Positions 1 to 64,000 of a stretch of DNA of 64,000 nt are shown one piece after another; positions within the stretch are counted from its first letter, which is position 1, and every line of letters begins with the position of its first letter. The position numbers and the translations under genes were made by a program. Below the pieces are notes generated by a model. It was not told where the DNA came from, did not search any database, and saw only the letters and a list, made by a program, of their open reading frames with translations. Source of the DNA: Bacteroidales bacterium (GTDB lineage Bacteria > Bacteroidota > Bacteroidia > Bacteroidales > F082); assembly GCA_024710405.1 (NCBI GenBank), contig JANJUV010000020.1, forward strand, positions 62,001-126,000. The letters are read 5' to 3'.

Positions 1-515
1 TGAAGGCGTTCCTGATCGAGTCGGATGGTTTTGTCGAGCACCCGCAACTGCTGTTTCAGATTCACCAATTGGTAGTATTGTCCCAAAATCTGCTGCACAG
101 CATACTCTACTGTCAACAGCAGTTGCAGTTCCGATTTCTGTTGCATCTCTTGCAACCGGTCATAGCCAATGAACATCTGCAGTCCGTCGAACAGCGTCCA
201 GTTGAGCTGTGCACCGGCATTCAATGCTGATGAACGGGCTCCTTTGCGGTCGTTCACTGTTCCTGAAAGGAATTCCTGCTTCGAATCGGTAACACTGAAG
301 TTTTGACCGGCATTGAGATCAATACGCGGCAGAAAACCTGCATTACCCAGACTGAGGTTGTTCTCTGCAATTTGTGCATCGAGCCGCACCAAACGAATGT
401 CGAAATGGTTTTCGAGGCCGATCTGAATTGCTTCTGAAGGTTCAAGCGTATCCTGTGCCTCAACAACATTCAGGCCTGACAGGACTAATGCAAGGATCAA
501 AATATTCTTTTTCAT
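1..515 (-). CDS. TolC-family outer membrane efflux protein (N-terminal part)
   Basis: This is the outer-membrane channel of a tripartite efflux pump. Only the first 171 residues lie in the window; the gene runs off the left edge. The protein starts with a signal peptide (hydrophobic core ILILALVLSG, probable cleavage after VEAQ). TolC-type features follow: the opening DTLEPSEAIQIGLENHFDI, a NxGFLPRIDLNAG segment leading into strands, and a long helical stretch. The ATG at 513-515 overlaps the TGA of the pump gene (ATGA), so it is the last visible gene of the adaptor-pump-channel operon. Family assignment is firm; the substrate is unknown. Confidence 0.9.
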   Translation of the reverse strand, partial: MKKNILILALVLSGLNVVEAQDTLEPSEAIQIGLENHFDIRLVRLDAQIAENNLSLGNAGFLPRIDLNAGQNFSVTDSKQEFLSGTVNDRKGARSSALNAGAQLNWTLFDGLQMFIGYDRLQEMQQKSELQLLLTVEYAVQQILGQYYQLVNLKQQLRVLDKTIRLDQERL

Positions 516-3500
516 TGCTCATCCTCCTTTCTTTCGGGGCTTGCAACCGACAGTTCGTCAAGGTTTGAAACATCTTTATCCTTTTCCGAGAGAAAGTCGT
601 ACATGGCAGGAATCACGTATAAAGTAAGTAAAGTGGCAAAAGTAAGTCCGCCAATTACGGCTGTTCCCATTGAGACACGGCTTTCAGAACCGGCTCCCAG
701 CGCCAGTGCGATAGGCAGGGCACCGAGGATGGTGGATAAACTTGTCATGAGAATAGGTCTGAACCTCGATACGGCTGCGTCATGTATGGCATTCAGGCGG
801 CTGAGTCCGGCTGACTTCCGCTGGTTGGCAAACTCAACGATCAGAATACCGTTTTTAGACACCAGACCAATGAGCATGATAATACCAATCTGGCTGAAAA
901 TATTGAGTGTTTTTCCAAAATACCATAGGGTCAGCACCGCACCGGCCAGTGCCAGCGGCACTGTAAACATGATGATGAGCGGATCGCGGAAACTTTCGAA
1001 CTGGGCAGCAAGCACCAGATAAATCAGCACAATAGCCAGCATAAATGCAAACACAAGGCTCGAACTGCTCTCCTCAAAATCCTTCGAAGTTCCGGCCAGC
1101 GAGGTGGTGTAGGTGTCGTCGAGTACTTTGGCGGCAATGCGGTTCATCTCATCAATGCCATCGCCAATTGTTTTTCCGTTGGCCGGATTGGCCGAAACCG
1201 TTGCCGACACATATCGGTTATAGCGATATAGCTGTGGCGGATTTGCCTGCTCGGTAACCATAACCAGATTATCAAGCATAATGAGCTCGCCCCTGTTGTT
1301 TTTCACATACACATTTCTCAGATCAACAGGCTGAGATCTGAAAGGACGCTCCATCTGCCCGATGACCTGATACTGTTTTCCATCGAGGATGAAAAACCCA
1401 AACCTTTGACCACTGAAAGCCAGCTGAAGTGTCTGGGCTATGTCAAGGGCCGAAACACCGAGCATGCGCGCTTTCTCGCGGTTAATGCTTACCTGTAATT
1501 CGGGTTTATTGAACTTCAGGTTGAGATCGGCAAATTGAAACACAGGGCTCGCATTCACTTCAGTCATGAAAGCAGGTAAAACTGCTTTAAGTTTATCCAG
1601 ATTGGCAGCCTGGATAACAAATTGCACGGGAAGGCCGCCACGTTGGGTCGAAACAGATTGCTCCTGTGTAATAAACGTACGTACAGCTGTCAGCTTTTGG
1701 AGTTCGCGACCGAGATTGTCGGCAATCTGTTGCTGGCTTCTCTGCCTTTCGTCGGGGTCAACCAACCTGATACGGGCAAAAGCTGAGTTTACAGAACTTG
1801 CAGCACCGAATCCCGGCGAGGTGATGTTGATGAGTGAGCTTAACTCGGGAACTTCACGCTGGATGAGGTCAATCTTTTCCTGCACAAATGCCTCCATAAA
1901 TTCAAATGTGCTGCCTTCAGGTGCCGTTGAGAATGCCATCATCCCCGACCGGTCTTCCAGCGGGGCAAGTTCTGATTGCAACTGCCTGCCAAACACAAAA
2001 ATGAACAGAACAGAAACGGCAATAATCACAAAGGCAAGCCACTTACGCTTCAGGAATGCTGCAAGGCTGGCAGCATACCAATCGTTGAGTCTGGTAAAAA
2101 ATGGTTCAGTGGCCTCATATAAACGGTTATGCTTTTTCCTTTGTTTCAGAATACGTGTGGAAAGCATGGGCGTGAGCGTGAGCGCCACAAAAGAGGAAAT
2201 CACCACTGATCCGGCAAGCACCACACCAAATTCCCTGAACAAACGGCCGGTGATTCCTTCAAGGAAGATAACCGGTAGAAAAACAGTAGCAAGTGCAACA
2301 GTAGTGGCAATAATGGCAAAAAATATCTCGGCCGAGCCTTTGATACCAGCTTCGAGCGGCGGCATGCCTTTTTCGATCTTGGCGTATATGTTCTCGATCA
2401 CCACAATAGCATCGTCAACCACCAAACCAATAGCCAATACCAGTCCCAGCATCGTGAGTACATTGATGGTATAATTGGCCAGATACATGATGAAAAAGGC
2501 GCCGACAAGCGATATGGGGATTACGATTACCGGAATAATGGTTGTGCGCCAGTCGCGCAGAAAAAACAGAATCACCAGCACCACAAGCACAAATGCCAGA
2601 TAAATTGTTTGTTCCACTTCCTTGATGGACAAGCGGATGAAATGCGTGTTGTCGAATCCTATTCCGGTTTCAATGTCATCGGGCAGGTCTTTCTTGATTT
2701 TTTCGAGCCTGCGGTAGAACTCATCGGCAATTTCGATGTGGTTGGAGCCGGGCAGGGGCAGCAGCGCATTACCGACCATAGGCACACCATCGCGTCTGAG
2801 CAGGGTACGTTCGTTAAGCGGGGCCAGCTCTGCATAGCCGATGTCGCGGAACCTGACAATACCTGATTCGTCTTCGGTAATGATCAGGTTGTTGAAATCT
2901 TCGGGTGTTTCGAGTCTGCTGAGCGTGCGCACGGTCAACTCAACCATGTTGCCTTCTATTCGTCCGGAGGGAAGCTCAAGATTCTCGCGGTTCAGGGCGT
3001 TGCGCACGTCTATCGGACTGAGTTTGTAGGCCGCCAGTTTAGAGGGATCCATCCACAAACGCATGGAGTATTGTTTGGCACCCCACACGGCAATAGAACT
3101 TACCCCTGGAATAGTCTGCAGGCTTTCTTTGAAGGTGCGTTCGGCAATTTCGGTCAACTCCAGAAGATTCCGTTGTTCGCTCTTGATATTCAGAAAAAGA
3201 ATGGGAGAAGCATCAGCATCGGCTTTGGCCACGATGGGCGGATCGGCATCGGGCGGAAGGTTATAGAGGGATCGGGATACTCTGTCGCGCACATCATTGG
3301 CGGCTGCTTCGAGATCAATCTCGAGGCCAAATTCAACGGTGATGGTGCTGCGGCCATCGCGACTGATTGAAGTGAGTGTGCGGATACCCTCAATCCCGTT
3401 GATGGATTCCTCAAGCGGCTCAGTGATTTGCGATTCGATAACATCGGCATTAGCTCCTGTGTAGTTGGTGGTTACCGTGATAATGGGCGGATCAACACTG

Positions 3501-3613
3501 GGATATTCGCGTACGCCCAGCGAAACCAATCCAATAATCCCGAAAAGGATGATGAGTATGGACATCACCATCGCAAGCACCGGCCTGCGAATACTTATTG
3601 ACGACAGGCTCAT
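512..3613 (-). CDS. RND-family efflux pump, inner membrane subunit (AcrB/MexF-like)
   Basis: Proton-driven inner-membrane transporter of the hydrophobe/amphiphile efflux RND family, 1033 residues, which is the normal length. It has the expected N-terminal membrane helix (residues about 10-30), a large periplasmic loop, a helix bundle at about 335-500, a second periplasmic loop and a C-terminal bundle at about 855-1010. The proton-relay pair of TM4 is present as D400-D401 in GLVVDDAIVVIENI. The start overlaps the stop of the adaptor gene (ATGA, 3610-3613) and its own stop overlaps the TolC start, so the three genes are translationally coupled. Probable role is export of amphiphilic toxic compounds; no specific substrate can be read from the sequence. 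Confidence 0.95.
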   Translation of the reverse strand: MSLSSISIRRPVLAMVMSILIILFGIIGLVSLGVREYPSVDPPIITVTTNYTGANADVIESQITEPLEESINGIEGIRTLTSISRDGRSTITVEFGLEIDLEAAANDVRDRVSRSLYNLPPDADPPIVAKADADASPILFLNIKSEQRNLLELTEIAERTFKESLQTIPGVSSIAVWGAKQYSMRLWMDPSKLAAYKLSPIDVRNALNRENLELPSGRIEGNMVELTVRTLSRLETPEDFNNLIITEDESGIVRFRDIGYAELAPLNERTLLRRDGVPMVGNALLPLPGSNHIEIADEFYRRLEKIKKDLPDDIETGIGFDNTHFIRLSIKEVEQTIYLAFVLVVLVILFFLRDWRTTIIPVIVIPISLVGAFFIMYLANYTINVLTMLGLVLAIGLVVDDAIVVIENIYAKIEKGMPPLEAGIKGSAEIFFAIIATTVALATVFLPVIFLEGITGRLFREFGVVLAGSVVISSFVALTLTPMLSTRILKQRKKHNRLYEATEPFFTRLNDWYAASLAAFLKRKWLAFVIIAVSVLFIFVFGRQLQSELAPLEDRSGMMAFSTAPEGSTFEFMEAFVQEKIDLIQREVPELSSLINITSPGFGAASSVNSAFARIRLVDPDERQRSQQQIADNLGRELQKLTAVRTFITQEQSVSTQRGGLPVQFVIQAANLDKLKAVLPAFMTEVNASPVFQFADLNLKFNKPELQVSINREKARMLGVSALDIAQTLQLAFSGQRFGFFILDGKQYQVIGQMERPFRSQPVDLRNVYVKNNRGELIMLDNLVMVTEQANPPQLYRYNRYVSATVSANPANGKTIGDGIDEMNRIAAKVLDDTYTTSLAGTSKDFEESSSSLVFAFMLAIVLIYLVLAAQFESFRDPLIIMFTVPLALAGAVLTLWYFGKTLNIFSQIGIIMLIGLVSKNGILIVEFANQRKSAGLSRLNAIHDAAVSRFRPILMTSLSTILGALPIALALGAGSESRVSMGTAVIGGLTFATLLTLYVIPAMYDFLSEKDKDVSNLDELSVASPERKEDEQ

Positions 3614-4692
3614 GGCTGATTGATTTCAGTGAGTAAAACTGCCATGCCAGGACGCATCTGAAGCAATCCCGACATAATTATAGTATCACCGGAAAGCAAG
3701 CCATCATTGATCTGAACATGTGTGCTTGTCCGCAAGCCCGGCACAACGGCTTTGGGCTGCGCCTTGCCGTTTCGGTAAACGAACACCTTGCTTCCACCCA
3801 TTTCGGGTATAATGGCTTCGGAAGGCACCAAAAGAGCATCATCGACACTTACCAGCGACACCTCTACACGGGCAAATGAACCCGGAAGAATCTTAATATC
3901 TTCATTGCTGTAAAGAGCGCGAACACGGAGCGAACGTGTATTCTGGTCCACAACCGCCTCTGTGGCATACACTTCAGCCCGATAAACCTCCGGGCTGTTT
4001 TCCACCGTAAACGTAATGCTGCTTCCTCTGCTCAGGTATCCGGCATAGCGCTCAGGTATGCTGAATTCAATTTTTACGGGTTGCAGGCGGGCCAGCCTGA
4101 CGATCTTTGTTCCGGGTGTGACATAAGCTCCTTCGCTCAGCTGCCTCAATCCAAGAATGCCGTCAAACGGAGCCCTGATCATGGTTTTGTCAAACTGGGC
4201 CTTCAACACCTCATGCTCAGCCTTCAGCGTATTGAGTTCAGTAAGCGCCTGATCATAGGTCTGCTGACTAATGCCTTGCTTTTCGAGCAGGCTGCGCTGA
4301 CGCAGCTCACGCTGTTCGGCAAGCTGAATCTGATAGTTGATTCTGTCCATTTGTGCCGACAAATCAGCATTGTTGACAGTCGCCAGCAATTCACCCTTTT
4401 TCACGCGATCGCCTTCCCTGAATGCAATACTGGTAAGCCTTCCGGAAGCTTCGGCGCTGATCTCAACCTGCTCATCAGCCTGAACCACCCCTGCAGCAAC
4501 TATTTTGTCGGTGAGTGGTCCGGGGGTTATTATCCATGCTTTTACAGGTAAAACTTGTGCCGCCCTGCCTGAAACAGCAGCAGCCCCACCTCCCGACCTA
4601 TTGAACAAACCCGAACGATTGGCCAGTAAGATCAGAAAAACAAGCAGAATAAGCCCGTAAATAATATAACGTATATAACTTTTTCGTTTCAT
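3610..4692 (-). CDS. RND efflux periplasmic adaptor (membrane fusion protein)
   Basis: Membrane fusion protein linking the RND pump to the TolC channel, 360 residues. An N-terminal membrane anchor (residues about 8-24) is followed by a half-lipoyl motif (AEASGRLTSIAFREGDRVKKGELLA), an alpha-helical hairpin (about 95-170), the second lipoyl half (IRAPFDGILGLRQLSEGAYV) and beta-barrel/membrane-proximal domains. It is the first gene of the operon; an exact Bacteroidota -7 element lies about 90 bases upstream (4784-4791). Order adaptor-pump-channel is the common RND layout. Confidence 0.93.
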   Translation of the reverse strand: MKRKSYIRYIIYGLILLVFLILLANRSGLFNRSGGGAAAVSGRAAQVLPVKAWIITPGPLTDKIVAAGVVQADEQVEISAEASGRLTSIAFREGDRVKKGELLATVNNADLSAQMDRINYQIQLAEQRELRQRSLLEKQGISQQTYDQALTELNTLKAEHEVLKAQFDKTMIRAPFDGILGLRQLSEGAYVTPGTKIVRLARLQPVKIEFSIPERYAGYLSRGSSITFTVENSPEVYRAEVYATEAVVDQNTRSLRVRALYSNEDIKILPGSFARVEVSLVSVDDALLVPSEAIIPEMGGSKVFVYRNGKAQPKAVVPGLRTSTHVQINDGLLSGDTIIMSGLLQMRPGMAVLLTEINQP

Positions 4693-4783
4693 AATTGCAG
4701 TTTAACTAAGTTTAAACAATCGTAAACCATTTTTGATTCCCACTTTTAAAGGGAAGTCAATTCAGGATTTCATCGTGCAGCAA

Positions 4784-4791
4784 CAAAGGTA
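4784..4791 (-). promoter_or_regulatory. Bacteroidota -7 promoter element of the RND operon
   Basis: On the minus strand the bases read TACCTTTG, an exact match to TAnnTTTG. No clear TTTG -33 element is seen at the usual distance. It lies in the 319-base divergent gap 4693-5011, which otherwise holds only the promoter of the plus-strand gene pair. Confidence 0.55.
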
Positions 4792-4984
4792 GGCAATTGA
4801 TATTTGTTAGCCTTTTTTAGGGATGTTTTGTTTTCAGATGGAGTTCAGGAGTCACTGATGAATCGCATTAAGCGTTTTATTCACAAATATTTAATGCAAT
4901 GATTTTTATAAAGGAAGACCTGTTAGGATGAAAATATCATAAGGATTAAGATTATTTTATAAGGGCGAAGGCTATAGGATTTGT

Positions 4985-4992
4985 TACTTTTG
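4985..4992 (+). promoter_or_regulatory. Bacteroidota -7 promoter element of the protease-like/CBM48 pair
   Basis: TACTTTTG, an exact TAnnTTTG match 20 bases before the ATG at 5012. It implies a short 5' leader. Confidence 0.6.
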
Positions 4993-5011
4993 TAACTCTT
5001 TCGCAGATAAA

Positions 5012-5992
5012 ATGAACCATATGCGCCTGATCACCGCCATTTTCCTGGGTATTTTAATGCTATCATGGTCAGGTGTTTTTGCTTTGAAAGGAACTTCAGG
5101 TGTACATCAGATCGTATTCAACGGAGTTCAGATCAGCGCTTTGGAAGAGAATGGGTTTACCAGCATGACAATTCCACTGAAAAGAGCGGGAAACCTGATT
5201 CTGATTGATGCTGTGGTGGATTCGATTGAGGGAAATTTGATTTTTGATTCGGGTTCCTCGCAATTGTTGCTCAATGCTGTTTATTTCCGGCAAAATAAAA
5301 ACGCCGGTATGCAACGCTCGGGAGGAATAACCGGAAAACTCGGCGCTGTGGGAAAAGCAGTTGTCAATAATTTATGGATGGCCGATCTTGAATACAGTCA
5401 CTTACCGGCCGATGTAGCCGATCTCGGACATATTGAGCAATTGCGCAATGCCAGAGTGTTGGGCTTGTTTGGCTTCTCTTTGTTCGATGGTTATGAAGTG
5501 GTGCTCGACCTCGAAAACAGCATCATGGAGCTGCATACCCTGGACCGTAACGGCAATCGAACCGGTGACAGTGCTGCCCCAAACTTCTCTATGGAATTGC
5601 CTTTAAAAAGACATTCCGGAGTTTTGTTCATCGAAGCAAGGATGGCAGGCCGGAGGGGCTTATACTGTATTGATACCGGGGCCGAGACCAATGTGCTGAG
5701 CAACGATCTTCCATCCAAGATGCTCAGCAGCCTCACCGTGCTTCGGAGGATTCGCCTGCGTGGCACGGGAACACAAGGGGCCGAAGCCCTGTTGTGTGTG
5801 ATGAACGACTTCGATGTGTCGAAACGTGACTTTTCGGGAATGAAGGCTTTGTTAACCAATCTCAGACACATGAAAAATGCTTATGGAATGGAGTTTGACG
5901 GTATGTTGGGGTGCGAATTTCTTGAAAAAGGAGTGTTTCATTTTAACCTCACCAGCAACAAACTGCGCATTAACTTTGCACCAACGACATGA
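5012..5992 (+). CDS. Secreted retropepsin-like aspartic protease-family protein
   Basis: A 326-residue exported protein resembling two-lobed retropepsin-like aspartic proteases. A signal peptide covers about residues 1-25; an alternative ATG at 5021 would shorten it by three residues. Each lobe has an aspartate in a protease-type motif: D79 in FDSGSSQ and D221 in CIDTGAETN, the latter an orthodox DTGA site. Each lobe ends in a hydrophobic-Gly segment (VLGLFGFSLFDG and FDGMLGCEFLEKG). The DSGSS of the first lobe is less canonical but still has Asp and Gly. The stop overlaps the start of the next gene (ATGA, 5989-5992), so the two are coupled. Proteolytic activity is inferred from motifs only. 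Confidence 0.75.
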   Translation: MNHMRLITAIFLGILMLSWSGVFALKGTSGVHQIVFNGVQISALEENGFTSMTIPLKRAGNLILIDAVVDSIEGNLIFDSGSSQLLLNAVYFRQNKNAGMQRSGGITGKLGAVGKAVVNNLWMADLEYSHLPADVADLGHIEQLRNARVLGLFGFSLFDGYEVVLDLENSIMELHTLDRNGNRTGDSAAPNFSMELPLKRHSGVLFIEARMAGRRGLYCIDTGAETNVLSNDLPSKMLSSLTVLRRIRLRGTGTQGAEALLCVMNDFDVSKRDFSGMKALLTNLRHMKNAYGMEFDGMLGCEFLEKGVFHFNLTSNKLRINFAPTT

Positions 5993-7425
5993 AAACCTAC
6001 CTTGCTAACGGATTACTCTTTTTGATGGCAGTTTCGTTCCTTCCTGCCAATGCGCAGCATTCTCCTGATAAGGCAGGACGAATCGAACATGGTAGTTTTA
6101 TGCTCACCATTGATCTGCGATGGGACATTGCTGAACAGAATGAGTTTGCAAGGCTGTATGAGTTGGATTCAATGGAGATGCAACTGATTTTTAGTGGCAA
6201 ATTCAAGGAACTGAAAGATTCAACGGATTGGGTACCCCGCCTGCTTCGACCGGGATTGATTGAACTTTCCAGACCACTCGAGACGGAAATCGCTGCGGGT
6301 TTCGACAGCAAATTGGTTTTGCTGGATGACTTTTCCCCAAAGGGAACCTTCATGAAACCCGAACCCTCAGTCTTCGGTGCCAACAACCTCAGTAGGGAAG
6401 GAGTGATCAGAAAAACCGGAAACAACTACTGCTTCTTCCTGCCCAACCACCGAAATGCAATAAAAGTTTATCTGTCGGGTACTTTCAATCAATGGAGCAC
6501 AAGGCAGCTGCCCATGCAAAAAGTAGATTCGGGATGGATAAGCTGCCTCGAACTTGTTTCCGGAAAATACCTTTATAAATTCATCGTTGATGGCAAATGG
6601 ATGCACGATCCAAACAACCGCCTCAGGGAAAAAGACGGGCACCGTGGCTATAACTCAGTGATGTTTGCTGAGAATCATGTGTTCCGTTTGGAGGGCTACG
6701 AACAGGCGCGTAAAGTTGTTGTAACAGGCAGTTTCAACAACTGGAACGAAAAAGAACTGCAGATGCGCCGCACGCATAGCGGTTGGCAACTGCCGGTATT
6801 CCTGCGCAAAGGCACACATGCCTACAAATTCATAGTGGATGGTTCATGGATTATCGACCCGGAAAACCCCAATTTCAGACCTGACGGAAGAAACAACCTG
6901 AATTCCTTTCTTGGCATAGGCGATACACTCATGTTTACGCTCAAAGGATTTACTGATGCCCGGAATGTTGTGCTCAGCGGAACATTTAACAATTGGAACC
7001 GCGATGAATTGCTGATGGAGAAAAAAGCAGAAGGCTGGGTTTTTCCGTATATTCTTGGACCGGGAAATTACGAGTATAAGTTTATCGTTGATGGTCGCTG
7101 GATAACCGATCCGGACAACCCTGTCACAACAGGTGAGGGAGATTTTGCCAATTCATTTCTTAGCTTCATGCCCAACCACAGCTTCCGCCTGACAGGAAAG
7201 CAGGAGGCAAAAGATGTTCGGGTTTCGGGGAGTTTCAACAACTGGTCGCAGCAAGGATACCCGATGCGCAAAGTTGGCGATGAATGGGTGCTGGATGTTT
7301 ATCTCGAATCCGGCCGATATACCTACAAATACATTGTTGACGGGAAATGGATACTTGATGAGGGCAACCCACTTTGGGAGGAGAATGAATTTGGAACGGG
7401 AAACTCAGTCCTTTGGATAAAATAA
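5989..7425 (+). CDS. Exported protein with four tandem glycogen-binding (CBM48/AMPK-beta-like) repeats
   Basis: 478 residues with a signal peptide (about 1-22). A unique N-terminal region to about residue 135 is followed by four repeats of about 84 residues. Each repeat has the signature G(T/S)FN(Q/N)W, starting at residues 164, 247, 331 and 414, and a YKFIVDGxW motif about 37 residues later, then DP/DE-xNP. This is the early-set immunoglobulin fold seen in AMPK-beta glycogen-binding and isoamylase N-terminal domains. No catalytic domain is present, so it probably binds glycans or proteins outside the cytoplasm. It is translationally coupled to the aspartic-protease-like gene, which suggests joint function. 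A regular four-repeat array without an enzyme is unusual. Confidence 0.8.
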   Translation: MKTYLANGLLFLMAVSFLPANAQHSPDKAGRIEHGSFMLTIDLRWDIAEQNEFARLYELDSMEMQLIFSGKFKELKDSTDWVPRLLRPGLIELSRPLETEIAAGFDSKLVLLDDFSPKGTFMKPEPSVFGANNLSREGVIRKTGNNYCFFLPNHRNAIKVYLSGTFNQWSTRQLPMQKVDSGWISCLELVSGKYLYKFIVDGKWMHDPNNRLREKDGHRGYNSVMFAENHVFRLEGYEQARKVVVTGSFNNWNEKELQMRRTHSGWQLPVFLRKGTHAYKFIVDGSWIIDPENPNFRPDGRNNLNSFLGIGDTLMFTLKGFTDARNVVLSGTFNNWNRDELLMEKKAEGWVFPYILGPGNYEYKFIVDGRWITDPDNPVTTGEGDFANSFLSFMPNHSFRLTGKQEAKDVRVSGSFNNWSQQGYPMRKVGDEWVLDVYLESGRYTYKYIVDGKWILDEGNPLWEENEFGTGNSVLWIK

Positions 7426-7490
7426 AATTTCTACCGTAGTTTATTCAACGCCCTTTTACTCATCATACTATCCCCTGCTTACCGAAAATC

Positions 7491-8069
7491 TTATGTTTCC
7501 ACATCAGCCTGCCCGTTGATGGCAGCAACAAGTTTTTTATACCAATCCTCCCCGAAACGCCTGATCAGGGCTTCGCGAAGAAAAACATAGAGCGGAGTTG
7601 ACTGATAATGGCCTTTGCGCACCGCCGGAACACATATACTCCATTGGTGATAATGAAGATGGGTGAATCCATCCTTTTCTGAGAGCCTTACCGGATACAA
7701 ATGACAACTTACAGGTTTGCGTAGTTCGGTTTTGCCATCGTTCCAGGCTTTTTCGATGGTGCAATAACTTACGCCATTATCGTGAAATCCGGCAAAAGCA
7801 CACTCGCGCTCATCCACCAGAGGCGTGACAAAATTGCCCATGATATCGTAATCATACACGCCCAACTCGTCCAGCACACGGATGCCTTCGGGACGCATAT
7901 AGGGTTTGATCTGGTCAATGTGCTCTTCAAGCAGACCAATCTCAGATGGCTCGAGTGGTGCGCCGGCATCTCCTTTTACACAACAGTCGCCTTTGCATCG
8001 GGGCAGGTCGCACACAAACATGGCCTTCAGAAAACCATCTGTCACCAAAACATGATCTATAATCAGCAT
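7491..8069 (-). CDS. DUF3109 family cysteine-rich protein
   Basis: 192-residue cytoplasmic protein of the DUF3109 family, common in Bacteroidota; function not established. It has the family's cysteine pattern: CDLPRCKGDCC near residue 24, then EC, YCTIEKAW, SCHLYPVR and a C-terminal ICVP. The pattern resembles YkgJ-type putative metal or iron-sulfur sites. The start MLIIDHVLV fits the family N-terminus. A -7 box lies only about five bases before the ATG, so the message may be leaderless or nearly so. It is convergent with the CBM48-repeat gene and divergent from ornithine carbamoyltransferase. Confidence 0.85.
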   Translation of the reverse strand: MLIIDHVLVTDGFLKAMFVCDLPRCKGDCCVKGDAGAPLEPSEIGLLEEHIDQIKPYMRPEGIRVLDELGVYDYDIMGNFVTPLVDERECAFAGFHDNGVSYCTIEKAWNDGKTELRKPVSCHLYPVRLSEKDGFTHLHYHQWSICVPAVRKGHYQSTPLYVFLREALIRRFGEDWYKKLVAAINGQADVET

Positions 8070-8073
8070 GCCG

Positions 8074-8081
8074 CAAAATTA
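8074..8081 (-). promoter_or_regulatory. -7 promoter element of the DUF3109 gene
   Basis: Minus-strand TAATTTTG, an exact TAnnTTTG match ending five bases before the ATG at 8069. If used, transcription would start at or within a few bases of the start codon. Confidence 0.5.
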
Positions 8082-8182
8082 ATCATTGCGTGTTAACCTT
8101 ATTGTGCAGGTTTTCAACTTGAGTAGTGTTCCGAAATGGGGTTAACCATCAATCGCCTGTTAAATATTTCACAAAATTGCCT

Positions 8183-8190
8183 ACTTTTGT
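8183..8190 (+). promoter_or_regulatory. -7 promoter element of ornithine carbamoyltransferase
   Basis: TACTTTTG, an exact TAnnTTTG match 60 bases before the ATG at 8251. Confidence 0.55.
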
Positions 8191-8250
8191 GCCGGAAATA
8201 CATTTAAAGCATATTTAATCAACATATTATAAATTATAAACCTATCCATT

Positions 8251-9252
8251 ATGGCATTCAATCTTAGAAACAGAAATTTTTTGAAACTGCTTGATTTCAC
8301 ACCACAGGAGATCAGGTTTTTGCTCGATCTGGCCATCGACCTCAAAAAAGCCAAATATGCCGGCACCGAACAACCAAGGCTGCAAGGCAAGAATATTGCG
8401 CTGATCTTTGAAAAAGACTCCACCCGCACCCGATGTGCCTTTGAAGTGGCTGCATATGATCAGGGAGCCAGAGTTACCTATCTGGGACCCTCCGGTTCGC
8501 AGATTGGTAAAAAAGAATCCATGAAAGACACTGCACGTGTTTTGGGCCGCATGTATGATGGTATTCAATACCGCGGCTATGGACAGGATATCGTTGAAGA
8601 ACTGGGTAAATACGCCGGAGTGCCTGTGTGGAACGGATTAACAAATGAGTTTCATCCCACACAGATCCTGGCCGATTTCATGACTATGATGGAGCACAGT
8701 GACAAACCCTTGAACAAGGTAAGTTTTGCCTATTGCGGTGATGCCCGCAACAATATGGGCAACTCGTTGATGGTTGGCGCAGCAAAAATGGGTATGGATT
8801 TCAGGGCTGTTGCTCCGAAACAAAACTGGCCTAATGAAGCGCTTGTGGCTCAGTGCCGCGAGATTGCCAGAGAAACCGGCGCCCGGATCACCCTCACCGA
8901 GAGTGTTGACGAAGGCGTAAAAGGTGTCGATTTCATCTATACCGATGTATGGGTTTCGATGGGTGAGGCTGATCATGTTTGGGAAGAACGCATAAAGCTC
9001 ATGTTGCCTTATCAGGTGAACAAAAGTATGCTGCAGAAAACAGGAAACCCGAATGTTAAGTTTCTCCATTGTCTGCCGTCATTCCACAATCGTGAAACAG
9101 CCATTGGCGAACAGATTTTCCAGAAATTCGGTATTGAAGCCATGGAAGTAAACGACGATGTATTCGAGTCGCCTGCTTCGCTGGTCTTTGAGGAAGCCGA
9201 AAACCGAATGCACACCATCAAAGCTGTGATGGTGGCAACCTTGGGCGCATAA
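8251..9252 (+). CDS. argF: Ornithine carbamoyltransferase
   Basis: Transfers the carbamoyl group of carbamoyl phosphate to ornithine, giving citrulline. The 333-residue length matches the E. coli ArgF/ArgI class. Diagnostic motifs are present: [11 protein letters not shown] (carbamoyl-phosphate site, about residues 56-66), HPTQILAD, and the ornithine-site HCLPSFHN. Bacteroidota often carry N-acetyl- or N-succinyl-ornithine transcarbamylases instead, but the HCLP motif and overall sequence point to the true ornithine enzyme. No other arginine gene is adjacent, so whether it works in biosynthesis or in arginine deiminase-type breakdown cannot be decided here. It is monocistronic, with its own promoter. 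Confidence 0.9.
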
Positions 9253-9279
9253 CACTTCTTCCTGTGCTATTCAAACTTA

Positions 9280-9345
9280 ACTCCGGTGATCAAAGCAGTT
9301 TTTAAATGCTTTTTGATTGAGAATCTGTTGAATGATCACCGGAGT
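9280..9345. repeat. Long hairpin after argF (13-bp perfect inverted repeat)
   Basis: ACTCCGGTGATCA at 9280-9292 pairs exactly with TGATCACCGGAGT at 9333-9345. Inside the 40-base loop, AAAGCA (9292-9297) can pair with TGCTTT (9307-9312). No T-tract follows, so it is not a classical intrinsic terminator. It may stabilise the argF mRNA end, bind a protein, or be a REP-like element. Confidence 0.6.
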
Positions 9346-9451
9346 CGTGTGGGTTTCAGTTGAACTGTTTTTGTTCGAATCACAGTAGTTAGGGCTTCCA
9401 AAACATGAGTTACTATGTTGATATATTCATGTAGTTTAGCCATTTATATAA

Positions 9452-9465
9452 TTGATTTCTATCAA
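9452..9465. promoter_or_regulatory. Perfect FNR/Crp-type binding site upstream of tryptophanase
   Basis: TTGAT (9452-9456), four bases, ATCAA (9461-9465): the textbook FNR half-site arrangement. It is centred about 90 bases upstream of the likely tnaA transcription start. An FNR-like regulator with TTG-type recognition features is encoded in this window at 47721-48422. Binding is inferred. Confidence 0.45.
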
Positions 9466-9512
9466 ATTATGACCGGAGCTTAATATATTTTCTGCAAACG
9501 CTCCCGAAATCC

Positions 9513-9543
9513 TTGTCTGTAGATGCAGAATGTCATATATTTG
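9513..9543 (+). promoter_or_regulatory. tnaA promoter (-33 and -7 elements)
   Basis: TTG at 9513-9515, 20 bases, then TATATTTG at 9536-9543: a well-spaced Bacteroidota promoter. It implies a leader of about 150 bases before tnaA, which is long compared with the other leaders here. Confidence 0.6.
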
Positions 9544-9571
9544 ACCGTTTTCGTGCTCAAAACCAAAAACC

Positions 9572-9640
9572 ATGTTTGATCAACCAAGCGAGAAATTTAA
9601 TTATTTGAATATCAAGGAACGCGACCGATTTTCTTCCTGA
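9572..9640 (+). CDS. Possible 22-residue leader peptide upstream of tnaA
   Basis: ATG at 9572 opens a 22-codon reading frame (MFDQPSEKFNYLNIKERDRF, then two serines and TGA) wholly inside the tnaA leader. E. coli tna operons use the TnaC leader peptide to sense tryptophan, but this frame contains no tryptophan, so it is not a TnaC homologue. It ends nine bases before a short hairpin (TGCCGG 9649-9654 with CCGGCA 9660-9665). Translation is unproven and chance is possible at this size. Confidence 0.25.
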   Translation: MFDQPSEKFNYLNIKERDRFSS

Positions 9641-9700
9641 TGGTTCCGTGCCGGAATGCCCGGCATAATCAGTAATTATTAATTTAACTATCAGGAGAAT

Positions 9701-11077
9701 ATGGAATTACCTTTTGCAGAATCCTACAAGATCAAGATGGTGGAAACCATCAGGAAAAGCACCCGTGACGAACGCGAAAAGTGGATAAAGGAAGCCTGGT
9801 TCAATCTTTTCAACCTCCGCAGCGATCAGGTTTTTGTGGATTTATTAACCGATTCGGGCACAGGTGCCATGAGTGATCGTCAGTGGTCGGAACTCATGCT
9901 GGGCGACGAATCCTATGCCGGAGCTTCTTCTTACTACAAACTGAAGAAAGCCATACGCGACATCACCGGTTTTGAGTATTTTCTTCCCACACATCAGGGA
10001 CGTGCAGCCGAAAACGTCCTGTTCTCGGCCCTGGTCAAAGAAGGCGATATCGTTCCGGGAAATGCACATTTCGATACTACCAAAGGACATATTGAGTTCA
10101 GAAAAGCAACAGCAGTTGACTGCACCATCGACGAAGCTTTCGACACCACACTAGATCACCCTTTCAAAGGAAACATTGACCTCGAAAAGCTTGAGGCGGT
10201 GCTGAAAAGTCATCCGGCCGAAAAAATTCCGATGGTGATCATAACGGTTACCTGCAATACTTCGGGCGGGCAACCCTTGTCGATGCAAAACATCAGGGAA
10301 GTGAGCGCAATGGCCAGAAAATACGGAATCCGGGTAATTTTCGATGCAGCCCGCTTTGCCGAAAACGCCTATTTTATCAAGACCCGTGAAATTGCTTATG
10401 CCGATAAAAGCATCCGCGAAATCGTACGGGAGATGTTTTCTTACGGGGACGGCATGACCATGAGCAGCAAAAAGGACGCAATTGTGAATATGGGCGGTTT
10501 CATCGGCCTTCGCGATGAGGAATTATTCAGGCAGGCCAGCATTTTCAACATCATGTTCGAGGGATACATTACCTATGGAGGAATGTCGGGACGCGACATG
10601 AACGCATTGGCACAGGGATTATATGAAGGTACTGAATTCGAATATCTTGAAACACGCATCAAACAGGTGGCGCTCCTCGGAAACCTGTTGCATGAGGCCG
10701 GTGTGCCGGTTCAGATTCCCTTTGGCGGTCATGCCATATTTGTAGATGCACTGAGGTTTCTGCCACATCTGCCACGCGAGCAATATGTAGCACAAACCCT
10801 CGCTGTCGAATTCTACATCGAAGGTGGTGTGCGCGGAGTGGAAATCGGAACCCTGCTTGCCGACCGTGACCCGGTAACGCGCCTTGATCGCTTTCCAAAA
10901 CTCGAGCTGGTGCGCTTTGCCCTGCCGCGAAGGGTGTACACGGATAATCATATCCGCTATGTAGCCGCTACGGTGATCAGGGTGTACGAACGACGCAATA
11001 CAATCACCAAAGGATTCAGAATTGCCTGTGAAGCGCCGATACTCAGACATTTTACAGTCGCACTGGAGAAACTGTAA
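9701..11077 (+). CDS. tnaA: Tryptophanase (tryptophan indole-lyase)
   Basis: PLP enzyme splitting L-tryptophan into indole, pyruvate and ammonia, 458 residues. The sequence has the beta-eliminating lyase landmarks LTDSGTGAMSD, PTHQGRAAEN, a PLP-phosphate region, RFAENAYFIK, and MSSKKDA carrying the Schiff-base lysine. Tyrosine phenol-lyase is the close alternative. Two discriminating positions favour tryptophanase: FDTTKGH (Asp where the phenol-lyase has Thr) and VEIGTLLADRD (Ile where it has the tyrosine-hydroxyl-binding Arg). The start has a good ribosome site (AGGAG, about 9693). A long leader, an upstream FNR-type site and a strong terminator at 11095-11132 flank the gene. Confidence 0.9.
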   Translation: MELPFAESYKIKMVETIRKSTRDEREKWIKEAWFNLFNLRSDQVFVDLLTDSGTGAMSDRQWSELMLGDESYAGASSYYKLKKAIRDITGFEYFLPTHQGRAAENVLFSALVKEGDIVPGNAHFDTTKGHIEFRKATAVDCTIDEAFDTTLDHPFKGNIDLEKLEAVLKSHPAEKIPMVIITVTCNTSGGQPLSMQNIREVSAMARKYGIRVIFDAARFAENAYFIKTREIAYADKSIREIVREMFSYGDGMTMSSKKDAIVNMGGFIGLRDEELFRQASIFNIMFEGYITYGGMSGRDMNALAQGLYEGTEFEYLETRIKQVALLGNLLHEAGVPVQIPFGGHAIFVDALRFLPHLPREQYVAQTLAVEFYIEGGVRGVEIGTLLADRDPVTRLDRFPKLELVRFALPRRVYTDNHIRYVAATVIRVYERRNTITKGFRIACEAPILRHFTVALEKL

Positions 11078-11094
11078 ATGAGCATCATTCAATA

Positions 11095-11132
11095 AAAAAA
11101 CCCTGTTGAACTGGTATTCAACAGGGTTTTTT
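11095..11132. terminator. Bidirectional intrinsic terminator between tnaA and the CBM48 gene
   Basis: A perfect 16-bp stem: A6 plus CCCTGTTGAA at 11095-11110 pairs with TTCAACAGGG plus T6 at 11117-11132, with a six-base loop. T-tracts appear on both strands, so it can end transcription of tnaA from the left and of the minus-strand CBM48 gene from the right. Confidence 0.9.
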
Positions 11133-11149
11133 GTTCTGAATAATTTTGC

Positions 11150-11458
11150 TTACAGCGAAAGCAGACTGTTTTGCTCGCTGCCCATTCCTGAAGGAACAAG
11201 GCCGTCAGCCTCTTCATCATTGAACCAGCGGGTGCCATCAGCTACATAGCGGAACTGATATTCGCGACCCGAAGGTAATTCGGCACTGAAACTGAAAGAA
11301 CCATCTTTCAAACGGCTCATGGTGCCTGAAGCCTGATCCCAATTGTTGAACTCACCAACAACGCTTACTGCAGCGGCTCCTTCTGCCTGCGATTTGCTGA
11401 TTTTGAAACTTACTTTGCTTACCGGTTTTGATTTTAATGCTTGCTTTTTAATGCTCAT
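11150..11458 (-). CDS. Stand-alone CBM48/isoamylase early-set domain protein
   Basis: 102 residues that are almost entirely one glycogen-binding-like domain: VSVVGEFNNWD (about residues 34-44), a strand region, YQFRYVADGTRWFNDEEAD, and a C-terminal NSLLSL. No signal peptide is seen and the N-terminus is lysine-rich (MSIKKQALKSKPVSK), so it is probably cytoplasmic. Such small proteins are common in Bacteroidota and are presumed to bind glycogen or alpha-glucans, but no partner enzyme is nearby. It has its own promoter and shares a terminator with tnaA. It is related in fold to the four-repeat protein at 5989-7425, which is exported. Confidence 0.85.
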   Translation of the reverse strand: MSIKKQALKSKPVSKVSFKISKSQAEGAAAVSVVGEFNNWDQASGTMSRLKDGSFSFSAELPSGREYQFRYVADGTRWFNDEEADGLVPSGMGSEQNSLLSL

Positions 11459-11526
11459 TGTTTAATGAATTGGTTAATAGTTAGTTATTTGGGTTAATCT
11501 TTGTTGTTTCAACTGATTTAGCGCGG

Positions 11527-11534
11527 CAAAACTA
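11527..11534 (-). promoter_or_regulatory. -7 promoter element of the CBM48 gene
   Basis: Minus-strand TAGTTTTG, an exact TAnnTTTG match about 69 bases before the ATG. Confidence 0.5.
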
Positions 11535-11809
11535 ACAAGTTTGCAGCACCTGCCTAAACAAATCAAAATCAATAGTGTGTGCATGTGTTTCATTTATAAG
11601 TAATTAGATAATATTCTGATCAAAGGGAGTCGTTCCTAAATCGGTTGCATCAAAAATATGTTGACCTGAAAGCCCATAATGCTGGTTTCTTCAACCGGAA
11701 CAAAAAGCCTGAATCAGAATGTGTTCAATATTTGCTACGAGTGCACTCAGGAAATACAGTGGGTCACGAAACCAAAAACACGAGCCTGTTACTGTTTTCT
11801 GCATTTACT

Positions 11810-11817
11810 TATTTTTG
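11810..11817 (+). promoter_or_regulatory. -7 promoter element of the free-Met-R-sulfoxide reductase gene
   Basis: TATTTTTG, an exact TAnnTTTG match. It lies inside the longer open frame that begins at 11645 and so argues for the later ATG at 11843. Confidence 0.55.
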
Positions 11818-11842
11818 CTGCCTCAATATAAAAAACCACCTG

Positions 11843-12322
11843 ATGCAAACAGTAAAAAAATCGGGGCGTTACCAGCGCATTTATGATCAGCTGGCCGTGC
11901 TTCTGCTGAAAAGCAATAATCCTCTTTCGGATATGGCCACGATTGCAGCTTTGCTGCACAACAAACTGGACCACTTTTTCTGGACAGGGTTTTATTTGCT
12001 GCAGGATGGAAAACTACAAGTTGGGCCTTATCAGGGATCGCTGGCCTGTATTGACCTAAAGCAAAACACAGGAGTATGCTGGGCAGGTATCAATCAGGGC
12101 AAAACCATCATTGTTCCTGATGTTCATGCTTTTCCCGGACATATTGCCTGCGACAGCCGGTCGCAAAGTGAGATAGTGGTTCCTTTGCTGGACAACTCGG
12201 GCAAGCCTTGGGCTGTGCTGGATGTGGATAGCAGCAAACCGGCAGCATTTGACGAAACGGACGCACATTGGCTCGAAAAAATTGTGTTGCTCGTCAGAAA
12301 AAGCAATCTGTGCATTCCCTGA
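11843..12322 (+). CDS. msrC: Free methionine-(R)-sulfoxide reductase (GAF-domain, fRMsr/MsrC)
   Basis: Reduces free L-methionine-R-sulfoxide, using a GAF fold. With the start at 11843 the protein has 159 residues, the usual fRMsr length. It contains FFWTGFYLL, the catalytic segment DVHAFPGHIACDSRSQSEIV and the closing VLDVDS. Three cysteines, C69 (LACI), C79 (GVCW) and C103 (HIAC), keep the spacing of the three redox cysteines of E. coli MsrC. The open frame extends upstream to 11645, but that part is not GAF-like and contains the promoter, so the upstream start is rejected. Confidence 0.88.
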   Translation: MQTVKKSGRYQRIYDQLAVLLLKSNNPLSDMATIAALLHNKLDHFFWTGFYLLQDGKLQVGPYQGSLACIDLKQNTGVCWAGINQGKTIIVPDVHAFPGHIACDSRSQSEIVVPLLDNSGKPWAVLDVDSSKPAAFDETDAHWLEKIVLLVRKSNLCIP

Positions 12323-12389
12323 ATCAATAAATAAAGCAAACGGGCATTTATATCCCCGCTGTTTGTCTTGTTGATTCGGTTTAAAGCAG

Positions 12390-12397
12390 TATTTTTG
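12390..12397 (+). promoter_or_regulatory. -7 promoter element of the MntP-like/endonuclease/QueD operon
   Basis: TATTTTTG, an exact TAnnTTTG match 17 bases before the TTG start at 12414. Confidence 0.55.
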
Positions 12398-12413
12398 ACT
12401 TAAATTAATTGGA

Positions 12414-12974
12414 TTGAAAATTGCCTTATACATACTGTTTGTGCTGGCACTTTCCTACAATGTTTTTCCGCTGGCACTCGGTCTGAATCGCGACAGACGC
12501 AGTTCGCATCTGCTCAATGTGTTTCATGCGTTGGTTTTCGGACTGATACAGGGAATCATGTATTGGTTGGGTGTGTTGCTGGGCAACACGTTTATGCACC
12601 TGCTCGAAGATAACCAGAAAATTGTTGTGTTGGGAGTTATCACTGCCGTTTCCATCCGTATGCTGCTTGAATCTTTGAAGATCAGGAAAGGTGAGCGGCT
12701 GTTTTCTTTCGACAATTATGTGAAATTTGTGGTGATGGGTATTGCTGCCGGCATCAACACGCTCATTATCGGGATGACTGCTTCGTATCTGAGTCCTTTT
12801 GGAAATTTGCTGCCTTTGTTGCTTGTGATTGCCGGATTTGCCTGGTCAATTGCAGGCATAAGCATGAATCTGAGTCGCAACAACATCATCCTGTCGAGTC
12901 TTCTGCATCTGTTTGGCGGAATCTACCTGTTTATTTTCGCTTTGGTATATTTTTTCACTCAAAACTGGCTCTGA
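12414..12974 (+). CDS. MntP-like membrane protein lacking the membrane acidic residues
   Basis: 186-residue six-helix membrane protein related to the manganese exporter MntP. Against E. coli MntP the two aspartates of the repeated motif (SMDAF and SLDAM) are asparagines here (LSYNVFPLALGL near residue 15; AGINTLIIGM near 114), and the helix-2 glutamate of FGAVE is glutamine (FGLIQG). The glutamate in RMLLES is kept. Losing these charges argues against ordinary Mn(II) export, so the substrate is open. The start is TTG, since no ATG precedes the first helix and the promoter sits just upstream. The endonuclease ATG begins one base after the stop. Confidence 0.65.
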   Translation: MKIALYILFVLALSYNVFPLALGLNRDRRSSHLLNVFHALVFGLIQGIMYWLGVLLGNTFMHLLEDNQKIVVLGVITAVSIRMLLESLKIRKGERLFSFDNYVKFVVMGIAAGINTLIIGMTASYLSPFGNLLPLLLVIAGFAWSIAGISMNLSRNNIILSSLLHLFGGIYLFIFALVYFFTQNWL

Positions 12975-12975
12975 G

Positions 12976-14070
12976 ATGTCCAAATTTTTCAGGATAGAAA
13001 TTAAGTGGTTAACATTAGTCATATTCCACTTTGGGTTCGTATTCACTCAGGCACAGATTCCTCCGGGTTATTACGATAATGCTTCAGGTTTGTACGGAAC
13101 AGCACTTCAGCAAGCCCTGCACAACATCATCAAGGATCACGAGCCGCGAACCTATTCGCAACTGTGGAGCGACTTTTCGCTCACCGACCGTAAACCAAAC
13201 GACAAGGTGTGGGATATGTACTCGTATAATCCATCAGGCAGTCAGCCTTATGAATACGATTTTTTCAGCGATCAGTGCGGTAATTATAACAGCGAAGGCG
13301 ATTGCTACAACCGGGAGCATAGTTTCCCCGCAAGTTGGTTTAATGATGCCTATCCCATGTATTCCGATCTTTTTCAGTTGATTCCGACTGACGGTTATGT
13401 GAACAATCGTCGAAGCAATCATCCTTTTGGTGAGGTTGGCTCAGCCACATGGACATCGGAAAACGGTTCAAAAGTAGGCACCAGCAGCACCTCAGGCTAT
13501 GGTGGTACAGTATTCGAGCCTATTGATGCCTTCAAGGGGGATCTTGCCCGAAACATACTCTATATGGCGGTGCGGTATTACAATCAGGATTCGAATTGGC
13601 CGGGAAGCGATATGACAGACGGAGCCGAGCCAAGACCCTGGGCCAGAAAAATGCTTCTGGAATGGCATCTTACCGACCCTGTGAGCACGAAAGAAATCAA
13701 CCGCAACAATGTTGTGTATAGCTTACAGCAAAACAGAAACCCATTCATTGACCGTCCTGAGTTTGCAGAAATGATCTGGGGCGAAAACGCAGGCTATTCA
13801 GAAAACGATCAGAGTTTGAGAATCAGCATGTATCCTAATCCGGCCACCGATTTCATCCATTTTGAGTTATCTGATGCACAATCCCTGAACACAACAGGCA
13901 CACTGCAGATCACCGGAATGGAGGGTAAAGTGGTTTATTCAACAATTAACTACACTTCAGGCACACTTTACCCCCTTGACCCTGGTATGAAACCAGGAAT
14001 ATATCTGATACAGTTTATCAGCAATTCCGGAACAGTATTTCATGGAATACTCATAAAAGCTTCAATGTAA
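12976..14070 (+). CDS. Secreted endonuclease I (EndA/NucM family) with T9SS sorting domain
   Basis: Extracellular nuclease, 364 residues from the ATG at 12976. Order: signal peptide (about 1-26, ending TQAQ), endonuclease I domain (about 30-275) and a C-terminal T9SS sorting domain (about 285-364). The catalytic region shows YNREHSFPASWF with the active-site histidine, followed by DLFQLIPTDGYVNNRRSNHPFGEV, typical of the Vvn/NucM fold. The sorting domain begins MYPNPATDFIHF and ends in GIYLIQF plus a basic tail. An open frame from 12913 exists but overlaps the previous gene and would bury the signal peptide. It probably degrades extracellular DNA for nutrients or biofilm turnover. Confidence 0.9.
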   Translation: MSKFFRIEIKWLTLVIFHFGFVFTQAQIPPGYYDNASGLYGTALQQALHNIIKDHEPRTYSQLWSDFSLTDRKPNDKVWDMYSYNPSGSQPYEYDFFSDQCGNYNSEGDCYNREHSFPASWFNDAYPMYSDLFQLIPTDGYVNNRRSNHPFGEVGSATWTSENGSKVGTSSTSGYGGTVFEPIDAFKGDLARNILYMAVRYYNQDSNWPGSDMTDGAEPRPWARKMLLEWHLTDPVSTKEINRNNVVYSLQQNRNPFIDRPEFAEMIWGENAGYSENDQSLRISMYPNPATDFIHFELSDAQSLNTTGTLQITGMEGKVVYSTINYTSGTLYPLDPGMKPGIYLIQFISNSGTVFHGILIKASM

Positions 14071-14071
14071 T

Positions 14072-14521
14072 ATGAATATCATACGGATCACCAAGGAGTT
14101 CAGTTTCGAAATGGCCCATGCGCTAATGGGTTATGATGGCCCATGCCGCAACGTACACGGACATTCTTACGGATTGAAGGTTACGATAACCGGAACCCCT
14201 ATAAACGAGCCAAACAACCCCAAACTTGGTATGGTGATGGATTTTGGCGACCTGAAAAAAATTGTCAGGGAAACAGTAGTGGATGTGTTCGACCATGCCC
14301 TTGTGCTCAACAGTGCCATGCGTGCTTCAGTGGACGGGCAGCTTACACGCCAGTTCAACAATGTAATATTTCTCGACTATCAACCCACGAGCGAATTGAT
14401 GGTGGCAGACTTTGCTGCGCGCATCAGAGCCCGTTTGCCTGAAAACCTGAAACTCCACAGTGTGCTTCTGCGCGAAACAGGCACTTCCTATGCTGAGTGG
14501 CATGAAAGCGACAACAAATGA
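14072..14521 (+). CDS. queD: 6-carboxy-5,6,7,8-tetrahydropterin synthase (QueD/PTPS family)
   Basis: 149-residue T-fold enzyme of queuosine/7-deazaguanine synthesis, making 6-carboxytetrahydropterin from dihydroneopterin triphosphate. Zinc ligands and catalytic residues are seen in FEMAHAL, CRNVHGHSYG (Cys next to HGH, as in QueD), VFDHALVLN and the terminal ETGTSYAEW. It starts one base after the endonuclease stop, so it is co-transcribed with the MntP-like gene and the nuclease; this partnering has no obvious pathway logic. The eukaryotic-type PTPS activity is the alternative, but the CxxxHGH form favours QueD. Confidence 0.87.
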   Translation: MNIIRITKEFSFEMAHALMGYDGPCRNVHGHSYGLKVTITGTPINEPNNPKLGMVMDFGDLKKIVRETVVDVFDHALVLNSAMRASVDGQLTRQFNNVIFLDYQPTSELMVADFAARIRARLPENLKLHSVLLRETGTSYAEWHESDNK

Positions 14522-14525
14522 TCAT

Positions 14526-16157
14526 TTACATAAGAAACATGCTGATTTTCTGTAACAGCAGTTTCTTTTCAATCGGCTTGGTAATATAGTCGTCGCAACC
14601 TGCTTCACGAGCCAGATTTATTTCAACATCCATGGCATAAGCAGTCTGAGCCAGTACCGGAAGTGAGGGTCTTGTTTGCTTGATGATTTTCGTGGTTTGA
14701 TATCCATCCATTCCGGGCAAGCGTATATCCATCAAAACCAGGTCGATATCTGTTCTGTTTTTCACCAGTTCAACGGCTTCTTCCCCATCTCTGGCCCAGA
14801 TTATCTTTGCTTTGGTGCTTCTGAGCATAATGGTAAGCAGGCTGAAATTGGTGCGCTCGTCTTCTACGATCATAAATGTTTTACCGGTCCAGTCAAAAGC
14901 ATGGTAATCCTGACCAGATGCAGGAATGGCATTCACCAACTTCTTAACGATCACACCTGGCAGCCTGATTTGGAACAATGAGCCTGCTCCGGGTCTCGAT
15001 TCGAGCCCGATGGTGCCCCCAAGCAGTTCCACGAGACCCTTGGTGATGGCAAGACCAAGCCCGGTTCCGCCGTGTTTCTTGGTCGTGCTGTAATCGAGCT
15101 GCCTGAAACGGACAAAGATGAGCTCGTGCTTAGAAGGATCAATGCCCGGCCCTGTATCACGCACATATAAAGTCAGGTTGTCGGATTCATCTGTCTCATA
15201 ACCAAGTTCGATGTGCCCTGTTTCGGTGAACTTAAACGCGTTGTCGAGCAGGTTGGACAGAATCTGCTGCAGCCTGATTGCGTCAGACCTGATGATAATT
15301 CCTTTGCTTGTCAATGGTTGAAGCCTGAAGTCAACTTCATGTCGATTCCGCTTGATCCTGATGTCGTTATAAGTTTTCCAAATACTAAACATCAGGTCGT
15401 GAAGCGCAAAAACACTGGGGTTTATCATCAGCTGGCCTGATTCGATCTTGGCGATGTCGATAATGTCATCGATAAGCCTGAGCAAAACCTGACTACTTTC
15501 GTGAATGATCTGAACATATTCCTCTCTTTCAGTAATTGGAAGTTCAGGATCTTTCAGAAAATCCAGAAAACCGATGATGTGGTTCATCGGCGTTCGTATT
15601 TCGTGCGACATGCTCGTGAGGAAGGCTGTTTTCAGCTTGTCCGACTCTTCAGCTTTCTCTTTGGCAATCACCAGTTCATGTTCGGTGAGTTTTCGCTTAG
15701 ATATGTCACCGATGATCAGGATAAAATTGTATGAATCGCTTAGCTCGCCCGAAACTTTAATTCCCCGGCAACGAAAAAAACCTTCCGAATCTTTCTTCAG
15801 ATTCAGATTGGTCTCGATATCAAATTCTGTTTGTGTGTCGACAAGCTGCACCAGTTTTTGGCCCAATTCGGTTTTCATGAGAGCCTCAAACGCTTTGATA
15901 TTAACCTGATTGACGATTTCTTCGGCCTGCAACCCGAACAATTTGAGGAATCCGGGATTGGCTGAGATGATGAGGCCTGATTGATCGAGGTTGATGATGG
16001 CCAGCGGTATATGGTTGATGGTGGTGGCCAGCCTGATTTCCATATCCCTTCGTGAACGCTGGTAGAACGACGCAAGTTGGGTTTCAAGCTGATCAATCAC
16101 CATTTGAAGTTGTTCAACTTCAGCCTGCCATTGCGCCTGAGTTTTGTTGTTTTCCAT
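14526..16157 (-). CDS. Soluble PAS hybrid histidine kinase with C-terminal receiver
   Basis: 543-residue signalling protein with no membrane segment. Order: short N-terminal coiled coil (about 1-40), PAS domain (about 45-160), HisKA with the phospho-accepting H185 in SHEIRTPMN, HATPase (N box near DAFKF, G boxes DTGPGI and GGTGLGLAI), then a receiver domain (about 425-543) with phospho-acceptor D477 in LVLMDIRLPGMDG. Having kinase and receiver in one chain suggests a phosphorelay through a separate Hpt protein that is not in the window. It is convergent with queD (gap four bases) and divergent from the ssb genes. Confidence 0.92.
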   Translation of the reverse strand: MENNKTQAQWQAEVEQLQMVIDQLETQLASFYQRSRRDMEIRLATTINHIPLAIINLDQSGLIISANPGFLKLFGLQAEEIVNQVNIKAFEALMKTELGQKLVQLVDTQTEFDIETNLNLKKDSEGFFRCRGIKVSGELSDSYNFILIIGDISKRKLTEHELVIAKEKAEESDKLKTAFLTSMSHEIRTPMNHIIGFLDFLKDPELPITEREEYVQIIHESSQVLLRLIDDIIDIAKIESGQLMINPSVFALHDLMFSIWKTYNDIRIKRNRHEVDFRLQPLTSKGIIIRSDAIRLQQILSNLLDNAFKFTETGHIELGYETDESDNLTLYVRDTGPGIDPSKHELIFVRFRQLDYSTTKKHGGTGLGLAITKGLVELLGGTIGLESRPGAGSLFQIRLPGVIVKKLVNAIPASGQDYHAFDWTGKTFMIVEDERTNFSLLTIMLRSTKAKIIWARDGEEAVELVKNRTDIDLVLMDIRLPGMDGYQTTKIIKQTRPSLPVLAQTAYAMDVEINLAREAGCDDYITKPIEKKLLLQKISMFLM

Positions 16158-16200
16158 TAGCGATGACCACTTGTTACGATGCGTCCGTTTTTAGCCTACA

Positions 16201-16208
16201 CAAAATTA
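16201..16208 (-). promoter_or_regulatory. -7 promoter element of the hybrid kinase gene
   Basis: Minus-strand TAATTTTG, an exact TAnnTTTG match about 44 bases before the ATG at 16157, with a TTG 19 bases upstream of it. Confidence 0.5.
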
Positions 16209-16330
16209 ATCAAAATGCATCGAAAATCAAGAAATATGACTCGTTTACCAAAAATAAAAACGGGAACAGACCAAAACCGAACAAATGTGCTTTCACCCTA
16301 TGTTATTGGTATTGTGTTACAAAAGCGTTG

Positions 16331-16360
16331 ACAAACGTTTACAAACGGATACAAACGTAT
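16331..16360. repeat. Three helically phased ACAAACG repeats upstream of ssb
   Basis: ACAAACG occurs at 16331, 16341 and 16351, each followed by three variable bases, giving an exact 10-base period. A degenerate fourth unit (ACAAAAGCG) lies at 16319. The array is 40-70 bases upstream of the ssb -7 element and inside the divergent gap shared with the hybrid kinase. Copies on one face of the helix suggest a multimeric regulator site. Confidence 0.6.
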
Positions 16361-16399
16361 GTACTTGTTAATCATACGACTCCTGCTGTGGGGTCGATA

Positions 16400-16407
16400 T
16401 AATTTTG
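16400..16407 (+). promoter_or_regulatory. -7 promoter element of the tandem ssb genes
   Basis: TAATTTTG, an exact TAnnTTTG match 47 bases before the first ssb ATG. No TTG is seen at the -33 position, which would fit activator dependence. Confidence 0.5.
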
Positions 16408-16453
16408 CCTCGTCGTTCATTCAAAAAATTGTAACACTAAAACTTTTACTACA

Positions 16454-16792
16454 ATGAAAACTATGAGAAATTCCGTAAAACTAATCGGACGTCCGGGCAA
16501 CGACCCACAGGTAACCGTACTGGCAAACGAGCGCAAAATGGCACGTTTCAGTCTGGCAACAAATGAATTCTACACCAACGAAGCAGGTGAGCGCAAAAGC
16601 CTGACCCACTGGCACAACCTTGTTGCGTGGGGAAAAACCGCAGAGATGATAGGTGCATTCGTGAAAAAAGGTCGCGAAATTGCCATCGAAGGCAGGCTTG
16701 TCAATCGCAGTTATGAATACCCGAGCGGTGTCACACGCTATGTATCTGAAGTCGTTATCAATGAAATCATGATCATCGAAAAAGCCAGTTAA
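16454..16792 (+). CDS. ssb: Single-stranded DNA-binding protein, copy 1
   Basis: 112-residue OB-fold protein that coats single-stranded DNA. The family start (MRNSVKLIGRPGNDPQV), KMARFSLATNEFY, THWHNLVAWGKTAE and KKGREIAIEGRLVNRSYE are all in the expected order. The protein ends right after the OB fold (EKAS). The glycine/proline linker and acidic DDxPF tip, through which SSB usually recruits repair and replication proteins, are absent. It lies 51 bases before a paralogue and is probably co-transcribed with it. Confidence 0.9.
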   Translation: MKTMRNSVKLIGRPGNDPQVTVLANERKMARFSLATNEFYTNEAGERKSLTHWHNLVAWGKTAEMIGAFVKKGREIAIEGRLVNRSYEYPSGVTRYVSEVVINEIMIIEKAS

Positions 16793-16843
16793 AACAGAAC
16801 AATCATATTCAATAATTTAAAAACCCTTTAACAATTAAACATT

Positions 16844-17203
16844 ATGACAACATTGAGAAATTCCGTAAAACTGATTGGTCGTCCGGGACAGGACCCTGAA
16901 ATCAAATCATTGGCCAACAACCGTAAAATGGCACGTTTCCGTCTGGCCACCAACGAATACTACACCAATGCCAAAGGCGAACGCGTCAGCGACACTCAGT
17001 GGCATACACTCATTGCCTGGGGCAAAACTGCCGATCTGGTTGAAAAACTGGTGAAGAAAGGAAAGGAAGTAGCCATCGAAGGTAAACTCACGAGCCGCAC
17101 ATGGGAAGACAAAGAAGGCGTGAAACGCCAGATGGTGGAAGTAGTCGTGAATGAGGTACAGGTGTTCGAAAAGGCAGAGGTAGCCACCGAGTCAGAGGCC
17201 TAG
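16844..17203 (+). CDS. ssb: Single-stranded DNA-binding protein, copy 2
   Basis: 119-residue OB-fold SSB, a close paralogue of the preceding gene (shared NSVKLIGRPG, NRKMARF, LATNEYYTN, KKGKEVAIEGKL). It also lacks the DDxPF tip and ends in the acidic ATESEA. Tandem duplication is the simplest origin. Its TAG stop at 17201-17203 shares the bases CTAG with the stop of the convergent lipid kinase gene. Confidence 0.9.
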   Translation: MTTLRNSVKLIGRPGQDPEIKSLANNRKMARFRLATNEYYTNAKGERVSDTQWHTLIAWGKTADLVEKLVKKGKEVAIEGKLTSRTWEDKEGVKRQMVEVVVNEVQVFEKAEVATESEA

Positions 17204-18204
17204 TCCTCAACACCGTCCGGAGAATCATCCTGGTAGCCACCAAATTGTTTCAGGGCTCTCTTTCTGACAATTAAACGTATAGCCTTCGGAATCAGTTCGA
17301 AATCCAGCGGTGAATGACCCAGCGACTCCCCGTCAGTCTCCAGAAAAATGGAGTGGCGGGGAGTTGACGTTATGGATATTTTACTTCCGGTGTAGGTAGA
17401 TACTTCGGGAAGCTGCACAAACGAACCATCGTAGAGTTTACGGATGTTCCGCACAATCCTTAGTCTGGAGGTTTTCCGGATCACAGTGATGTCGAATAGT
17501 CCGTCGTCGGGGATTGCTGTCGGAAGCTGCATCATGCCGCCTCCGTTGTAGCGGCAAATTCCGATACTCATGCTGAATACTTTCTCGTCGATGATCTGCT
17601 GGTCATCTACCACAATATTCAGGTGGATGCTTTCGTACTGAAACAATCCGGCGAGGAGGTTATAAAGATATGACAATGGCCCGCCTTTGCCGCGGGCTTT
17701 CAGTATGTTGGTTTTGCGTGCCACCAGCGCATCGTAGCCCATACCGGCCATATTGATGAAATACCTGCTTTTGTCTTCGCTGTCGTAACGGTATTTCACC
17801 TTTCCAACATCTTGCAGAAAGGTGCGGCCTTTGGACAAAATCCGAATGGCTTTTTCGTATTTTCCGGGAAAATCGTACATCCGTCCCCAGTCATTTCCTG
17901 TTCCCACTGTGATCATTCCGAGGGTAACTTCGTCGGCCGGAACAATGTTCTGCTGAAAGATTCCGTTTACTACTTCGTTGAGTGTGCCATCGCCACCAAC
18001 CGCGATAATTCTCCGGTAGCCCGATTCAACAGCTTTTCGGGCGATTTCGATGGCATGAGATGGACGTTCGGTGAAGACTGCCTCGAATTCGAAACTATGT
18101 GAAAGCAACAAAGACTCAATCTTTGGCCAATCTTTTTCGCCTGCTCTGTATCCCGCGTTTGGGTTAATGATTATCAGCCAAGACGCTGCGGTTGCATGTT
18201 TCAT
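17200..18204 (-). CDS. Diacylglycerol/lipid kinase family protein (YegS/DagK-like)
   Basis: 334-residue soluble kinase of the DAGK catalytic family. The nucleotide-binding signature GGDGTLNEVVNG is at about residues 69-80, preceded by INPNAG and followed by GTGNDWGR. The C-terminal beta-sandwich domain contains FDITVI and an SLGHSPLDFEL segment. It phosphorylates a lipid such as diacylglycerol; the exact substrate is unknown. It is the last gene of a minus-strand run, ten bases after a glycosyltransferase, consistent with an envelope role. Confidence 0.87.
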   Translation of the reverse strand: MKHATAASWLIIINPNAGYRAGEKDWPKIESLLLSHSFEFEAVFTERPSHAIEIARKAVESGYRRIIAVGGDGTLNEVVNGIFQQNIVPADEVTLGMITVGTGNDWGRMYDFPGKYEKAIRILSKGRTFLQDVGKVKYRYDSEDKSRYFINMAGMGYDALVARKTNILKARGKGGPLSYLYNLLAGLFQYESIHLNIVVDDQQIIDEKVFSMSIGICRYNGGGMMQLPTAIPDDGLFDITVIRKTSRLRIVRNIRKLYDGSFVQLPEVSTYTGSKISITSTPRHSIFLETDGESLGHSPLDFELIPKAIRLIVRKRALKQFGGYQDDSPDGVED

Positions 18205-18214
18205 TCGATGTTTT

Positions 18215-19327
18215 TTATTCAGTTTCTTCAGTTAGTGCGGAACATATTTTGTGATATACTTCCTGAGTTTTTTCAGCCATGATACGGTAGTCGAAGCTTG
18301 CTGCTTTCGTTCTGGCATTCTGCACCAACAAATTCCTGAGCGATTCACTGTCAAGAATATGTATAACCGCTTCAGCCAGCTGCTGAGGGTTACCTATTTC
18401 ACAAAGCAGGCCGGTTTTATGATCTTCAACAAGTTCCGGTATACCGCCGGCGGCCGTTGTCACCACCGGTATTCCTGAAGCAAAAGCATCTATGATGCTT
18501 GTTCCGAGGCCTTCGGTGCTTGAGCTCATGACAAACACATCCAGGTCGGGCAGTAAATCTGGAATATTGTTTCTGAATCCGGCCAGAAAAACCACCTCGC
18601 GCAGACCCAAGGCCTCAATAAGGTGTTCCGTTTCGAGCCGCGAAGGACCTTCGCCCATGATCACAAAACGCATCTGAGGAAAACGCTGATGAAGAATCTT
18701 TGCCATATTCAGAAAAGTCGGATGGTCTTTGTGAGGAGCCAGGGCCGAGGTGTTTCCGATGAGTATGTTGCTGTTTTTCAAACCAAACTCAGCGCGTAAC
18801 AATCCTTTCCTGTTTCCATTTCCCGAAAATCTTTCCAGATCGATACTGCTGTATATGCACACGGCTTTTTCTGGCTGCCTGAGCGAAGGCGCAAGAATTT
18901 CGCGTATAGCTCTGGAAACACAGATATATGCCTTGATTTGAGGATGATTGTACTTGTAATTGGAAAATAAACTTCCGGATACAGGGAAATCAACCCTGCG
19001 GTGAACAACAACCGGAGTGCGGTTCGAATAAGCGACAGCTGCCATTACCGCAATGGAATGGGCATGGCTGTCGTGACAATGCACTATGTCGGCAGAATGA
19101 AGCTTACACATTTTATACAACAGTCGTGCTGCAGAAAGATTGAGGAGGCCGCGTGTGGTGTAGGTCTGGCAGTTCAGCTGATGTTTTTGACAAAAAGCCT
19201 CCATTTCAGAGCCTTCGGGGCATATGATCAGTTGCTTGTGTTTCCCGTGAAGGGCCTTCGCGAGATAGGCAAGCTGCTGTTCTCCTCCCCTCCACGAAAC
19301 CGGTGTTGAAACGTGTATGATCTTCAA
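18215..19327 (-). CDS. Glycosyltransferase family 4 protein
   Basis: 370-residue GT-B retaining glycosyltransferase. The N-terminal domain begins MKIIHVSTPVSWRGGEQQLA, with the glycine loop. The C-terminal donor-binding domain has GEGPSRLETEHLIEALGL, a FVMSSSTEGLGTSIIDAFASGIPVV E-x7-E-type motif and AGGIPELV. The start codon is TTG (19325-19327), because this is where family members begin and no ATG lies nearby. Neighbouring GT2 and lipid kinase genes suggest lipopolysaccharide or glycolipid assembly. Confidence 0.87.
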   Translation of the reverse strand: MKIIHVSTPVSWRGGEQQLAYLAKALHGKHKQLIICPEGSEMEAFCQKHQLNCQTYTTRGLLNLSAARLLYKMCKLHSADIVHCHDSHAHSIAVMAAVAYSNRTPVVVHRRVDFPVSGSLFSNYKYNHPQIKAYICVSRAIREILAPSLRQPEKAVCIYSSIDLERFSGNGNRKGLLRAEFGLKNSNILIGNTSALAPHKDHPTFLNMAKILHQRFPQMRFVIMGEGPSRLETEHLIEALGLREVVFLAGFRNNIPDLLPDLDVFVMSSSTEGLGTSIIDAFASGIPVVTTAAGGIPELVEDHKTGLLCEIGNPQQLAEAVIHILDSESLRNLLVQNARTKAASFDYRIMAEKTQEVYHKICSALTEETE

Positions 19328-19468
19328 GGTATGCAGTAGTAAGGCTGTTTATTCAACTTCAGGCAAATGTAAGGGAAAATATGACCGAAACTGAAAACAG
19401 ACCTCCGCATGACTACTGTCGCCATTTTCTAAACGGATAATGAGCAGGATGACGGATCTTCAGGGGCC

Positions 19469-20227
19469 TTACCGGCTGCGGTTTAATTGCTCAAGTTTTT
19501 TGTATTTCAGATACTTTGCCCTGGCGGATAAACGTGCAATATGCCATCCGTGCCGGCCTTCCAAAAAACCAAGCGTAAGCAAATAGGACTGCAGAAACCT
19601 GAAAAGGGCTGAGTTGTATTTCTTGAGGCTGCCCACATTTTTTCCCTGCGTAAACATGGCTTTTGCGGCGATGGACGAGAAGTTTTCAACTACCTTCCGG
19701 TGCTCATCGAGTGTGTTGATAGAATAATGAAGCAGGTCGCCTTTCAGATGAAGCGGCTGCACTCCGGATGACAGGGCAATCAATCGGTCGTGCGGATTTG
19801 TTCCTCCCCAGGAATACATTTTGCGGTTCACCAGACGTATTTTCCGGTCGGGATACCACCCACCGAAGCGTATCCATTTTCCGCAATAAAAAGTCTTTCG
19901 GTTCATGGAATAACCATCCTTGAATCCTTTTGATTTTTCGGAGAGAATGGTATCAAATAGACGTGGTGACAAGGCTTCATCAGCGTCGAGGGACAACACA
20001 TGCCGGTGGGAGCACAAGTTCAGGGCAAGGTTTTTCTGCTCGATATGTCCCTGAAAAGGATGAACATTGAAAACCACACCATATGCAGAACAGATTTCCT
20101 GTGTACGGTCGTCGGAGCCTGAGTCCACAACAACAATTTCATCGGCGAGTCCGACGACTGAGTCGAGACACCGGCCGATGTTGCGTTCTTCGTTTTTGGT
20201 GATGATTGCTACTGAGAGCTTATCCAT
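19469..20227 (-). CDS. Glycosyltransferase family 2 protein (WaaE/KdtX-like)
   Basis: GT-A glycosyltransferase, 252 residues from the ATG at 20227 (an upstream in-frame TTG at 20248 is less likely). It opens KLSVAIITKNEERNIGRCL, and VVDSGSDDRTQEIC and the LSLDADEAL DxD-type motif follow. The combination of KNEE, DSGSDD and DADE resembles WaaE/KdtX LPS inner-core beta-glucosyltransferases. It sits 46 bases after trkH and 141 bases before the GT4 gene. The envelope role is inferred. Confidence 0.85.
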   Translation of the reverse strand: MDKLSVAIITKNEERNIGRCLDSVVGLADEIVVVDSGSDDRTQEICSAYGVVFNVHPFQGHIEQKNLALNLCSHRHVLSLDADEALSPRLFDTILSEKSKGFKDGYSMNRKTFYCGKWIRFGGWYPDRKIRLVNRKMYSWGGTNPHDRLIALSSGVQPLHLKGDLLHYSINTLDEHRKVVENFSSIAAKAMFTQGKNVGSLKKYNSALFRFLQSYLLTLGFLEGRHGWHIARLSARAKYLKYKKLEQLNRSR

Positions 20228-20273
20228 TTCCTGCTGCTGAGGTTTCAAAGATACAAGTTATGGTACAAACCAC

Positions 20274-21740
20274 TCAGCGTTTCCAGAAATAGGGTGAGAA
20301 AAGAATAAGCACGGTGAAAAGTTCGAGTCTTCCGAGCATCATCATGAACGACAGCAGCCATTTGGCAGCATCCGACATAAAGCCGAAATTATCTGCCGGG
20401 CCAACCATTCCGATACCCGGCCCGATATTACCCAGGCAGGTGATGGATGCGCCCACGGAAGTCTCAAAGTCAAGTCCCAGAAACGAAAGCAGTATGGTTC
20501 CACTGGCAAACACAAGGATATACATCAGAAAGAAAGCCATGAGTTTGTAGATAATCTCCTGAGGCACACTCTTCTGATTGTACTTCACCGGCAGCACTGC
20601 ATTGGGGTGAATGGAACGGCGCAGTTCCATCCATGAGTTTTTGAACAGCAGGAGTTGCCTGATCACCTTCATGCCACCGCCTGTTGAGCCGGCACTACCA
20701 CCGATGAACATCAGCACGAAAATGATCATCCAAAGCAAACCAGGCCAGTTAAGGTAGTTGTCGGTGGCAAAACCGGTTGTGGTGAGGATGGAAACAACAG
20801 TGAACAAGGCATTTCTGAACGCATCATCCAAACCCTGCAGGTGGCTGAAATAGGTTAATCCGGCAGTGATGATAATGGTTGCAATCGCTGTGAGGTAAAA
20901 ATAGATGCGAAACTCCTCGTTCTGAAACACTTTTTTGATCTGTCCGTGCAGCGCAAAATAATGCAGGGTAAAATTGGTTCCGGCTAAAAACATAAAGACT
21001 ATGATCACATACTGACTAAAAGATCCATATGCGGCAATACTTTCGTTTTGCGTCGAAAATCCTCCGGTAGCCATTGTCGTGAACGAGTGGCATACTGCAT
21101 CAAAAAAGCTCATTTCGCCCAGCCATAGCAGCAAAACCTGCACGGCTGTGAGCAGCACATAAATCCCCCACAGACGTTTTGCTGTGGAGGTAATTCTGGG
21201 GTGTAACTTGTCGTAGGTTACACCAGGCATTTCGGCCATAAAGAGCTGCATCCCGCCGATGCCCAGAATGGGCAAAATAGCTACAGACAGCACGATAATT
21301 CCCATTCCACCCAACCATTGGGTGATGCTTCGCCAATAAAGCAGGTCGCGGGGCAATGCCTCAACGTCGCGGAGGATGCTGGCACCTGTTGTTGTGAAAC
21401 CCGACATGGTTTCGAAAAAAGCATCGGTAAAAGATGGTATATAGCCGCTGATGTAAAATGGCAGGGCACCGAAAAGTGAGATGGTGATCCAGCTGAAGGT
21501 TACGATTATGTAGCCTTCGCGTTTACCAACCAGTTTTTTTGCTTTGTTGTTCATTATCCAGGCAATGCTGCCCGACAAGATCGTAATCACTGCCGAAATG
21601 AGCATGGCAAAACAGCTTGCCCCGCAATGTTTCCAGGCAAAAGGGATGGAAGTGAGCATGAAAAAGCCTTCGATAATCAGCAGAAATCCGATGATTCTGA
21701 TGATGATACCATAATTAATGTCCCTGAGGAAGCTTTTCAT
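20274..21740 (-). CDS. trkH: TrkH-family potassium uptake channel subunit
   Basis: Membrane pore of the Trk potassium uptake system, 488 residues with about ten to twelve helices. Four selectivity-filter-like segments of the SKT superfamily are visible, including SGFTTTGASIL, TMATGGFSTQN, LTTTGFATDNY and SITCLGNIGPGIG, the last following a helix in each case. SAGSTGGGMKVIR is a family hallmark loop. It follows trkA by 25 bases, so the channel and its NAD-binding regulator are made together. Confidence 0.93.
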   Translation of the reverse strand: MKSFLRDINYGIIIRIIGFLLIIEGFFMLTSIPFAWKHCGASCFAMLISAVITILSGSIAWIMNNKAKKLVGKREGYIIVTFSWITISLFGALPFYISGYIPSFTDAFFETMSGFTTTGASILRDVEALPRDLLYWRSITQWLGGMGIIVLSVAILPILGIGGMQLFMAEMPGVTYDKLHPRITSTAKRLWGIYVLLTAVQVLLLWLGEMSFFDAVCHSFTTMATGGFSTQNESIAAYGSFSQYVIIVFMFLAGTNFTLHYFALHGQIKKVFQNEEFRIYFYLTAIATIIITAGLTYFSHLQGLDDAFRNALFTVVSILTTTGFATDNYLNWPGLLWMIIFVLMFIGGSAGSTGGGMKVIRQLLLFKNSWMELRRSIHPNAVLPVKYNQKSVPQEIIYKLMAFFLMYILVFASGTILLSFLGLDFETSVGASITCLGNIGPGIGMVGPADNFGFMSDAAKWLLSFMMMLGRLELFTVLILFSPYFWKR

Positions 21741-21765
21741 GAGTCATTCAGATCATAAAGGTGTG

Positions 21766-23106
21766 TTAGTGAAAAATCTTTTCCACCTGATTGATGGATT
21801 GCGGAAGCGAAAACACGACTACCTTATCGTTTTCCTGAATCTGAAAACTTCCTACTGCAATAAAACTTTCGTTACCCCGAACTATACCTCCGATAATGGC
21901 TCCTTCGGGGATACGCAGTTTCGAGATGGGCTTTTTGGTAACCGCCGAACCGGGTCTGGCCACAAGCTCCATGACATCAGCGTCGATACCGCTAAGGCAT
22001 TTGAGAGAAGTAACCTCGGCACCCATGGTGTACCGAACCATATAACTTGCTGCAATAAGCTTTTTGTTGATGATGGTATCGATGCCGATGTTTTGTGAGA
22101 TGTCGATATAATCGATGTTTTCGACCAGAGCTATGGTTTTCTTCACGCCATATTTGCGGGCATGCAGGCAGGTCAGAATATTGGTTTCGGTGTTGTTGGT
22201 AACGGCGATAAAAGCATCCATCCGGCGGATATCCTCATCTTCGAGCAATTGTATGTCGCGTGCATCACCGTTGATGATCAGGGTGTCTTCCAGATAATCG
22301 GTAAGCACCATACAGCGTTCTTTATCCTTTTCGATCAATTTGATGTTTTTGTCCTTTTCGAGCCTTTTCGCCGTAATACGGCCTACCCTGCCCCCGCCGA
22401 TGATCATAATGTTGTGGATGTCGATCTGAACTTTGCCACCCAGCTTGAGCAGGTGTTCAATTGCATTGGGTTTGGTAATTACATAGCTTAGGTCATTGGC
22501 CAGAAATTTATCATCGCCACGCGGGATAAAGGTTTCGCGGTTACGGTGAACAGCTACTGCCCTAAAATCAAGTTCTTTGTGACTGGTGGCAATTTCGTTA
22601 AGGGATTTATTGACCACCGGCGCATTTTCTTCAAGTTTTATCAGGAAGAGAGAAAGTTTACCCCCGGAAAAATCAAAAACTTCAGTGGCTGCAGTTTGTT
22701 TGAGTAGATTGATGATTTCCTGAGCAGCGATGTCTTCGGGCGACACCAGTCCGTCGATACCCATTTCTTTGTAGAGGTTCCAGTTTTCCGGACTTAGGTT
22801 TTCCATTGTGTTGACACGGGCGATCACCCTTTTTGCGCCCAGTTTTTTGGCCAGGATGCAGGTAAGCAAATTGATGTGCTCGTCGTGAACCACTGAAATC
22901 ACAAGGTCGGCCTTGCGCACATTTGCCCGTTGCAGCACGCTTATTGAGGTTGAATTGCCTGTGATTGTCATCAGGTCGGAATGGGAATCAACCATTTTCA
23001 GCAACTCTTCGTGCGGGTCAACAATGGTAATGTTGTGGTTGCTGTTGACAAGGGCTTCGGCAAGATGCAGACCAACTTCACCGTCGCCTGCAATAACTAT
23101 ATTCAT
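21766..23106 (-). CDS. trkA: TrkA potassium uptake regulatory protein
   Basis: 446-residue cytoplasmic regulator of TrkH, made of two RCK units. Each unit has a Rossmann NAD-binding glycine motif (GDGEVGLHLAEAL at about residue 7; GGGRVGRITAKRL at about 236) and a C-terminal RCK_C subdomain. It gates the channel in response to bound nucleotide. Its ATG overlaps the stop of the omega-amidase gene (ATGA, 23103-23106). Confidence 0.93.
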   Translation of the reverse strand: MNIVIAGDGEVGLHLAEALVNSNHNITIVDPHEELLKMVDSHSDLMTITGNSTSISVLQRANVRKADLVISVVHDEHINLLTCILAKKLGAKRVIARVNTMENLSPENWNLYKEMGIDGLVSPEDIAAQEIINLLKQTAATEVFDFSGGKLSLFLIKLEENAPVVNKSLNEIATSHKELDFRAVAVHRNRETFIPRGDDKFLANDLSYVITKPNAIEHLLKLGGKVQIDIHNIMIIGGGRVGRITAKRLEKDKNIKLIEKDKERCMVLTDYLEDTLIINGDARDIQLLEDEDIRRMDAFIAVTNNTETNILTCLHARKYGVKKTIALVENIDYIDISQNIGIDTIINKKLIAASYMVRYTMGAEVTSLKCLSGIDADVMELVARPGSAVTKKPISKLRIPEGAIIGGIVRGNESFIAVGSFQIQENDKVVVFSLPQSINQVEKIFH

Positions 23107-23921
23107 AATGCTACGTTATCGGGCGGCAAAATTACCACATTAAACATATCCCAATCAAGCGAAACATTAAATTTCTCTCTGAAATTCAATAGTTCTGCCC
23201 GATCAGCACTTGTTTCAACAACTGCTTCTTCTGAAGCTGCAGCAGCAGCCACTACATTCCCTTTCGGATCAAGAAGTACCGAGTCTCCCGAATAGCGGTT
23301 GCCAGGTCCGTCAGTACCCACACGATTCACCCCCAACACATAAGCCTGATTTTCAATAGCTCTTGCGATGAGCAGCTGTTTCCATGGAAATGCACGCGTT
23401 TCGGGCCAGTTTGCGATGTAAATAAGCAGGTCGTAATCGAACTGCCCGTCGGTTGCTTTGTTTCTGCTCCATACCGGAAACCGAAGGTCGTAGCAAATCA
23501 GCGGCCTGATTTTCCACCCGTTGAGTTGCACATGAATCAGCTCCGAGCCGGGCCTGATCAGATGATGTTCGCCGCCCATACGGAACACATGTCGTTTGTG
23601 ATACAAATAAAAATTGCCATTAGGTTGCATCCATATCAGGCTGTTGTGGTAGTGCTTTCCCTTCTTCAGAAGTATGCTGCCGCAGATGACAGCTCCTGTC
23701 GTGCGGGCCTGATTTTTCAACCAATGAAGTGTTTCTCCATCCTCAGATTCGGCAAAATGATGCGGGGCGACAGGAAAACCGGTGGTGAATGTCTCAGGAA
23801 GCACGATCAGGTGCGGATTGGTTGTCAGACCGTCAATAAACCGCGCAAACTTCTCCCGGTTGGCAGCAGGGTTTTCCCAAATAAGGTCGGCCTGAAAAAA
23901 GGCAATGTTCAGATCCTGCAT
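23103..23921 (-). CDS. Nitrilase-superfamily omega-amidase (YafV/NIT2-like)
   Basis: 272-residue carbon-nitrogen hydrolase. The catalytic Glu-Lys-Cys set is seen as E43 (LPETFTTGF), K109 (YHKRH) and C143 (ICYDLRFPVW), with the second glutamate at E118. Omega-amidases hydrolyse the amide of alpha-ketoglutaramate or ketosuccinamate, the products of glutamine transaminases. The gene overlaps the upstream aminotransferase by 13 bases, so the two probably act in sequence to make transamination irreversible. The open frame reaches back to 24053, but the family N-terminus (MQDLNIAFFQ) fixes the start at 23921. Confidence 0.87.
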   Translation of the reverse strand: MQDLNIAFFQADLIWENPAANREKFARFIDGLTTNPHLIVLPETFTTGFPVAPHHFAESEDGETLHWLKNQARTTGAVICGSILLKKGKHYHNSLIWMQPNGNFYLYHKRHVFRMGGEHHLIRPGSELIHVQLNGWKIRPLICYDLRFPVWSRNKATDGQFDYDLLIYIANWPETRAFPWKQLLIARAIENQAYVLGVNRVGTDGPGNRYSGDSVLLDPKGNVVAAAAASEEAVVETSADRAELLNFREKFNVSLDWDMFNVVILPPDNVAL

Positions 23922-25066
23922 AAACGCTCGATTGCTTGTGAAAGGGTTTGCTCTGTTTTTGCAAAACAAAATCGTAATAGCTGCTGATTGACTGACTTGC
24001 TGTAAAATGGTGCGAGCGGAATGGCGGCAACCCCGTGCTCCTTTACCAACCATGCTGCAAACTCCATTTCGGACAACTTACTGATGCGGCTGTAGCCCAA
24101 CACCTGAAAATAAGTTCCTTTGCTCGGATAAATATCGAAGGAAGAATTCCTGATGCCCTGAACGAAAAAGTCACGTTTGGCCGCATAAAACGAGCCTAAA
24201 TCCCTGTAATTGACCGGATCAGCTAAAAAATCAGCAAGCGCATGCTGTATTGGCGTGTTTGACGCAAAAACGACGAACTGGTGAAATTTGCGAAACTCGC
24301 GGGACAGGGCTGCGGGAGCCATCACAAACCCGGTTTTCCAGCCGGTTGCATGAAAGGTCTTACCAAACGAACCCACCACCAATGAACGCGAAGCCAGCCG
24401 GGTATTCAGACACACGCTCTGATGCGCTAATCCGTCGAAAACGAGGTGTTCATATACCTCGTCGCTCAGGATAATGATCCCTGTGTTTCGGGTAAGCTCG
24501 TCCAGTGCCAGCAAATCATCAGACGAAAGGAGGCTTCCGCTCGGGTTGTGCGGACTGTTGATGATGATCATTCTGGTTCTCGGTGTGATTGCGGCTTCCA
24601 CTTCATTCCAGTCGATGTGGAAATCGGGTAGTTTGAGGCTTATCCCTTTCACTATTCCGCCACATGCTTCAATAGCAGGGGCATAACTATCATAGGCAGG
24701 CTCAAAGATGATCACTTCATCACCGGAATGGACAAAAGCTGTAATGGCAGTAAACAATGCCTGTGTGGCACCGGCCGTCACTGTGACCTCAGTATCGGCA
24801 TCATAGCTGATGCCATATGTGCTCAGTGCTTTGGCTGCAATGGCTTTTCGCAGGGCAGGCACACCGGGCATGGGTGCATACTGGTTGTACCCCAGTTTCA
24901 TGTAATGGTGCACGCGGTCGATAAGGGTTTCGGAAATCGGAAAGTCAGGAAAACCCTGCGAAAGGTTGATGGCGTTGTGTTCCTGAGCCATTTTCGACAT
25001 GACAGCGAATATGGAGGTTCCGGCAAATGGCAGCTTTGAAGGAAATTCGTAATTGAAATCAGGCAT
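23909..25066 (-). CDS. Methionine/glutamine-type PLP aminotransferase (YbdL/KAT-like)
   Basis: 385-residue class I/II aminotransferase. The sequence contains NLSQGFPDFP near the N-terminus (typical of the methionine aminotransferase and kynurenine/glutamine transaminase group), a PHNPSG motif, SDEVYEHL and SFGKTFHATGWKTG with the PLP lysine. Known relatives use methionine, glutamine or aromatic donors in methionine salvage. The adjacent, overlapping omega-amidase gene supports a glutamine-transaminase/omega-amidase couple. The start is the ATG at 25066; the open frame to 25147 lacks family similarity. Confidence 0.85.
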   Translation of the reverse strand: MPDFNYEFPSKLPFAGTSIFAVMSKMAQEHNAINLSQGFPDFPISETLIDRVHHYMKLGYNQYAPMPGVPALRKAIAAKALSTYGISYDADTEVTVTAGATQALFTAITAFVHSGDEVIIFEPAYDSYAPAIEACGGIVKGISLKLPDFHIDWNEVEAAITPRTRMIIINSPHNPSGSLLSSDDLLALDELTRNTGIIILSDEVYEHLVFDGLAHQSVCLNTRLASRSLVVGSFGKTFHATGWKTGFVMAPAALSREFRKFHQFVVFASNTPIQHALADFLADPVNYRDLGSFYAAKRDFFVQGIRNSSFDIYPSKGTYFQVLGYSRISKLSEMEFAAWLVKEHGVAAIPLAPFYSKSVNQQLLRFCFAKTEQTLSQAIERLCRI

Positions 25067-25310
25067 AAAACAAAGTATTATCCCTACAAATGTACGTTTG
25101 TTTGTCATTGGGTGGGCGAAAAACAGACCAAAAATGCACCCATCCACCGGCAGGAAAGCTGCACCGGACAGACATTTGAACTTCTTCGGGAAGTTACAGG
25201 AATAAGTGAAAACTGTTGGTGATTAAGTTTCTGTGGAGGTTCTGCAATCGATTACGTCTGCCGTTGCTCCTTTTGCAAAAGTATTCTTCCGCAGGTGCCT
25301 GTTGAATGAT

Positions 25311-25318
25311 TAACTTTG
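25311..25318 (+). promoter_or_regulatory. -7 promoter element of the GT-C-like gene and pgk
   Basis: TAACTTTG, an exact TAnnTTTG match. It overlaps an in-frame TTG at 25316, ruling that codon out as the start. Confidence 0.55.
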
Positions 25319-25342
25319 CCGGTGTTGCGAAGGCAGAATCTT

Positions 25343-27322
25343 ATGTTCCGGAACCAAATGCCCAAACGGCTGTTCATACTGATCATTTCTATTCTATTAC
25401 TGTTGTTTTCCGTATGGTTTTATTCCGGCACCATCACCCGTTTTCCCTCGCATGTGCATGCCTGGTCGCAGGCCGACCGTCTGGCTCTGGCTTATGGTTT
25501 CATCGACAACGGCTTTGATTTTTTTCGTCCGGCCACCAACAATCTCCGGCCCGAATACGAAGCATCAAAAGAACTTACGGAAGAAAAGGGCGTTACCCAG
25601 GTAGATTTTCCTGTTATTGAATTTATAGTGGCAGCGCTGATGCAAAGCACCGGGATGCAGGAGCCGGTGGTATTCAGAATGTTGGTGTTGTTTATTTCTT
25701 TGTTGGGGATCATTAGTCTGGGTTTGGCGCTTAAATGCCTTAATTATGCTGATCCGGTTGTATTGCTGATGGTCTTTTTTGTGTTTACTGCACCGGTTTA
25801 TACCTATTATCAAGCCGGAATGATCCCGGGAATTCCTGCTTTTGCCTTATCCATGGGCGGGTTGTTTTCTTTGGCCTGTTTTCGGGACACCATCAGGACA
25901 CGCCATATTTATTCCGGCATCGCCTTTTTTACCCTGGCTGCCCTGATCAGGCTTCCTTATTTGATGTTGCTCCTCTCGGCACTTGCTGCGGTATTTATCA
26001 CCCATTTCAGGTACAGGGAAGTGCGTTTGCACAGCATCCGTGCCGGAATAATCTCGCTGAGCCTTGTACTTGCCTATTACGCTTACAACCAATATCTGGG
26101 CAGAACCTATGGGTCGGTATTTCTGCAAACGCTCATGCCTCCCGAAGACCCTGCTGATTTTGCAGCGATCATGCGCGCCGCCTGGGACAACTGGAAATGG
26201 CATTATTTCACGGCCGGACATTACCTGATTATGTTGATGGCCCTGATGTTGCTCCTGTTTCAGGGATTCAGAAAAAAGCTTTACAACGACATTTTCTTCC
26301 TCACGGGGGTCATCAGTCTCATTCCTGCCAGCCTTTACGTTGTTGTAATGGCCAGGCAGTTTGTGGCACACGACTATTATCTGATTGATTCGCTGATGAT
26401 ACCGCTGCTCCTTATCACATTGTCAGGACTTGGTAATATGCCCGATAGCCTCCTTAAAAAGCCCCGGGCTATTTGGGTTGTTGCCTTACTATTAATTGCA
26501 TTCATGGTGTATCGTTCATATGAAGTGCAAAAAGAGAGATATACCACATACAGCTGGGACAGGATCGAAACCACAAGGATCAATTTCACCGACAGCGACA
26601 AGTTTTTGGAAGAGGCAGGTATTCCGGAAGATGCGCGCATACTTGTGCTTGATGCCTATACCAATAACACAGCCTTATTGCTGATGAAGCGGAAAGGCTA
26701 TGTGGTGATCAACACCACCCGCGAAAACATTGAAAAAGGCCTCAGCTACAATTTTGATTATATAGCTGTGCAAAACAGTTTCCTTAGTTCTGATGTGCTG
26801 GTGCCCTATCCTGAGTTGAGAAACCGGCTCAGACCTGTGGCCAACAACGGCCGTGTCGGCATTTACGCCTATAGCAACGAAATCGTTGAGCAAAGTTTTG
26901 CCGAAATGTTTGGATTTGCGCCGAAAGCTACCGTATGGAGTACGACTGTGTCCAATGATTCTGCATCTGATGCATCAGCAGAATTTGTTCCTCTGGCATT
27001 ATTTGCTGCCGACGCGCATACTGCGGAGGCCGGGGCCCTTTTGTTCGGGGCAGAAATCATTCGTAAGGGTTTACAGCCGGGAGCCGAATTGTTTCTGGTG
27101 ATTGACATACAACGTGGGGGAAAACTTGCTCATTACAGCAGCATTGCACTGAGCCCATTTCTGCGTGATGATTGCACAATATGCGATGCCGAAGCGTATC
27201 ATCACCTGCCCCTGCAACTTGAAACAGGCGATGTGTTCAAATGCTATCTTTGGAACCGCGACAAACAGTCCTTGGGATTAAAGAATATTGATATTCAATT
27301 AAAGAAACTAAATTTACCTTAA
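25343..27322 (+). CDS. Polytopic membrane protein, probable GT-C-type glycosyltransferase
   Basis: About 660 residues with around a dozen hydrophobic helices up to about residue 395 and a soluble C-terminal third. After TM1 comes an extracytoplasmic loop with HVHAWSQADRLALAYGFID, resembling the acidic first loop of GT39/ArnT-like enzymes that use polyprenyl-phosphate sugars; the match is by pattern only. The start is the ATG at 25343 or 25358, both after the promoter. It is followed by pgk after 13 bases, so read-through is likely. No closer identity is claimed. Confidence 0.6.
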   Translation: MFRNQMPKRLFILIISILLLLFSVWFYSGTITRFPSHVHAWSQADRLALAYGFIDNGFDFFRPATNNLRPEYEASKELTEEKGVTQVDFPVIEFIVAALMQSTGMQEPVVFRMLVLFISLLGIISLGLALKCLNYADPVVLLMVFFVFTAPVYTYYQAGMIPGIPAFALSMGGLFSLACFRDTIRTRHIYSGIAFFTLAALIRLPYLMLLLSALAAVFITHFRYREVRLHSIRAGIISLSLVLAYYAYNQYLGRTYGSVFLQTLMPPEDPADFAAIMRAAWDNWKWHYFTAGHYLIMLMALMLLLFQGFRKKLYNDIFFLTGVISLIPASLYVVVMARQFVAHDYYLIDSLMIPLLLITLSGLGNMPDSLLKKPRAIWVVALLLIAFMVYRSYEVQKERYTTYSWDRIETTRINFTDSDKFLEEAGIPEDARILVLDAYTNNTALLLMKRKGYVVINTTRENIEKGLSYNFDYIAVQNSFLSSDVLVPYPELRNRLRPVANNGRVGIYAYSNEIVEQSFAEMFGFAPKATVWSTTVSNDSASDASAEFVPLALFAADAHTAEAGALLFGAEIIRKGLQPGAELFLVIDIQRGGKLAHYSSIALSPFLRDDCTICDAEAYHHLPLQLETGDVFKCYLWNRDKQSLGLKNIDIQLKKLNLP

Positions 27323-27335
27323 AATTTAAACAACA

Positions 27336-28529
27336 ATGAAAAGTATCGACTTGTACAACCTGAAAGGCAAACGTGCACTGATTCGGGTTGATTTTAACGT
27401 GCCGCTCGACGAGCAGTTTCAGATTACCGACGACAACCGTATTATGGCTGCCCTTCCAACGATCCGCAAGGTGATTGCCACGGGGGGTTCGGTAATTCTG
27501 ATGTCGCACCTCGGGAGGCCAAAAGACGGACCCACAAACAAATATTCTTTGCGCCACCTTGTTCCCGGCCTGGAGCAAAGGCTTGGCATGAAAGTCAAGT
27601 TTGCTGATGATTGTATCGGACTTCAGGCGATGGAGCTTTCGTCAAGCCTGCAGCCCGGAGAAGTATTGCTGCTCGAGAACCTCAGGTTCTACAAAGAGGA
27701 AGAAAAAGGCGACGAAAACTTCGCCAAAAAGCTTGCCCTGCTTGGCGACGTTTACATCAACGATGCCTTTGGCACAGCACACCGCGCACATGCCTCCACA
27801 GCCATCATCGCACGCTTTTTCCCCGGAGCAAGTCTGTTTGGTTACCTGATGCAGGACGAAGTAGCCAGCCTCGAGAAAGTGGTGAAAAATGCCGAAAAAC
27901 CATTTACTGCTGTTTTGGGTGGTGCCAAGGTTTCGGGCAAGATTGAAATAATTAACAATTTGCTCGACAAGGTAGATAACCTGATTATCGGCGGAGGTAT
28001 GATGTTTACGTTTGTCAAAGCCATGGGCGGTGATGTGGGCAAATCGCTGGTGGAAGACGATCTGCTCGAAACGGCATCTGCTGCCGTAAAAAAAGCCAAA
28101 GAACTTGGTGTTAATCTTCTGATTCCGACCGATACCATCGCGGCGGATGCATTCAGCAATGATGCCGGCAAACAGCTATGTGCTGTGCAAAACATACCCG
28201 ACAATATGATGGGACTGGATATTGGCCCCGAGACAATAAAGGTATTCAGCGAAGTAATCATGAAGTCGAAAACCATTTTGTGGAATGGCCCTATGGGTGT
28301 ATTCGAATTCTCAAATTTCGAACAGGGAACCAAAGAAGTCGCGCTGGCTATCGCAGCGGCAACGGCCAATGGATGCTTCTCGCTGGTTGGCGGAGGCGAT
28401 TCTGTAGCTGCCGTAGGAAAATATAATCTGGCCGACAAAGTCAGCTATGTATCAACCGGAGGGGGCGCCATGCTCGAATATATCGAAGGAAAAGAACTCC
28501 CCGGCGTTAAGGCAATAATGGAAGGCTGA
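27336..28529 (+). CDS. pgk: Phosphoglycerate kinase
   Basis: Glycolytic enzyme making ATP and 3-phosphoglycerate from 1,3-bisphosphoglycerate and ADP. The 397-residue length is normal. Motifs: RVDFNVPLD (residues about 18-26), SHLGRPKDG, the substrate-arginine region, [29 protein letters not shown] and the nucleotide-binding GGGDSVAA. It lies directly after a GT-C-like gene and is followed by an intrinsic terminator. Confidence 0.98.
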
Positions 28530-28556
28530 TTGACCCATCCATTGCATAATCAGGCA

Positions 28557-28592
28557 AAGGGAAAGCATGTTTGATGTTTTCCCTTAGTTTTT
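28557..28592 (+). terminator. Intrinsic terminator after pgk
   Basis: AAGGGAAA (28557-28564) pairs with TTTCCCTT (28578-28585); CAT and ATG inside the loop extend the stem. A T5 run follows at 28588-28592. Confidence 0.75.
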
Positions 28593-28615
28593 CTGAAACA
28601 TTGTTCAGCCTGATG

Positions 28616-28652
28616 CACAAGTCTGCCACTACTAACGTATGGCAGACTTGTG
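28616..28652. repeat. 13-bp perfect inverted repeat next to the dut promoter
   Basis: CACAAGTCTGCCA (28616-28628) pairs exactly with TGGCAGACTTGTG (28640-28652) around an 11-base loop. It ends 13 bases before the dut -7 element and covers the place where the -33 element should be. No T-tract follows. It may be an operator or a second hairpin behind pgk. Confidence 0.6.
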
Positions 28653-28665
28653 TGCCAAAAACATG

Positions 28666-28673
28666 TATTTTTG
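28666..28673 (+). promoter_or_regulatory. -7 promoter element of dut
   Basis: TATTTTTG, an exact TAnnTTTG match 22 bases before the ATG at 28695. Confidence 0.6.
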
Positions 28674-28694
28674 TCGTTCCTGACCAAATAACTT

Positions 28695-29126
28695 ATGGAA
28701 GTCAAAATTGTAAATAATTCCCGGAATCCTTTACCTGCTTATGAAACAGCCCATGCGGCCGGAATGGACCTGAGGGCCAATCTTGAAACTCCGGTGGTAC
28801 TGGGGTCACTTGAACGTGCCCTGATCCCAACAGGTCTTTTCATTGAGTTACCCTCAGGTTACGAAGCACAGGTAAGACCACGCAGCGGTTTGGCAGCCAA
28901 ATGGGGAATTACTGTGCTCAACTCACCGGGTACAATTGACGCTGACTATAGAGGCGAAATAAAAGTAATCCTTGTCAACCTTTCGGCCCAACCATTTACC
29001 ATACAACATGGTGACCGTATTGCACAAATGATTATTGCCAGACATGAAAACATTATATGGAGAAAGACTGACGAGCTTGGCGAAACCCGGCGCGGAGCAG
29101 GAGGATTTGGACACACCGGACATTAA
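28695..29126 (+). CDS. dut: Deoxyuridine 5'-triphosphate nucleotidohydrolase (dUTPase)
   Basis: Trimeric dUTPase, 143 residues, hydrolysing dUTP to dUMP and pyrophosphate. The conserved motifs appear in order: AGMDLRANL (motif 1, residues about 24-32), [12 protein letters not shown] (2), [14 protein letters not shown] (3, with the catalytic Asp), the GDRIAQMII region (4) and [10 protein letters not shown] (5). It is first of a run of plus-strand genes through EnvC. Confidence 0.96.
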
Positions 29127-29206
29127 ACATGTTTTTAGCAATTAATTCCGGTATCCTTCGTTTTTAGAAATCTACCTTAAGATTCTCAACAAAAATCAGC
29201 ATAATA

Positions 29207-30211
29207 ATGAATATCATCATCCCTATGGCCGGCATGGGAAAGCGAATGCGGCCCCACACACTTACCATCCCCAAACCTCTGTTGCCGGTTGCCGGAAAAC
29301 CCATTGTGCAGCGACTGGTTGAAGATATCGTGCAGGTGGCCGGTGAGAAGGTAGAAAACATTGGCTTTGTGATCGGTAATTTTGGCAGTGAGGTAGAAAA
29401 AAACCTGCTCGAAATTGCCGCAAGGGCCGGCGCTCAGGGACATATTTTCTATCAGCACGAAGCCCTCGGCACTGCACATGCCATCCTTTGTGCGCACCCG
29501 CTTCTGAAAGATAAAGTGATCGTGGCTTATGCCGACACCCTGTTCAAAGCCAGTTTCAAACTTGAGACCTCCAAAGACGGTATTATCTGGGTGAACCACG
29601 TCGAAAACCCTGAACAATTCGGAGTTGTGAATCTTAACCCTGACGGTAGCATTGAAGGTTTCTACGAAAAGCCCAAAACCTTTGTTTCTGATATGGCCAT
29701 TATCGGCATCTATTATTTCCGCGACGGTGAATACCTGAGAAAAGAACTTCAGTATCTGCTTGATCAGAAAATTACAACCGGAGGTGAATACGGAATTACC
29801 GACGGCCTGCAGAATATGATGAAAAAAGGCACTTCCTTTCATACAGAATCGGTGGATGCCTGGCTCGACTGCGGCAACAAAGATGCTACAGTAGATACAA
29901 ACAGAAGCGTGCTCGATTTTGTCACCAACGAGACATTGATTTCCGATGAGGCTGACATTGACGAAGCCATCATTATCGAGCCCTGTTACATCGGTAAAGG
30001 CTCCAAAATATCAAACAGTGTAATAGGGCCGCACGTTTCTGTCGGTGAAGACACCACCATCATCAACTCGGTCATCCGCAACAGCATTATCCAGACCCAT
30101 GCAACCATAGAAAACAAACTTATTGAAAACAGCATGGTTGGAAACTACGCCACCATCAAAGGGCGATTCGATGATCTGAGCGTTGGGGACTACAATCAAA
30201 TAGAACACTGA
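29207..30211 (+). CDS. Sugar-phosphate nucleotidylyltransferase with left-handed beta-helix tail
   Basis: 334 residues. The N-terminal transferase domain has the NTP-binding signature AGMGKRMRPHTLTIPKPLLPVAGKP and the EKPKTF active-site segment. The C-terminal part (about 235-334) is hexapeptide-like (IGKGSKISNSVIGPHVSVGE and following turns). Related enzymes make dTDP-glucose, GDP-mannose or UDP-sugars; the product here is not determined. It lies eight bases before the TPR lipoprotein gene, in a block with DUF4292 and EnvC. Confidence 0.85.
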   Translation: MNIIIPMAGMGKRMRPHTLTIPKPLLPVAGKPIVQRLVEDIVQVAGEKVENIGFVIGNFGSEVEKNLLEIAARAGAQGHIFYQHEALGTAHAILCAHPLLKDKVIVAYADTLFKASFKLETSKDGIIWVNHVENPEQFGVVNLNPDGSIEGFYEKPKTFVSDMAIIGIYYFRDGEYLRKELQYLLDQKITTGGEYGITDGLQNMMKKGTSFHTESVDAWLDCGNKDATVDTNRSVLDFVTNETLISDEADIDEAIIIEPCYIGKGSKISNSVIGPHVSVGEDTTIINSVIRNSIIQTHATIENKLIENSMVGNYATIKGRFDDLSVGDYNQIEH

Positions 30212-30218
30212 AAAAACA

Positions 30219-31976
30219 ATGATCAGAATACCAATAAATTTCTTTGTTGTACTGCTTGTTTTGTCGGGTAGTTTTGTGTTTCAGGCTTGTTCTACCAACA
30301 AACCTGTTTCTGGTTCTGCTGCAGCATCATCACTTGCAAAGCCAGTCGCACCTGATGCGCACAGGCGCAATGCCGGCCTGTTTGCCGAGGGCGTTAAAGA
30401 ACGTCTTAAAGGCAACGACAAGCAGGCAGTGCAGCTTTTTGAGCAGGCTTTGGAGGCAAATCCCGCCGACCATGCCTCGATGTATGAACTGGCAGAGTTG
30501 TATGCACGTGCAGAGGATTTTGACCGCTCCTTTGAGATTATGCAACAAGCGGTAAGACTACAACCTGAAAACACATGGTATCAGATCAGGATGGCGCAAC
30601 TCTACAGAAAATTCGGTCAGGCAGACAATTTCATCAGCGTATATAAAAAACTGGTGGAAAAATACCCGACCAATCCTGAATACATTGGCGAACTGTCGAC
30701 CGGACTTCTTTTTCAGGAAAAATATGATGAAGCCATCGCCATTTACAACCAGCTTGAGTCGGTGATCGGGGTAAACGAAATGCTCAGCATGCAGAAGCAG
30801 GCAGTGTATATGGTCATGGATCAGCCGGAAAACGCCATCCGCGAAATCGAAAAACTGGCTGAGGCATTCCCATACGAAGGCAGATATCTGGCTATGCTGG
30901 CCGAACTGTACCTTGTGGCCGGCAAAAAAGAAAAAGCCATTGAAACATACCGCAAACTTGCCATAATTGATCCCGACAACCAACAGATTCATGTTTCGCT
31001 GTTCGAGTATTATTTCAATGAAGGAATGCTTGCCGAAGCCAATAAAGAGCTGGAATTTGTGATGCATGCAAATGAAATTGAACCAGGACTCAAGCTTCAG
31101 GCATTGCTCTACTGGCTTAATGCACCTCTTGAAAAAACACCCGATACAGGGATGACGATCTCTTTAATCAGTGCCTTCAACAAAAGTCACCCCGACGACG
31201 CAAGAGGCTGGGCATTGATGGGCGAGATTTACTACAACATGGATGAACATACCGAAGCAAGATCCTATTTCCTGAGGTCAATTGAGGCTGATAGCAGCAA
31301 CTTCAGGGTGTGGGAAAACCTGCTGATGAATGACCTCAGGATTTTTGAGGCTGAACCAATGATCAGACATGGAAGCAGGGCACAGAGTCTTTTTCCCGAA
31401 CAACCCCTGCCCTATTTCATTAACGGAATCGGTTTGTATCAGCAAAAACAATATGAAGATGCACTAAAATCGCTTGAAAACGGCCGAAAGTTCGTTGTTG
31501 GCAACAATGTGTTGATGGCTGAATTTTATAGTCTTATCGCCGACACACAAAACAAACTCGGAAACTTCAGGGCAAGCGACCTTTCCTATGAAAAAGCCCT
31601 CATCATCAATCCCGAAAACTCCGTTGTGCTCAACAACTACGCCTATTATCTTTCGCTCCGGGGCGAAAAACTCGAACAGGCTGCAACAATGGCCGCAAAA
31701 GCCGTTGCCACCGACCCGAAAAACAGCTCCAACCTCGACACCTACGCATGGGTACTCTACAAACAGGGCAAATATGAAGATGCACTCGTACAGATTGAAC
31801 TTGCACTTCAGTTTATGGATAAAGAAAGCGGAACCATACTTGAACATTATGGCGACATTTTGTACAAACTTGGGAAGGCAACAGAAGCCATGAATTACTG
31901 GAAAAAAGCTAAAAATGCAGGCGAAACAAGTGATTTAATTGATAAAAAAATTGAGACCGGACAACTGCATGAATAA
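30219..31976 (+). CDS. Tetratricopeptide-repeat lipoprotein
   Basis: 585 residues. A signal peptide ends in a lipobox (FVFQAC), so the protein is probably anchored by lipid at about C24. The rest is tetratricopeptide repeats, visible as repeated ANPADHASMYELAELYARAEDFD-like units at about residues 55-125, 150-270, 330-400 and 450-570. TPR arrays bind partner proteins; here the partner may be one of the co-transcribed envelope proteins. The DUF4292 gene starts within its last codons. Confidence 0.85.
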   Translation: MIRIPINFFVVLLVLSGSFVFQACSTNKPVSGSAAASSLAKPVAPDAHRRNAGLFAEGVKERLKGNDKQAVQLFEQALEANPADHASMYELAELYARAEDFDRSFEIMQQAVRLQPENTWYQIRMAQLYRKFGQADNFISVYKKLVEKYPTNPEYIGELSTGLLFQEKYDEAIAIYNQLESVIGVNEMLSMQKQAVYMVMDQPENAIREIEKLAEAFPYEGRYLAMLAELYLVAGKKEKAIETYRKLAIIDPDNQQIHVSLFEYYFNEGMLAEANKELEFVMHANEIEPGLKLQALLYWLNAPLEKTPDTGMTISLISAFNKSHPDDARGWALMGEIYYNMDEHTEARSYFLRSIEADSSNFRVWENLLMNDLRIFEAEPMIRHGSRAQSLFPEQPLPYFINGIGLYQQKQYEDALKSLENGRKFVVGNNVLMAEFYSLIADTQNKLGNFRASDLSYEKALIINPENSVVLNNYAYYLSLRGEKLEQAATMAAKAVATDPKNSSNLDTYAWVLYKQGKYEDALVQIELALQFMDKESGTILEHYGDILYKLGKATEAMNYWKKAKNAGETSDLIDKKIETGQLHE

Positions 31977-32802
31977 TCAATTTGTTTGGATTACCGGACG
32001 TGTTTTTCTGTATGGTTTTGTGTTGGTGTTTTTCCTGAGTTCCTGTGTGTCGAAACGCAAGTTGATCAAACAGCCACTGAAGGAATACGGAGAGGAGTTT
32101 CTCATCGAAAAGATGCAGGAATCAGAAACCAGATTCGAATACTTTGCCGCTCGCTGCAACATCAGCCTGAAGTCGGACAAAGCTCAGACTGAGTTAAAAG
32201 GGCAAATTAGAATGCGCTACGACAGCGTTATTTGGATTTCACTCAGCCCCGCACTGGGTATCGAAGTTGCCCGCCTAATGATCAGTACCGACAGCATCAG
32301 GTTTCTGAACCGCCTCGAAAAGAACTACTTTGAAGGAGATTATGCCCTGATAACCGGGTTTCTGGGAACTTCAATCGATTTCAATATGGTGCAAGCACTG
32401 ATACTGGGAAACGACTTTGCCTATTACGAAAACAACACTTTCAGGGCCTCGATCGATAATGAACAGTATCGCCTGAGCACCACAGGAAGACAAAAACTGA
32501 AAAAACACCTCAAACAATCGGAAACCCCTGATATCCTGGTTCAAAGCCTGTGGTTAAGCCCTGAAAACTACCGAATAAAAAAAATACATCTCAAGGAATT
32601 CAGTGACGAAAATCAACGACTGCATATTGATTATCTGGAGCATGAGCAAATATCAGGCTACTATTTTCCATCAAAGATCCACATGGAAGTGATAAAACAA
32701 AACAACCGGTTTGATTTGGTAATTGAGCTAAACGCAATCGAAATCAATAAGTCGCAAACATTTCCGTTCAAAGTCCCCGAGCGGTTTCATAAATTGCAGT
32801 AA
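31969..32802 (+). CDS. DUF4292 family lipoprotein
   Basis: 277 residues with a lipoprotein signal (FFLSSC, residues about 15-20). The body is the DUF4292 family, a LolA/LolB-like beta-rich fold found in Bacteroidota; its molecular role is unproven, though lipoprotein or outer-membrane trafficking has been suggested by fold. The ATG at 31969 overlaps the end of the TPR gene by eight bases. An in-frame start at 31939 is rejected because it precedes the signal peptide. Confidence 0.8.
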   Translation: MNNQFVWITGRVFLYGFVLVFFLSSCVSKRKLIKQPLKEYGEEFLIEKMQESETRFEYFAARCNISLKSDKAQTELKGQIRMRYDSVIWISLSPALGIEVARLMISTDSIRFLNRLEKNYFEGDYALITGFLGTSIDFNMVQALILGNDFAYYENNTFRASIDNEQYRLSTTGRQKLKKHLKQSETPDILVQSLWLSPENYRIKKIHLKEFSDENQRLHIDYLEHEQISGYYFPSKIHMEVIKQNNRFDLVIELNAIEINKSQTFPFKVPERFHKLQ

Positions 32803-32816
32803 TTTTATCCACAAGG

Positions 32817-34043
32817 ATGAGACTCAGGTTTTTTTTAACGGTGCTGATGTTCCTGGCTTCATGGGCAGGGATTCTTCGTGCGCAGCAACAGGATCGCAAA
32901 AGCGAACTTGAAAGTAACATAAAGCGCATCGAAGAAGAAATTGCATTCACTTCAAAGCTTATCTCTGAAACGCGCGAAAGCCGCACCCTGACACTTGGTG
33001 AGCTACAAATACTCAATGCACGGATTAATCGTCAGGAGGCACTTGTGGCTACACTCAGAAGGCAAATAAAACTGCTCGACGATCAGATCAGAAAATCGGA
33101 AAATGAACTCAGGCAACTCAACAGCGAACTTCAAAACCTGCGCGATGAGTATGCCAAAATGATATATTTCGCTTATAAAAACAGAAAAAGCTATAGTAAG
33201 TTGGTGTTTTTGTTTTCGGCCAGCGATTTCAATCAGGCCTATCAGCGTCTGAAGTATTTTCAGCAATATGCCGCTTTCCGTCAGGGTCAAATCACCCGAA
33301 TTGAAGAAACCCAGAAAAAAATTGATACCCAGCGCGAAAAACTAGTATCAGAACGTACCGAAAAACAATCTCTTTTCGAAGCAGAGCGCAAAGCACAAGT
33401 GAGCCTGAATACCGAAAAGAGTAAAAAAGATCAGGCTGTGAAACAGCTTTCGCAAAAAGAAAAACAACTCAGGCAATCATTGCGCGAAAAAGAAAAAGAA
33501 GCCCAAAAGCTTCAGCGCGCCATCGAAAAAATTATCAATGAAGAAATCAGGGCAGCGCGCGAAAGGAAAGGTGAAAAGGACGCAAGCCGCGACAGACTTA
33601 TGGAGCTGACACCTGAAGAAAGAATCATTTCGGACAATTTTGCCCAGAATCGCGGCAGATTGCCCTGGCCAACCGAACGGGGTGTGATTGCCTCAAGGTT
33701 TGGCGAACAACCACACCCGGTGCTCAAAAAAGTGACCATTAAAAACAATGGCGTTGATATCGCCACTGCTCCCGGTTCTGAAGCCCGCTCTGTCTTCGAT
33801 GGTGTAGTGGTCAGCATCACACCCATAAGCAATACCAACCAGGCAGTGATCATCAGGCATGGTGACTTTTTCACTGTGTATTCAAACCTTGAAGAAGTGT
33901 ATGTTAAACGCGGCGACCCTGTGAAAACCAAAGAAATCATCGGGCTGATCCACACCGACAAAAAAGAGGCTAAAACAGAAGTCCATTTTGAATTGTGGAA
34001 AGGCCGGCAGATTCAGGATCCCGCCGGATGGCTGGCACGATAA
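32817..34043 (+). CDS. envC: EnvC-like murein hydrolase activator (degenerate M23 domain)
   Basis: 408 residues: signal peptide (about 1-22), long coiled coil (about 25-260) and a C-terminal LytM/M23 domain (about 290-408). The zinc-ligand motif HxGxD reads NNGVD and the YxHL histidine is missing (YSNL); only the last HFE is kept. This matches EnvC proteins, which do not cut peptidoglycan themselves but activate amidases at the septum. It is the last gene of the nucleotidylyltransferase-TPR-DUF4292 block. Confidence 0.88.
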   Translation: MRLRFFLTVLMFLASWAGILRAQQQDRKSELESNIKRIEEEIAFTSKLISETRESRTLTLGELQILNARINRQEALVATLRRQIKLLDDQIRKSENELRQLNSELQNLRDEYAKMIYFAYKNRKSYSKLVFLFSASDFNQAYQRLKYFQQYAAFRQGQITRIEETQKKIDTQREKLVSERTEKQSLFEAERKAQVSLNTEKSKKDQAVKQLSQKEKQLRQSLREKEKEAQKLQRAIEKIINEEIRAARERKGEKDASRDRLMELTPEERIISDNFAQNRGRLPWPTERGVIASRFGEQPHPVLKKVTIKNNGVDIATAPGSEARSVFDGVVVSITPISNTNQAVIIRHGDFFTVYSNLEEVYVKRGDPVKTKEIIGLIHTDKKEAKTEVHFELWKGRQIQDPAGWLAR

Positions 34044-34078
34044 AGAATCTGTAAATAGCAGGCTTTCAATTCAGTTGT

Positions 34079-36064
34079 TTACCGTTGCAGGATAATTTTA
34101 ACAGACTTCCGCTTTTTGCCGGTAACCAACGACAAAAAATACAGCCCGTCAGGAAGTTCAGTTCCCTGAAGATTAGTAAACTCCCAGTCAAAATAACGCG
34201 CAGCATACCCTGTTCCGCCAGTGGTGGCATGAAAAACAATCCGTCCATTGATATCGCGAACCTCAATCTGAGGCGTATTTCCTTCGACAGCTGAATAATA
34301 AATCCGTATTCTTCCATTTGTAGGGTTGGGCGTAACAACCATAGAGGCGGTATGCCATTCGTCGCTGATACCAACATTTGTATACACTTCAAGGAGAACG
34401 GGCACCTCAGCAAAACCGGCATCTTGAGAAACAATGCGGACAGCAGATGTATAGTTACCCGTGTCAAGGCCGGAAGTGTTTATATCGACAGGTACAATTT
34501 CAGACATACCCGCCGGCAATACACCCTGATATGTTCCCAGGCTGATCCATGTTGGATTATCCTCAACCAAGGCTTCATAAAACAATGTATCACCTCCTGA
34601 ATTGGTTATGTTCAGATCGAGTGTAAGTGTTGCATTTGTTAACATGCTGGCTTGTAGTTGACCAGGACTGGTTTGAATGCGAGGAGCCGATAGGAGATTG
34701 ATAAGTGCATTGTAGGCATTGAGCCTTCCACCTGTGAGTGTTTTATTCTTCAACGAAGGAATTGTATCCACTCCATCGAGAATATACTTTTTCATTAACA
34801 AGGCAAAATCGCCGGGATTGTTCTTGTAGTTGGTCATAAAGACCAAATCTGCAGCCGAAAAAAGCAGTGCGATTGTTCCGGCTACGTGGGGAGTAGCCAT
34901 ACTTGTTCCGGTGCGCACATTATAGGTATTTCCCATCAAGGAAGAAGTTATCAATGTTCCGGGCGCACCCAGATCGATGCTGTTTTGGCCATAGCCTGCC
35001 GTAAAATATAATGCATCTGTTTTGGTGGTGTTGGTAACTGAAATGAGATAAGGTGTTTCGAAAGCCGTTGGGATATCTCCGTTTTCATCCACATCGGTGT
35101 CGAGGTTGGCTGTGGCACCTGCAGTTAAAACCCCAATAGCACCCAAACTGTCGATCATGGCCTCCCAGATGGGATAATTGACAGGCTGGCCGAAGTTTAC
35201 ACCAAACGATCCATTTACGGCCACTACAAATGCACCTTTTTCGCCATTGGTTTCATCATACAACGACCTCATTTCATACACATATGAATATGCTGCTACT
35301 ACTGTGGCTTCAGTGCTCGAAGAGCCGGCTACCGAAAGTGTTTTTACATTCCAGTTAACGCCAGTAACACCAATACCGTTATTCCCTTTGGCACCTACAA
35401 TACCGGCTACGTGGGTGGCGTGGTTGCTTGTAGGCTGGCTGGGGCTGTTGTCATAGGCATTCCATCCGAAATAATCATCAATATATCCGTTTCCGTCTTC
35501 ATCAATTCCGTTGTTCGGGATTTCCTGCCGGTTAATAAATACATTCAGGTCTTCATGTGTCACTTCAATCCCTCCGTCAATGACAGCCACCACAATCGTA
35601 TCGCCCAGCACAGTTACACCTCCAGTAGTAATATCCCAGGCCTTGAGCGCATCAATATCCGCTCCCGGGGTTCCGCTGTTCTGACCGGTATTGTGCATAT
35701 TCCACTGACTTCCGAATAATGCATCGTCGGGCTCTGTTTCCTGTGCACCACGCCAATCAACGACATGGTTGTGTTGTGCATTAATAACCTGAGGCTGCTG
35801 CTTCAGCTGTGCCAGAACGACATTCTGATCCAGTTTTATGTTTTCATACTCCATCAGCACTATATGCAGCCTTCGCGAAAGGATACGGCTTGTCCGGAGG
35901 CCCGAATAACGCATGGATTCTTCAATCGCAGGAAGGGCCGAAATATCCTTCAGCTGCACGATCATCTGACCGGGGATGATTTCTCCGGGGCTGTTCTGGG
36001 CTGCTGTTCCCAGCGATACCATAAGCAAAATAAAGCAAAGACTGACGAACCACAACTTATTCAT
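34079..36064 (-). CDS. Secreted subtilase (S8 protease) with T9SS sorting domain
   Basis: 661 residues from the ATG at 36064. Order: signal peptide (about 1-22), propeptide, S8 catalytic domain (about 130-450), a domain of immunoglobulin-like type (about 460-575) and a T9SS sorting domain (about 580-661) ending in LYFLSLVTGKKRKSVKIIL. The triad is complete: D163 in VAVIDGG, H218 in HATHVAGI and S388 in GTSMATPHVAG. The open frame extends to 36127 but the signal peptide fixes the later start. It is probably an extracellular or cell-surface protease for peptide nutrition. Confidence 0.92.
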   Translation of the reverse strand: MNKLWFVSLCFILLMVSLGTAAQNSPGEIIPGQMIVQLKDISALPAIEESMRYSGLRTSRILSRRLHIVLMEYENIKLDQNVVLAQLKQQPQVINAQHNHVVDWRGAQETEPDDALFGSQWNMHNTGQNSGTPGADIDALKAWDITTGGVTVLGDTIVVAVIDGGIEVTHEDLNVFINRQEIPNNGIDEDGNGYIDDYFGWNAYDNSPSQPTSNHATHVAGIVGAKGNNGIGVTGVNWNVKTLSVAGSSSTEATVVAAYSYVYEMRSLYDETNGEKGAFVVAVNGSFGVNFGQPVNYPIWEAMIDSLGAIGVLTAGATANLDTDVDENGDIPTAFETPYLISVTNTTKTDALYFTAGYGQNSIDLGAPGTLITSSLMGNTYNVRTGTSMATPHVAGTIALLFSAADLVFMTNYKNNPGDFALLMKKYILDGVDTIPSLKNKTLTGGRLNAYNALINLLSAPRIQTSPGQLQASMLTNATLTLDLNITNSGGDTLFYEALVEDNPTWISLGTYQGVLPAGMSEIVPVDINTSGLDTGNYTSAVRIVSQDAGFAEVPVLLEVYTNVGISDEWHTASMVVTPNPTNGRIRIYYSAVEGNTPQIEVRDINGRIVFHATTGGTGYAARYFDWEFTNLQGTELPDGLYFLSLVTGKKRKSVKIILQR

Positions 36065-36212
36065 TTTCACCAATTGTTTGAATGTTTTTAAGGTGTAAAA
36101 ATAGACAAATTGCACACACCTGTTCAAACAACAAGATTTCAGGAGTTGATTTTCGAGTTGATCAATTGGTTCATCGCTTATTTAAAACGTTATGAACGCG
36201 CAGATTAAACAT

Positions 36213-36246
36213 AAAAAACCCCGGTAAAGCTGATGTCTTACCGGGG
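36213..36246 (-). terminator. Intrinsic terminator after the C25 protease gene
   Basis: CCCCGGTAA (36219-36227) pairs with TTACCGGGG (36238-36246). Read on the minus strand the stem is followed by six T residues (A6 at 36213-36218 on the plus strand). It lies 28 bases past the C25 stop. Confidence 0.85.
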
Positions 36247-36273
36247 AATGATATTTACAAACCGAAATTCCTT

Positions 36274-39200
36274 CTAGCGTACCAGAATAAATGTTGCCCC
36301 TTTACGGAAACTATCTGTTGTGCAGCGCAGATAATAAACACCCGGAGCGAGTCCCTGCAATTCGATTCTGATGTTGTTCTGTCCCGAAACAAATGTTTCA
36401 GCAACGCGGGAAACAACAATTCCTGACTGATTGAGGATTTCTATCAGACCCTTTTCTTCTTTGTTGGCTAAGCATGTCACATAAACAGATTCATTTGCCG
36501 GGTTGGGGAATAGCGACAAAGCTGTTGTTGCGTTTGCCGGCATCACCGAAACCGGATTATTGACATATACTTCGAAAGGTTCGGAGAAATCGCTCTGGCC
36601 ACAGCTGTTCATCGCAGCAACCCTGATATAGGCCATTCCTGCATAAGTGTTGTCCCACAAAACTACTGCGGTTGTATCAAAACCTATGATTGTCCCGGCC
36701 TGTTCGGGTTCAATTGTCCAATCATACATGCTGGCGAGGTCTGTTTGATTTGTAGTGTACCAGCTGTACTCTTCAGCCCATGGATCAATTTCCTCAGAGC
36801 CGGTGATGGCAATCGGCGTTGCAGGACTTGTGGTAAAGGTCAGTGTAAGGGTATCTGAAAAAGAATTGTTTGACTGATCAACGATGGAGAATATCAGATC
36901 AACACTTCCTGTTTCAATGTCAGCAGTACCGGGAGTATAGATGGGATACATCATGGCTGGGTTGCTGAATTCGCCATCACCCGTTGTTGACCAAAGCATT
37001 GTTTTCACGTTTGTGGCTCTTGGGTTGCAGTTATAATACCCATTAGCACATGCTGTGGCATCTTTTCCGGCGAAAAGTGTCGTCACCAAAGGAGCAGGCA
37101 GGTAGATATTGTCGAGCCAGGCACAGTCGGCCCCGTCGGAACCTCCACCGTCTTTTTCGTACACCCACATGAAGGTATGTGTTCCGGGAGCCACAGCAAA
37201 ACTTTCTTTTCGCCAGCTCTGGCTTCTTCCCGACCAGGAGCCAACCTGGTTGTTATCAATAAGGAATCTTAATTTATCCGAATCAGCCTCTGACGATACT
37301 TTTCTCATGAATGTGATACTATCATTCATCATCGTTTTGTATGACAACCTGAGTATGGAACTTTGGCCATGCGTTATCGGCCCGGAACGGGCATGGAAGA
37401 ATCCCTGATACGGATATTCAGTAATAACCTCCCATGGGGCAGAGCCAAAATGCTGCCAGTTATATTTGCTGAAGTTGCCTGTTTCCCAATCCTCGCGATA
37501 CAATCCAACCTTGGGGAAGTAGTTCTTCGTAACCTTGAAACCTCCGCTGCGTACCTCATAACAGGCTTCAAGCATCAGACCAACTGGCGCTTCAGGAGAA
37601 ACAGATACTTCAAAGGTTGGATAAACTGCACCCAAAAGGCCGATCGTACCTATGTCGAAGTCTTCGTTCTCCTGAGTAATATACTGACTCAGGAACCTTA
37701 GGCTGGCAGATGCATTCAACGCAGGTGTAAAGCCATTGTTATAGGTTTTCACTTTAACAACTGCTGTTTCACCCGGATCAAGGCGTCCGTTGTTATTTCC
37801 ACCAGGCAGAGGATCTTCAACAATCAGGTTGGCAACCATAATATTGGGCGAACGGGCCGAAATAAAGAAATAGCTGTTCCATTCCTGTGAGCCGTTGGTG
37901 GCATGCAAAATAACTTTGACAGGGTGATTGTTTGGGAAATAATCTTTAAACTTCATCAGAAACGCATCACTTACAGTTGCATTGTTTCCTGCTTCAATAA
38001 ATTCAAAAACGGCTTCTGATTCAAAAAACTCAACATATTCATCATAGGTTGACAAGGTAACATGAATATCTGAGCCGTCTTCCAATCCCAGGTTTTTCAC
38101 ATTCAGGTTAATGTAAACCAGCTCGTTGTATTCAGCCACATTATTTCCGTTACCGATCTCATCATTGATGGTGAAAAAGTTGAACACACAATAAGGTCCG
38201 TTTGGCGGAATCACGCCCAAATCACGTTCGTATCTGTAATGGTTAGGTTTGGTTATGGTCAATCGTACCGTTGAACCAGGGGTAATGTTGGGAACAGTGA
38301 TATCCTGAGGCTGGCCGTTTCCATCGGCAACAGCAACAATTTCATCACCGAGGGTGAGACAGACCAATGAACCAACCGGTGCTTTGACTGTAAAAAATCC
38401 CAATCCACTCAAAATAACATCCTCATGTTCGATGTTCATATGCTGGGGAACCTCTGAATACATGGTCGAAAAGGCATCTCCATGGTGGTGGAAAAGATGA
38501 TAGGTAACCTGTTTGTTATTTGTATTGTAGGGCCAACTTGACTGCTGCAAAAAATACTTTCCGGCTGCATTGCCAAAAGCAGGGAGCATGCCTCTTGATT
38601 CGGGTGTAGTTCCGTATGCCGGCATAAAATCAGGCCACATATTGTCGTACATGCCCCACACATAAGTGTCGTTGACAAAGGAATACGAAACTTCGCTGGC
38701 AGCAATCAGACCAAGTGCGCCATATTGATGCCGGTGAAATGTTTCGGTAAAACATTCCGAATTCAGGTTATATTTACCAGTCAGACAGTTCACCGAAAAG
38801 ATGAATGTAAGGTCGGTGTTCGTTGTTCCATAAATATCGCTGCTGTTGTAGGCTGGTTCGCCCCATCCGGTTTCCATTCCGTGGTCGCGGTGTTGCAGCA
38901 GGAAAGCCCCGCTGTTGATGTCGTTGTTGATCCGGCTGGCATTTCCTCCCCAATCGGTGAGGTGGTTCGGTGTATTGGGTATGTATTGAAGGCCTGACTC
39001 ACCAAAGTAGTTGATAATTGTCTGGGTATTTTGGGCTGTTGACCACACGCCTCCGCTAGGTGATCCCGAATAAATGGCATTTTCACGCACTGGAGTCTTA
39101 CCCTGTGCATGTTCAAAAAAGCCATTGATGATTTCGGAACACATCTGAAACCATCGCTCTGTTTGCCATCCCATGGCGGTTATCGGATTGTCGTAGAAGT

Positions 39201-40338
39201 TGGGGTTTGTCGGAGGTGTTCTTTCGTAATTCAGGAACTTGGTCACCATCGTTTCCAGATGCGCCGGAGTTTGCGCCGTCATACGTGCAAAAACAACATC
39301 GGGCATATGGTCACCATTGACGTCAGCATAGATGTTGTCGGAAGCACAATAATTATCATAAATGGGCGAAATAATGGTGTTTCCACTCGAGCCAAAATCG
39401 CCGAGCAACAGCACTGCTGCGGGCGGAATATCCCAATTGTTATAGGCGTTATTGACGAAACCTTCGATAGCCGCAACAGTGTTTCCGCCAATTTGTGAGG
39501 TCGTGAAAATGCCCGTGCGTATGCCCTGTTTTATGCGGAACATCCTGATAGAATCAGCCCACTGCAAAAATACCGGGTCGTCAGGAGAAATTATCACATA
39601 TTCAAAATCGGCATCTTCTGAACGCTTGTTTTGGGTTGTGTAGTCAATCCGTGGAAGCACTTCGCGGTTCGAAAGCATATCGCTCAGCAAGGGATCCCAC
39701 CACCTGCTGCGTAGTCTGTTGTCGCCGAATTGTCCGTTACCTCCTGCAAATTCAATGGTAAAGTCGATGTTTTTGAACACCACCAGTTCTTTTGTAACAG
39801 GGTTATACTGGAAGGGCGTAATCCCAACCATGACCAAATCCACTCCCCTGATGTTCATGGGTTCGCTGAGCAGAACGGGATTGGCCGGATACATTGCATT
39901 GGTGCGGTACACCATTTCATTCTTTACCGGCTCAGGCATGTCGGGCTCATTATCCTTTGGAATTCTTGGCGCTGGGGCGACCGAAACATCGTAAAAGGTT
40001 TCTGTTTTCATCCCTTTGATTTTCAGCATGGCCTGTGCCTGCTTTGGTATGGCAATCATCCTGCTGATACCGGGCAGATTCGGGTATCCTTCATCGTTCG
40101 GTAAGAAAGCTTCATCAATAAGAATGGTTTGCATAGTTTCGCCCGACACACGGGTCTCCATCATGGAAAACTCATCCAGTGTAAAATTGATCCCGAATCC
40201 GGTTTCGTTGCTTTGAACCACCTGAAGCATCTGTGCAACGGGTTGTCCGTCGAGTTTTATGGTTTGCATGGTCTGTTGGGCAAACAATCCCTGACTGAAC
40301 ATCAGGAAAACAAGGAACATTGAAACAAAGTTTTTCAT
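36274..40338 (-). CDS. Gingipain-like C25 cysteine protease with T9SS sorting domain
   Basis: 1354-residue secreted protease. Order: signal peptide (about 1-20), C25 propeptide region (about 25-210), catalytic C25 domain (about 245-600), Ig-like and CARDB-like modules, a jelly-roll of the cleaved-adhesin type (about 990-1120), a PKD-like segment and a T9SS sorting domain (about 1280-1354). The catalytic dyad is H486 (HRDHGMETGWG) and C518 (FSVNCLTGKYN), 32 residues apart, much like gingipain R. The sortase PorU is also C25, but the C-x-TGK and ECFTETF context and adhesin-like modules fit a cargo protease. A strong terminator follows, and it has its own promoter. Confidence 0.92.
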   Translation of the reverse strand: MKNFVSMFLVFLMFSQGLFAQQTMQTIKLDGQPVAQMLQVVQSNETGFGINFTLDEFSMMETRVSGETMQTILIDEAFLPNDEGYPNLPGISRMIAIPKQAQAMLKIKGMKTETFYDVSVAPAPRIPKDNEPDMPEPVKNEMVYRTNAMYPANPVLLSEPMNIRGVDLVMVGITPFQYNPVTKELVVFKNIDFTIEFAGGNGQFGDNRLRSRWWDPLLSDMLSNREVLPRIDYTTQNKRSEDADFEYVIISPDDPVFLQWADSIRMFRIKQGIRTGIFTTSQIGGNTVAAIEGFVNNAYNNWDIPPAAVLLLGDFGSSGNTIISPIYDNYCASDNIYADVNGDHMPDVVFARMTAQTPAHLETMVTKFLNYERTPPTNPNFYDNPITAMGWQTERWFQMCSEIINGFFEHAQGKTPVRENAIYSGSPSGGVWSTAQNTQTIINYFGESGLQYIPNTPNHLTDWGGNASRINNDINSGAFLLQHRDHGMETGWGEPAYNSSDIYGTTNTDLTFIFSVNCLTGKYNLNSECFTETFHRHQYGALGLIAASEVSYSFVNDTYVWGMYDNMWPDFMPAYGTTPESRGMLPAFGNAAGKYFLQQSSWPYNTNNKQVTYHLFHHHGDAFSTMYSEVPQHMNIEHEDVILSGLGFFTVKAPVGSLVCLTLGDEIVAVADGNGQPQDITVPNITPGSTVRLTITKPNHYRYERDLGVIPPNGPYCVFNFFTINDEIGNGNNVAEYNELVYINLNVKNLGLEDGSDIHVTLSTYDEYVEFFESEAVFEFIEAGNNATVSDAFLMKFKDYFPNNHPVKVILHATNGSQEWNSYFFISARSPNIMVANLIVEDPLPGGNNNGRLDPGETAVVKVKTYNNGFTPALNASASLRFLSQYITQENEDFDIGTIGLLGAVYPTFEVSVSPEAPVGLMLEACYEVRSGGFKVTKNYFPKVGLYREDWETGNFSKYNWQHFGSAPWEVITEYPYQGFFHARSGPITHGQSSILRLSYKTMMNDSITFMRKVSSEADSDKLRFLIDNNQVGSWSGRSQSWRKESFAVAPGTHTFMWVYEKDGGGSDGADCAWLDNIYLPAPLVTTLFAGKDATACANGYYNCNPRATNVKTMLWSTTGDGEFSNPAMMYPIYTPGTADIETGSVDLIFSIVDQSNNSFSDTLTLTFTTSPATPIAITGSEEIDPWAEEYSWYTTNQTDLASMYDWTIEPEQAGTIIGFDTTAVVLWDNTYAGMAYIRVAAMNSCGQSDFSEPFEVYVNNPVSVMPANATTALSLFPNPANESVYVTCLANKEEKGLIEILNQSGIVVSRVAETFVSGQNNIRIELQGLAPGVYYLRCTTDSFRKGATFILVR

Positions 40339-40369
40339 GTGTATAGGTTTTGGTACATGATAATCAAGA

Positions 40370-40377
40370 CAAAATTA
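40370..40377 (-). promoter_or_regulatory. -7 promoter element of the C25 protease gene
   Basis: Minus-strand TAATTTTG, an exact TAnnTTTG match about 32 bases before the ATG at 40338. Confidence 0.5.
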
Positions 40378-40500
40378 TATGAAATATTGTTTAAAAACAT
40401 TCTAAATTACAGGAGTTTGTGATTGGCCATGCTAGCCCCGCAGCGATTCGACGGAAGATCAGGAATGCTAGGCAGTCATAGCGGGCATTCCGGATAATAC

Positions 40501-40508
40501 TACCTTTG
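40501..40508 (+). promoter_or_regulatory. -7 promoter element of lipA-lipB
   Basis: TACCTTTG, an exact TAnnTTTG match. It overlaps an upstream in-frame start at 40506, which favours the ATG at 40545. Confidence 0.55.
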
Positions 40509-40544
40509 TGCTGGTCGTTTTTAACGAAAGTATTTTTATCAGAC

Positions 40545-41408
40545 ATGGACAATAACCGTACAAACATCATATTACGCAAACCCGAATGGCTCAAAACCCG
40601 TGTGCCGGCCGGCAAATCATATTTAAATGTCAGGGAAATCGTCGATACCAATAAGTTGCATACCATCTGCACCAGCGGGCATTGCCCCAATATGCACGAA
40701 TGCTGGGGGCGCGGCACCGCAACCCTGATGATCCTCGGCAATATCTGCACACGTTCGTGTGGGTTTTGCAATGTTAAAACAGGCCGGCCACTGCCTGCCG
40801 ACTATCAGGAACCACAGCGGGTAGCCGAGTCAGTACGATTGATGAATCTGAAACATTGTGTGCTTACATCCGTAGATCGCGACGACCTGAATGATGGGGG
40901 TGCCGGTATCTGGGTCAAAACTATTGAAGCCATCAGGCAGGTAAGCCCACACACGACACTCGAAACCCTGATACCCGACTTTGATGGCAAACCCGAACTG
41001 GTTTCGATGCTCACTGACGCTGCCCCTGAAATCATCTCGCACAACCTTGAGACCGTACGGCGTATCACCCCTTGGGTACGCAGCCGTGCCAAATACGACC
41101 TCAGCCTGAAAGTGCTCAAGATGATTGCCGATGCCGGAGTCAGGGCCAAATCGGGTATCATGCTTGGTCTGGGCGAAACACGCGAAGAAGTACTCGAAAC
41201 AATGGACGACCTGATCAATGCTGGTGTTTCGGTGATGACAATTGGCCAATACCTGCAGCCAACCAAAAACCACCTTCCCGTGAAAGCGTTTGTTTCACCG
41301 GAAGAATTCAATTTCTTTCAGGAAGAAGGTTTGAAGCGCGGATTCAGGCATGTGGAAAGCGGCCCGCTCGTCAGAAGCTCCTACCGCGCCGAAAAACACA
41401 TCCTCTGA
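40545..41408 (+). CDS. lipA: Lipoyl synthase
   Basis: Radical-SAM enzyme inserting two sulfurs into protein-bound octanoyl groups, 287 residues from the ATG at 40545. The auxiliary cluster cysteines are in CTSGHCPNMHEC, the radical-SAM cluster in CTRSCGFC (CX3CX2C), and the closing RSSYRAE supplies the serine ligand. Together with lipB 11 bases downstream this gives the full octanoyl-transfer and sulfur-insertion pathway for lipoylating 2-oxoacid dehydrogenases and GcvH. Confidence 0.97.
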   Translation: MDNNRTNIILRKPEWLKTRVPAGKSYLNVREIVDTNKLHTICTSGHCPNMHECWGRGTATLMILGNICTRSCGFCNVKTGRPLPADYQEPQRVAESVRLMNLKHCVLTSVDRDDLNDGGAGIWVKTIEAIRQVSPHTTLETLIPDFDGKPELVSMLTDAAPEIISHNLETVRRITPWVRSRAKYDLSLKVLKMIADAGVRAKSGIMLGLGETREEVLETMDDLINAGVSVMTIGQYLQPTKNHLPVKAFVSPEEFNFFQEEGLKRGFRHVESGPLVRSSYRAEKHIL

Positions 41409-41419
41409 AATACATTGTT

Positions 41420-42121
41420 ATGCCCTCGATAGCGTTTCACGATCTGGCGAATATGGACTACAAAAAGGCCTGGGATTATCAGGAAAACCTATTTTCTTCC
41501 CTGACCGATCAAAAAATTGGCGTTCAAACATCGTCCGAAAACAATCTGCCCGATGGATATCTGTTGTTTGTGGAGCACCCGCATGTGTTTACTCTGGGTA
41601 AAAGCGGCCAGGAGTCGAACCTGTTGGTGAACGAAGAAGTCCTGAAAAAGCATGGGGCTTCATTCTACCGCATCAACCGCGGAGGCGACATCACCTATCA
41701 CGGACCGGGACAAATTGTTGGTTATCCGATCCTTAATCTTAGCGCATTCGGACTTGGAATCAGAGATTATGTTTTTGCTCTGGAGCAGGTTATCATCAAT
41801 ACACTCGAACACATTGGTATTACTTCCGGACGTATTGATGGTGCCTCCGGTGTGTGGCTCGAAGCCGGTAAAACAACCCGACAGCGAAAAATATGTGCCA
41901 TCGGGGTCAGGGCCAGCCGTGGAATCACCATGCACGGTTTTGCCTTCAACGTAAATACTGATCTCAGTTTTTACCGCCTGATTAATCCCTGTGGATTCAC
42001 CGACCGTGGCGTTACTTCTATTGAGCAGGAGACAGGAAAACAAGCAGATATTGAGCAAATCAAATCCATACTCAAAACTGAGTTTGCCGCAGTTTTTCAG
42101 TCTGAAATTATTGACATTTAA
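41420..42121 (+). CDS. lipB: Octanoyl-[acyl-carrier-protein]:protein octanoyltransferase
   Basis: Transfers octanoate from ACP to lipoyl domains, 233 residues. Motifs RGGDITYHGPGQIVGYP, the catalytic lysine in KICAIGVRASRG and the catalytic cysteine in NPCGF are present. The open frame extends back to 41072 inside lipA, but LipB similarity begins at MPSIAFHDL (41420), just after the lipA stop. Its stop overlaps that of the convergent recO by two bases. Confidence 0.96.
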   Translation: MPSIAFHDLANMDYKKAWDYQENLFSSLTDQKIGVQTSSENNLPDGYLLFVEHPHVFTLGKSGQESNLLVNEEVLKKHGASFYRINRGGDITYHGPGQIVGYPILNLSAFGLGIRDYVFALEQVIINTLEHIGITSGRIDGASGVWLEAGKTTRQRKICAIGVRASRGITMHGFAFNVNTDLSFYRLINPCGFTDRGVTSIEQETGKQADIEQIKSILKTEFAAVFQSEIIDI

Positions 42122-42843
42122 CCCAATACAGTCCGTAAAACCTCCGGTGATTTCATGTCGTGGAAATCAGGGATGTGAAGCCGGTAGTACAGCAGTATTT
42201 CCTGCAACAAGGTGCGTCTGAGCCGGTTGTTGAGACCAAAATTGCCCGGTGCCTTAAGGTTTGGCTGGCACAAAGCCCTGAAGAAAGCAGATTCGGGTGG
42301 CCCAACATAATAAGCATGTCCCGGTGCAAAATCCCTGAAACGGCCTTCAGCAAGATCAAAATAATCGAAGCCCGACTGTTCTTCCTGTCTGGGATAAAAC
42401 CCCAGAAATCGCGTAAGCTCGAGTGAAAAATACAAAGGAAAATCCTGAAAATCACCTTCTACCAATTCGAGCCATTGAACTGAGCTGAACAAAAAGCCGA
42501 ACAGTGCCGCATTTTCTTCATGCTCCCGGATCGTTTTTCCCAGAAGTTCGCTTATGTAAAGCACTATGGCATTCTTCTGCATATTTGTCCGCAGCTGAAC
42601 CAAATGCTGGTGTATGGAAAGATCATCCAGAAACTGAAGGTCTTTTTTGGGTTTGGGCAAATAAACGATCTCGACCAGATTCAGAGGCAAAAACAATGCC
42701 GGTCTGAACTTCGCTCCTTGCCTGAATGCACCCCTGACCATGAAGGAAACCATGCCGGAGGATTCGGTATATATTTTTACGATCAGGCTGGTGTCGCTGT
42801 ACCTGACTTGCTGAACAACAATACCCCTGCAATGAATGTTCAT
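42118..42843 (-). CDS. recO: DNA repair protein RecO
   Basis: 241 residues. N-terminal OB fold begins with the family pattern RGIVVQQVRYSDTSLIVKIYTE, SGMVSFMVRGA follows, and an alpha-helical C-terminal domain ends the protein. RecO helps RecR load RecA on SSB-coated DNA. The C-terminal zinc cysteines of many RecO proteins are absent. It starts four bases after porZ, a neighbourhood that appears tied to PorZ only by co-transcription. Confidence 0.92.
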   Translation of the reverse strand: MNIHCRGIVVQQVRYSDTSLIVKIYTESSGMVSFMVRGAFRQGAKFRPALFLPLNLVEIVYLPKPKKDLQFLDDLSIHQHLVQLRTNMQKNAIVLYISELLGKTIREHEENAALFGFLFSSVQWLELVEGDFQDFPLYFSLELTRFLGFYPRQEEQSGFDYFDLAEGRFRDFAPGHAYYVGPPESAFFRALCQPNLKAPGNFGLNNRLRRTLLQEILLYYRLHIPDFHDMKSPEVLRTVLG

Positions 42844-42847
42844 GGAG

Positions 42848-45172
42848 CTAACGCATCATCAGTATTTTGGTGACCAGGGTTTCCAGTCCTTCACTGTTGC
42901 TGATGAACACAAGGTAAACACCCGGTGCAGCCTTTTGTCCGCTCATATTGTTTCCGTCCCAGACAGCCTGTCCTCCCTCAGCACGGGTTTCAAACACAAG
43001 TCGCCCGCCGGCATCAGTGATTTTTATCAGCGCATCGCGGACCAGACCCCTTATGGCCACAGGCCCCTGATAATTGGGCCGCACCGGATTAGGATAGGCA
43101 TAAACATCCGAATTTGTATCTCCACCAGGCGTTGCTACTCCTTTGAAGGAAACAATTCCGCTCCCTGTACCAAAAAACACCTCACCATCATCCGTAATTC
43201 CAATACTGTTGACCAAATTTGACAACAAAGGACTGTTTTCGGTAGTGAAATGATGAATCTGTTCCAGCCCGTCCTTCGACATCAAAAATACTCCGTTCTC
43301 GGTACCAAACCACTTCTTGTTTGAACCGTCAACAGCTATCGAAAGGATTTTTTCGTTTCCGAGCAGGATATCTGCCTGTCCTGTTCCATCATTTCTTGGA
43401 ACAAGTATCTGTTGTGCATCAAAATTAGCGCCCTGTTGAAACATACGTTCGGGATTGTAGAACACCACCGGGCCGGCATCGGTTCCCACCCAAACTGCAC
43501 CATCCTGATCCACAGCCATCGAAAACACCTGATTTCCGGGTATTTTTCCGCTGCCCTCCGCCGAGGTCAAAATGCGCAGCTGGTCATCAGCAGGATTATC
43601 AAGTGTGTTTTTATCATTGAATACCATGATAAAACCTTCCTGACGACGGATAATCCATTTATAGTTGTTTCTGTCAATGATCATATTTGAAATGTCGATA
43701 CCGCTTGCGGCCGCACCCAGATTGAACGATTTCCATTGCCCGGCTGTAGTGCGCACTGAGAGTATATTGGTGGCACCTGTATTTGCTGCCCATAAGTTTC
43801 CAAAACTGTCGAAGCCCAATCCGCTGATGTTAACCAAATTCGGATCTGCTACCCAAGGCTGAAGACTGCTGTTGTTTTCAGAATAAACTGCTGTCACCTG
43901 ATTGTCCGTAAATTCAATAACACCTTCCTGCCAACTGCCGATGTAGGCCTTTTGCCCGCCCGGGTCGATTGCCACACTCACGAAATCCGAAATGGAATCG
44001 AAGGCAGCTGTATTGAGCCGGTTATGTGTTTCCCAGCTACTCCCGTCCCACGAAAAAACACCGTCAACCATATACAACTTTGCCCAGTTGCTTGCCCTTC
44101 CTCCCGAGGCCACCCATACCTGTTCGCCCCTGGCTTTGAGTTCATACACATTGGTTGTTCCCGGACCATTAGGCATGATAAACTCGCCCGAAAATCCACT
44201 GTTGAACGCCCTGATCAAACCCGAACGTTTGTCGCCAATCCATACCTGCTGCAGATTGTCGAGTGCGGCAGCAAGTGGCTCGATTCCTTTACCTTCGGGC
44301 GAATACACACTTTGCACCACATTGAGAGATGGATCTACAAGTTCAACATTGTAGTTGTTTACAATCAGCAAGCGTTCGTCCTGCGCACGGAGCATGGCCC
44401 GAAGCGAAGTGTTCTCCTTGCGGTAATAATCCCAGGCATTTCCATCAAACACAAACATGGTGTCTGCATTGAAGGTGTTTCGCGAATAGTTAATAAACAA
44501 CTTGTCGCTGAAAGCCTCAATCTGATTGTAGGATAAATTCGGGTACTTCAGCCTGACGTCTTTCGTCCATTGGTTGAAGTCGGCCAGATTAGGGCTGTCG
44601 AGTGAAGCATAATAAACCCCTGCCGAAGTCGCCGCAAACAGTTTTCCATCGAAAACCGCAATATCGTTCACGTTGATAAAACTTCCCTGTGGCCCGATCA
44701 GGTAGGTGTCGTGTATTTCGTCGCGTTCCAAATCAAGTACAACAATACCAAATCCGCAGGCAAGATAGGCATACTTGCCATGCAACAACACATTGTTAAT
44801 GATCTTGTTTCCTATCAAATCTTTATCTCGTATATCACGAATATTGACAATTCCGTTTTCACGTACCAGGTCGATATTGGTGTTGCGGTAGGCAACCACA
44901 AGTGTTTGATAGGTTTCGCTGTATCTGATCGAACCCACGCCAATGTCATTCAGTCCGTTAACCTTATTGAGCAGTTGGATGCTGTTGTCCTCTGTATTGT
45001 ACACAAAAAGATCGTACGGTGTGGCAGCGTATGTCAGGTTACCAACTACCTGAACATCAATAACTCTCTGATAAGGCAAATGCGTGCGCCAGTCACCGAT
45101 TTTTACAGATTGCGCAATGCAAAAGGTCGTCGTAAGTATAAATAAAGTAACGAATAAAAACTTCTTCTTCAT
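42848..45172 (-). CDS. porZ: Type IX secretion system protein PorZ
   Basis: 774 residues from MKKKFLFVTL at 45172. A signal peptide (about 1-21) leads into SVKIGDWRTHLPYQRVIDV, the PorZ start. A two-bladed-set beta-propeller region of the two-component-regulator-propeller type runs to about residue 680, and a C-terminal sorting-like domain (about 690-774) begins YAYPNPVRPN. In Porphyromonas, PorZ is part of the surface attachment complex with PorU, PorV and PorQ and binds A-LPS. It is the only core T9SS gene in this window and justifies reading the nearby CTD proteins as T9SS cargo. Confidence 0.88.
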   Translation of the reverse strand: MKKKFLFVTLFILTTTFCIAQSVKIGDWRTHLPYQRVIDVQVVGNLTYAATPYDLFVYNTEDNSIQLLNKVNGLNDIGVGSIRYSETYQTLVVAYRNTNIDLVRENGIVNIRDIRDKDLIGNKIINNVLLHGKYAYLACGFGIVVLDLERDEIHDTYLIGPQGSFINVNDIAVFDGKLFAATSAGVYYASLDSPNLADFNQWTKDVRLKYPNLSYNQIEAFSDKLFINYSRNTFNADTMFVFDGNAWDYYRKENTSLRAMLRAQDERLLIVNNYNVELVDPSLNVVQSVYSPEGKGIEPLAAALDNLQQVWIGDKRSGLIRAFNSGFSGEFIMPNGPGTTNVYELKARGEQVWVASGGRASNWAKLYMVDGVFSWDGSSWETHNRLNTAAFDSISDFVSVAIDPGGQKAYIGSWQEGVIEFTDNQVTAVYSENNSSLQPWVADPNLVNISGLGFDSFGNLWAANTGATNILSVRTTAGQWKSFNLGAAASGIDISNMIIDRNNYKWIIRRQEGFIMVFNDKNTLDNPADDQLRILTSAEGSGKIPGNQVFSMAVDQDGAVWVGTDAGPVVFYNPERMFQQGANFDAQQILVPRNDGTGQADILLGNEKILSIAVDGSNKKWFGTENGVFLMSKDGLEQIHHFTTENSPLLSNLVNSIGITDDGEVFFGTGSGIVSFKGVATPGGDTNSDVYAYPNPVRPNYQGPVAIRGLVRDALIKITDAGGRLVFETRAEGGQAVWDGNNMSGQKAAPGVYLVFISNSEGLETLVTKILMMR

Positions 45173-45278
45173 GCTCGTTTGGTTGTTACTGAGGTGGCAA
45201 TGATGATAAAACATGGTAATAACTTCAGTTAATGTAATTTATTGCCCGGCAAGTCTGTCTGTCAGGCTTAATAAGTAA

Positions 45279-45974
45279 CTAATAAAGTGTCAGGTACAAT
45301 CCGGCTGAAATATTAAACATACTGATTCGTCTGTGGTCGGTTCTTGTGCCGCTTGCTGTAAGAAATCCAAAAGCCGCACGGGTTTCTTTAGCATCCACGG
45401 ATAACAAAAAGCTCAGATACGGATGCACGTAAAAAGCAGCATCAACACCCAGCCCGTAGGCAAGGCTCAGGTCGCGCGATTCGGTAATTTCGTAATAGGG
45501 CGGTCCGGCAAGAAAATATTCCGGTTTATATAATTGATAGGGTGTTCGCGACCACATTGGCCCGACAGCACCGTTTACCGACAACCGGACCTCTTTCCTG
45601 AGCAAAAATACATACGAAATGCGTGGAAATAACCCAACCAGCCTGTAGGGATCACTGCGAATGTACAAGTCTTGCAGAAAGGGGTCGTTGAGCACTTTGG
45701 CAGCACCGAGCGAAGACACATTAACAGGATGCTGAAAAAGTGAAGCTTCTATGCCCAGACTGATCTGCCTGTACATACGCCAGTCAAAAATACCGGTTAA
45801 AGCCATACCGGGCTGTGTGAAACAACTTTTCGATAGGTCGTTTGAGGAATAATCAAGCACCGGCACACTCAACCCGGCCGAAAAGCGAAGATGCACCTTA
45901 TCTGCCGGCCGCGATTCTTGCTGCCCAAAAGCTGCCAGATGCAGCAAAACAATAAAAAGAGTGAAATACTTCAT
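45279..45974 (-). CDS. Outer membrane beta-barrel protein, unknown function
   Basis: 231 residues with a signal peptide (about 1-17, AAFGQ). The body shows alternating short amphipathic strands and ends in an aromatic strand (AGLYLTLY), as in outer-membrane barrels of the OmpW/porin-like class. It follows on the minus strand upstream of porZ by 107 bases. No specific family is recognised. Confidence 0.65.
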   Translation of the reverse strand: MKYFTLFIVLLHLAAFGQQESRPADKVHLRFSAGLSVPVLDYSSNDLSKSCFTQPGMALTGIFDWRMYRQISLGIEASLFQHPVNVSSLGAAKVLNDPFLQDLYIRSDPYRLVGLFPRISYVFLLRKEVRLSVNGAVGPMWSRTPYQLYKPEYFLAGPPYYEITESRDLSLAYGLGVDAAFYVHPYLSFLLSVDAKETRAAFGFLTASGTRTDHRRISMFNISAGLYLTLY

Positions 45975-46082
45975 GAAGCGAAGGTAAAAAATATGTAGCT
46001 ATGCAATCTTCAGGCCAACGAAGTTATTGTTGATTGAGGCTCAACAGATAAACCAGGTGGGATGTGTTTTCAGCAAGCCGGC

Positions 46083-46201
46083 AGAGCGGGCGGGGGATTC
46101 GCGCAGGCTTGATCTTTTGTTCCTTTTGTATCAAGACAAAAGGAAAAGAGAAAGATTACTCATAATTCCTTTCTTCTGTACTTTTCCCTGATGAAAAGTA
46201 C
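46083..46201. repeat. REP-like intergenic palindrome cluster
   Basis: In the 406-base gap 45975-46380 there are two close palindromes. TTCCTTTTGT (46120-46129) pairs with ACAAAAGGAA (46136-46145) around a six-base loop. GTACTTTTC (46178-46186) pairs with GAAAAGTAC (46193-46201) around a six-base loop. A GC-rich flank precedes them. The form resembles dispersed intergenic repeats common in Bacteroidota; copy number elsewhere is unknown. The rest of the gap shows no gene. Confidence 0.55.
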
Positions 46202-46380
46202 CAAAAACCGAACACGAACAATGATATCTTCATCACTCTCATTTCACAACAACTTGCTTAAATGAATTTCAAATCTCCACCGGTTTTATCCGATGATCCT
46301 TGATTGATCATCAACCGAACCTGATTACCTTTGATTTGTTTATGATATGAGTATCTTGCATCATTAAATGTGCATCTGCC

Positions 46381-47523
46381 ATGAAAAAAATTCTGCTCAT
46401 TGTACTGTTTCTGCAGGCATTACAATATTCCTATTCGCAAACCAACGGAAGTTTTGTGTTTGAAGGAATCAACAGATCATATATTGTTTACGTGCCGCAG
46501 GAACGCCTCCAAAGTGCCCCTTTTCCGCTCATGATGGTTTTGCACGGCTTCACGCAAACAGGCCAGGCAATCATGAACTACAGCGATTTTAACACTTATG
46601 CTGAATTGTATGGTTTTGTGGCTGTTTACCCCAACGGTGTGGGAAACTCCTGGAATGTGGGTGTTGGCGGCGGTTCGACAGCCAATGATGTCGGGTTTTT
46701 GAGTGCGCTTATTGACACCCTCAACCATCAATTCGGCATCGACCTGAACAGGGTGTATGCCTGTGGTTTTTCGAACGGAGGGTTTATGAGCTACAGACTT
46801 GCCTGTGAACTCAACGACCGGATTGCCGCCATCGGGCCTGTGGCAGGCACTATGACGAATGCTGCCTTCGACGCCTGTACACCGGGCAAAGCTGTTCCGG
46901 TCATACACATTCACGGAACCAACGATTTCATTGTGAGCTATAATGGAACCTCTTCCAATAAGTCGGTGGCAGCAGTACTCGACCTCTGGACACAAAACAA
47001 TGACTGCAACCCCGAACCGGAAATACTCGACCTGCCCGATCTGGTGCAGGAAGGAAGCACCGTGCAACAATACACCTGGACGCCATGCGAAGCAAACACC
47101 GAGGTTGTGCACCTGAAAGTAAACGGTGGCGGACATACCTGGCCCGGTGCAGTCGGCAATTCGGGTATTGGAAACACAAACCAGGACATCATTGCCAGCG
47201 ATGAAATCTGGAAATTCGTGAGCCGTTTCGGCCTTGGCGGGCCCACAGGATTGCAACAGACCGATGATCAAAAATATAAACTTCAGTTGATACCAAACCC
47301 TGCAACAGGCGGAAAAACCATGTTGAAGCTTTACGATACACAAGGAACTGTAAGCATGTATCTGACTAATCTGCAAGGTTTAACCCTCAGGGAATGGAAA
47401 AAAGTTTCCGGCCATGAAACCATTGAACTATCATTACTGGGACTGAAAACAGGCGCTTACTTCTTGTTTGTAGAGCTGGACGGAAAGTGGTTTGTTGAGA
47501 AACTTCTGGTGTTGCAGCAATAA
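46381..47523 (+). CDS. Secreted PHB-depolymerase-family esterase with T9SS sorting domain
   Basis: 380 residues: signal peptide (about 1-19), alpha/beta-hydrolase esterase domain (about 20-285) and a T9SS sorting domain (about 295-380). The catalytic set is S131 in GFSNGGFMSY, D182 in HGTNDFIVSY and H252 in GGGHTWPG. The family (LpqC/esterase PHB depolymerase) includes acetyl-xylan and feruloyl esterases as well as polyhydroxybutyrate depolymerases. The polymer cut here is unknown. Confidence 0.9.
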   Translation: MKKILLIVLFLQALQYSYSQTNGSFVFEGINRSYIVYVPQERLQSAPFPLMMVLHGFTQTGQAIMNYSDFNTYAELYGFVAVYPNGVGNSWNVGVGGGSTANDVGFLSALIDTLNHQFGIDLNRVYACGFSNGGFMSYRLACELNDRIAAIGPVAGTMTNAAFDACTPGKAVPVIHIHGTNDFIVSYNGTSSNKSVAAVLDLWTQNNDCNPEPEILDLPDLVQEGSTVQQYTWTPCEANTEVVHLKVNGGGHTWPGAVGNSGIGNTNQDIIASDEIWKFVSRFGLGGPTGLQQTDDQKYKLQLIPNPATGGKTMLKLYDTQGTVSMYLTNLQGLTLREWKKVSGHETIELSLLGLKTGAYFLFVELDGKWFVEKLLVLQQ

Positions 47524-47650
47524 GCGCCTCAATGGTTTTTATGCTGCATTCAGTACTGAACATCCGGTATGGAAATCAGTTCTGAGTTAAATGTTTAATT
47601 TACTGTTGATTACATATTTACCGTTTGACTGACTCACCAAATCTCATCCA

Positions 47651-47674
47651 ATTTATTGTCATATGTCAATAAAT
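47651..47674. promoter_or_regulatory. Near-perfect 24-bp palindrome, probable autoregulatory operator
   Basis: ATTTATTG (47651-47658), then one unpaired position, CATATG (47660-47665), one unpaired position and CAATAAAT (47667-47674). Eleven of twelve base pairs are symmetrical. The core reads TTGTC-ATAT-GTCAA, a Crp/Fnr-type site (TTGnC...GnCAA). It covers the -33 element of the regulator gene that follows, so bound protein should block or tune transcription. Confidence 0.6.
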
Positions 47675-47686
47675 AGTTTATTTTTG
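47656..47686 (+). promoter_or_regulatory. Promoter of the Crp/Fnr regulator gene
   Basis: TTG at 47656-47658, 20 bases, TATTTTTG at 47679-47686. The -33 element lies inside the palindrome at 47651-47674. The ATG follows 34 bases after the -7 element. Confidence 0.65.
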
Positions 47687-47720
47687 ATCAATAAACTAAA
47701 AACGGATTTAGTAACGATAC

Positions 47721-48422
47721 ATGGAATATCCCAAGTCACAGGTGTGTAAGAGTTGCGACAACTGCAACGAGAAATCGAAGGCATTCAGTGTCCTCAGCGA
47801 AGATGAATTAAGGATATTAAACAAGGATCGGTTTGAGGTGGTGTTTGAGCCGGGGCAGATGGTGATGAAACAGGGTGCGCCGGCCACCCATTTTGTGAGT
47901 CTTACGCAAGGTATGGCAAAACTCTATCTTGAGGGTTTCGACAAAAAAAAGATCATCCTTGAAATTTTGAAACCATGGAAACTTTTTGGGGGGCCGGGTA
48001 TATTCACCGACATGCGCTACCACTATTCTGTGTCCACAATTTCGGAATCCGCAGCATGTTTTATTCCGGTTGAAAACGTAAAACAGCTGATCAGGTCAAA
48101 TCCAACCTTTGCTGAAACCATGATTGTCCACAGCAGCATGAATGGCTCACGCAATTTTGAGCGGCTTTTAAGCCTCACTCAGAAACAAATGCCCGGCAGG
48201 CTTGCCGATGTGCTGCTATACTTAAGTCAGGATGTGCATCTGTCGATGAGGTTCAATCTTTCCATCACCCGTCAGGAGATCGGAGAGTTGTCCAACATGA
48301 CCAAAGAAAGCGCTACACGTATCCTTAAAGATTTTGAGAACGAAGGTATTATCCGTATTGATGGCAAAGAGATAGAGGTGCTGCGCATAGACACCCTGCG
48401 CGAAATCAGCATCAGGGGTTGA
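47721..48422 (+). CDS. FNR-like Crp/Fnr family regulator with candidate Fe-S cysteines
   Basis: 233-residue transcription factor: cyclic-nucleotide-type beta-roll (about 25-125), dimerisation helix (about 130-165) and a winged helix (about 170-228). Three cysteines near the N-terminus (C9, C12, C15) and C113 in the ACFIPVENV segment take the places of the four Fe-S ligands of FNR, whose fourth ligand sits in VCEIPFETL. Spacing in the first group (CX2CX2C) differs from FNR, so a cluster is a hypothesis. The recognition helix MTKESATRIL keeps Glu and Arg and has Thr, not Gly, at the CRP G184 position, favouring a TTG-type half-site. Oxygen or redox sensing is inferred. Confidence 0.85.
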   Translation: MEYPKSQVCKSCDNCNEKSKAFSVLSEDELRILNKDRFEVVFEPGQMVMKQGAPATHFVSLTQGMAKLYLEGFDKKKIILEILKPWKLFGGPGIFTDMRYHYSVSTISESAACFIPVENVKQLIRSNPTFAETMIVHSSMNGSRNFERLLSLTQKQMPGRLADVLLYLSQDVHLSMRFNLSITRQEIGELSNMTKESATRILKDFENEGIIRIDGKEIEVLRIDTLREISIRG

Positions 48423-48550
48423 GAACTGTGGCTTTAATGTGCTAAATTTACAAAGCTTCTTTGAGCACTTCAATTATTTTACCTGACAAAGTCTCATTAG
48501 TTTGGCTATCCTATGCTTATCTTTGGTTAAACGAGCTACTAATTTCATCA

Positions 48551-49108
48551 TTAATTATTGAGTTTAATTCCAAGTGTAGGCATAATAAGTACAGGGTAAA
48601 AATGATATTCTTTTCGGGTATAAATTCCGGATTGGATTTTGATGCCGGCAAATAACTTCTGGTATGAATACAGTAAAGCTCCTTCTGCCCCAACGTTCCA
48701 GGTTTCTGTAACATCACCAAAATATCCGCACGAAACATAAGAACTGATTTGCACGAACAGCTTGTCGCGGATAGGCCAGGCTCCGATAAGCTGTACTTTA
48801 AGCATTTCAACATAATAATTGCCTTGGGCTTTTAAAGTAGTTTTACCTGTTGTTCCGTCTTGGAAATCAATTCTGAAAGTGCTGTTCACAAGAGGAAAAC
48901 GCAGACCCATTCCTGCTGTGACTCCAAAGCCAAGCATGCTTGCGCCGGATTGAAGATTATGATAAAAAGAATAGTTTATGGCCAGCCCTTCAACCAATAC
49001 AAGGTGCATATTCCTGCTTGTTGATTTCGCTGCTGATTTCTGACCATTTACTATATTATGAGCCAATAAAAACATCGAAGTCATTAAACAGAAGCAAAAT
49101 ATTTTCAT
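48551..49108 (-). CDS. Predicted outer membrane beta-barrel protein, unknown function
   Basis: 185 residues with a signal peptide (about 1-22). The body alternates short strands (GFGVTAGMGLRFPL, FRIDFQDG, YYVEMLKVQL, FVQISSYVSCG, GIKIQSGIY) and ends in a hydrophobic strand, as in small outer-membrane barrels. No family is recognised. It is convergent with the Crp/Fnr regulator gene. Confidence 0.6.
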   Translation of the reverse strand: MKIFCFCLMTSMFLLAHNIVNGQKSAAKSTSRNMHLVLVEGLAINYSFYHNLQSGASMLGFGVTAGMGLRFPLVNSTFRIDFQDGTTGKTTLKAQGNYYVEMLKVQLIGAWPIRDKLFVQISSYVSCGYFGDVTETWNVGAEGALLYSYQKLFAGIKIQSGIYTRKEYHFYPVLIMPTLGIKLNN

Positions 49109-49267
49109 AAATATTTGAATTTAAATTTTGGTTGCTGCTCCCTCTGCTCGGCACAGTCTCATTTCTGTCGCAGATTTGTAATCCGTGTCAACCCAATTCC
49201 CATATAAAAACTTATCATTCAACGCTTTCAGTATTTCGGGAATCTGTACTTTAGATTCATAAACCAA

Positions 49268-49378
49268 ATGTACAAAAATTCAATTGCTCCTCATTTAATA
49301 GTTGCGATTATTATGGACATTGACAGTATATGTGTGGATAATCCTGAAATAATCAAATCTTTTTACAACTCTTTTTAG
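49268..49378 (+). CDS. Possible small ORF in a 450-base gap
   Basis: The gap 49109-49558 between two minus-strand genes holds a 36-codon frame (starts MYKNSIAPHLIVAIIMDID, ends FYNSF). A sequence TACTTTAG, one base off the -7 consensus, lies about 20 bases before it. A hydrophobic core is visible but no family is recognised. Nothing else is seen in the gap apart from a short CCCCCGGGGG palindrome near 49519. It may be non-coding. Confidence 0.2.
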   Translation: MYKNSIAPHLIVAIIMDIDSICVDNPEIIKSFYNSF

Positions 49379-49558
49379 GTTTAGAACACTAGTGACTGCA
49401 CATCCGTGCCAACGGGCAGTATCAGGGGTTGAAAATCATGCAGACTTACTCTTATATGTTACTTAGGTACGGGTAATCCGGCTTAGCCTCGTCAGATCGC
49501 TTTGCTGAGTTATAAATCCCCCCGGGGGAAATTCTGTTCAGCAGTTCAAGGACATATG

Positions 49559-50641
49559 CTACCCAAAAACCCTTTTTACGGTTTGCTTCATATAGTCTGT
49601 TTGCGCAGCAAGGCTTTTCAGCCAGCTGAGCTGTCCTTTGGTACGCGCCAGGTTATGGCAATCATGCGTCACAGAATAATAAATATCTCCCGACAGATAA
49701 TCTGTCAAAAACCTGATGGCTTGGATATACACCAGTATCAATCCCGAATAGGCCAGTGCATCACGCTCGGCAGCTGTCAGTGACTCCCCTGCTGTTTCAC
49801 TATAAGCCTGAATCAAAGCCTCAAAATACTCGGGTCTGAATGCTGCGTCCCCGCTGACAAGCTCTTCTTCATTAGTGCCACACACCATTGTACGTACCAT
49901 ATCACCCATGTCGGAAATGATGTATCCGGGCATCAGGGTGTCAAAATCAACCAGACAAAATGCGTGATTACTGTTGCAGCGAAACAGCACATTGTTCAGC
50001 TTGGCATCCATATGCATCACCCTGAGCGGAATAGCCGGATGATTTACCAAGCTGATGTAATAATCTCTTATCCAATTAAATTGCTCAATATCACTGATGC
50101 AATCTGCGGCACTTTTCAATCTGTTTGCCGATGCCGTTGTCACACTTGCTTTCAATTGTCTGACCCTTAAATCAAGATCATGAAAACCTTTTATGGTTTC
50201 GTAAAACTCATGAACAGGGGCGTCGCTGAGCAAATTGCAGAAGGTGCCAAATGCCCTTGCAGCCGACCATGCCTGCTGTGGTTCAACCACGCGTTCATAG
50301 GCTGATGTTCCCTGCACAAAAGGCAGCAAACGCCAGTAAGCACCTTCTGTGTCGCGGTGGAAATCACCCCCTGAAAGAGTGGGCAAAAATTCAATAAAAA
50401 AATAGTCCGTGTCGCGCAATTTTATCGTTTCTGCAGCAAGCTTCCAGTTATGTGCGATAGCTTCAGGTTGCGGAAACACATGGATGTTGATTTTTTGCAA
50501 CAACCATGCAGTTCCTTTTGATTCCCTGTGCGTTATCTTATAACTTGAATTAATCAGCCCATGGCCATGCCTGATTGCCTCTACATCAGCTGCTGCAAGC
50601 CCAAAAGCATCCAATACTCCCGATGGCACGATCAATTCCAT
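49559..50641 (-). CDS. Phosphotransferase of the APH/choline-kinase fold, probable HexNAc 1-kinase
   Basis: 360-residue kinase with the aminoglycoside-phosphotransferase fold. The Brenner-type catalytic loop is RVMHMDAKLNNVLF (catalytic Asp) and the metal-binding aspartate is in CLVDFDTLMPG; an N-terminal GLINSSYKI replaces the usual P-loop-like strand. The general pattern resembles NahK, the bifidobacterial N-acetylhexosamine 1-kinase. It overlaps the nucleotidylyltransferase gene by ten bases and follows a GH109 gene in the same operon, which supports phosphorylating a released amino sugar at C1. Antibiotic resistance is a less likely alternative. Confidence 0.7.
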   Translation of the reverse strand: MELIVPSGVLDAFGLAAADVEAIRHGHGLINSSYKITHRESKGTAWLLQKINIHVFPQPEAIAHNWKLAAETIKLRDTDYFFIEFLPTLSGGDFHRDTEGAYWRLLPFVQGTSAYERVVEPQQAWSAARAFGTFCNLLSDAPVHEFYETIKGFHDLDLRVRQLKASVTTASANRLKSAADCISDIEQFNWIRDYYISLVNHPAIPLRVMHMDAKLNNVLFRCNSNHAFCLVDFDTLMPGYIISDMGDMVRTMVCGTNEEELVSGDAAFRPEYFEALIQAYSETAGESLTAAERDALAYSGLILVYIQAIRFLTDYLSGDIYYSVTHDCHNLARTKGQLSWLKSLAAQTDYMKQTVKRVFG

Positions 50642-51537
50642 AGTTCAGCGGGATAAATACCTTGTTCAATCAGTTGATTCAATGCTTGTTGAACAACCGA
50701 TTTGTCGCTTGCGAAGGTAACACCAAACCACGCTTGCTCCACAGGAATGATCATTAGCGTGAATCCGTGTTCCTGCACCATCTCGCTGATGACTACGGGA
50801 AGTTGAAACTCAGCATTTTGATCCCGTTGGTATTGATTCACAAATTGCCCGAATTTCACACTCATAATCGGAAAAACTCCCTGCGGTATTGCCCAGCAGT
50901 TCATGCTGACGCGGATATCTGGCGAAAGCTCTGTCACTTGTCCGTTGATCAGCCCGGTAATCCTTCCATCCGGTTCCCTGCCAATGGACACTACCTCTGC
51001 AAGCGAAGGAGCGTATGTTTCCCGGTTCGACAATGCCAGCGCCCGTGAAACTCTTCCATTCCCCGACAAGGTTGCTGAAAGTCTGTAGCCGGCCATCAGG
51101 ATTTTCTTTTCGTCCGGTGCCTGAAGCATTGCTGTGGCCATTGCTTTCAGAACTTCCGGATGGTAATGGTCATCGGCATTAATTACTATCGCCGGGCCGG
51201 TGATACTAACTGCTGCCGAAAGCAATGCATGGGCTGTTCCCCAGGGTTTTTTCCTTATCCAAGGATTGTTATCTCCTGTTCTGAAACTATCCGGAGGTTG
51301 TTGTATGGCTGTTTCAACAGAAATCTTATCCTTGAGTTTTCGGTATCGCTCCAAAAAAACATCCTGGTTTTCGCGGCTGCAAACTACAACTACTTTTCCA
51401 AAATTCAGGTTCATTGCATTAAACACGGCATAATCCATCAGAAGTTCTCCTGATGGCCCGAAGCTGTCAGTTTGCTTGCTGCCCCCGTACCGGCTTCCCA
51501 GTCCGGCGGCCATGATAATCAGCGACAATTTTTGCAT
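50632..51537 (-). CDS. Sugar-1-phosphate nucleotidylyltransferase-like protein
   Basis: 301 residues with the NTP-transferase start (LIIMAAGLGSRYGGSKQTDSFG), WGTAHALLSA and VINADDHYHPE, the last giving the metal-binding Asp pair. It lacks the beta-helix tail of GlmU-type enzymes. It is 3 bases after the GH109 stop and overlaps the kinase gene, so kinase product to UDP-sugar (or another NDP-sugar) is the natural reading. UDP-GalNAc or UDP-GlcNAc pyrophosphorylase activity is inferred, not shown. Confidence 0.75.
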   Translation of the reverse strand: MQKLSLIIMAAGLGSRYGGSKQTDSFGPSGELLMDYAVFNAMNLNFGKVVVVCSRENQDVFLERYRKLKDKISVETAIQQPPDSFRTGDNNPWIRKKPWGTAHALLSAAVSITGPAIVINADDHYHPEVLKAMATAMLQAPDEKKILMAGYRLSATLSGNGRVSRALALSNRETYAPSLAEVVSIGREPDGRITGLINGQVTELSPDIRVSMNCWAIPQGVFPIMSVKFGQFVNQYQRDQNAEFQLPVVISEMVQEHGFTLMIIPVEQAWFGVTFASDKSVVQQALNQLIEQGIYPAELWN

Positions 51538-51540
51538 AAA

Positions 51541-52896
51541 TCAATAAATATCTGTCAGGGCAAAGTTCTGTTGGTTTGTCTGCCATGCTCCACTGGTGAA
51601 ATCAGGAAATTGCACCAACTGGCCTCCTCCTGCCACCGATGCTTCCGACAATGGGGTGATCACACTCCAGGCTGCGGATTCATACACATCTATCGGAAGT
51701 TTTTCGTTTCGTTTGAGGGCCTCAACGAAGGCATGAACCACAAAGAAGTCCATTCCGCCATGTCCGGCTCCTTTGGCATCGTCGCCATAACGCTTCCACA
51801 GCGGATGGTCGAACTTCTCGAGCCACTGTGCAACTGTCTCCCAGCGGTGTGCCTCCGAAAGCCCCTCAATGTGAATGGAACGGTTTATATCCATCCACAG
51901 CCCTTTGGTTCCCTGCACCCTGAATCCTAAAGAATAGGGACGAGGCAAACTGGTGTCGTGCTGCAGCAAAATGGTTTCTCCCTTTGCCGTGCTGATCATG
52001 GTGGTGACCATGTCGCCCAGTTTGAAATTGACACCAGCATTGGGGTGGTCTTTTCCGCCAAGTTTTACAATATATTCATGTAATCCTCTTGCCTTCGAAG
52101 CCATTGACGAGAGCGCTACAAACCGGTTTCCTGAATCGATATCAATCATTTTGGCCAGAGGGCCGATACCATGTGTTGGATAAAGGTCGCCATTGCGGGT
52201 AACGGAATGTTGTGTGCGCCATTGGGCTTCGGAAAAGCCTTTTTCGCCAAACTCTACCCCACCCCCATAGGGCTGTTTTCCATCATTGAATTTAACTTCG
52301 CGCAAATCATGCTGGTATCCGCCCTGCAAATGAACCAGTTCGCCGAAAATGCCCTGACGCACCATGTTAAGCACCGCCAGCACATCACGTCTGTAGCAAA
52401 CATTTTCGAGCATCATATACTGCATTCCGGTTTGCTCTGATTTCCGCACAACATCCCAATGCTCATCCACAGTGGTTGCCATGATCACTTCGCACCCTAC
52501 ATGTTTTCCGGCATCCATCGCTTCCATGGCCATCGGATAATGCCACTCCCAGGGTGTGGCAATCAACACAGCATCCAGGTCAGTGCGGTTTAGCAATCCA
52601 CGATAAGCATAATCGCTTCCTGTAAACACTTCAGGAGCAGGCTTTCCGGCGTCTTCATAAAGAGCAAGTGCATCTTTCAGCATCACTTCCTGAATGTCGC
52701 AAATTGCAGGCACATCAGTATCATCGCGCCGGAGGCACAGCCGCAGCAATTCCTGTCCGCGCAATCCCGTTCCGATGATTCCCAGTCTGATCCGGCTGTT
52801 GCTTTTGCCGAATATAATCCCTGATGGCAAAAAGGTGAAAGCGCCGCCAGCCAGCAGGCCTGTTTTTAGAAATTGTTTTCTGTTCAGCTCACACAT
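51541..52896 (-). CDS. GH109-like NAD-dependent glycosidase (Gfo/Idh/MocA fold)
   Basis: 451 residues from the ATG at 52896. The N-terminus (MCELNRKQFLKTGLLAGGAF) looks like a Tat-type export signal with NRK in place of RR. A Rossmann NAD site (LGIIGTGLRGQELLR, about residues 37-52) and the C-terminal Gfo/Idh/MocA domain follow. CEVIMATTVDEHWDVVRKSEQTG and MMLENVCYRRDVLAVLNMV match the GH109 group, whose members include alpha-N-acetylgalactosaminidases that use a bound NAD. It heads an operon with a HexNAc-kinase-like and a nucleotidylyltransferase gene. An open frame to 53013 is rejected because the export signal fixes the later start. Confidence 0.82.
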   Translation of the reverse strand: MCELNRKQFLKTGLLAGGAFTFLPSGIIFGKSNSRIRLGIIGTGLRGQELLRLCLRRDDTDVPAICDIQEVMLKDALALYEDAGKPAPEVFTGSDYAYRGLLNRTDLDAVLIATPWEWHYPMAMEAMDAGKHVGCEVIMATTVDEHWDVVRKSEQTGMQYMMLENVCYRRDVLAVLNMVRQGIFGELVHLQGGYQHDLREVKFNDGKQPYGGGVEFGEKGFSEAQWRTQHSVTRNGDLYPTHGIGPLAKMIDIDSGNRFVALSSMASKARGLHEYIVKLGGKDHPNAGVNFKLGDMVTTMISTAKGETILLQHDTSLPRPYSLGFRVQGTKGLWMDINRSIHIEGLSEAHRWETVAQWLEKFDHPLWKRYGDDAKGAGHGGMDFFVVHAFVEALKRNEKLPIDVYESAAWSVITPLSEASVAGGGQLVQFPDFTSGAWQTNQQNFALTDIY

Positions 52897-53060
52897 AGGT
52901 TTTTTTATGCAAGATACATAAGAATGCAAAATCCTGCATGAGGAGCGTAAAATGTTATGCAATTCAGATAATCTATAATGCGATGTTGCCCGGATAAAAG
53001 CTCGCTTGTTCATTAGTCCGGAATACTCCGGTCATCCTGATTGGCCTTGATTACCAGCGA

Positions 53061-53861
53061 TTATCTTTTGATGATGGTAAAACCATGACAAACACCACTA
53101 TTGTATGTGATCATGCAGGTATATGGCCCTGAAGCCAATCCATTCAGCGATACTTTTAGTGGAACATCTGAACAGCTTACCCTGCGCTCGGCAACTGTTT
53201 TTCCTTGCACATCTTTGAGAACCACCTGTATGGGCCGCCCATCAAACACTTCCTGAGGAATCAGCAAATATTCATCTGCCGGATTAGGAAAGGGATGATG
53301 TGTAAAAGCCTCTGTTACATGATCAGGTTTTATGCCGGTATTCAGACTGCCTGGTAAATGATACACAGCTGTTTGAATAGTGTAAGGAAAAATGCTGTAG
53401 TCGTAGCTGTAGGTTACTAATTTAGTGCCTTCAGCTCCCAGATCGTTCACATAATAATACTGGCATCCCGGTATTTCGAGCAATATACTTCCGTTTTCCC
53501 TGACGACCCTTGTCGTGTAGGTGTAAAAAAGATTGGTTTCGTCGTAGGCATAATAAGTATAAACAAGGCATAATTGCTGATCGGCTGTGAAAAGACCTTC
53601 GCTCAGGTATTTTATGTCGTACAAATATTGATTTACAGGGACCTCAAGGCTGATGGTTTTCCACAGGCTATGATCGGTGTTGTAGATCCTACACTGGTTT
53701 AAACTTACATCCATCAGATAGAATTTATACCCTGAAACAGCAAGTTGGGTATAGGTTCCCGAATGGTTGTAGGAACTTTCGAACTGTATCTGTGCTCTTA
53801 AAAACTGAATGTTGGTGAATAATGCCATGATGAGCAGCAAACCTTTAATAGATCTTTTCAT
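53061..53861 (-). CDS. T9SS-sorted secreted protein of unknown function
   Basis: 266 residues from the ATG at 53861. Signal peptide about 1-24 (ending LRAQ), a unique beta-rich middle with many tyrosines, and a T9SS sorting domain (about 185-266) with FPNPADEYLLIP and GPYTCMITYNSG. Function unknown. It lies between the GH109 operon (same strand, 164 bases downstream) and a divergent acyltransferase. Confidence 0.75.
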   Translation of the reverse strand: MKRSIKGLLLIMALFTNIQFLRAQIQFESSYNHSGTYTQLAVSGYKFYLMDVSLNQCRIYNTDHSLWKTISLEVPVNQYLYDIKYLSEGLFTADQQLCLVYTYYAYDETNLFYTYTTRVVRENGSILLEIPGCQYYYVNDLGAEGTKLVTYSYDYSIFPYTIQTAVYHLPGSLNTGIKPDHVTEAFTHHPFPNPADEYLLIPQEVFDGRPIQVVLKDVQGKTVAERRVSCSDVPLKVSLNGLASGPYTCMITYNSGVCHGFTIIKR

Positions 53862-53973
53862 AGTGTTTGTTTTGGACAGCAATATTACAGCCATAACAGA
53901 AAGCCGGTTGTATAAAATTTTGCTAAAACGGTATAAGATTATCCACTCAAAAAATAATTCAGGACTGTTCGCT

Positions 53974-53981
53974 TAAGTTTG
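53974..53981 (+). promoter_or_regulatory. -7 promoter element of the HGSNAT-like acyltransferase gene
   Basis: TAAGTTTG, an exact TAnnTTTG match. It covers an in-frame TTG at 53979, ruling that start out. Confidence 0.55.
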
Positions 53982-54002
53982 CAGTACCAAATTATGCACA
54001 GG

Positions 54003-55067
54003 ATGAACCCAAACACTTTAACCGGAAACAAGATACCTTCCCGCATTGGTCTGCCCGACTTTTTAAAAGGAGTAGCCGTTGCATTGATGGTGCAGGTGCA
54101 TCTGATGGAGTTATTTGCCCTGCCGGAAATTCAACAAAGTATGGCGGGCAAAATATCGCTTTTCCTTGGCGGACCGGCTGCAGCTCCATTGTTTATGGTT
54201 GTGATGGGTTATTTTCAGGCAAGATCAGAGAAACCTTTAAGCAGACGGATCTGGTTGGGCCTGAAATTAATCCTTTGGGGATTTTTGCTGAATATTGGAT
54301 TAAACGCCCATTTGTTGCTAAAAATCGCAAACGGCACTTTTGAACTCAATCCGTTGACTTATCTCTTTGGCGTTGATATATTGTTTCTGGCCGGCCTTTC
54401 GGTGATCATTATTGCTATAATATGGCATCTTTTTGCGGATAAGCTGTTGATTTGGGCAATAATGCTTGTTCTCGCAGCTTCAATAAACCCGTGGATACCT
54501 GTTTACTCAGGCACAATGTCCTGGATCAAGTACATAGAAGCATACTTCTGGGGCTACCATTCCTGGTCTTATTTTCCTCTATTTCCCTGGCTTTCCTATC
54601 CTTTGGCAGGCTATTTATTTGGACTTTTATGCAAAACATCAGTATTTAAACTGTTGATCGAAAAATATTTACTACAGGTTTTACTGATAATTGCCGTGCC
54701 TCTGCTCTTGTTCTTTACGTTTGGGTTCAGGGTGGCTTCAAACCTGCCGGTGTATTACCACCACAATGAATGGTTTGTGATGTGGACAATTTCCTTTCTC
54801 GTTGCACTGACCATTCTTTCCCAATATATGATGAAGTTTACCGGAAACAATCTCCTGATCCGTTATGTGAGGTGGATGGGCAGGAATGTCACCGCATTTT
54901 ATGTGATTCAGTGGCTGATTAACGGCAATGTGGCTACAGCTGTGTTTCAGACAATGCAATGGACGGGTTTGCTTCTTTGGTTTAGTATAGTAATGTTTTC
55001 TACAGCTTTGATGGTTTTTCTGTGGGAAAAACTAAAACAAAGGGTTTATGCAAAAACATCACAATAG
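54003..55067 (+). CDS. HGSNAT-like/DUF1624 membrane acyltransferase
   Basis: 354 residues from the ATG at 54003 (53994 is the alternative). About ten hydrophobic helices. The N-terminal LPDFLKGVAVALMVQVHLMELF is the family signature with the conserved histidine in helix 1, as in the heparan-alpha-glucosaminide N-acetyltransferase catalytic-domain family. Relatives transfer acetyl groups across the membrane to glucosamine in glycans. The neighbouring GH109/amino-sugar operon is on the other strand, so a shared substrate is only a possibility. Confidence 0.7.
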   Translation: MNPNTLTGNKIPSRIGLPDFLKGVAVALMVQVHLMELFALPEIQQSMAGKISLFLGGPAAAPLFMVVMGYFQARSEKPLSRRIWLGLKLILWGFLLNIGLNAHLLLKIANGTFELNPLTYLFGVDILFLAGLSVIIIAIIWHLFADKLLIWAIMLVLAASINPWIPVYSGTMSWIKYIEAYFWGYHSWSYFPLFPWLSYPLAGYLFGLLCKTSVFKLLIEKYLLQVLLIIAVPLLLFFTFGFRVASNLPVYYHHNEWFVMWTISFLVALTILSQYMMKFTGNNLLIRYVRWMGRNVTAFYVIQWLINGNVATAVFQTMQWTGLLLWFSIVMFSTALMVFLWEKLKQRVYAKTSQ

Positions 55068-55069
55068 TG

Positions 55070-55077
55070 TATATTTG
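55070..55077 (+). promoter_or_regulatory. -7 promoter element of the double adenylate kinase gene
   Basis: TATATTTG, an exact TAnnTTTG match 17 bases before the ATG at 55095, starting three bases after the acyltransferase stop. Confidence 0.55.
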
Positions 55078-55094
55078 TGTAAAACATTATTGTT

Positions 55095-56267
55095 ATGCTC
55101 AATCTGATTCTGTTTGGTCCTCCGGGCGCAGGAAAAGGCACACAGGCAGGAATGTTGATGTCGCGCTACAACCTGCTTTATATTTCAACAGGAGAAGTGC
55201 TCAGGCAAGAGATCAAAAACGGCAGTCCGCTTGGCCTGAAGGCACGCAACATCATCGAGTCGGGTGGACTTGTAGATGACGAAATCATTGTTCAGGTGAT
55301 CGGGAATGCCATCCGTTCGGAGCAACGCAGCGATGGTTTTCTGTTCGATGGTTTTCCGCGCACCTATGTGCAGGCTTACATACTTGATGGGCTGCTTACC
55401 CGTTTGCACACTTCGCTTAACCGGATTTTTATCCTTGAAGTCCCTGATGAAGTTTGCAAGCAACGTCTCTTACAGCGTGCGACCGAACAGGGTCGAAGCG
55501 ATGATAATGAAACTGTCATCGAGCGCAGGCTTATGGAATACCATCAGAAAACCTTGCCCCTACTCACATTTTACGAAAGTCAGGGATTGCTCACAAGGAT
55601 CAACGGATTGGGTACGGCTGATGAGGTTTTTGCACGGATCAACCAATTTGTTTCTGACGACATTAACAGCAATCCAATCAATCTGATATTATTCGGGTTT
55701 CCCGGAGCCGGACGTGCAACTCAGGCATCTAAACTGGCTTCTGAGTTTAATCTGACTATAATTTCAACCGGAGAGCTATTACAGGAAGAGCTGAAAGCAG
55801 GCAGTCCGGTGAGCAGCGAAATAAAACCTTTCCTCGAAAAAGGACTGCATGTACCTGATGAAATCGTGATCAGGCTTATCGAGAAAAAACTTCAGGAAAC
55901 CGCAGGCAACAGCAGGGGATACATCTTCAAAGGCTATCCGCGAACCCACGTACAGGCATATATTCTGGATGGACTGTTGCGCAAAACCGGCCGCTCAATC
56001 AGCTGTGTTATAAACCTGCAGGTGCCTTTTCTGGAGCTGATCAAGCGGCTGGATGCGAGATCGCAAACATCTTCAAAAATGCCCTACGACAGCAGTGCTT
56101 CGACTATTGTGGCCAGACTTGAGGAGCACCAGTTACGCACCGAGCCTGTTTTGGATTACTACAGAATGCACAATCAGGTAATTGATGTAGATGGTAATGG
56201 CAGTGCCGAAACTGTCTACGAAAGGCTAAAGGAGCCTTTTATACGAACCATCCGAAACCTGAGATAA
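55095..56267 (+). CDS. adk: Tandem-duplicated adenylate kinase, second domain degenerate
   Basis: 390 residues made of two adenylate-kinase-like domains in one chain. Domain 1 (about 1-188) is intact: P-loop GPPGAGKGTQ with K14, DGFPRT, and the short-LID GRSDDNE segment. Domain 2 (about 193-390) keeps the fold and order (GFPGAGRATQ, STGELLQEEL, KGYPRT) but the P-loop lysine is R207, the DGFPRT aspartate is Lys, and the LID motif is lost. The first half probably makes ADP from AMP and ATP; the second may be regulatory or inactive. A frame-preserving internal duplication of a single adk gene is the simplest origin. Confidence 0.88.
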   Translation: MLNLILFGPPGAGKGTQAGMLMSRYNLLYISTGEVLRQEIKNGSPLGLKARNIIESGGLVDDEIIVQVIGNAIRSEQRSDGFLFDGFPRTYVQAYILDGLLTRLHTSLNRIFILEVPDEVCKQRLLQRATEQGRSDDNETVIERRLMEYHQKTLPLLTFYESQGLLTRINGLGTADEVFARINQFVSDDINSNPINLILFGFPGAGRATQASKLASEFNLTIISTGELLQEELKAGSPVSSEIKPFLEKGLHVPDEIVIRLIEKKLQETAGNSRGYIFKGYPRTHVQAYILDGLLRKTGRSISCVINLQVPFLELIKRLDARSQTSSKMPYDSSASTIVARLEEHQLRTEPVLDYYRMHNQVIDVDGNGSAETVYERLKEPFIRTIRNLR

Positions 56268-56304
56268 ATAGCCCTGATTAGTGAGCTCAATTGCTGTCTG
56301 GATC

Positions 56305-57771
56305 TTATTGTTTTGCCTGCACTGCTTGTTTCTTTGTTTCAAGATAATAACCAACTGCTGCAAATATCAAAAACATAACTGTGTTGGCGGTATAACGAAT
56401 CCATAAGGTTTGTTCGCCAAACAAAGTTGAAACATAAAATAAGATTGCTGCAAATAGTATATAAAATACCAGCCGTCCTGTCTGGTACGGAATTGGATAA
56501 ACACGCTGTCCCCAAACATAAGAAGCTGTCATCATAAGCAAATAACAGCCGAAATGCGCCCAGGCGGCTCCGTGATATCCTAAAACGGGTATAAGCAGAA
56601 CGTTCAGGGTAATTGTAACAGCAGCGCCGGCAATCGAAATGTATGCCCCATCTTTGGTACGGTCCGTAAGTTTATACCAAATTGACAGATTATAAAAGAC
56701 CCCATAAAACAAGTTCGCCATCAAAATAATGGGAACAATGCCAAGGCCATCATGATAATTTTCGCCAATAAAATGCTTAAAGAGATCGAGGTAAAAAACA
56801 ACCATCAAAAAAATCACCAGACACGAAAGCACAAAATAATTCATCACCCGGGCAAAGAGTTGTGGTGCGTTGCGCTTCTCCGCTTCAGCGAAAAAGAAAG
56901 GCTCAGAAGCATAACGGAACATCTGAACAAAAAGAGTCATCAGAACACCAAGTTTGTAATTGGCGCCATACACACCCAATTGGGCCATTGCTTCACCAGA
57001 TTCAGGCAGCAAGTATTTCAGGATTATCTTATCAATAACTTCATTAACCATACCTGCGATTCCGACAACCAAAACCGGCAATGCATAGTGAAGCATGGGT
57101 CTGAGTAAGGTCAGATCCAGAGAAAAATTGAACGTCCGAAACAACGGAGCCAACATGGACAGGCTTAGAAAACTGGCAGCAATATTAGAAATGAAGACCC
57201 ACACGAGTAGATCAGGACCGTTACCAAACAACTGTTCTGCCATAGCAGCTGATTTTTCGGGCATGACGATGATAAACAAGAGGTTCAGACCAATATTCAC
57301 TGAAACGTTGAGCATTTTAATCACCGAAAAACGTCTGGCTTTATTCAGTTTGCGCAGCATGGCAAATGGGATGGCGGTCAGCACATCAAGTGTTACAATT
57401 AAACCGATGAACAAAACATACTCAGAATTGCCCTCATACTGCATCCAATCTGATACCGGAACATAAAATAACAATACAAGTAATAAAAACACTGCACTTG
57501 TGATGGTTATAATACTCATTGCAGCATTAAAAACCTTGCGTGCATCATTCTTCTGGGCATATCTGAAAAATGCCGTTTCCATTCCATAGGTCAGCAAAAC
57601 CATCAGAAAAGCCACATAAGCATACAGTTCGGTAACCTGTCCGTACACCTCACGCTCAAACACCCTGGTATAGAGCGGAACCATAAAATAATTGAGTAGC
57701 CTGGGTAATATTGTCCCCATTCCGTATACAACCGTTTGACCGGCAAGGCTTTTAATTGGGTTTGCGGACAT
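56305..57771 (-). CDS. Oligosaccharide flippase-family membrane protein (Wzx/MATE-like)
   Basis: 488 residues with about twelve to fourteen membrane helices. The N-terminal SLAGQTVVYGMGTILPRLLNYFMVPLYTR pattern is typical of polysaccharide-biosynthesis flippases, which move lipid-linked sugars across the inner membrane. It follows the large kinase gene after 41 bases. No nearby polymerase or O-antigen genes are seen, so the cargo is unknown. Confidence 0.85.
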   Translation of the reverse strand: MSANPIKSLAGQTVVYGMGTILPRLLNYFMVPLYTRVFEREVYGQVTELYAYVAFLMVLLTYGMETAFFRYAQKNDARKVFNAAMSIITITSAVFLLLVLLFYVPVSDWMQYEGNSEYVLFIGLIVTLDVLTAIPFAMLRKLNKARRFSVIKMLNVSVNIGLNLLFIIVMPEKSAAMAEQLFGNGPDLLVWVFISNIAASFLSLSMLAPLFRTFNFSLDLTLLRPMLHYALPVLVVGIAGMVNEVIDKIILKYLLPESGEAMAQLGVYGANYKLGVLMTLFVQMFRYASEPFFFAEAEKRNAPQLFARVMNYFVLSCLVIFLMVVFYLDLFKHFIGENYHDGLGIVPIILMANLFYGVFYNLSIWYKLTDRTKDGAYISIAGAAVTITLNVLLIPVLGYHGAAWAHFGCYLLMMTASYVWGQRVYPIPYQTGRLVFYILFAAILFYVSTLFGEQTLWIRYTANTVMFLIFAAVGYYLETKKQAVQAKQ

Positions 57772-57812
57772 AATATCAGCTAATCAAAATGATAGTTTTG
57801 GTAATAAAAATC

Positions 57813-60800
57813 TTATTCATTTATCTCGCTTTTGGGCAATCGAATGGTAAAGGTAGTGCCTTTTCCTTCATGTGTTTGAAATTGAATATCGCCTTTCAGG
57901 GTTCTGATGATGTTCCTGACTATTGACAGTCCTATACCTGTTCCGCTGGTTTTCGTGGTAAAATAGGGGGTAAAAACCCTTGAAGCCTGTTCGTCAGACA
58001 TGCCCCTTCCATTATCAATCACCGTGATGACAACCATTTCTGATTCAATTCCCATTTTAACCTCTACCCTGCCCTTTTCAACTCCTTCAATTGCTTGTAA
58101 AGCATTTTTAATCAAATTATTAAACACCCGAATCAGGCTTTTACGGTCAGCAATCACAACAAAATTTCCTGCCGGGCCGGTTCTGAACAGTATCTCTGCG
58201 TTTTCATGTGCAGCAAACAAATCAATAGTATGTCTGATTATTTCTGATACGTCCACCTGCTCGTTCTTCTGGGCAGGCATACTTGCGAAATCAGCAAATG
58301 CCGAAGCAATTTCACTCAAGGCATCGATTTGTTCGACGATCGTCTGGGTTGTTTTACTGATCTTCTCTCCAATTTCAGGATCTTTCTCGTCCCAGGATTT
58401 TTTAAGATATTGTACGCTCAGGCGCATTGGTGTCAGCGGATTCTTAATTTCATGAGCCACTTGCCTGGCCATTTCTGACCATGCACTTTCTCTTTCGGAG
58501 CGGGCCAGCAATGAGGCACTTTCCTCGAGCTGATCTATCAGTTGGTTGTATTGGCGGACTAACTGTCCGATTTCATCCTGCTGGGTGTATACCAGTTTTT
58601 CATTTGGTCGTCCTACCGCCAGGCGCTGCATTTTTTCCTGAATCATGATCAGGGGACTTGTCATTCGACGTGATAATACAAGCGCCAGCCAGATTGACAA
58701 AGCGGTCAGCATAAACAGAATATTCAGAAATGTCAGCAGAAAGGAGGAGATTTCCTCCCTCAGTTCGGTTTCTTTGGCAAAATAGGGCAGGTTCAGAAAA
58801 GCCACAGGAACCCCATCTTCATTTCTGAATGGAATGTATGATGACAGGTATTTTCCCGAACCAATCATTTCGTTGTGTATGAAATAGATTTTTCCGTTTC
58901 GGGTAAGTTGTTCAAAAGCTTCTCGGTTCATCAGCTCAGAAATCAAGCCTTTGTCGAATATTTCGGGCCTGCTGCTGGCAATTAGTCTTCCTCTCAGATC
59001 ATATAGATTAATATCTGTAAAAAACACTGCTGAAAACTTCGTTAGTAGTTGATATAGATATTGTTCTATATCAGGACCGTTGAAATCAGATCCTTTCAGT
59101 TTGTGTTCAAGTTCAATAAGAATGCTCTGTGTTTTTTCTTTTAACATTTCATTTGTCCTAAGCTGATAAAACGATTTGATGTAGTTAAATGAAACGGCAG
59201 CAACAATAAAAAATGACAAGATTAGCGATGAAACCAAAAGTATCTGCAGCTTAATCCTGAAATTAAACAGGAAAGGTGATTTTCGATCATTCTTTCCCAA
59301 AAAAGCGAATACAATTATCATTAACAAACCAATGAAAACTGCAAAATAGGAAAAGGGAGCCACCATATCGATCAGGCCTTTACCTTTGCGACTAATGAGT
59401 AAAATTATATCATCATTTACAGGATATAAAAGATGCCTATAATTGTCTTCTTCGAAGAAGTAAGGACTACTCAGCAATTCAGCCTCTAATTGGTTCGAAT
59501 ATAGATAATTTCCGAATTTATATGCAAGAATTCCGTCAACATAACGCGCAAATGAATAGGTTGAAAGGTCTTTTGACCGATCATTCTCCTCATCAATAAG
59601 CAATTCGGGATATCCGATTCCTTCAGGAAGAAATCTATTGTAAAACTCAATATAATAAGTTGGATATGTGCGTGTTGAATCATTTAAAAGACGATTAAGA
59701 TCAATGCGTCCTAAGTAATATGTCTGCTGGGCATAATCGTGAATCAAAAAAAGTTTATTGGCCTTGTTCTGGATGCTAAGGGAGTCATTCTTGATTAATT
59801 CATCAAAATATTCGTTACAGCCAATGTAAAAATCACCCGGCCTTACAAACAATAACTCTTCAGGCTGACAAATGACAATATTGATATTAAACTTATTGAA
59901 ATAACCAAAAAAATAGTTCTCCTTCAGATAATCATATACCTTTTCATTTAAATTTTGATCAGTAGTATCTCCGTGCAATACGAGAGTGAAAAATGCTGAA
60001 TCTTTTTCTAATGTATTGCTGACTTCGTCATATAAAAACTCAAACAGCGGATCAGAGTCCTCAGCCAGACGCAGTGCGATAAGGTTTTGCTTTTTATCGG
60101 CCACATACATATTGCTATGGTAAAATACTAATGCCAGAACACCGGATAGAAAAACCAATAGAAATGCCTTTTCGATTCGGTACACAAACAACTTTCTGGC
60201 AGCGAAAGGCATTAAAAGGAATACATAAGCCACAATCATCAGGATATACTCAGTATGATAAACATCGTTATCAAAAGCGACAAACCCAATATATGCAGCC
60301 AGAAAGAGAAACAGCACAACAACCGAAGTAAATCTTGATACTATCAGCATCCGTACTGTTCGGAACAAACCCAAAAGCACGAAAATAAAGGCGACGCTTA
60401 TTAGTGAAATAATGAGAAAAGTAAGATAACTCATCATATCAAAATAATACAGCTCCTTAAACGAAAGAGGTATTGAAGAATTTATAATCGTGATTTTGAT
60501 TAAACCGAGATATCCCGAACCAATAATGACCAATACCAATGACAGAGCAATACCATAACTTATCTGCGATGATCTGCTTATAGTTTCTTTTACAACTATT
60601 GCAGGATTTCTGAAAAAGACCACCGAAATATAGAGTAGCGTAAGGGCATGAAACCATAGGTCGCCCAGGCTGGGTATCAATTCTCCGGCACTTAACAGTG
60701 CTGAGCCGAAAAGTTCATGTAAAAAGATGATATCAGGCCACCTAAGGATTAACAACAAATATCTGATGACAACTATAAGCATCAGGAATATAATGCCTTG

Positions 60801-61517
60801 AGAGATTTTTGATGATGCCTTAAGCAGAAATTCTGAACCGATATATGCAAGGTGATAAATACTAATAAGCAATAAAGAAAACAGAAACAAAACCAAATAG
60901 TAAACAAAACCATCCACAGCTGATGTTTGCGTTGGTGAAACAGAAAAAACAGTTTCACCCATACTATTGACAACGGAATAAGAAATATCTTTATCAATAG
61001 GAACTGCAAGACGCCAATCAGTAGGAAAATCAGGTGCAAATGCATTCTCTATAAAGCTGTTTTCAAAGGGAAAACTACCATATATCAAACCAACAAGAAT
61101 CATTCTATACTGCTGTTTTTCAATTACTTGAAAATAATAATAGCCATTTTTCAGCTTTAGAAAAGTTCCATTGGATACATGACCTGACACTTGCGTGGAA
61201 ATATCAATGCTGTTGCCTGACCAATAGATAAGCGAATCTGATCTATAGATGAACAATGTGGCATTATCAGGTTTCTGTATGGGCATTTCTAGCGATGAGG
61301 CTCCTGAAGTGGCAATTTCAGGGCCATAAGCCGACAACATCTGAAGAAAATGCTCACCCTTACTCTCCATTTCCAGAAAAGCATTCTGAAACCGTTCAGC
61401 AGAATTCTCTACTGAATAGTATCTGTTCGCCATCGTGTTGATTAATATGATCGCTAAAGCGAGCATCATCACGTACAAAACGTGTCGATTAACCAGTGTC
61501 AGGTATTTCTTTGGCAT
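57813..61517 (-). CDS. Large multi-spanning sensor histidine kinase (NtrY-like core)
   Basis: 1234 residues. Order: N-terminal TM (about 10-27), extracytoplasmic segment (about 30-200), a polytopic block of about eight helices (205-465), a second extracytoplasmic region, further TMs near 725-750 and 775-800, another sensor segment, a TM near 935-955, HAMP (about 955-1010), HisKA with H1022 in AHEIKNPLTPM and HATPase (N box NNLIKNALQAI, G boxes DNGRGM and GTGIGLSIV). The HEIKNPLTP form is like NtrY. No response regulator gene is nearby. Confidence 0.88.
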   Translation of the reverse strand: MPKKYLTLVNRHVLYVMMLALAIILINTMANRYYSVENSAERFQNAFLEMESKGEHFLQMLSAYGPEIATSGASSLEMPIQKPDNATLFIYRSDSLIYWSGNSIDISTQVSGHVSNGTFLKLKNGYYYFQVIEKQQYRMILVGLIYGSFPFENSFIENAFAPDFPTDWRLAVPIDKDISYSVVNSMGETVFSVSPTQTSAVDGFVYYLVLFLFSLLLISIYHLAYIGSEFLLKASSKISQGIIFLMLIVVIRYLLLILRWPDIIFLHELFGSALLSAGELIPSLGDLWFHALTLLYISVVFFRNPAIVVKETISRSSQISYGIALSLVLVIIGSGYLGLIKITIINSSIPLSFKELYYFDMMSYLTFLIISLISVAFIFVLLGLFRTVRMLIVSRFTSVVVLFLFLAAYIGFVAFDNDVYHTEYILMIVAYVFLLMPFAARKLFVYRIEKAFLLVFLSGVLALVFYHSNMYVADKKQNLIALRLAEDSDPLFEFLYDEVSNTLEKDSAFFTLVLHGDTTDQNLNEKVYDYLKENYFFGYFNKFNINIVICQPEELLFVRPGDFYIGCNEYFDELIKNDSLSIQNKANKLFLIHDYAQQTYYLGRIDLNRLLNDSTRTYPTYYIEFYNRFLPEGIGYPELLIDEENDRSKDLSTYSFARYVDGILAYKFGNYLYSNQLEAELLSSPYFFEEDNYRHLLYPVNDDIILLISRKGKGLIDMVAPFSYFAVFIGLLMIIVFAFLGKNDRKSPFLFNFRIKLQILLVSSLILSFFIVAAVSFNYIKSFYQLRTNEMLKEKTQSILIELEHKLKGSDFNGPDIEQYLYQLLTKFSAVFFTDINLYDLRGRLIASSRPEIFDKGLISELMNREAFEQLTRNGKIYFIHNEMIGSGKYLSSYIPFRNEDGVPVAFLNLPYFAKETELREEISSFLLTFLNILFMLTALSIWLALVLSRRMTSPLIMIQEKMQRLAVGRPNEKLVYTQQDEIGQLVRQYNQLIDQLEESASLLARSERESAWSEMARQVAHEIKNPLTPMRLSVQYLKKSWDEKDPEIGEKISKTTQTIVEQIDALSEIASAFADFASMPAQKNEQVDVSEIIRHTIDLFAAHENAEILFRTGPAGNFVVIADRKSLIRVFNNLIKNALQAIEGVEKGRVEVKMGIESEMVVITVIDNGRGMSDEQASRVFTPYFTTKTSGTGIGLSIVRNIIRTLKGDIQFQTHEGKGTTFTIRLPKSEINE

Positions 61518-61667
61518 AACGTATTAGCAAACATTATGTTCCTGGAAAAAATTTGATCAATAATCTTAGCCCTAAATTAAAGACCAAAGTAAGCAATTCT
61601 GATATATAGTAAAACAAACGTAAACAACAAATTGTATTTCAGTTTTCAGGTTTATTCTAAGCCATAA

Positions 61668-62555
61668 TTAGTTCTCGGGTTTTTGGAACACATAAATAAG
61701 GCTTGAAAAATTTCCACATGATTCGGCCTTGAAGTTGGATTTAAGTCCGTGGTACAGTCCCCGGAGGGCTGTAAGTGATTTTCCCCTGTATTGTTCGCTT
61801 AGTATGCTCACATAAAAAGCATCCCACCGCATTGGAACAATATTGACCAGCCGGAGATTATTCCTTTTTCCGAGAAACCTCATTGTATCAGAAGAAAAAT
61901 GGTATAGATGACGAGGCACATCCCAACCAGCCCAATACTTACCATAAAACAAAGCGTCGGGCGATTCGGGATTGGGCAAGGCCAACACCAGATAAGCCCC
62001 GGGCTTCATCCACAACTTTATTTTTTCTATGTTATCATGTAAATCATGAATATGCTCCAACACATGCCATAGTGTAATAGCATCCTGAGAGCTCTCATCT
62101 ATTTGGGAATCATGCTCAGGCGAAATAACATGTAAACCCAATCTAGTGGAACAATAATTTCTGGCATTCTGATCTTTTTCTATACCCATGACCGAAAATC
62201 CGGCATTCTGGCATGATTCTAAAAAGGAGCCTGAGCCAGCCCCAATATCAAGAATATTACCAGAGTCACAATACTTCTTTAGCAATCGGGTTTTGGAGGC
62301 AACATTCCACCTTCTGATCAATTGATATATAAGAGCCAAAGGGTTCAGGCTTTTGCCCGGATGAGAATAATAGTTTTGGGATTGATAATAGGCAATAGAT
62401 GCAAGGTCATCGGGAAAGGGATTGGTGATTTGCAATCCACAAAAACCGCATTGATGCACATCAAATTCTTCACCTGTAAGAAAATAGTCCTTTGTTGAAA
62501 ATTTGAAAGTAAGGTTTTCGTGTGCACACAAAGGGCATCTCAAATGCTTATTCAT
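61668..62555 (-). CDS. SAM-dependent methyltransferase with N-terminal zinc ribbon
   Basis: 295 residues. Two CxxC pairs (CPLCAHE at about 6-9; CGFCG at about 36-39) form a likely zinc ribbon ahead of a class I methyltransferase domain with motif I ILDIGAGSGSFLE (about 96-108) and a TLWHVLEHI post-II motif. The target is unknown; similar proteins modify sugars or small molecules. It is 28 bases after mnmG and ends 150 bases before the large kinase. A parS-type site separates it from mnmG. Confidence 0.82.
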   Translation of the reverse strand: MNKHLRCPLCAHENLTFKFSTKDYFLTGEEFDVHQCGFCGLQITNPFPDDLASIAYYQSQNYYSHPGKSLNPLALIYQLIRRWNVASKTRLLKKYCDSGNILDIGAGSGSFLESCQNAGFSVMGIEKDQNARNYCSTRLGLHVISPEHDSQIDESSQDAITLWHVLEHIHDLHDNIEKIKLWMKPGAYLVLALPNPESPDALFYGKYWAGWDVPRHLYHFSSDTMRFLGKRNNLRLVNIVPMRWDAFYVSILSEQYRGKSLTALRGLYHGLKSNFKAESCGNFSSLIYVFQKPEN

Positions 62556-62562
62556 TTAGTTT

Positions 62563-62578
62563 TGTTTCACGTGAAACA
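62563..62578. promoter_or_regulatory. parS-type ParB binding site
   Basis: TGTTTCACGTGAAACA, a perfect 16-bp palindrome identical to the bacterial chromosomal parS consensus bound by ParB/Spo0J. It lies in the 28-base gap between mnmG and the methyltransferase gene. mnmG (gidA) is origin-proximal in many bacteria, so the site fits the chromosome-partition region. Function is inferred from sequence identity. Confidence 0.88.
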
Positions 62579-62583
62579 TTATG

Positions 62584-64000
62584 TTAACGTCCTAAAAATA
62601 CGGCCAATACAGAAACGTCTGATGGGGATACACCACTTATCCTGCTAGCCTGACCAAGGGTTTCAGGCTTTATTCTGGATAGTTTCTCACGAGCCTCCCA
62701 GGATAAAGATTGTAGGCTATGATAATCAAAATCCGGTTTTAGCTTAACTTCTTCGATTCTCTTGAGTTTGTCTGCCATTTCGGCTTCCTTGATAATGTAT
62801 CCTTCATACTTCACAGAGATTTCAACGGACTCCAAAACTTCATCCGAAATTTCGTCAAAGCCATATTTTGCTTTGAAGTCATGTTCAATAATATGCCAAA
62901 TGTTGTGTATTGAAACCTGTGGCCGAAGCAACAATCCGGAAATCTTGATTCTTTGACTGATTGGAGCAGTTTGAAGCTCACTAAGTATAGGATTAATAAC
63001 TTCAGGAGAAATGCTTGTGCTTTTCAGAAACTCCTTTAAACTCTGCGTCATGGCAAGTTTACGTTTATAAACGGTTACTCTTTCTGCCGTGGCTAATCCT
63101 ATCCTTGCTGCTAATGGCGTTAACCTGAAGTCTGCATTGTCTTGTCGCAGTAAAATCCGGAATTCAGCCCTGCTTGTAAACATTCTGTAGGGCTCATCAA
63201 CACCTTTCGTAATTAGATCATCGATCAATACACCAATATATGCTTCGTCACGTCCCAAGGTGAAACTGCCCTTATCCTGCACTTTCAGCGCGGCATTGAT
63301 TCCGGCCATTAAACCCTGGGCCGCGGCTTCTTCATAACCTGTTGTTCCGTTAATCTGTCCGGCGAAATACAAGTTTTCTACAAGTTTGGTTTCTAACGTA
63401 TATTTCAATTGCTCCGGTGGAAAATAATCATACTCGATAGCATAACCCGGTCGGAATATTTTCGCGTGTTCAAAACCCGGTATTTCTCTTAATGCTTTGT
63501 ATTGTACATAATCAGGAAGGGAGGAACTAAAACCGTTTACATAATATTCAATTGTATTCCAACCTTCTGGTTCCACAAACAGCTGATGAGCATCTTTTGA
63601 TGAAAACCTCTCGATTTTGTCTTCGATACTCGGGCAATATCTTGGGCCAACGCCTTCTATTCTTCCTGAAAACATAGGTGAAAGATGAAACCCCTCCCTC
63701 AAAATATTATGTACCTGTTTGGATGTATAAGTGATATAGCAGCTCCTTTGGTTGTTCAAAGGAGTGTTTTCGAGATAGGAAAAATTGGATGGACGCTCAT
63801 CTCCTTTCTGCTCTTCCATCTTTGAAAAATCAATTGTACGTCCATCTACCCTGACTGGTGTTCCTGTTTTCATCCTGCTGGCAAGGAATCCATAGTCTGT
63901 GAGCTGCTCGGTTATTCCTGTGCTCGCTTTATCTCCCATCCGGCCTCCGCCAAACGTCTTTTCACCAATATGGATCAATCCATTCAGAAAAGTCCCATTG
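62584..64000 (-). CDS. mnmG: tRNA 5-carboxymethylaminomethyluridine synthase MnmG (C-terminal part)
   Basis: FAD protein that, with MnmE, modifies the wobble uridine of several tRNAs. About 472 residues lie in the window; the N-terminal FAD-binding start is beyond the right edge. Visible hallmarks include [27 protein letters not shown]-type [13 protein letters not shown], the [16 protein letters not shown] segment and [16 protein letters not shown]. The first codon at the edge is partial. Confidence 0.97.

Follow-up and report, generated by a model that had tools for sequence, protein, structure and literature searches.

A Bacteroidales adenylate kinase fused to a conserved and probably inactive second copy

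Adenylate kinase is a standard model linking enzyme motion to catalysis, and it has mostly been studied as a lone domain. The window analysed here, a 64,000-nucleotide stretch of DNA from a Bacteroidales genome, encodes a chain in which two adenylate kinase (adk) domains follow one another, the second altered at catalytic sites. Is this double protein real and shared by relatives, is its second half inactive, and what might that half be kept for?

A protein with two adenylate kinase domains

The open frame of 390 codons runs from an ATG at 55095 to a stop at 56265-56267 and is organized as follows, with D1 and D2 denoting the two halves.

55095-56267, + strand: adk-adk gene of type B (defined below), 390 residues, two Pfam ADK domains, with 16 orthologues in the family and 6 in other families
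55095-55655, + strand: D1, residues 1-187, a short adenylate kinase judged to be the catalytic half, with ten catalytic positions intact
55134-55136, + strand: P-loop Lys14 of D1
55347-55349, + strand: Walker-B Asp85 of D1 (in DGFPRT), its role assigned by analogy with Aquifex Asp81 (a table in PMC9599734)
55656-55667, + strand: linker of the halves, around residues 188-191, with fixed spacing across the adk-adk family
55668-56264, + strand: D2, residues 192-390, a putative pseudo-adenylate kinase (Pfam ADK 128.8 bits; AlphaFold2 model)

The initial annotation of this locus proposed two adk domains in the chain. Indeed, each half scored singly exceeds the Pfam ADK (PF00406) cut-off of 26.8 bits, D1 with 157.1 and D2 with 128.8 bits. 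With the NCBIfam model NF001381 (cut-off 187 bits), D1 scores above the threshold (213.6) and D2 below it (158.7). The two halves are 38.8% identical. The coordinates given in that annotation and all residues it named, R207, K279 (in KGYPRT) and KMPYD opposite the GRSDD of D1, are correct, and its description of D1 as orthodox agrees with our alignment of 86 full-length doubles: ten of ten catalytic positions are unaltered in every D1, including that of the window, and the P-loop GxxGxGK, the AMP Arg, DGFPR, the LID arginines and GRxDD are present in 86/86. From these residues, D1 is judged to be the catalytic half, an ATP:AMP phosphotransferase.

An AlphaFold2 model of D2, built from a 5-sequence alignment, has the adenylate kinase fold (pLDDT 88.2), and its best Foldseek match is 3cm0 (E 1.6e-16). 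The full-length model (4 sequences) reaches pLDDT 83.7 with a pTM of 0.54 and therefore does not fix the arrangement of the halves; its first Foldseek match, AK8 (9fqr_G8; rmsd 18.9, TM 0.42), is poor beyond one domain.

Compared with the short-type bacterial enzyme (Thermus thermophilus, 3cm0; NF001381, PF00406), D1 is alike in having all catalytic residues and D2 in having the same fold. However, the short-type enzyme is a single domain whereas the window protein has two per chain, and D2 lacks the Walker-B Asp, the P-loop Lys, the AMP Arg and GRxDD. The initial annotation knew of no described adk-adk duplication, but such proteins are known in eukaryotes: AK5 and AK8, and multi-domain AK9 too, carry two adk domains per chain, and a passage of PMC10056885 describes AK8, like AK5, as having two complete, active domains. 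A double adk as such is therefore already known, and what is new is the bacterial form with a pseudo-half, since both domains of AK5 and AK8 are complete whereas the window D2 lacks four catalytic motifs. Searches of the open-licence PMC literature listed no description of an adk-adk from bacteria, nor of a pseudo-half. In a domain tree of bacterial sequences only, the D2s form either a sister group of the D1s or a branch within them, so an origin independent of AK5/AK8 is likely.

Distribution, ancestry and genomic context

Full-length orthologues of the window gene occur in 16 genomes of the family, with 67-85% identity in 12 other family genomes and 53% in 4 further ones, in answer to the search for relatives suggested by the initial annotation. 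A tree of the 86 full-length adk-adk sequences splits into type A (n = 63) and type B (n = 23, including the window) with an SH-aLRT of 98. In the domain tree, built after 58 type A rows of the 210 had been thinned out, all 57 D2s fall in one clade (SH-aLRT 99), while the D1s are paraphyletic and one of them (L051) falls with the D2s. The single D2 clade and the paraphyletic D1s argue that, most likely, one event created the tandem and a later copying of it gave rise to A and B.

Double adks were found in 45 of 60 sampled genomes of the family: 17 have both types, 24 type A alone (among them G035, whose double is split over two contigs) and 4 combine type A with a single adk. Another 14 have a single adk alone, and 1 has no adk match. 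Of 99 genomes representing 99 families of the order, 25 have a double, the window's genome included, and 5 have no match. No doubles were found in 96 genomes of the class outside the order (2 without a match) or in 79 other genomes of the phylum (1 without a match); this phylum sample includes 18 genomes from the class itself and shares 10 with the class sample. Eighteen loci picked for a long frame or an odd extension contain one adk domain each, and the helix stripe described below is found in 0/18; 15 of them lie outside the order or its doubles, and the order members include G094, G101 and G111. In G094, the frame at L139:2659-3984 (- strand) encodes 442 residues with adk at 138-297 and no second Pfam family matched.

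Spread on mobile elements was considered and rejected: plasmid and phage tblastn matches are all below 60% identity, and in the best 10 of 216 plasmid and best 10 of 18 phage records they span stretches of about 550-740 bases, as a single adk would, with coverage figures that overstate the match since a single domain aligns to each half of the double. Separately, a contig listed as viral in IMG/VR (L156:3001-3360) ends inside a stripe-bearing D1 of the double type and may be a bacterial fragment.

Protein and PF00406 searches for a separate single-domain adk, a check proposed in the initial annotation, found none in the window's genome, an absence that is not absolute since the assembly is 97% complete. 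They found instead a second adk-adk (G000:C9:86772-87929), 49% identical to the window copy, which comes after an hpt gene (Pribosyltran) with purE nearby. An hpt gene lies immediately upstream of type A in 32 of 33 loci examined and of type B in 0/22, and the window region contains none. Type A is the sole adk found in 24 family genomes, and all 23 type B genomes hold another adk match, which in the 17 that belong to the family is type A. In the six other families, type B is accompanied by a single adk in four genomes (G152, G076, G139 and G115), by type A in G112 and, in G121, by fragments resembling type A where contigs end. Type A is therefore the housekeeping form and type B an accessory one. 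The initial view of the window gene as a central-metabolism kinase thus needs amending: the window gene is an accessory paralogue, and the housekeeping form is the other adk-adk, at hpt.

Several further features of these loci were recorded. An AbiEi/AbiEii-type toxin-antitoxin pair (PF09407 partial, PF08843; L002:92-1206, + strand) adjoins the housekeeping adk-adk in the window's genome, and a Glycosyl hydrolase 109-type protein (PF21252, 299.1 bits) is encoded at 51541-53013 of the window (- strand), upstream of the adk-adk locus. No conserved operon for type B was found past close genera. A TAnnTTTG box, which we take to be a promoter element, lies upstream of the ATG by 25 bases in the window and 24 in L076, and at -58 in L077; it is absent from the other 15 type B loci shown. 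Scans for sigma-70-like promoters and terminators gave nothing useful.

Other arrangements at the hpt locus bear on how such fusions form. In G110 (L137) and G093 (L138) the gene order is hpt, adk-adk, adk, obg, and in G145 (L136), read from the double onward, it is adk-adk, adk, obg. The third adk in these three genomes is separate and catalytically intact. This order suggests local tandem duplication as the source, of which the third adk beside the double is possibly a snapshot. Fusions of hpt with adk (Pribosyltran plus ADK; L140:2449-3567 and L150:2455-3567, both + strand) occur in G092 and G062, from two other families of the order; there too adk is joined to an adjacent gene of the hpt locus, but these proteins pair a phosphoribosyltransferase with just one adk domain.

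Losses, retained residues and a helix stripe

The altered catalytic sites of the window D2 are as follows.

55713-55715, + strand: Arg207 at the P-loop Lys site (Arg in 23/23 type B D2s)
55782-55784, + strand: Gln230 at the AMP-binding Arg site (Arg absent in 23/23 type B, present in 62/63 type A)
55929-55931, + strand: Lys279 at the Walker-B Asp site, in KGYPRT (Lys in 83/86 D2s)
56079-56090, + strand: M329-P-Y-D332 where the GRxDD LID motif is expected (Met first in 20/23 type B; Arg in 61/63 type A)

The exchange of the Walker-B Asp for Lys is the sole catalytic change that is near-fixed across D2s (83/86; type A 60/63), and its exceptions, all type A, have Asp (2) or Asn (1). A table in PMC9599734 lists Aquifex Asp81, the same site as the D2 Lys, as the Walker-B residue. 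Type A D2s otherwise retain the P-loop Lys (60/63), the AMP Arg (62/63) and the AMP-phosphate Arg97 (59/63), with the LID Arg displaced by one column (RxYD) in 61/63. In type B, the P-loop residue is Arg and the AMP Arg is gone in all 23, and the LID position is Met in 20/23. Q101, R128, R132 and R149 are present in 86/86 D2s; these residue numbers, like Arg97, follow AK1 numbering.

The initial annotation called D2 degenerate and probably catalytically dead, which the conservation of the lesions across D2s supports, with Q230 a further lesion that it had not listed. Some of its details apply to only part of the family. The P-loop Arg is conserved in type B (23/23) but is found in only 3/63 type A D2s, and so is not the family-defining lesion; likewise, the GRxDD LID motif is lost in the window D2 (KMPYD) but in type A its Arg has moved by one column. 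Judged from the lesions, D2 is probably inactive. Its degeneracy is conserved, which argues that it is maintained for a purpose besides catalysis.

D2 diverges faster than D1 in most pairs of the four groups compared (64/78, 44/45, 901/946 and 170/171). Within the window clade, D1s share a mean identity of 77.2 and D2s of 72.0%; the corresponding D1/D2 means are 74.9/60.8 for the remaining type B, 72.1/65.3 for type A of the family and 63.3/51.1 for type A from elsewhere. D2 is mostly the quicker-evolving half, yet it is far from decay. The distance from the KT of D1 to the P-loop Gly of D2 is 47 residues in 83/83 doubles measured by pattern, and also in the remaining 3.

Both halves carry a conserved stripe on the helix right after [D/K]G[F/Y]PRT.

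55368-55391, + strand: D1 helix stripe V92-Y95-I96-G99, proposed contact surface
55950-55973, + strand: D2 helix stripe V286-Y289-I290-G293

At the positions of V92, Y95, I96 and G99, respectively, the stripe residue is found in 78/86, 83/86, 85/86 and 85/86 D1s, and in 72/86, 86/86, 86/86 and 86/86 D2s. Y95-I96-G99 is complete in 81/86 D1s and 86/86 D2s and in 0/34 ordinary single adks, and charged residues occupy the four positions in 0/688 cases in doubles versus 51/136 in ordinary singles. The i, i+3, i+4, i+7 pattern is that of a helix-packing face, and we infer that it would face the opposite half. The stripe is the best evidence that the halves may have a joint structural role; it could also have come from fold stability or from inheritance from a single gene before duplication.

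Possible roles of the second half

Together, these features lead us to favour a fused pseudo-dimer, a reading we hold to be fairly probable, in which a working D1 has a dead D2 subunit packed on it that probably tunes D1. D2 would have been born once from a duplicated domain of the D1 kind. The swap of its Walker-B Asp, which organises Mg, for Lys would have turned it into a pseudo-kinase that kept its fold and its distance to D1. The halves would pack via the helix bearing V-x-x-Y-I-x-x-G on each, so that D1 would always have beside it a subunit with no catalysis of its own, one that makes it more stable or governs how it opens and closes. The D2 of type A could still be able to bind a nucleotide, through which D1 would sense adenylate levels. 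In type B, where the P-loop Lys and AMP Arg are gone too, D2 would probably be structural, a docking surface or a receptor for another ligand. The initial annotation had likewise suggested allosteric control or a new ligand. Tentatively, and with more doubt than the pseudo-dimer itself, the housekeeping adk of the order may be an obligate pseudo-dimer of a catalytic half and a nucleotide-reading Walker-B-Lys half, packed through VxxYIxxG and under allosteric control by the adenylate pool, with the pseudo-half of the window copy reading something else.

A docking or moonlighting role for D2, by which the window copy would anchor adk to a partner, has a possible parallel in AK4. Human AK4 is said to be enzymatically inactive, to go by the title of a 2009 report by Liu et al., and the inactive protein reportedly binds the ADP/ATP translocase. 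Like D2, AK4 keeps the adk fold though reported inactive, but AK4 is a separate gene whereas D2 is fused. Type B D2s have lost small-ligand residues and yet have conserved motifs of their own (GRATQ, RLDAR and MPYD), as a docking surface might, but conserved neighbour genes name no partner, the neighbours of type B being common only among close genera, and we consider this explanation unlikely.

It is more unlikely still that D2 remains active as a kinase but works by other chemistry or on another substrate, either metal-free or using another NMP or NDP pair. The type A D2 does retain nearly all phosphate-binding residues, and 2 of 63 have the Walker-B Asp. However, Lys holds that site in 83/86 D2s, the window D2 is also without the P-loop Lys and the AMP Arg, and adk chemistry without Mg is very slow: phosphotransfer figures given in PMC11835391 are >500 per s with Mg versus 7.5e-4 per s without, and a passage of PMC10399197 puts the Mg effect at >44,000-fold.

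D2 could also be a relic of the tandem duplication that is being lost, which would fit its faster evolution and four single adks, from two of the family's genera, that resemble D2 losses. These singles (L126, L127, L128 and L130) lie at the hpt-purE locus, carry the stripe in 4/4 and match D1-specific columns in part (V66, L83 and L108 in 4/4, I65 in 3/4, G58 and V141 in 0/4); L131, likewise at hpt in the same family, is an ordinary single with no stripe. The four are probably doubles in which D2 was lost and D1 survived, going by these residues; they might alternatively descend from an early single ancestor. When D1s and the four singles were kept on one side of a branch, the AU test, on a tree that retained one third of the family type A D1s but no D2 and none of six long-branch singles, did not reject the arrangement (p 0.307), which does not in itself establish a clade. 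In a search for D2 remnants 3' of the singles, covering the four most frequent matches per locus, the most frequent ones fell on the adk gene itself. Against a relic stand the retention of D2 in 25/99 order families sampled and 45/60 family genomes, its conserved lesions and stripe, and its fixed spacing, which make this reading very improbable. A chance or artefact origin, in sequencing or assembly, is virtually excluded by 86 full-length aligned doubles with open frames in independent genomes, and nothing was found in its favour.

Under the favoured pseudo-dimer, a second copy disabled at one defined site and kept across many families would let one ask directly whether an inactive copy can tune an active one. 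Natural controls are at hand in type A, in type B with its further losses and in singles that have seemingly lost the second half. The conserved disabled half suggests that, in these bacteria, a textbook enzyme has acquired a built-in partner or regulator.
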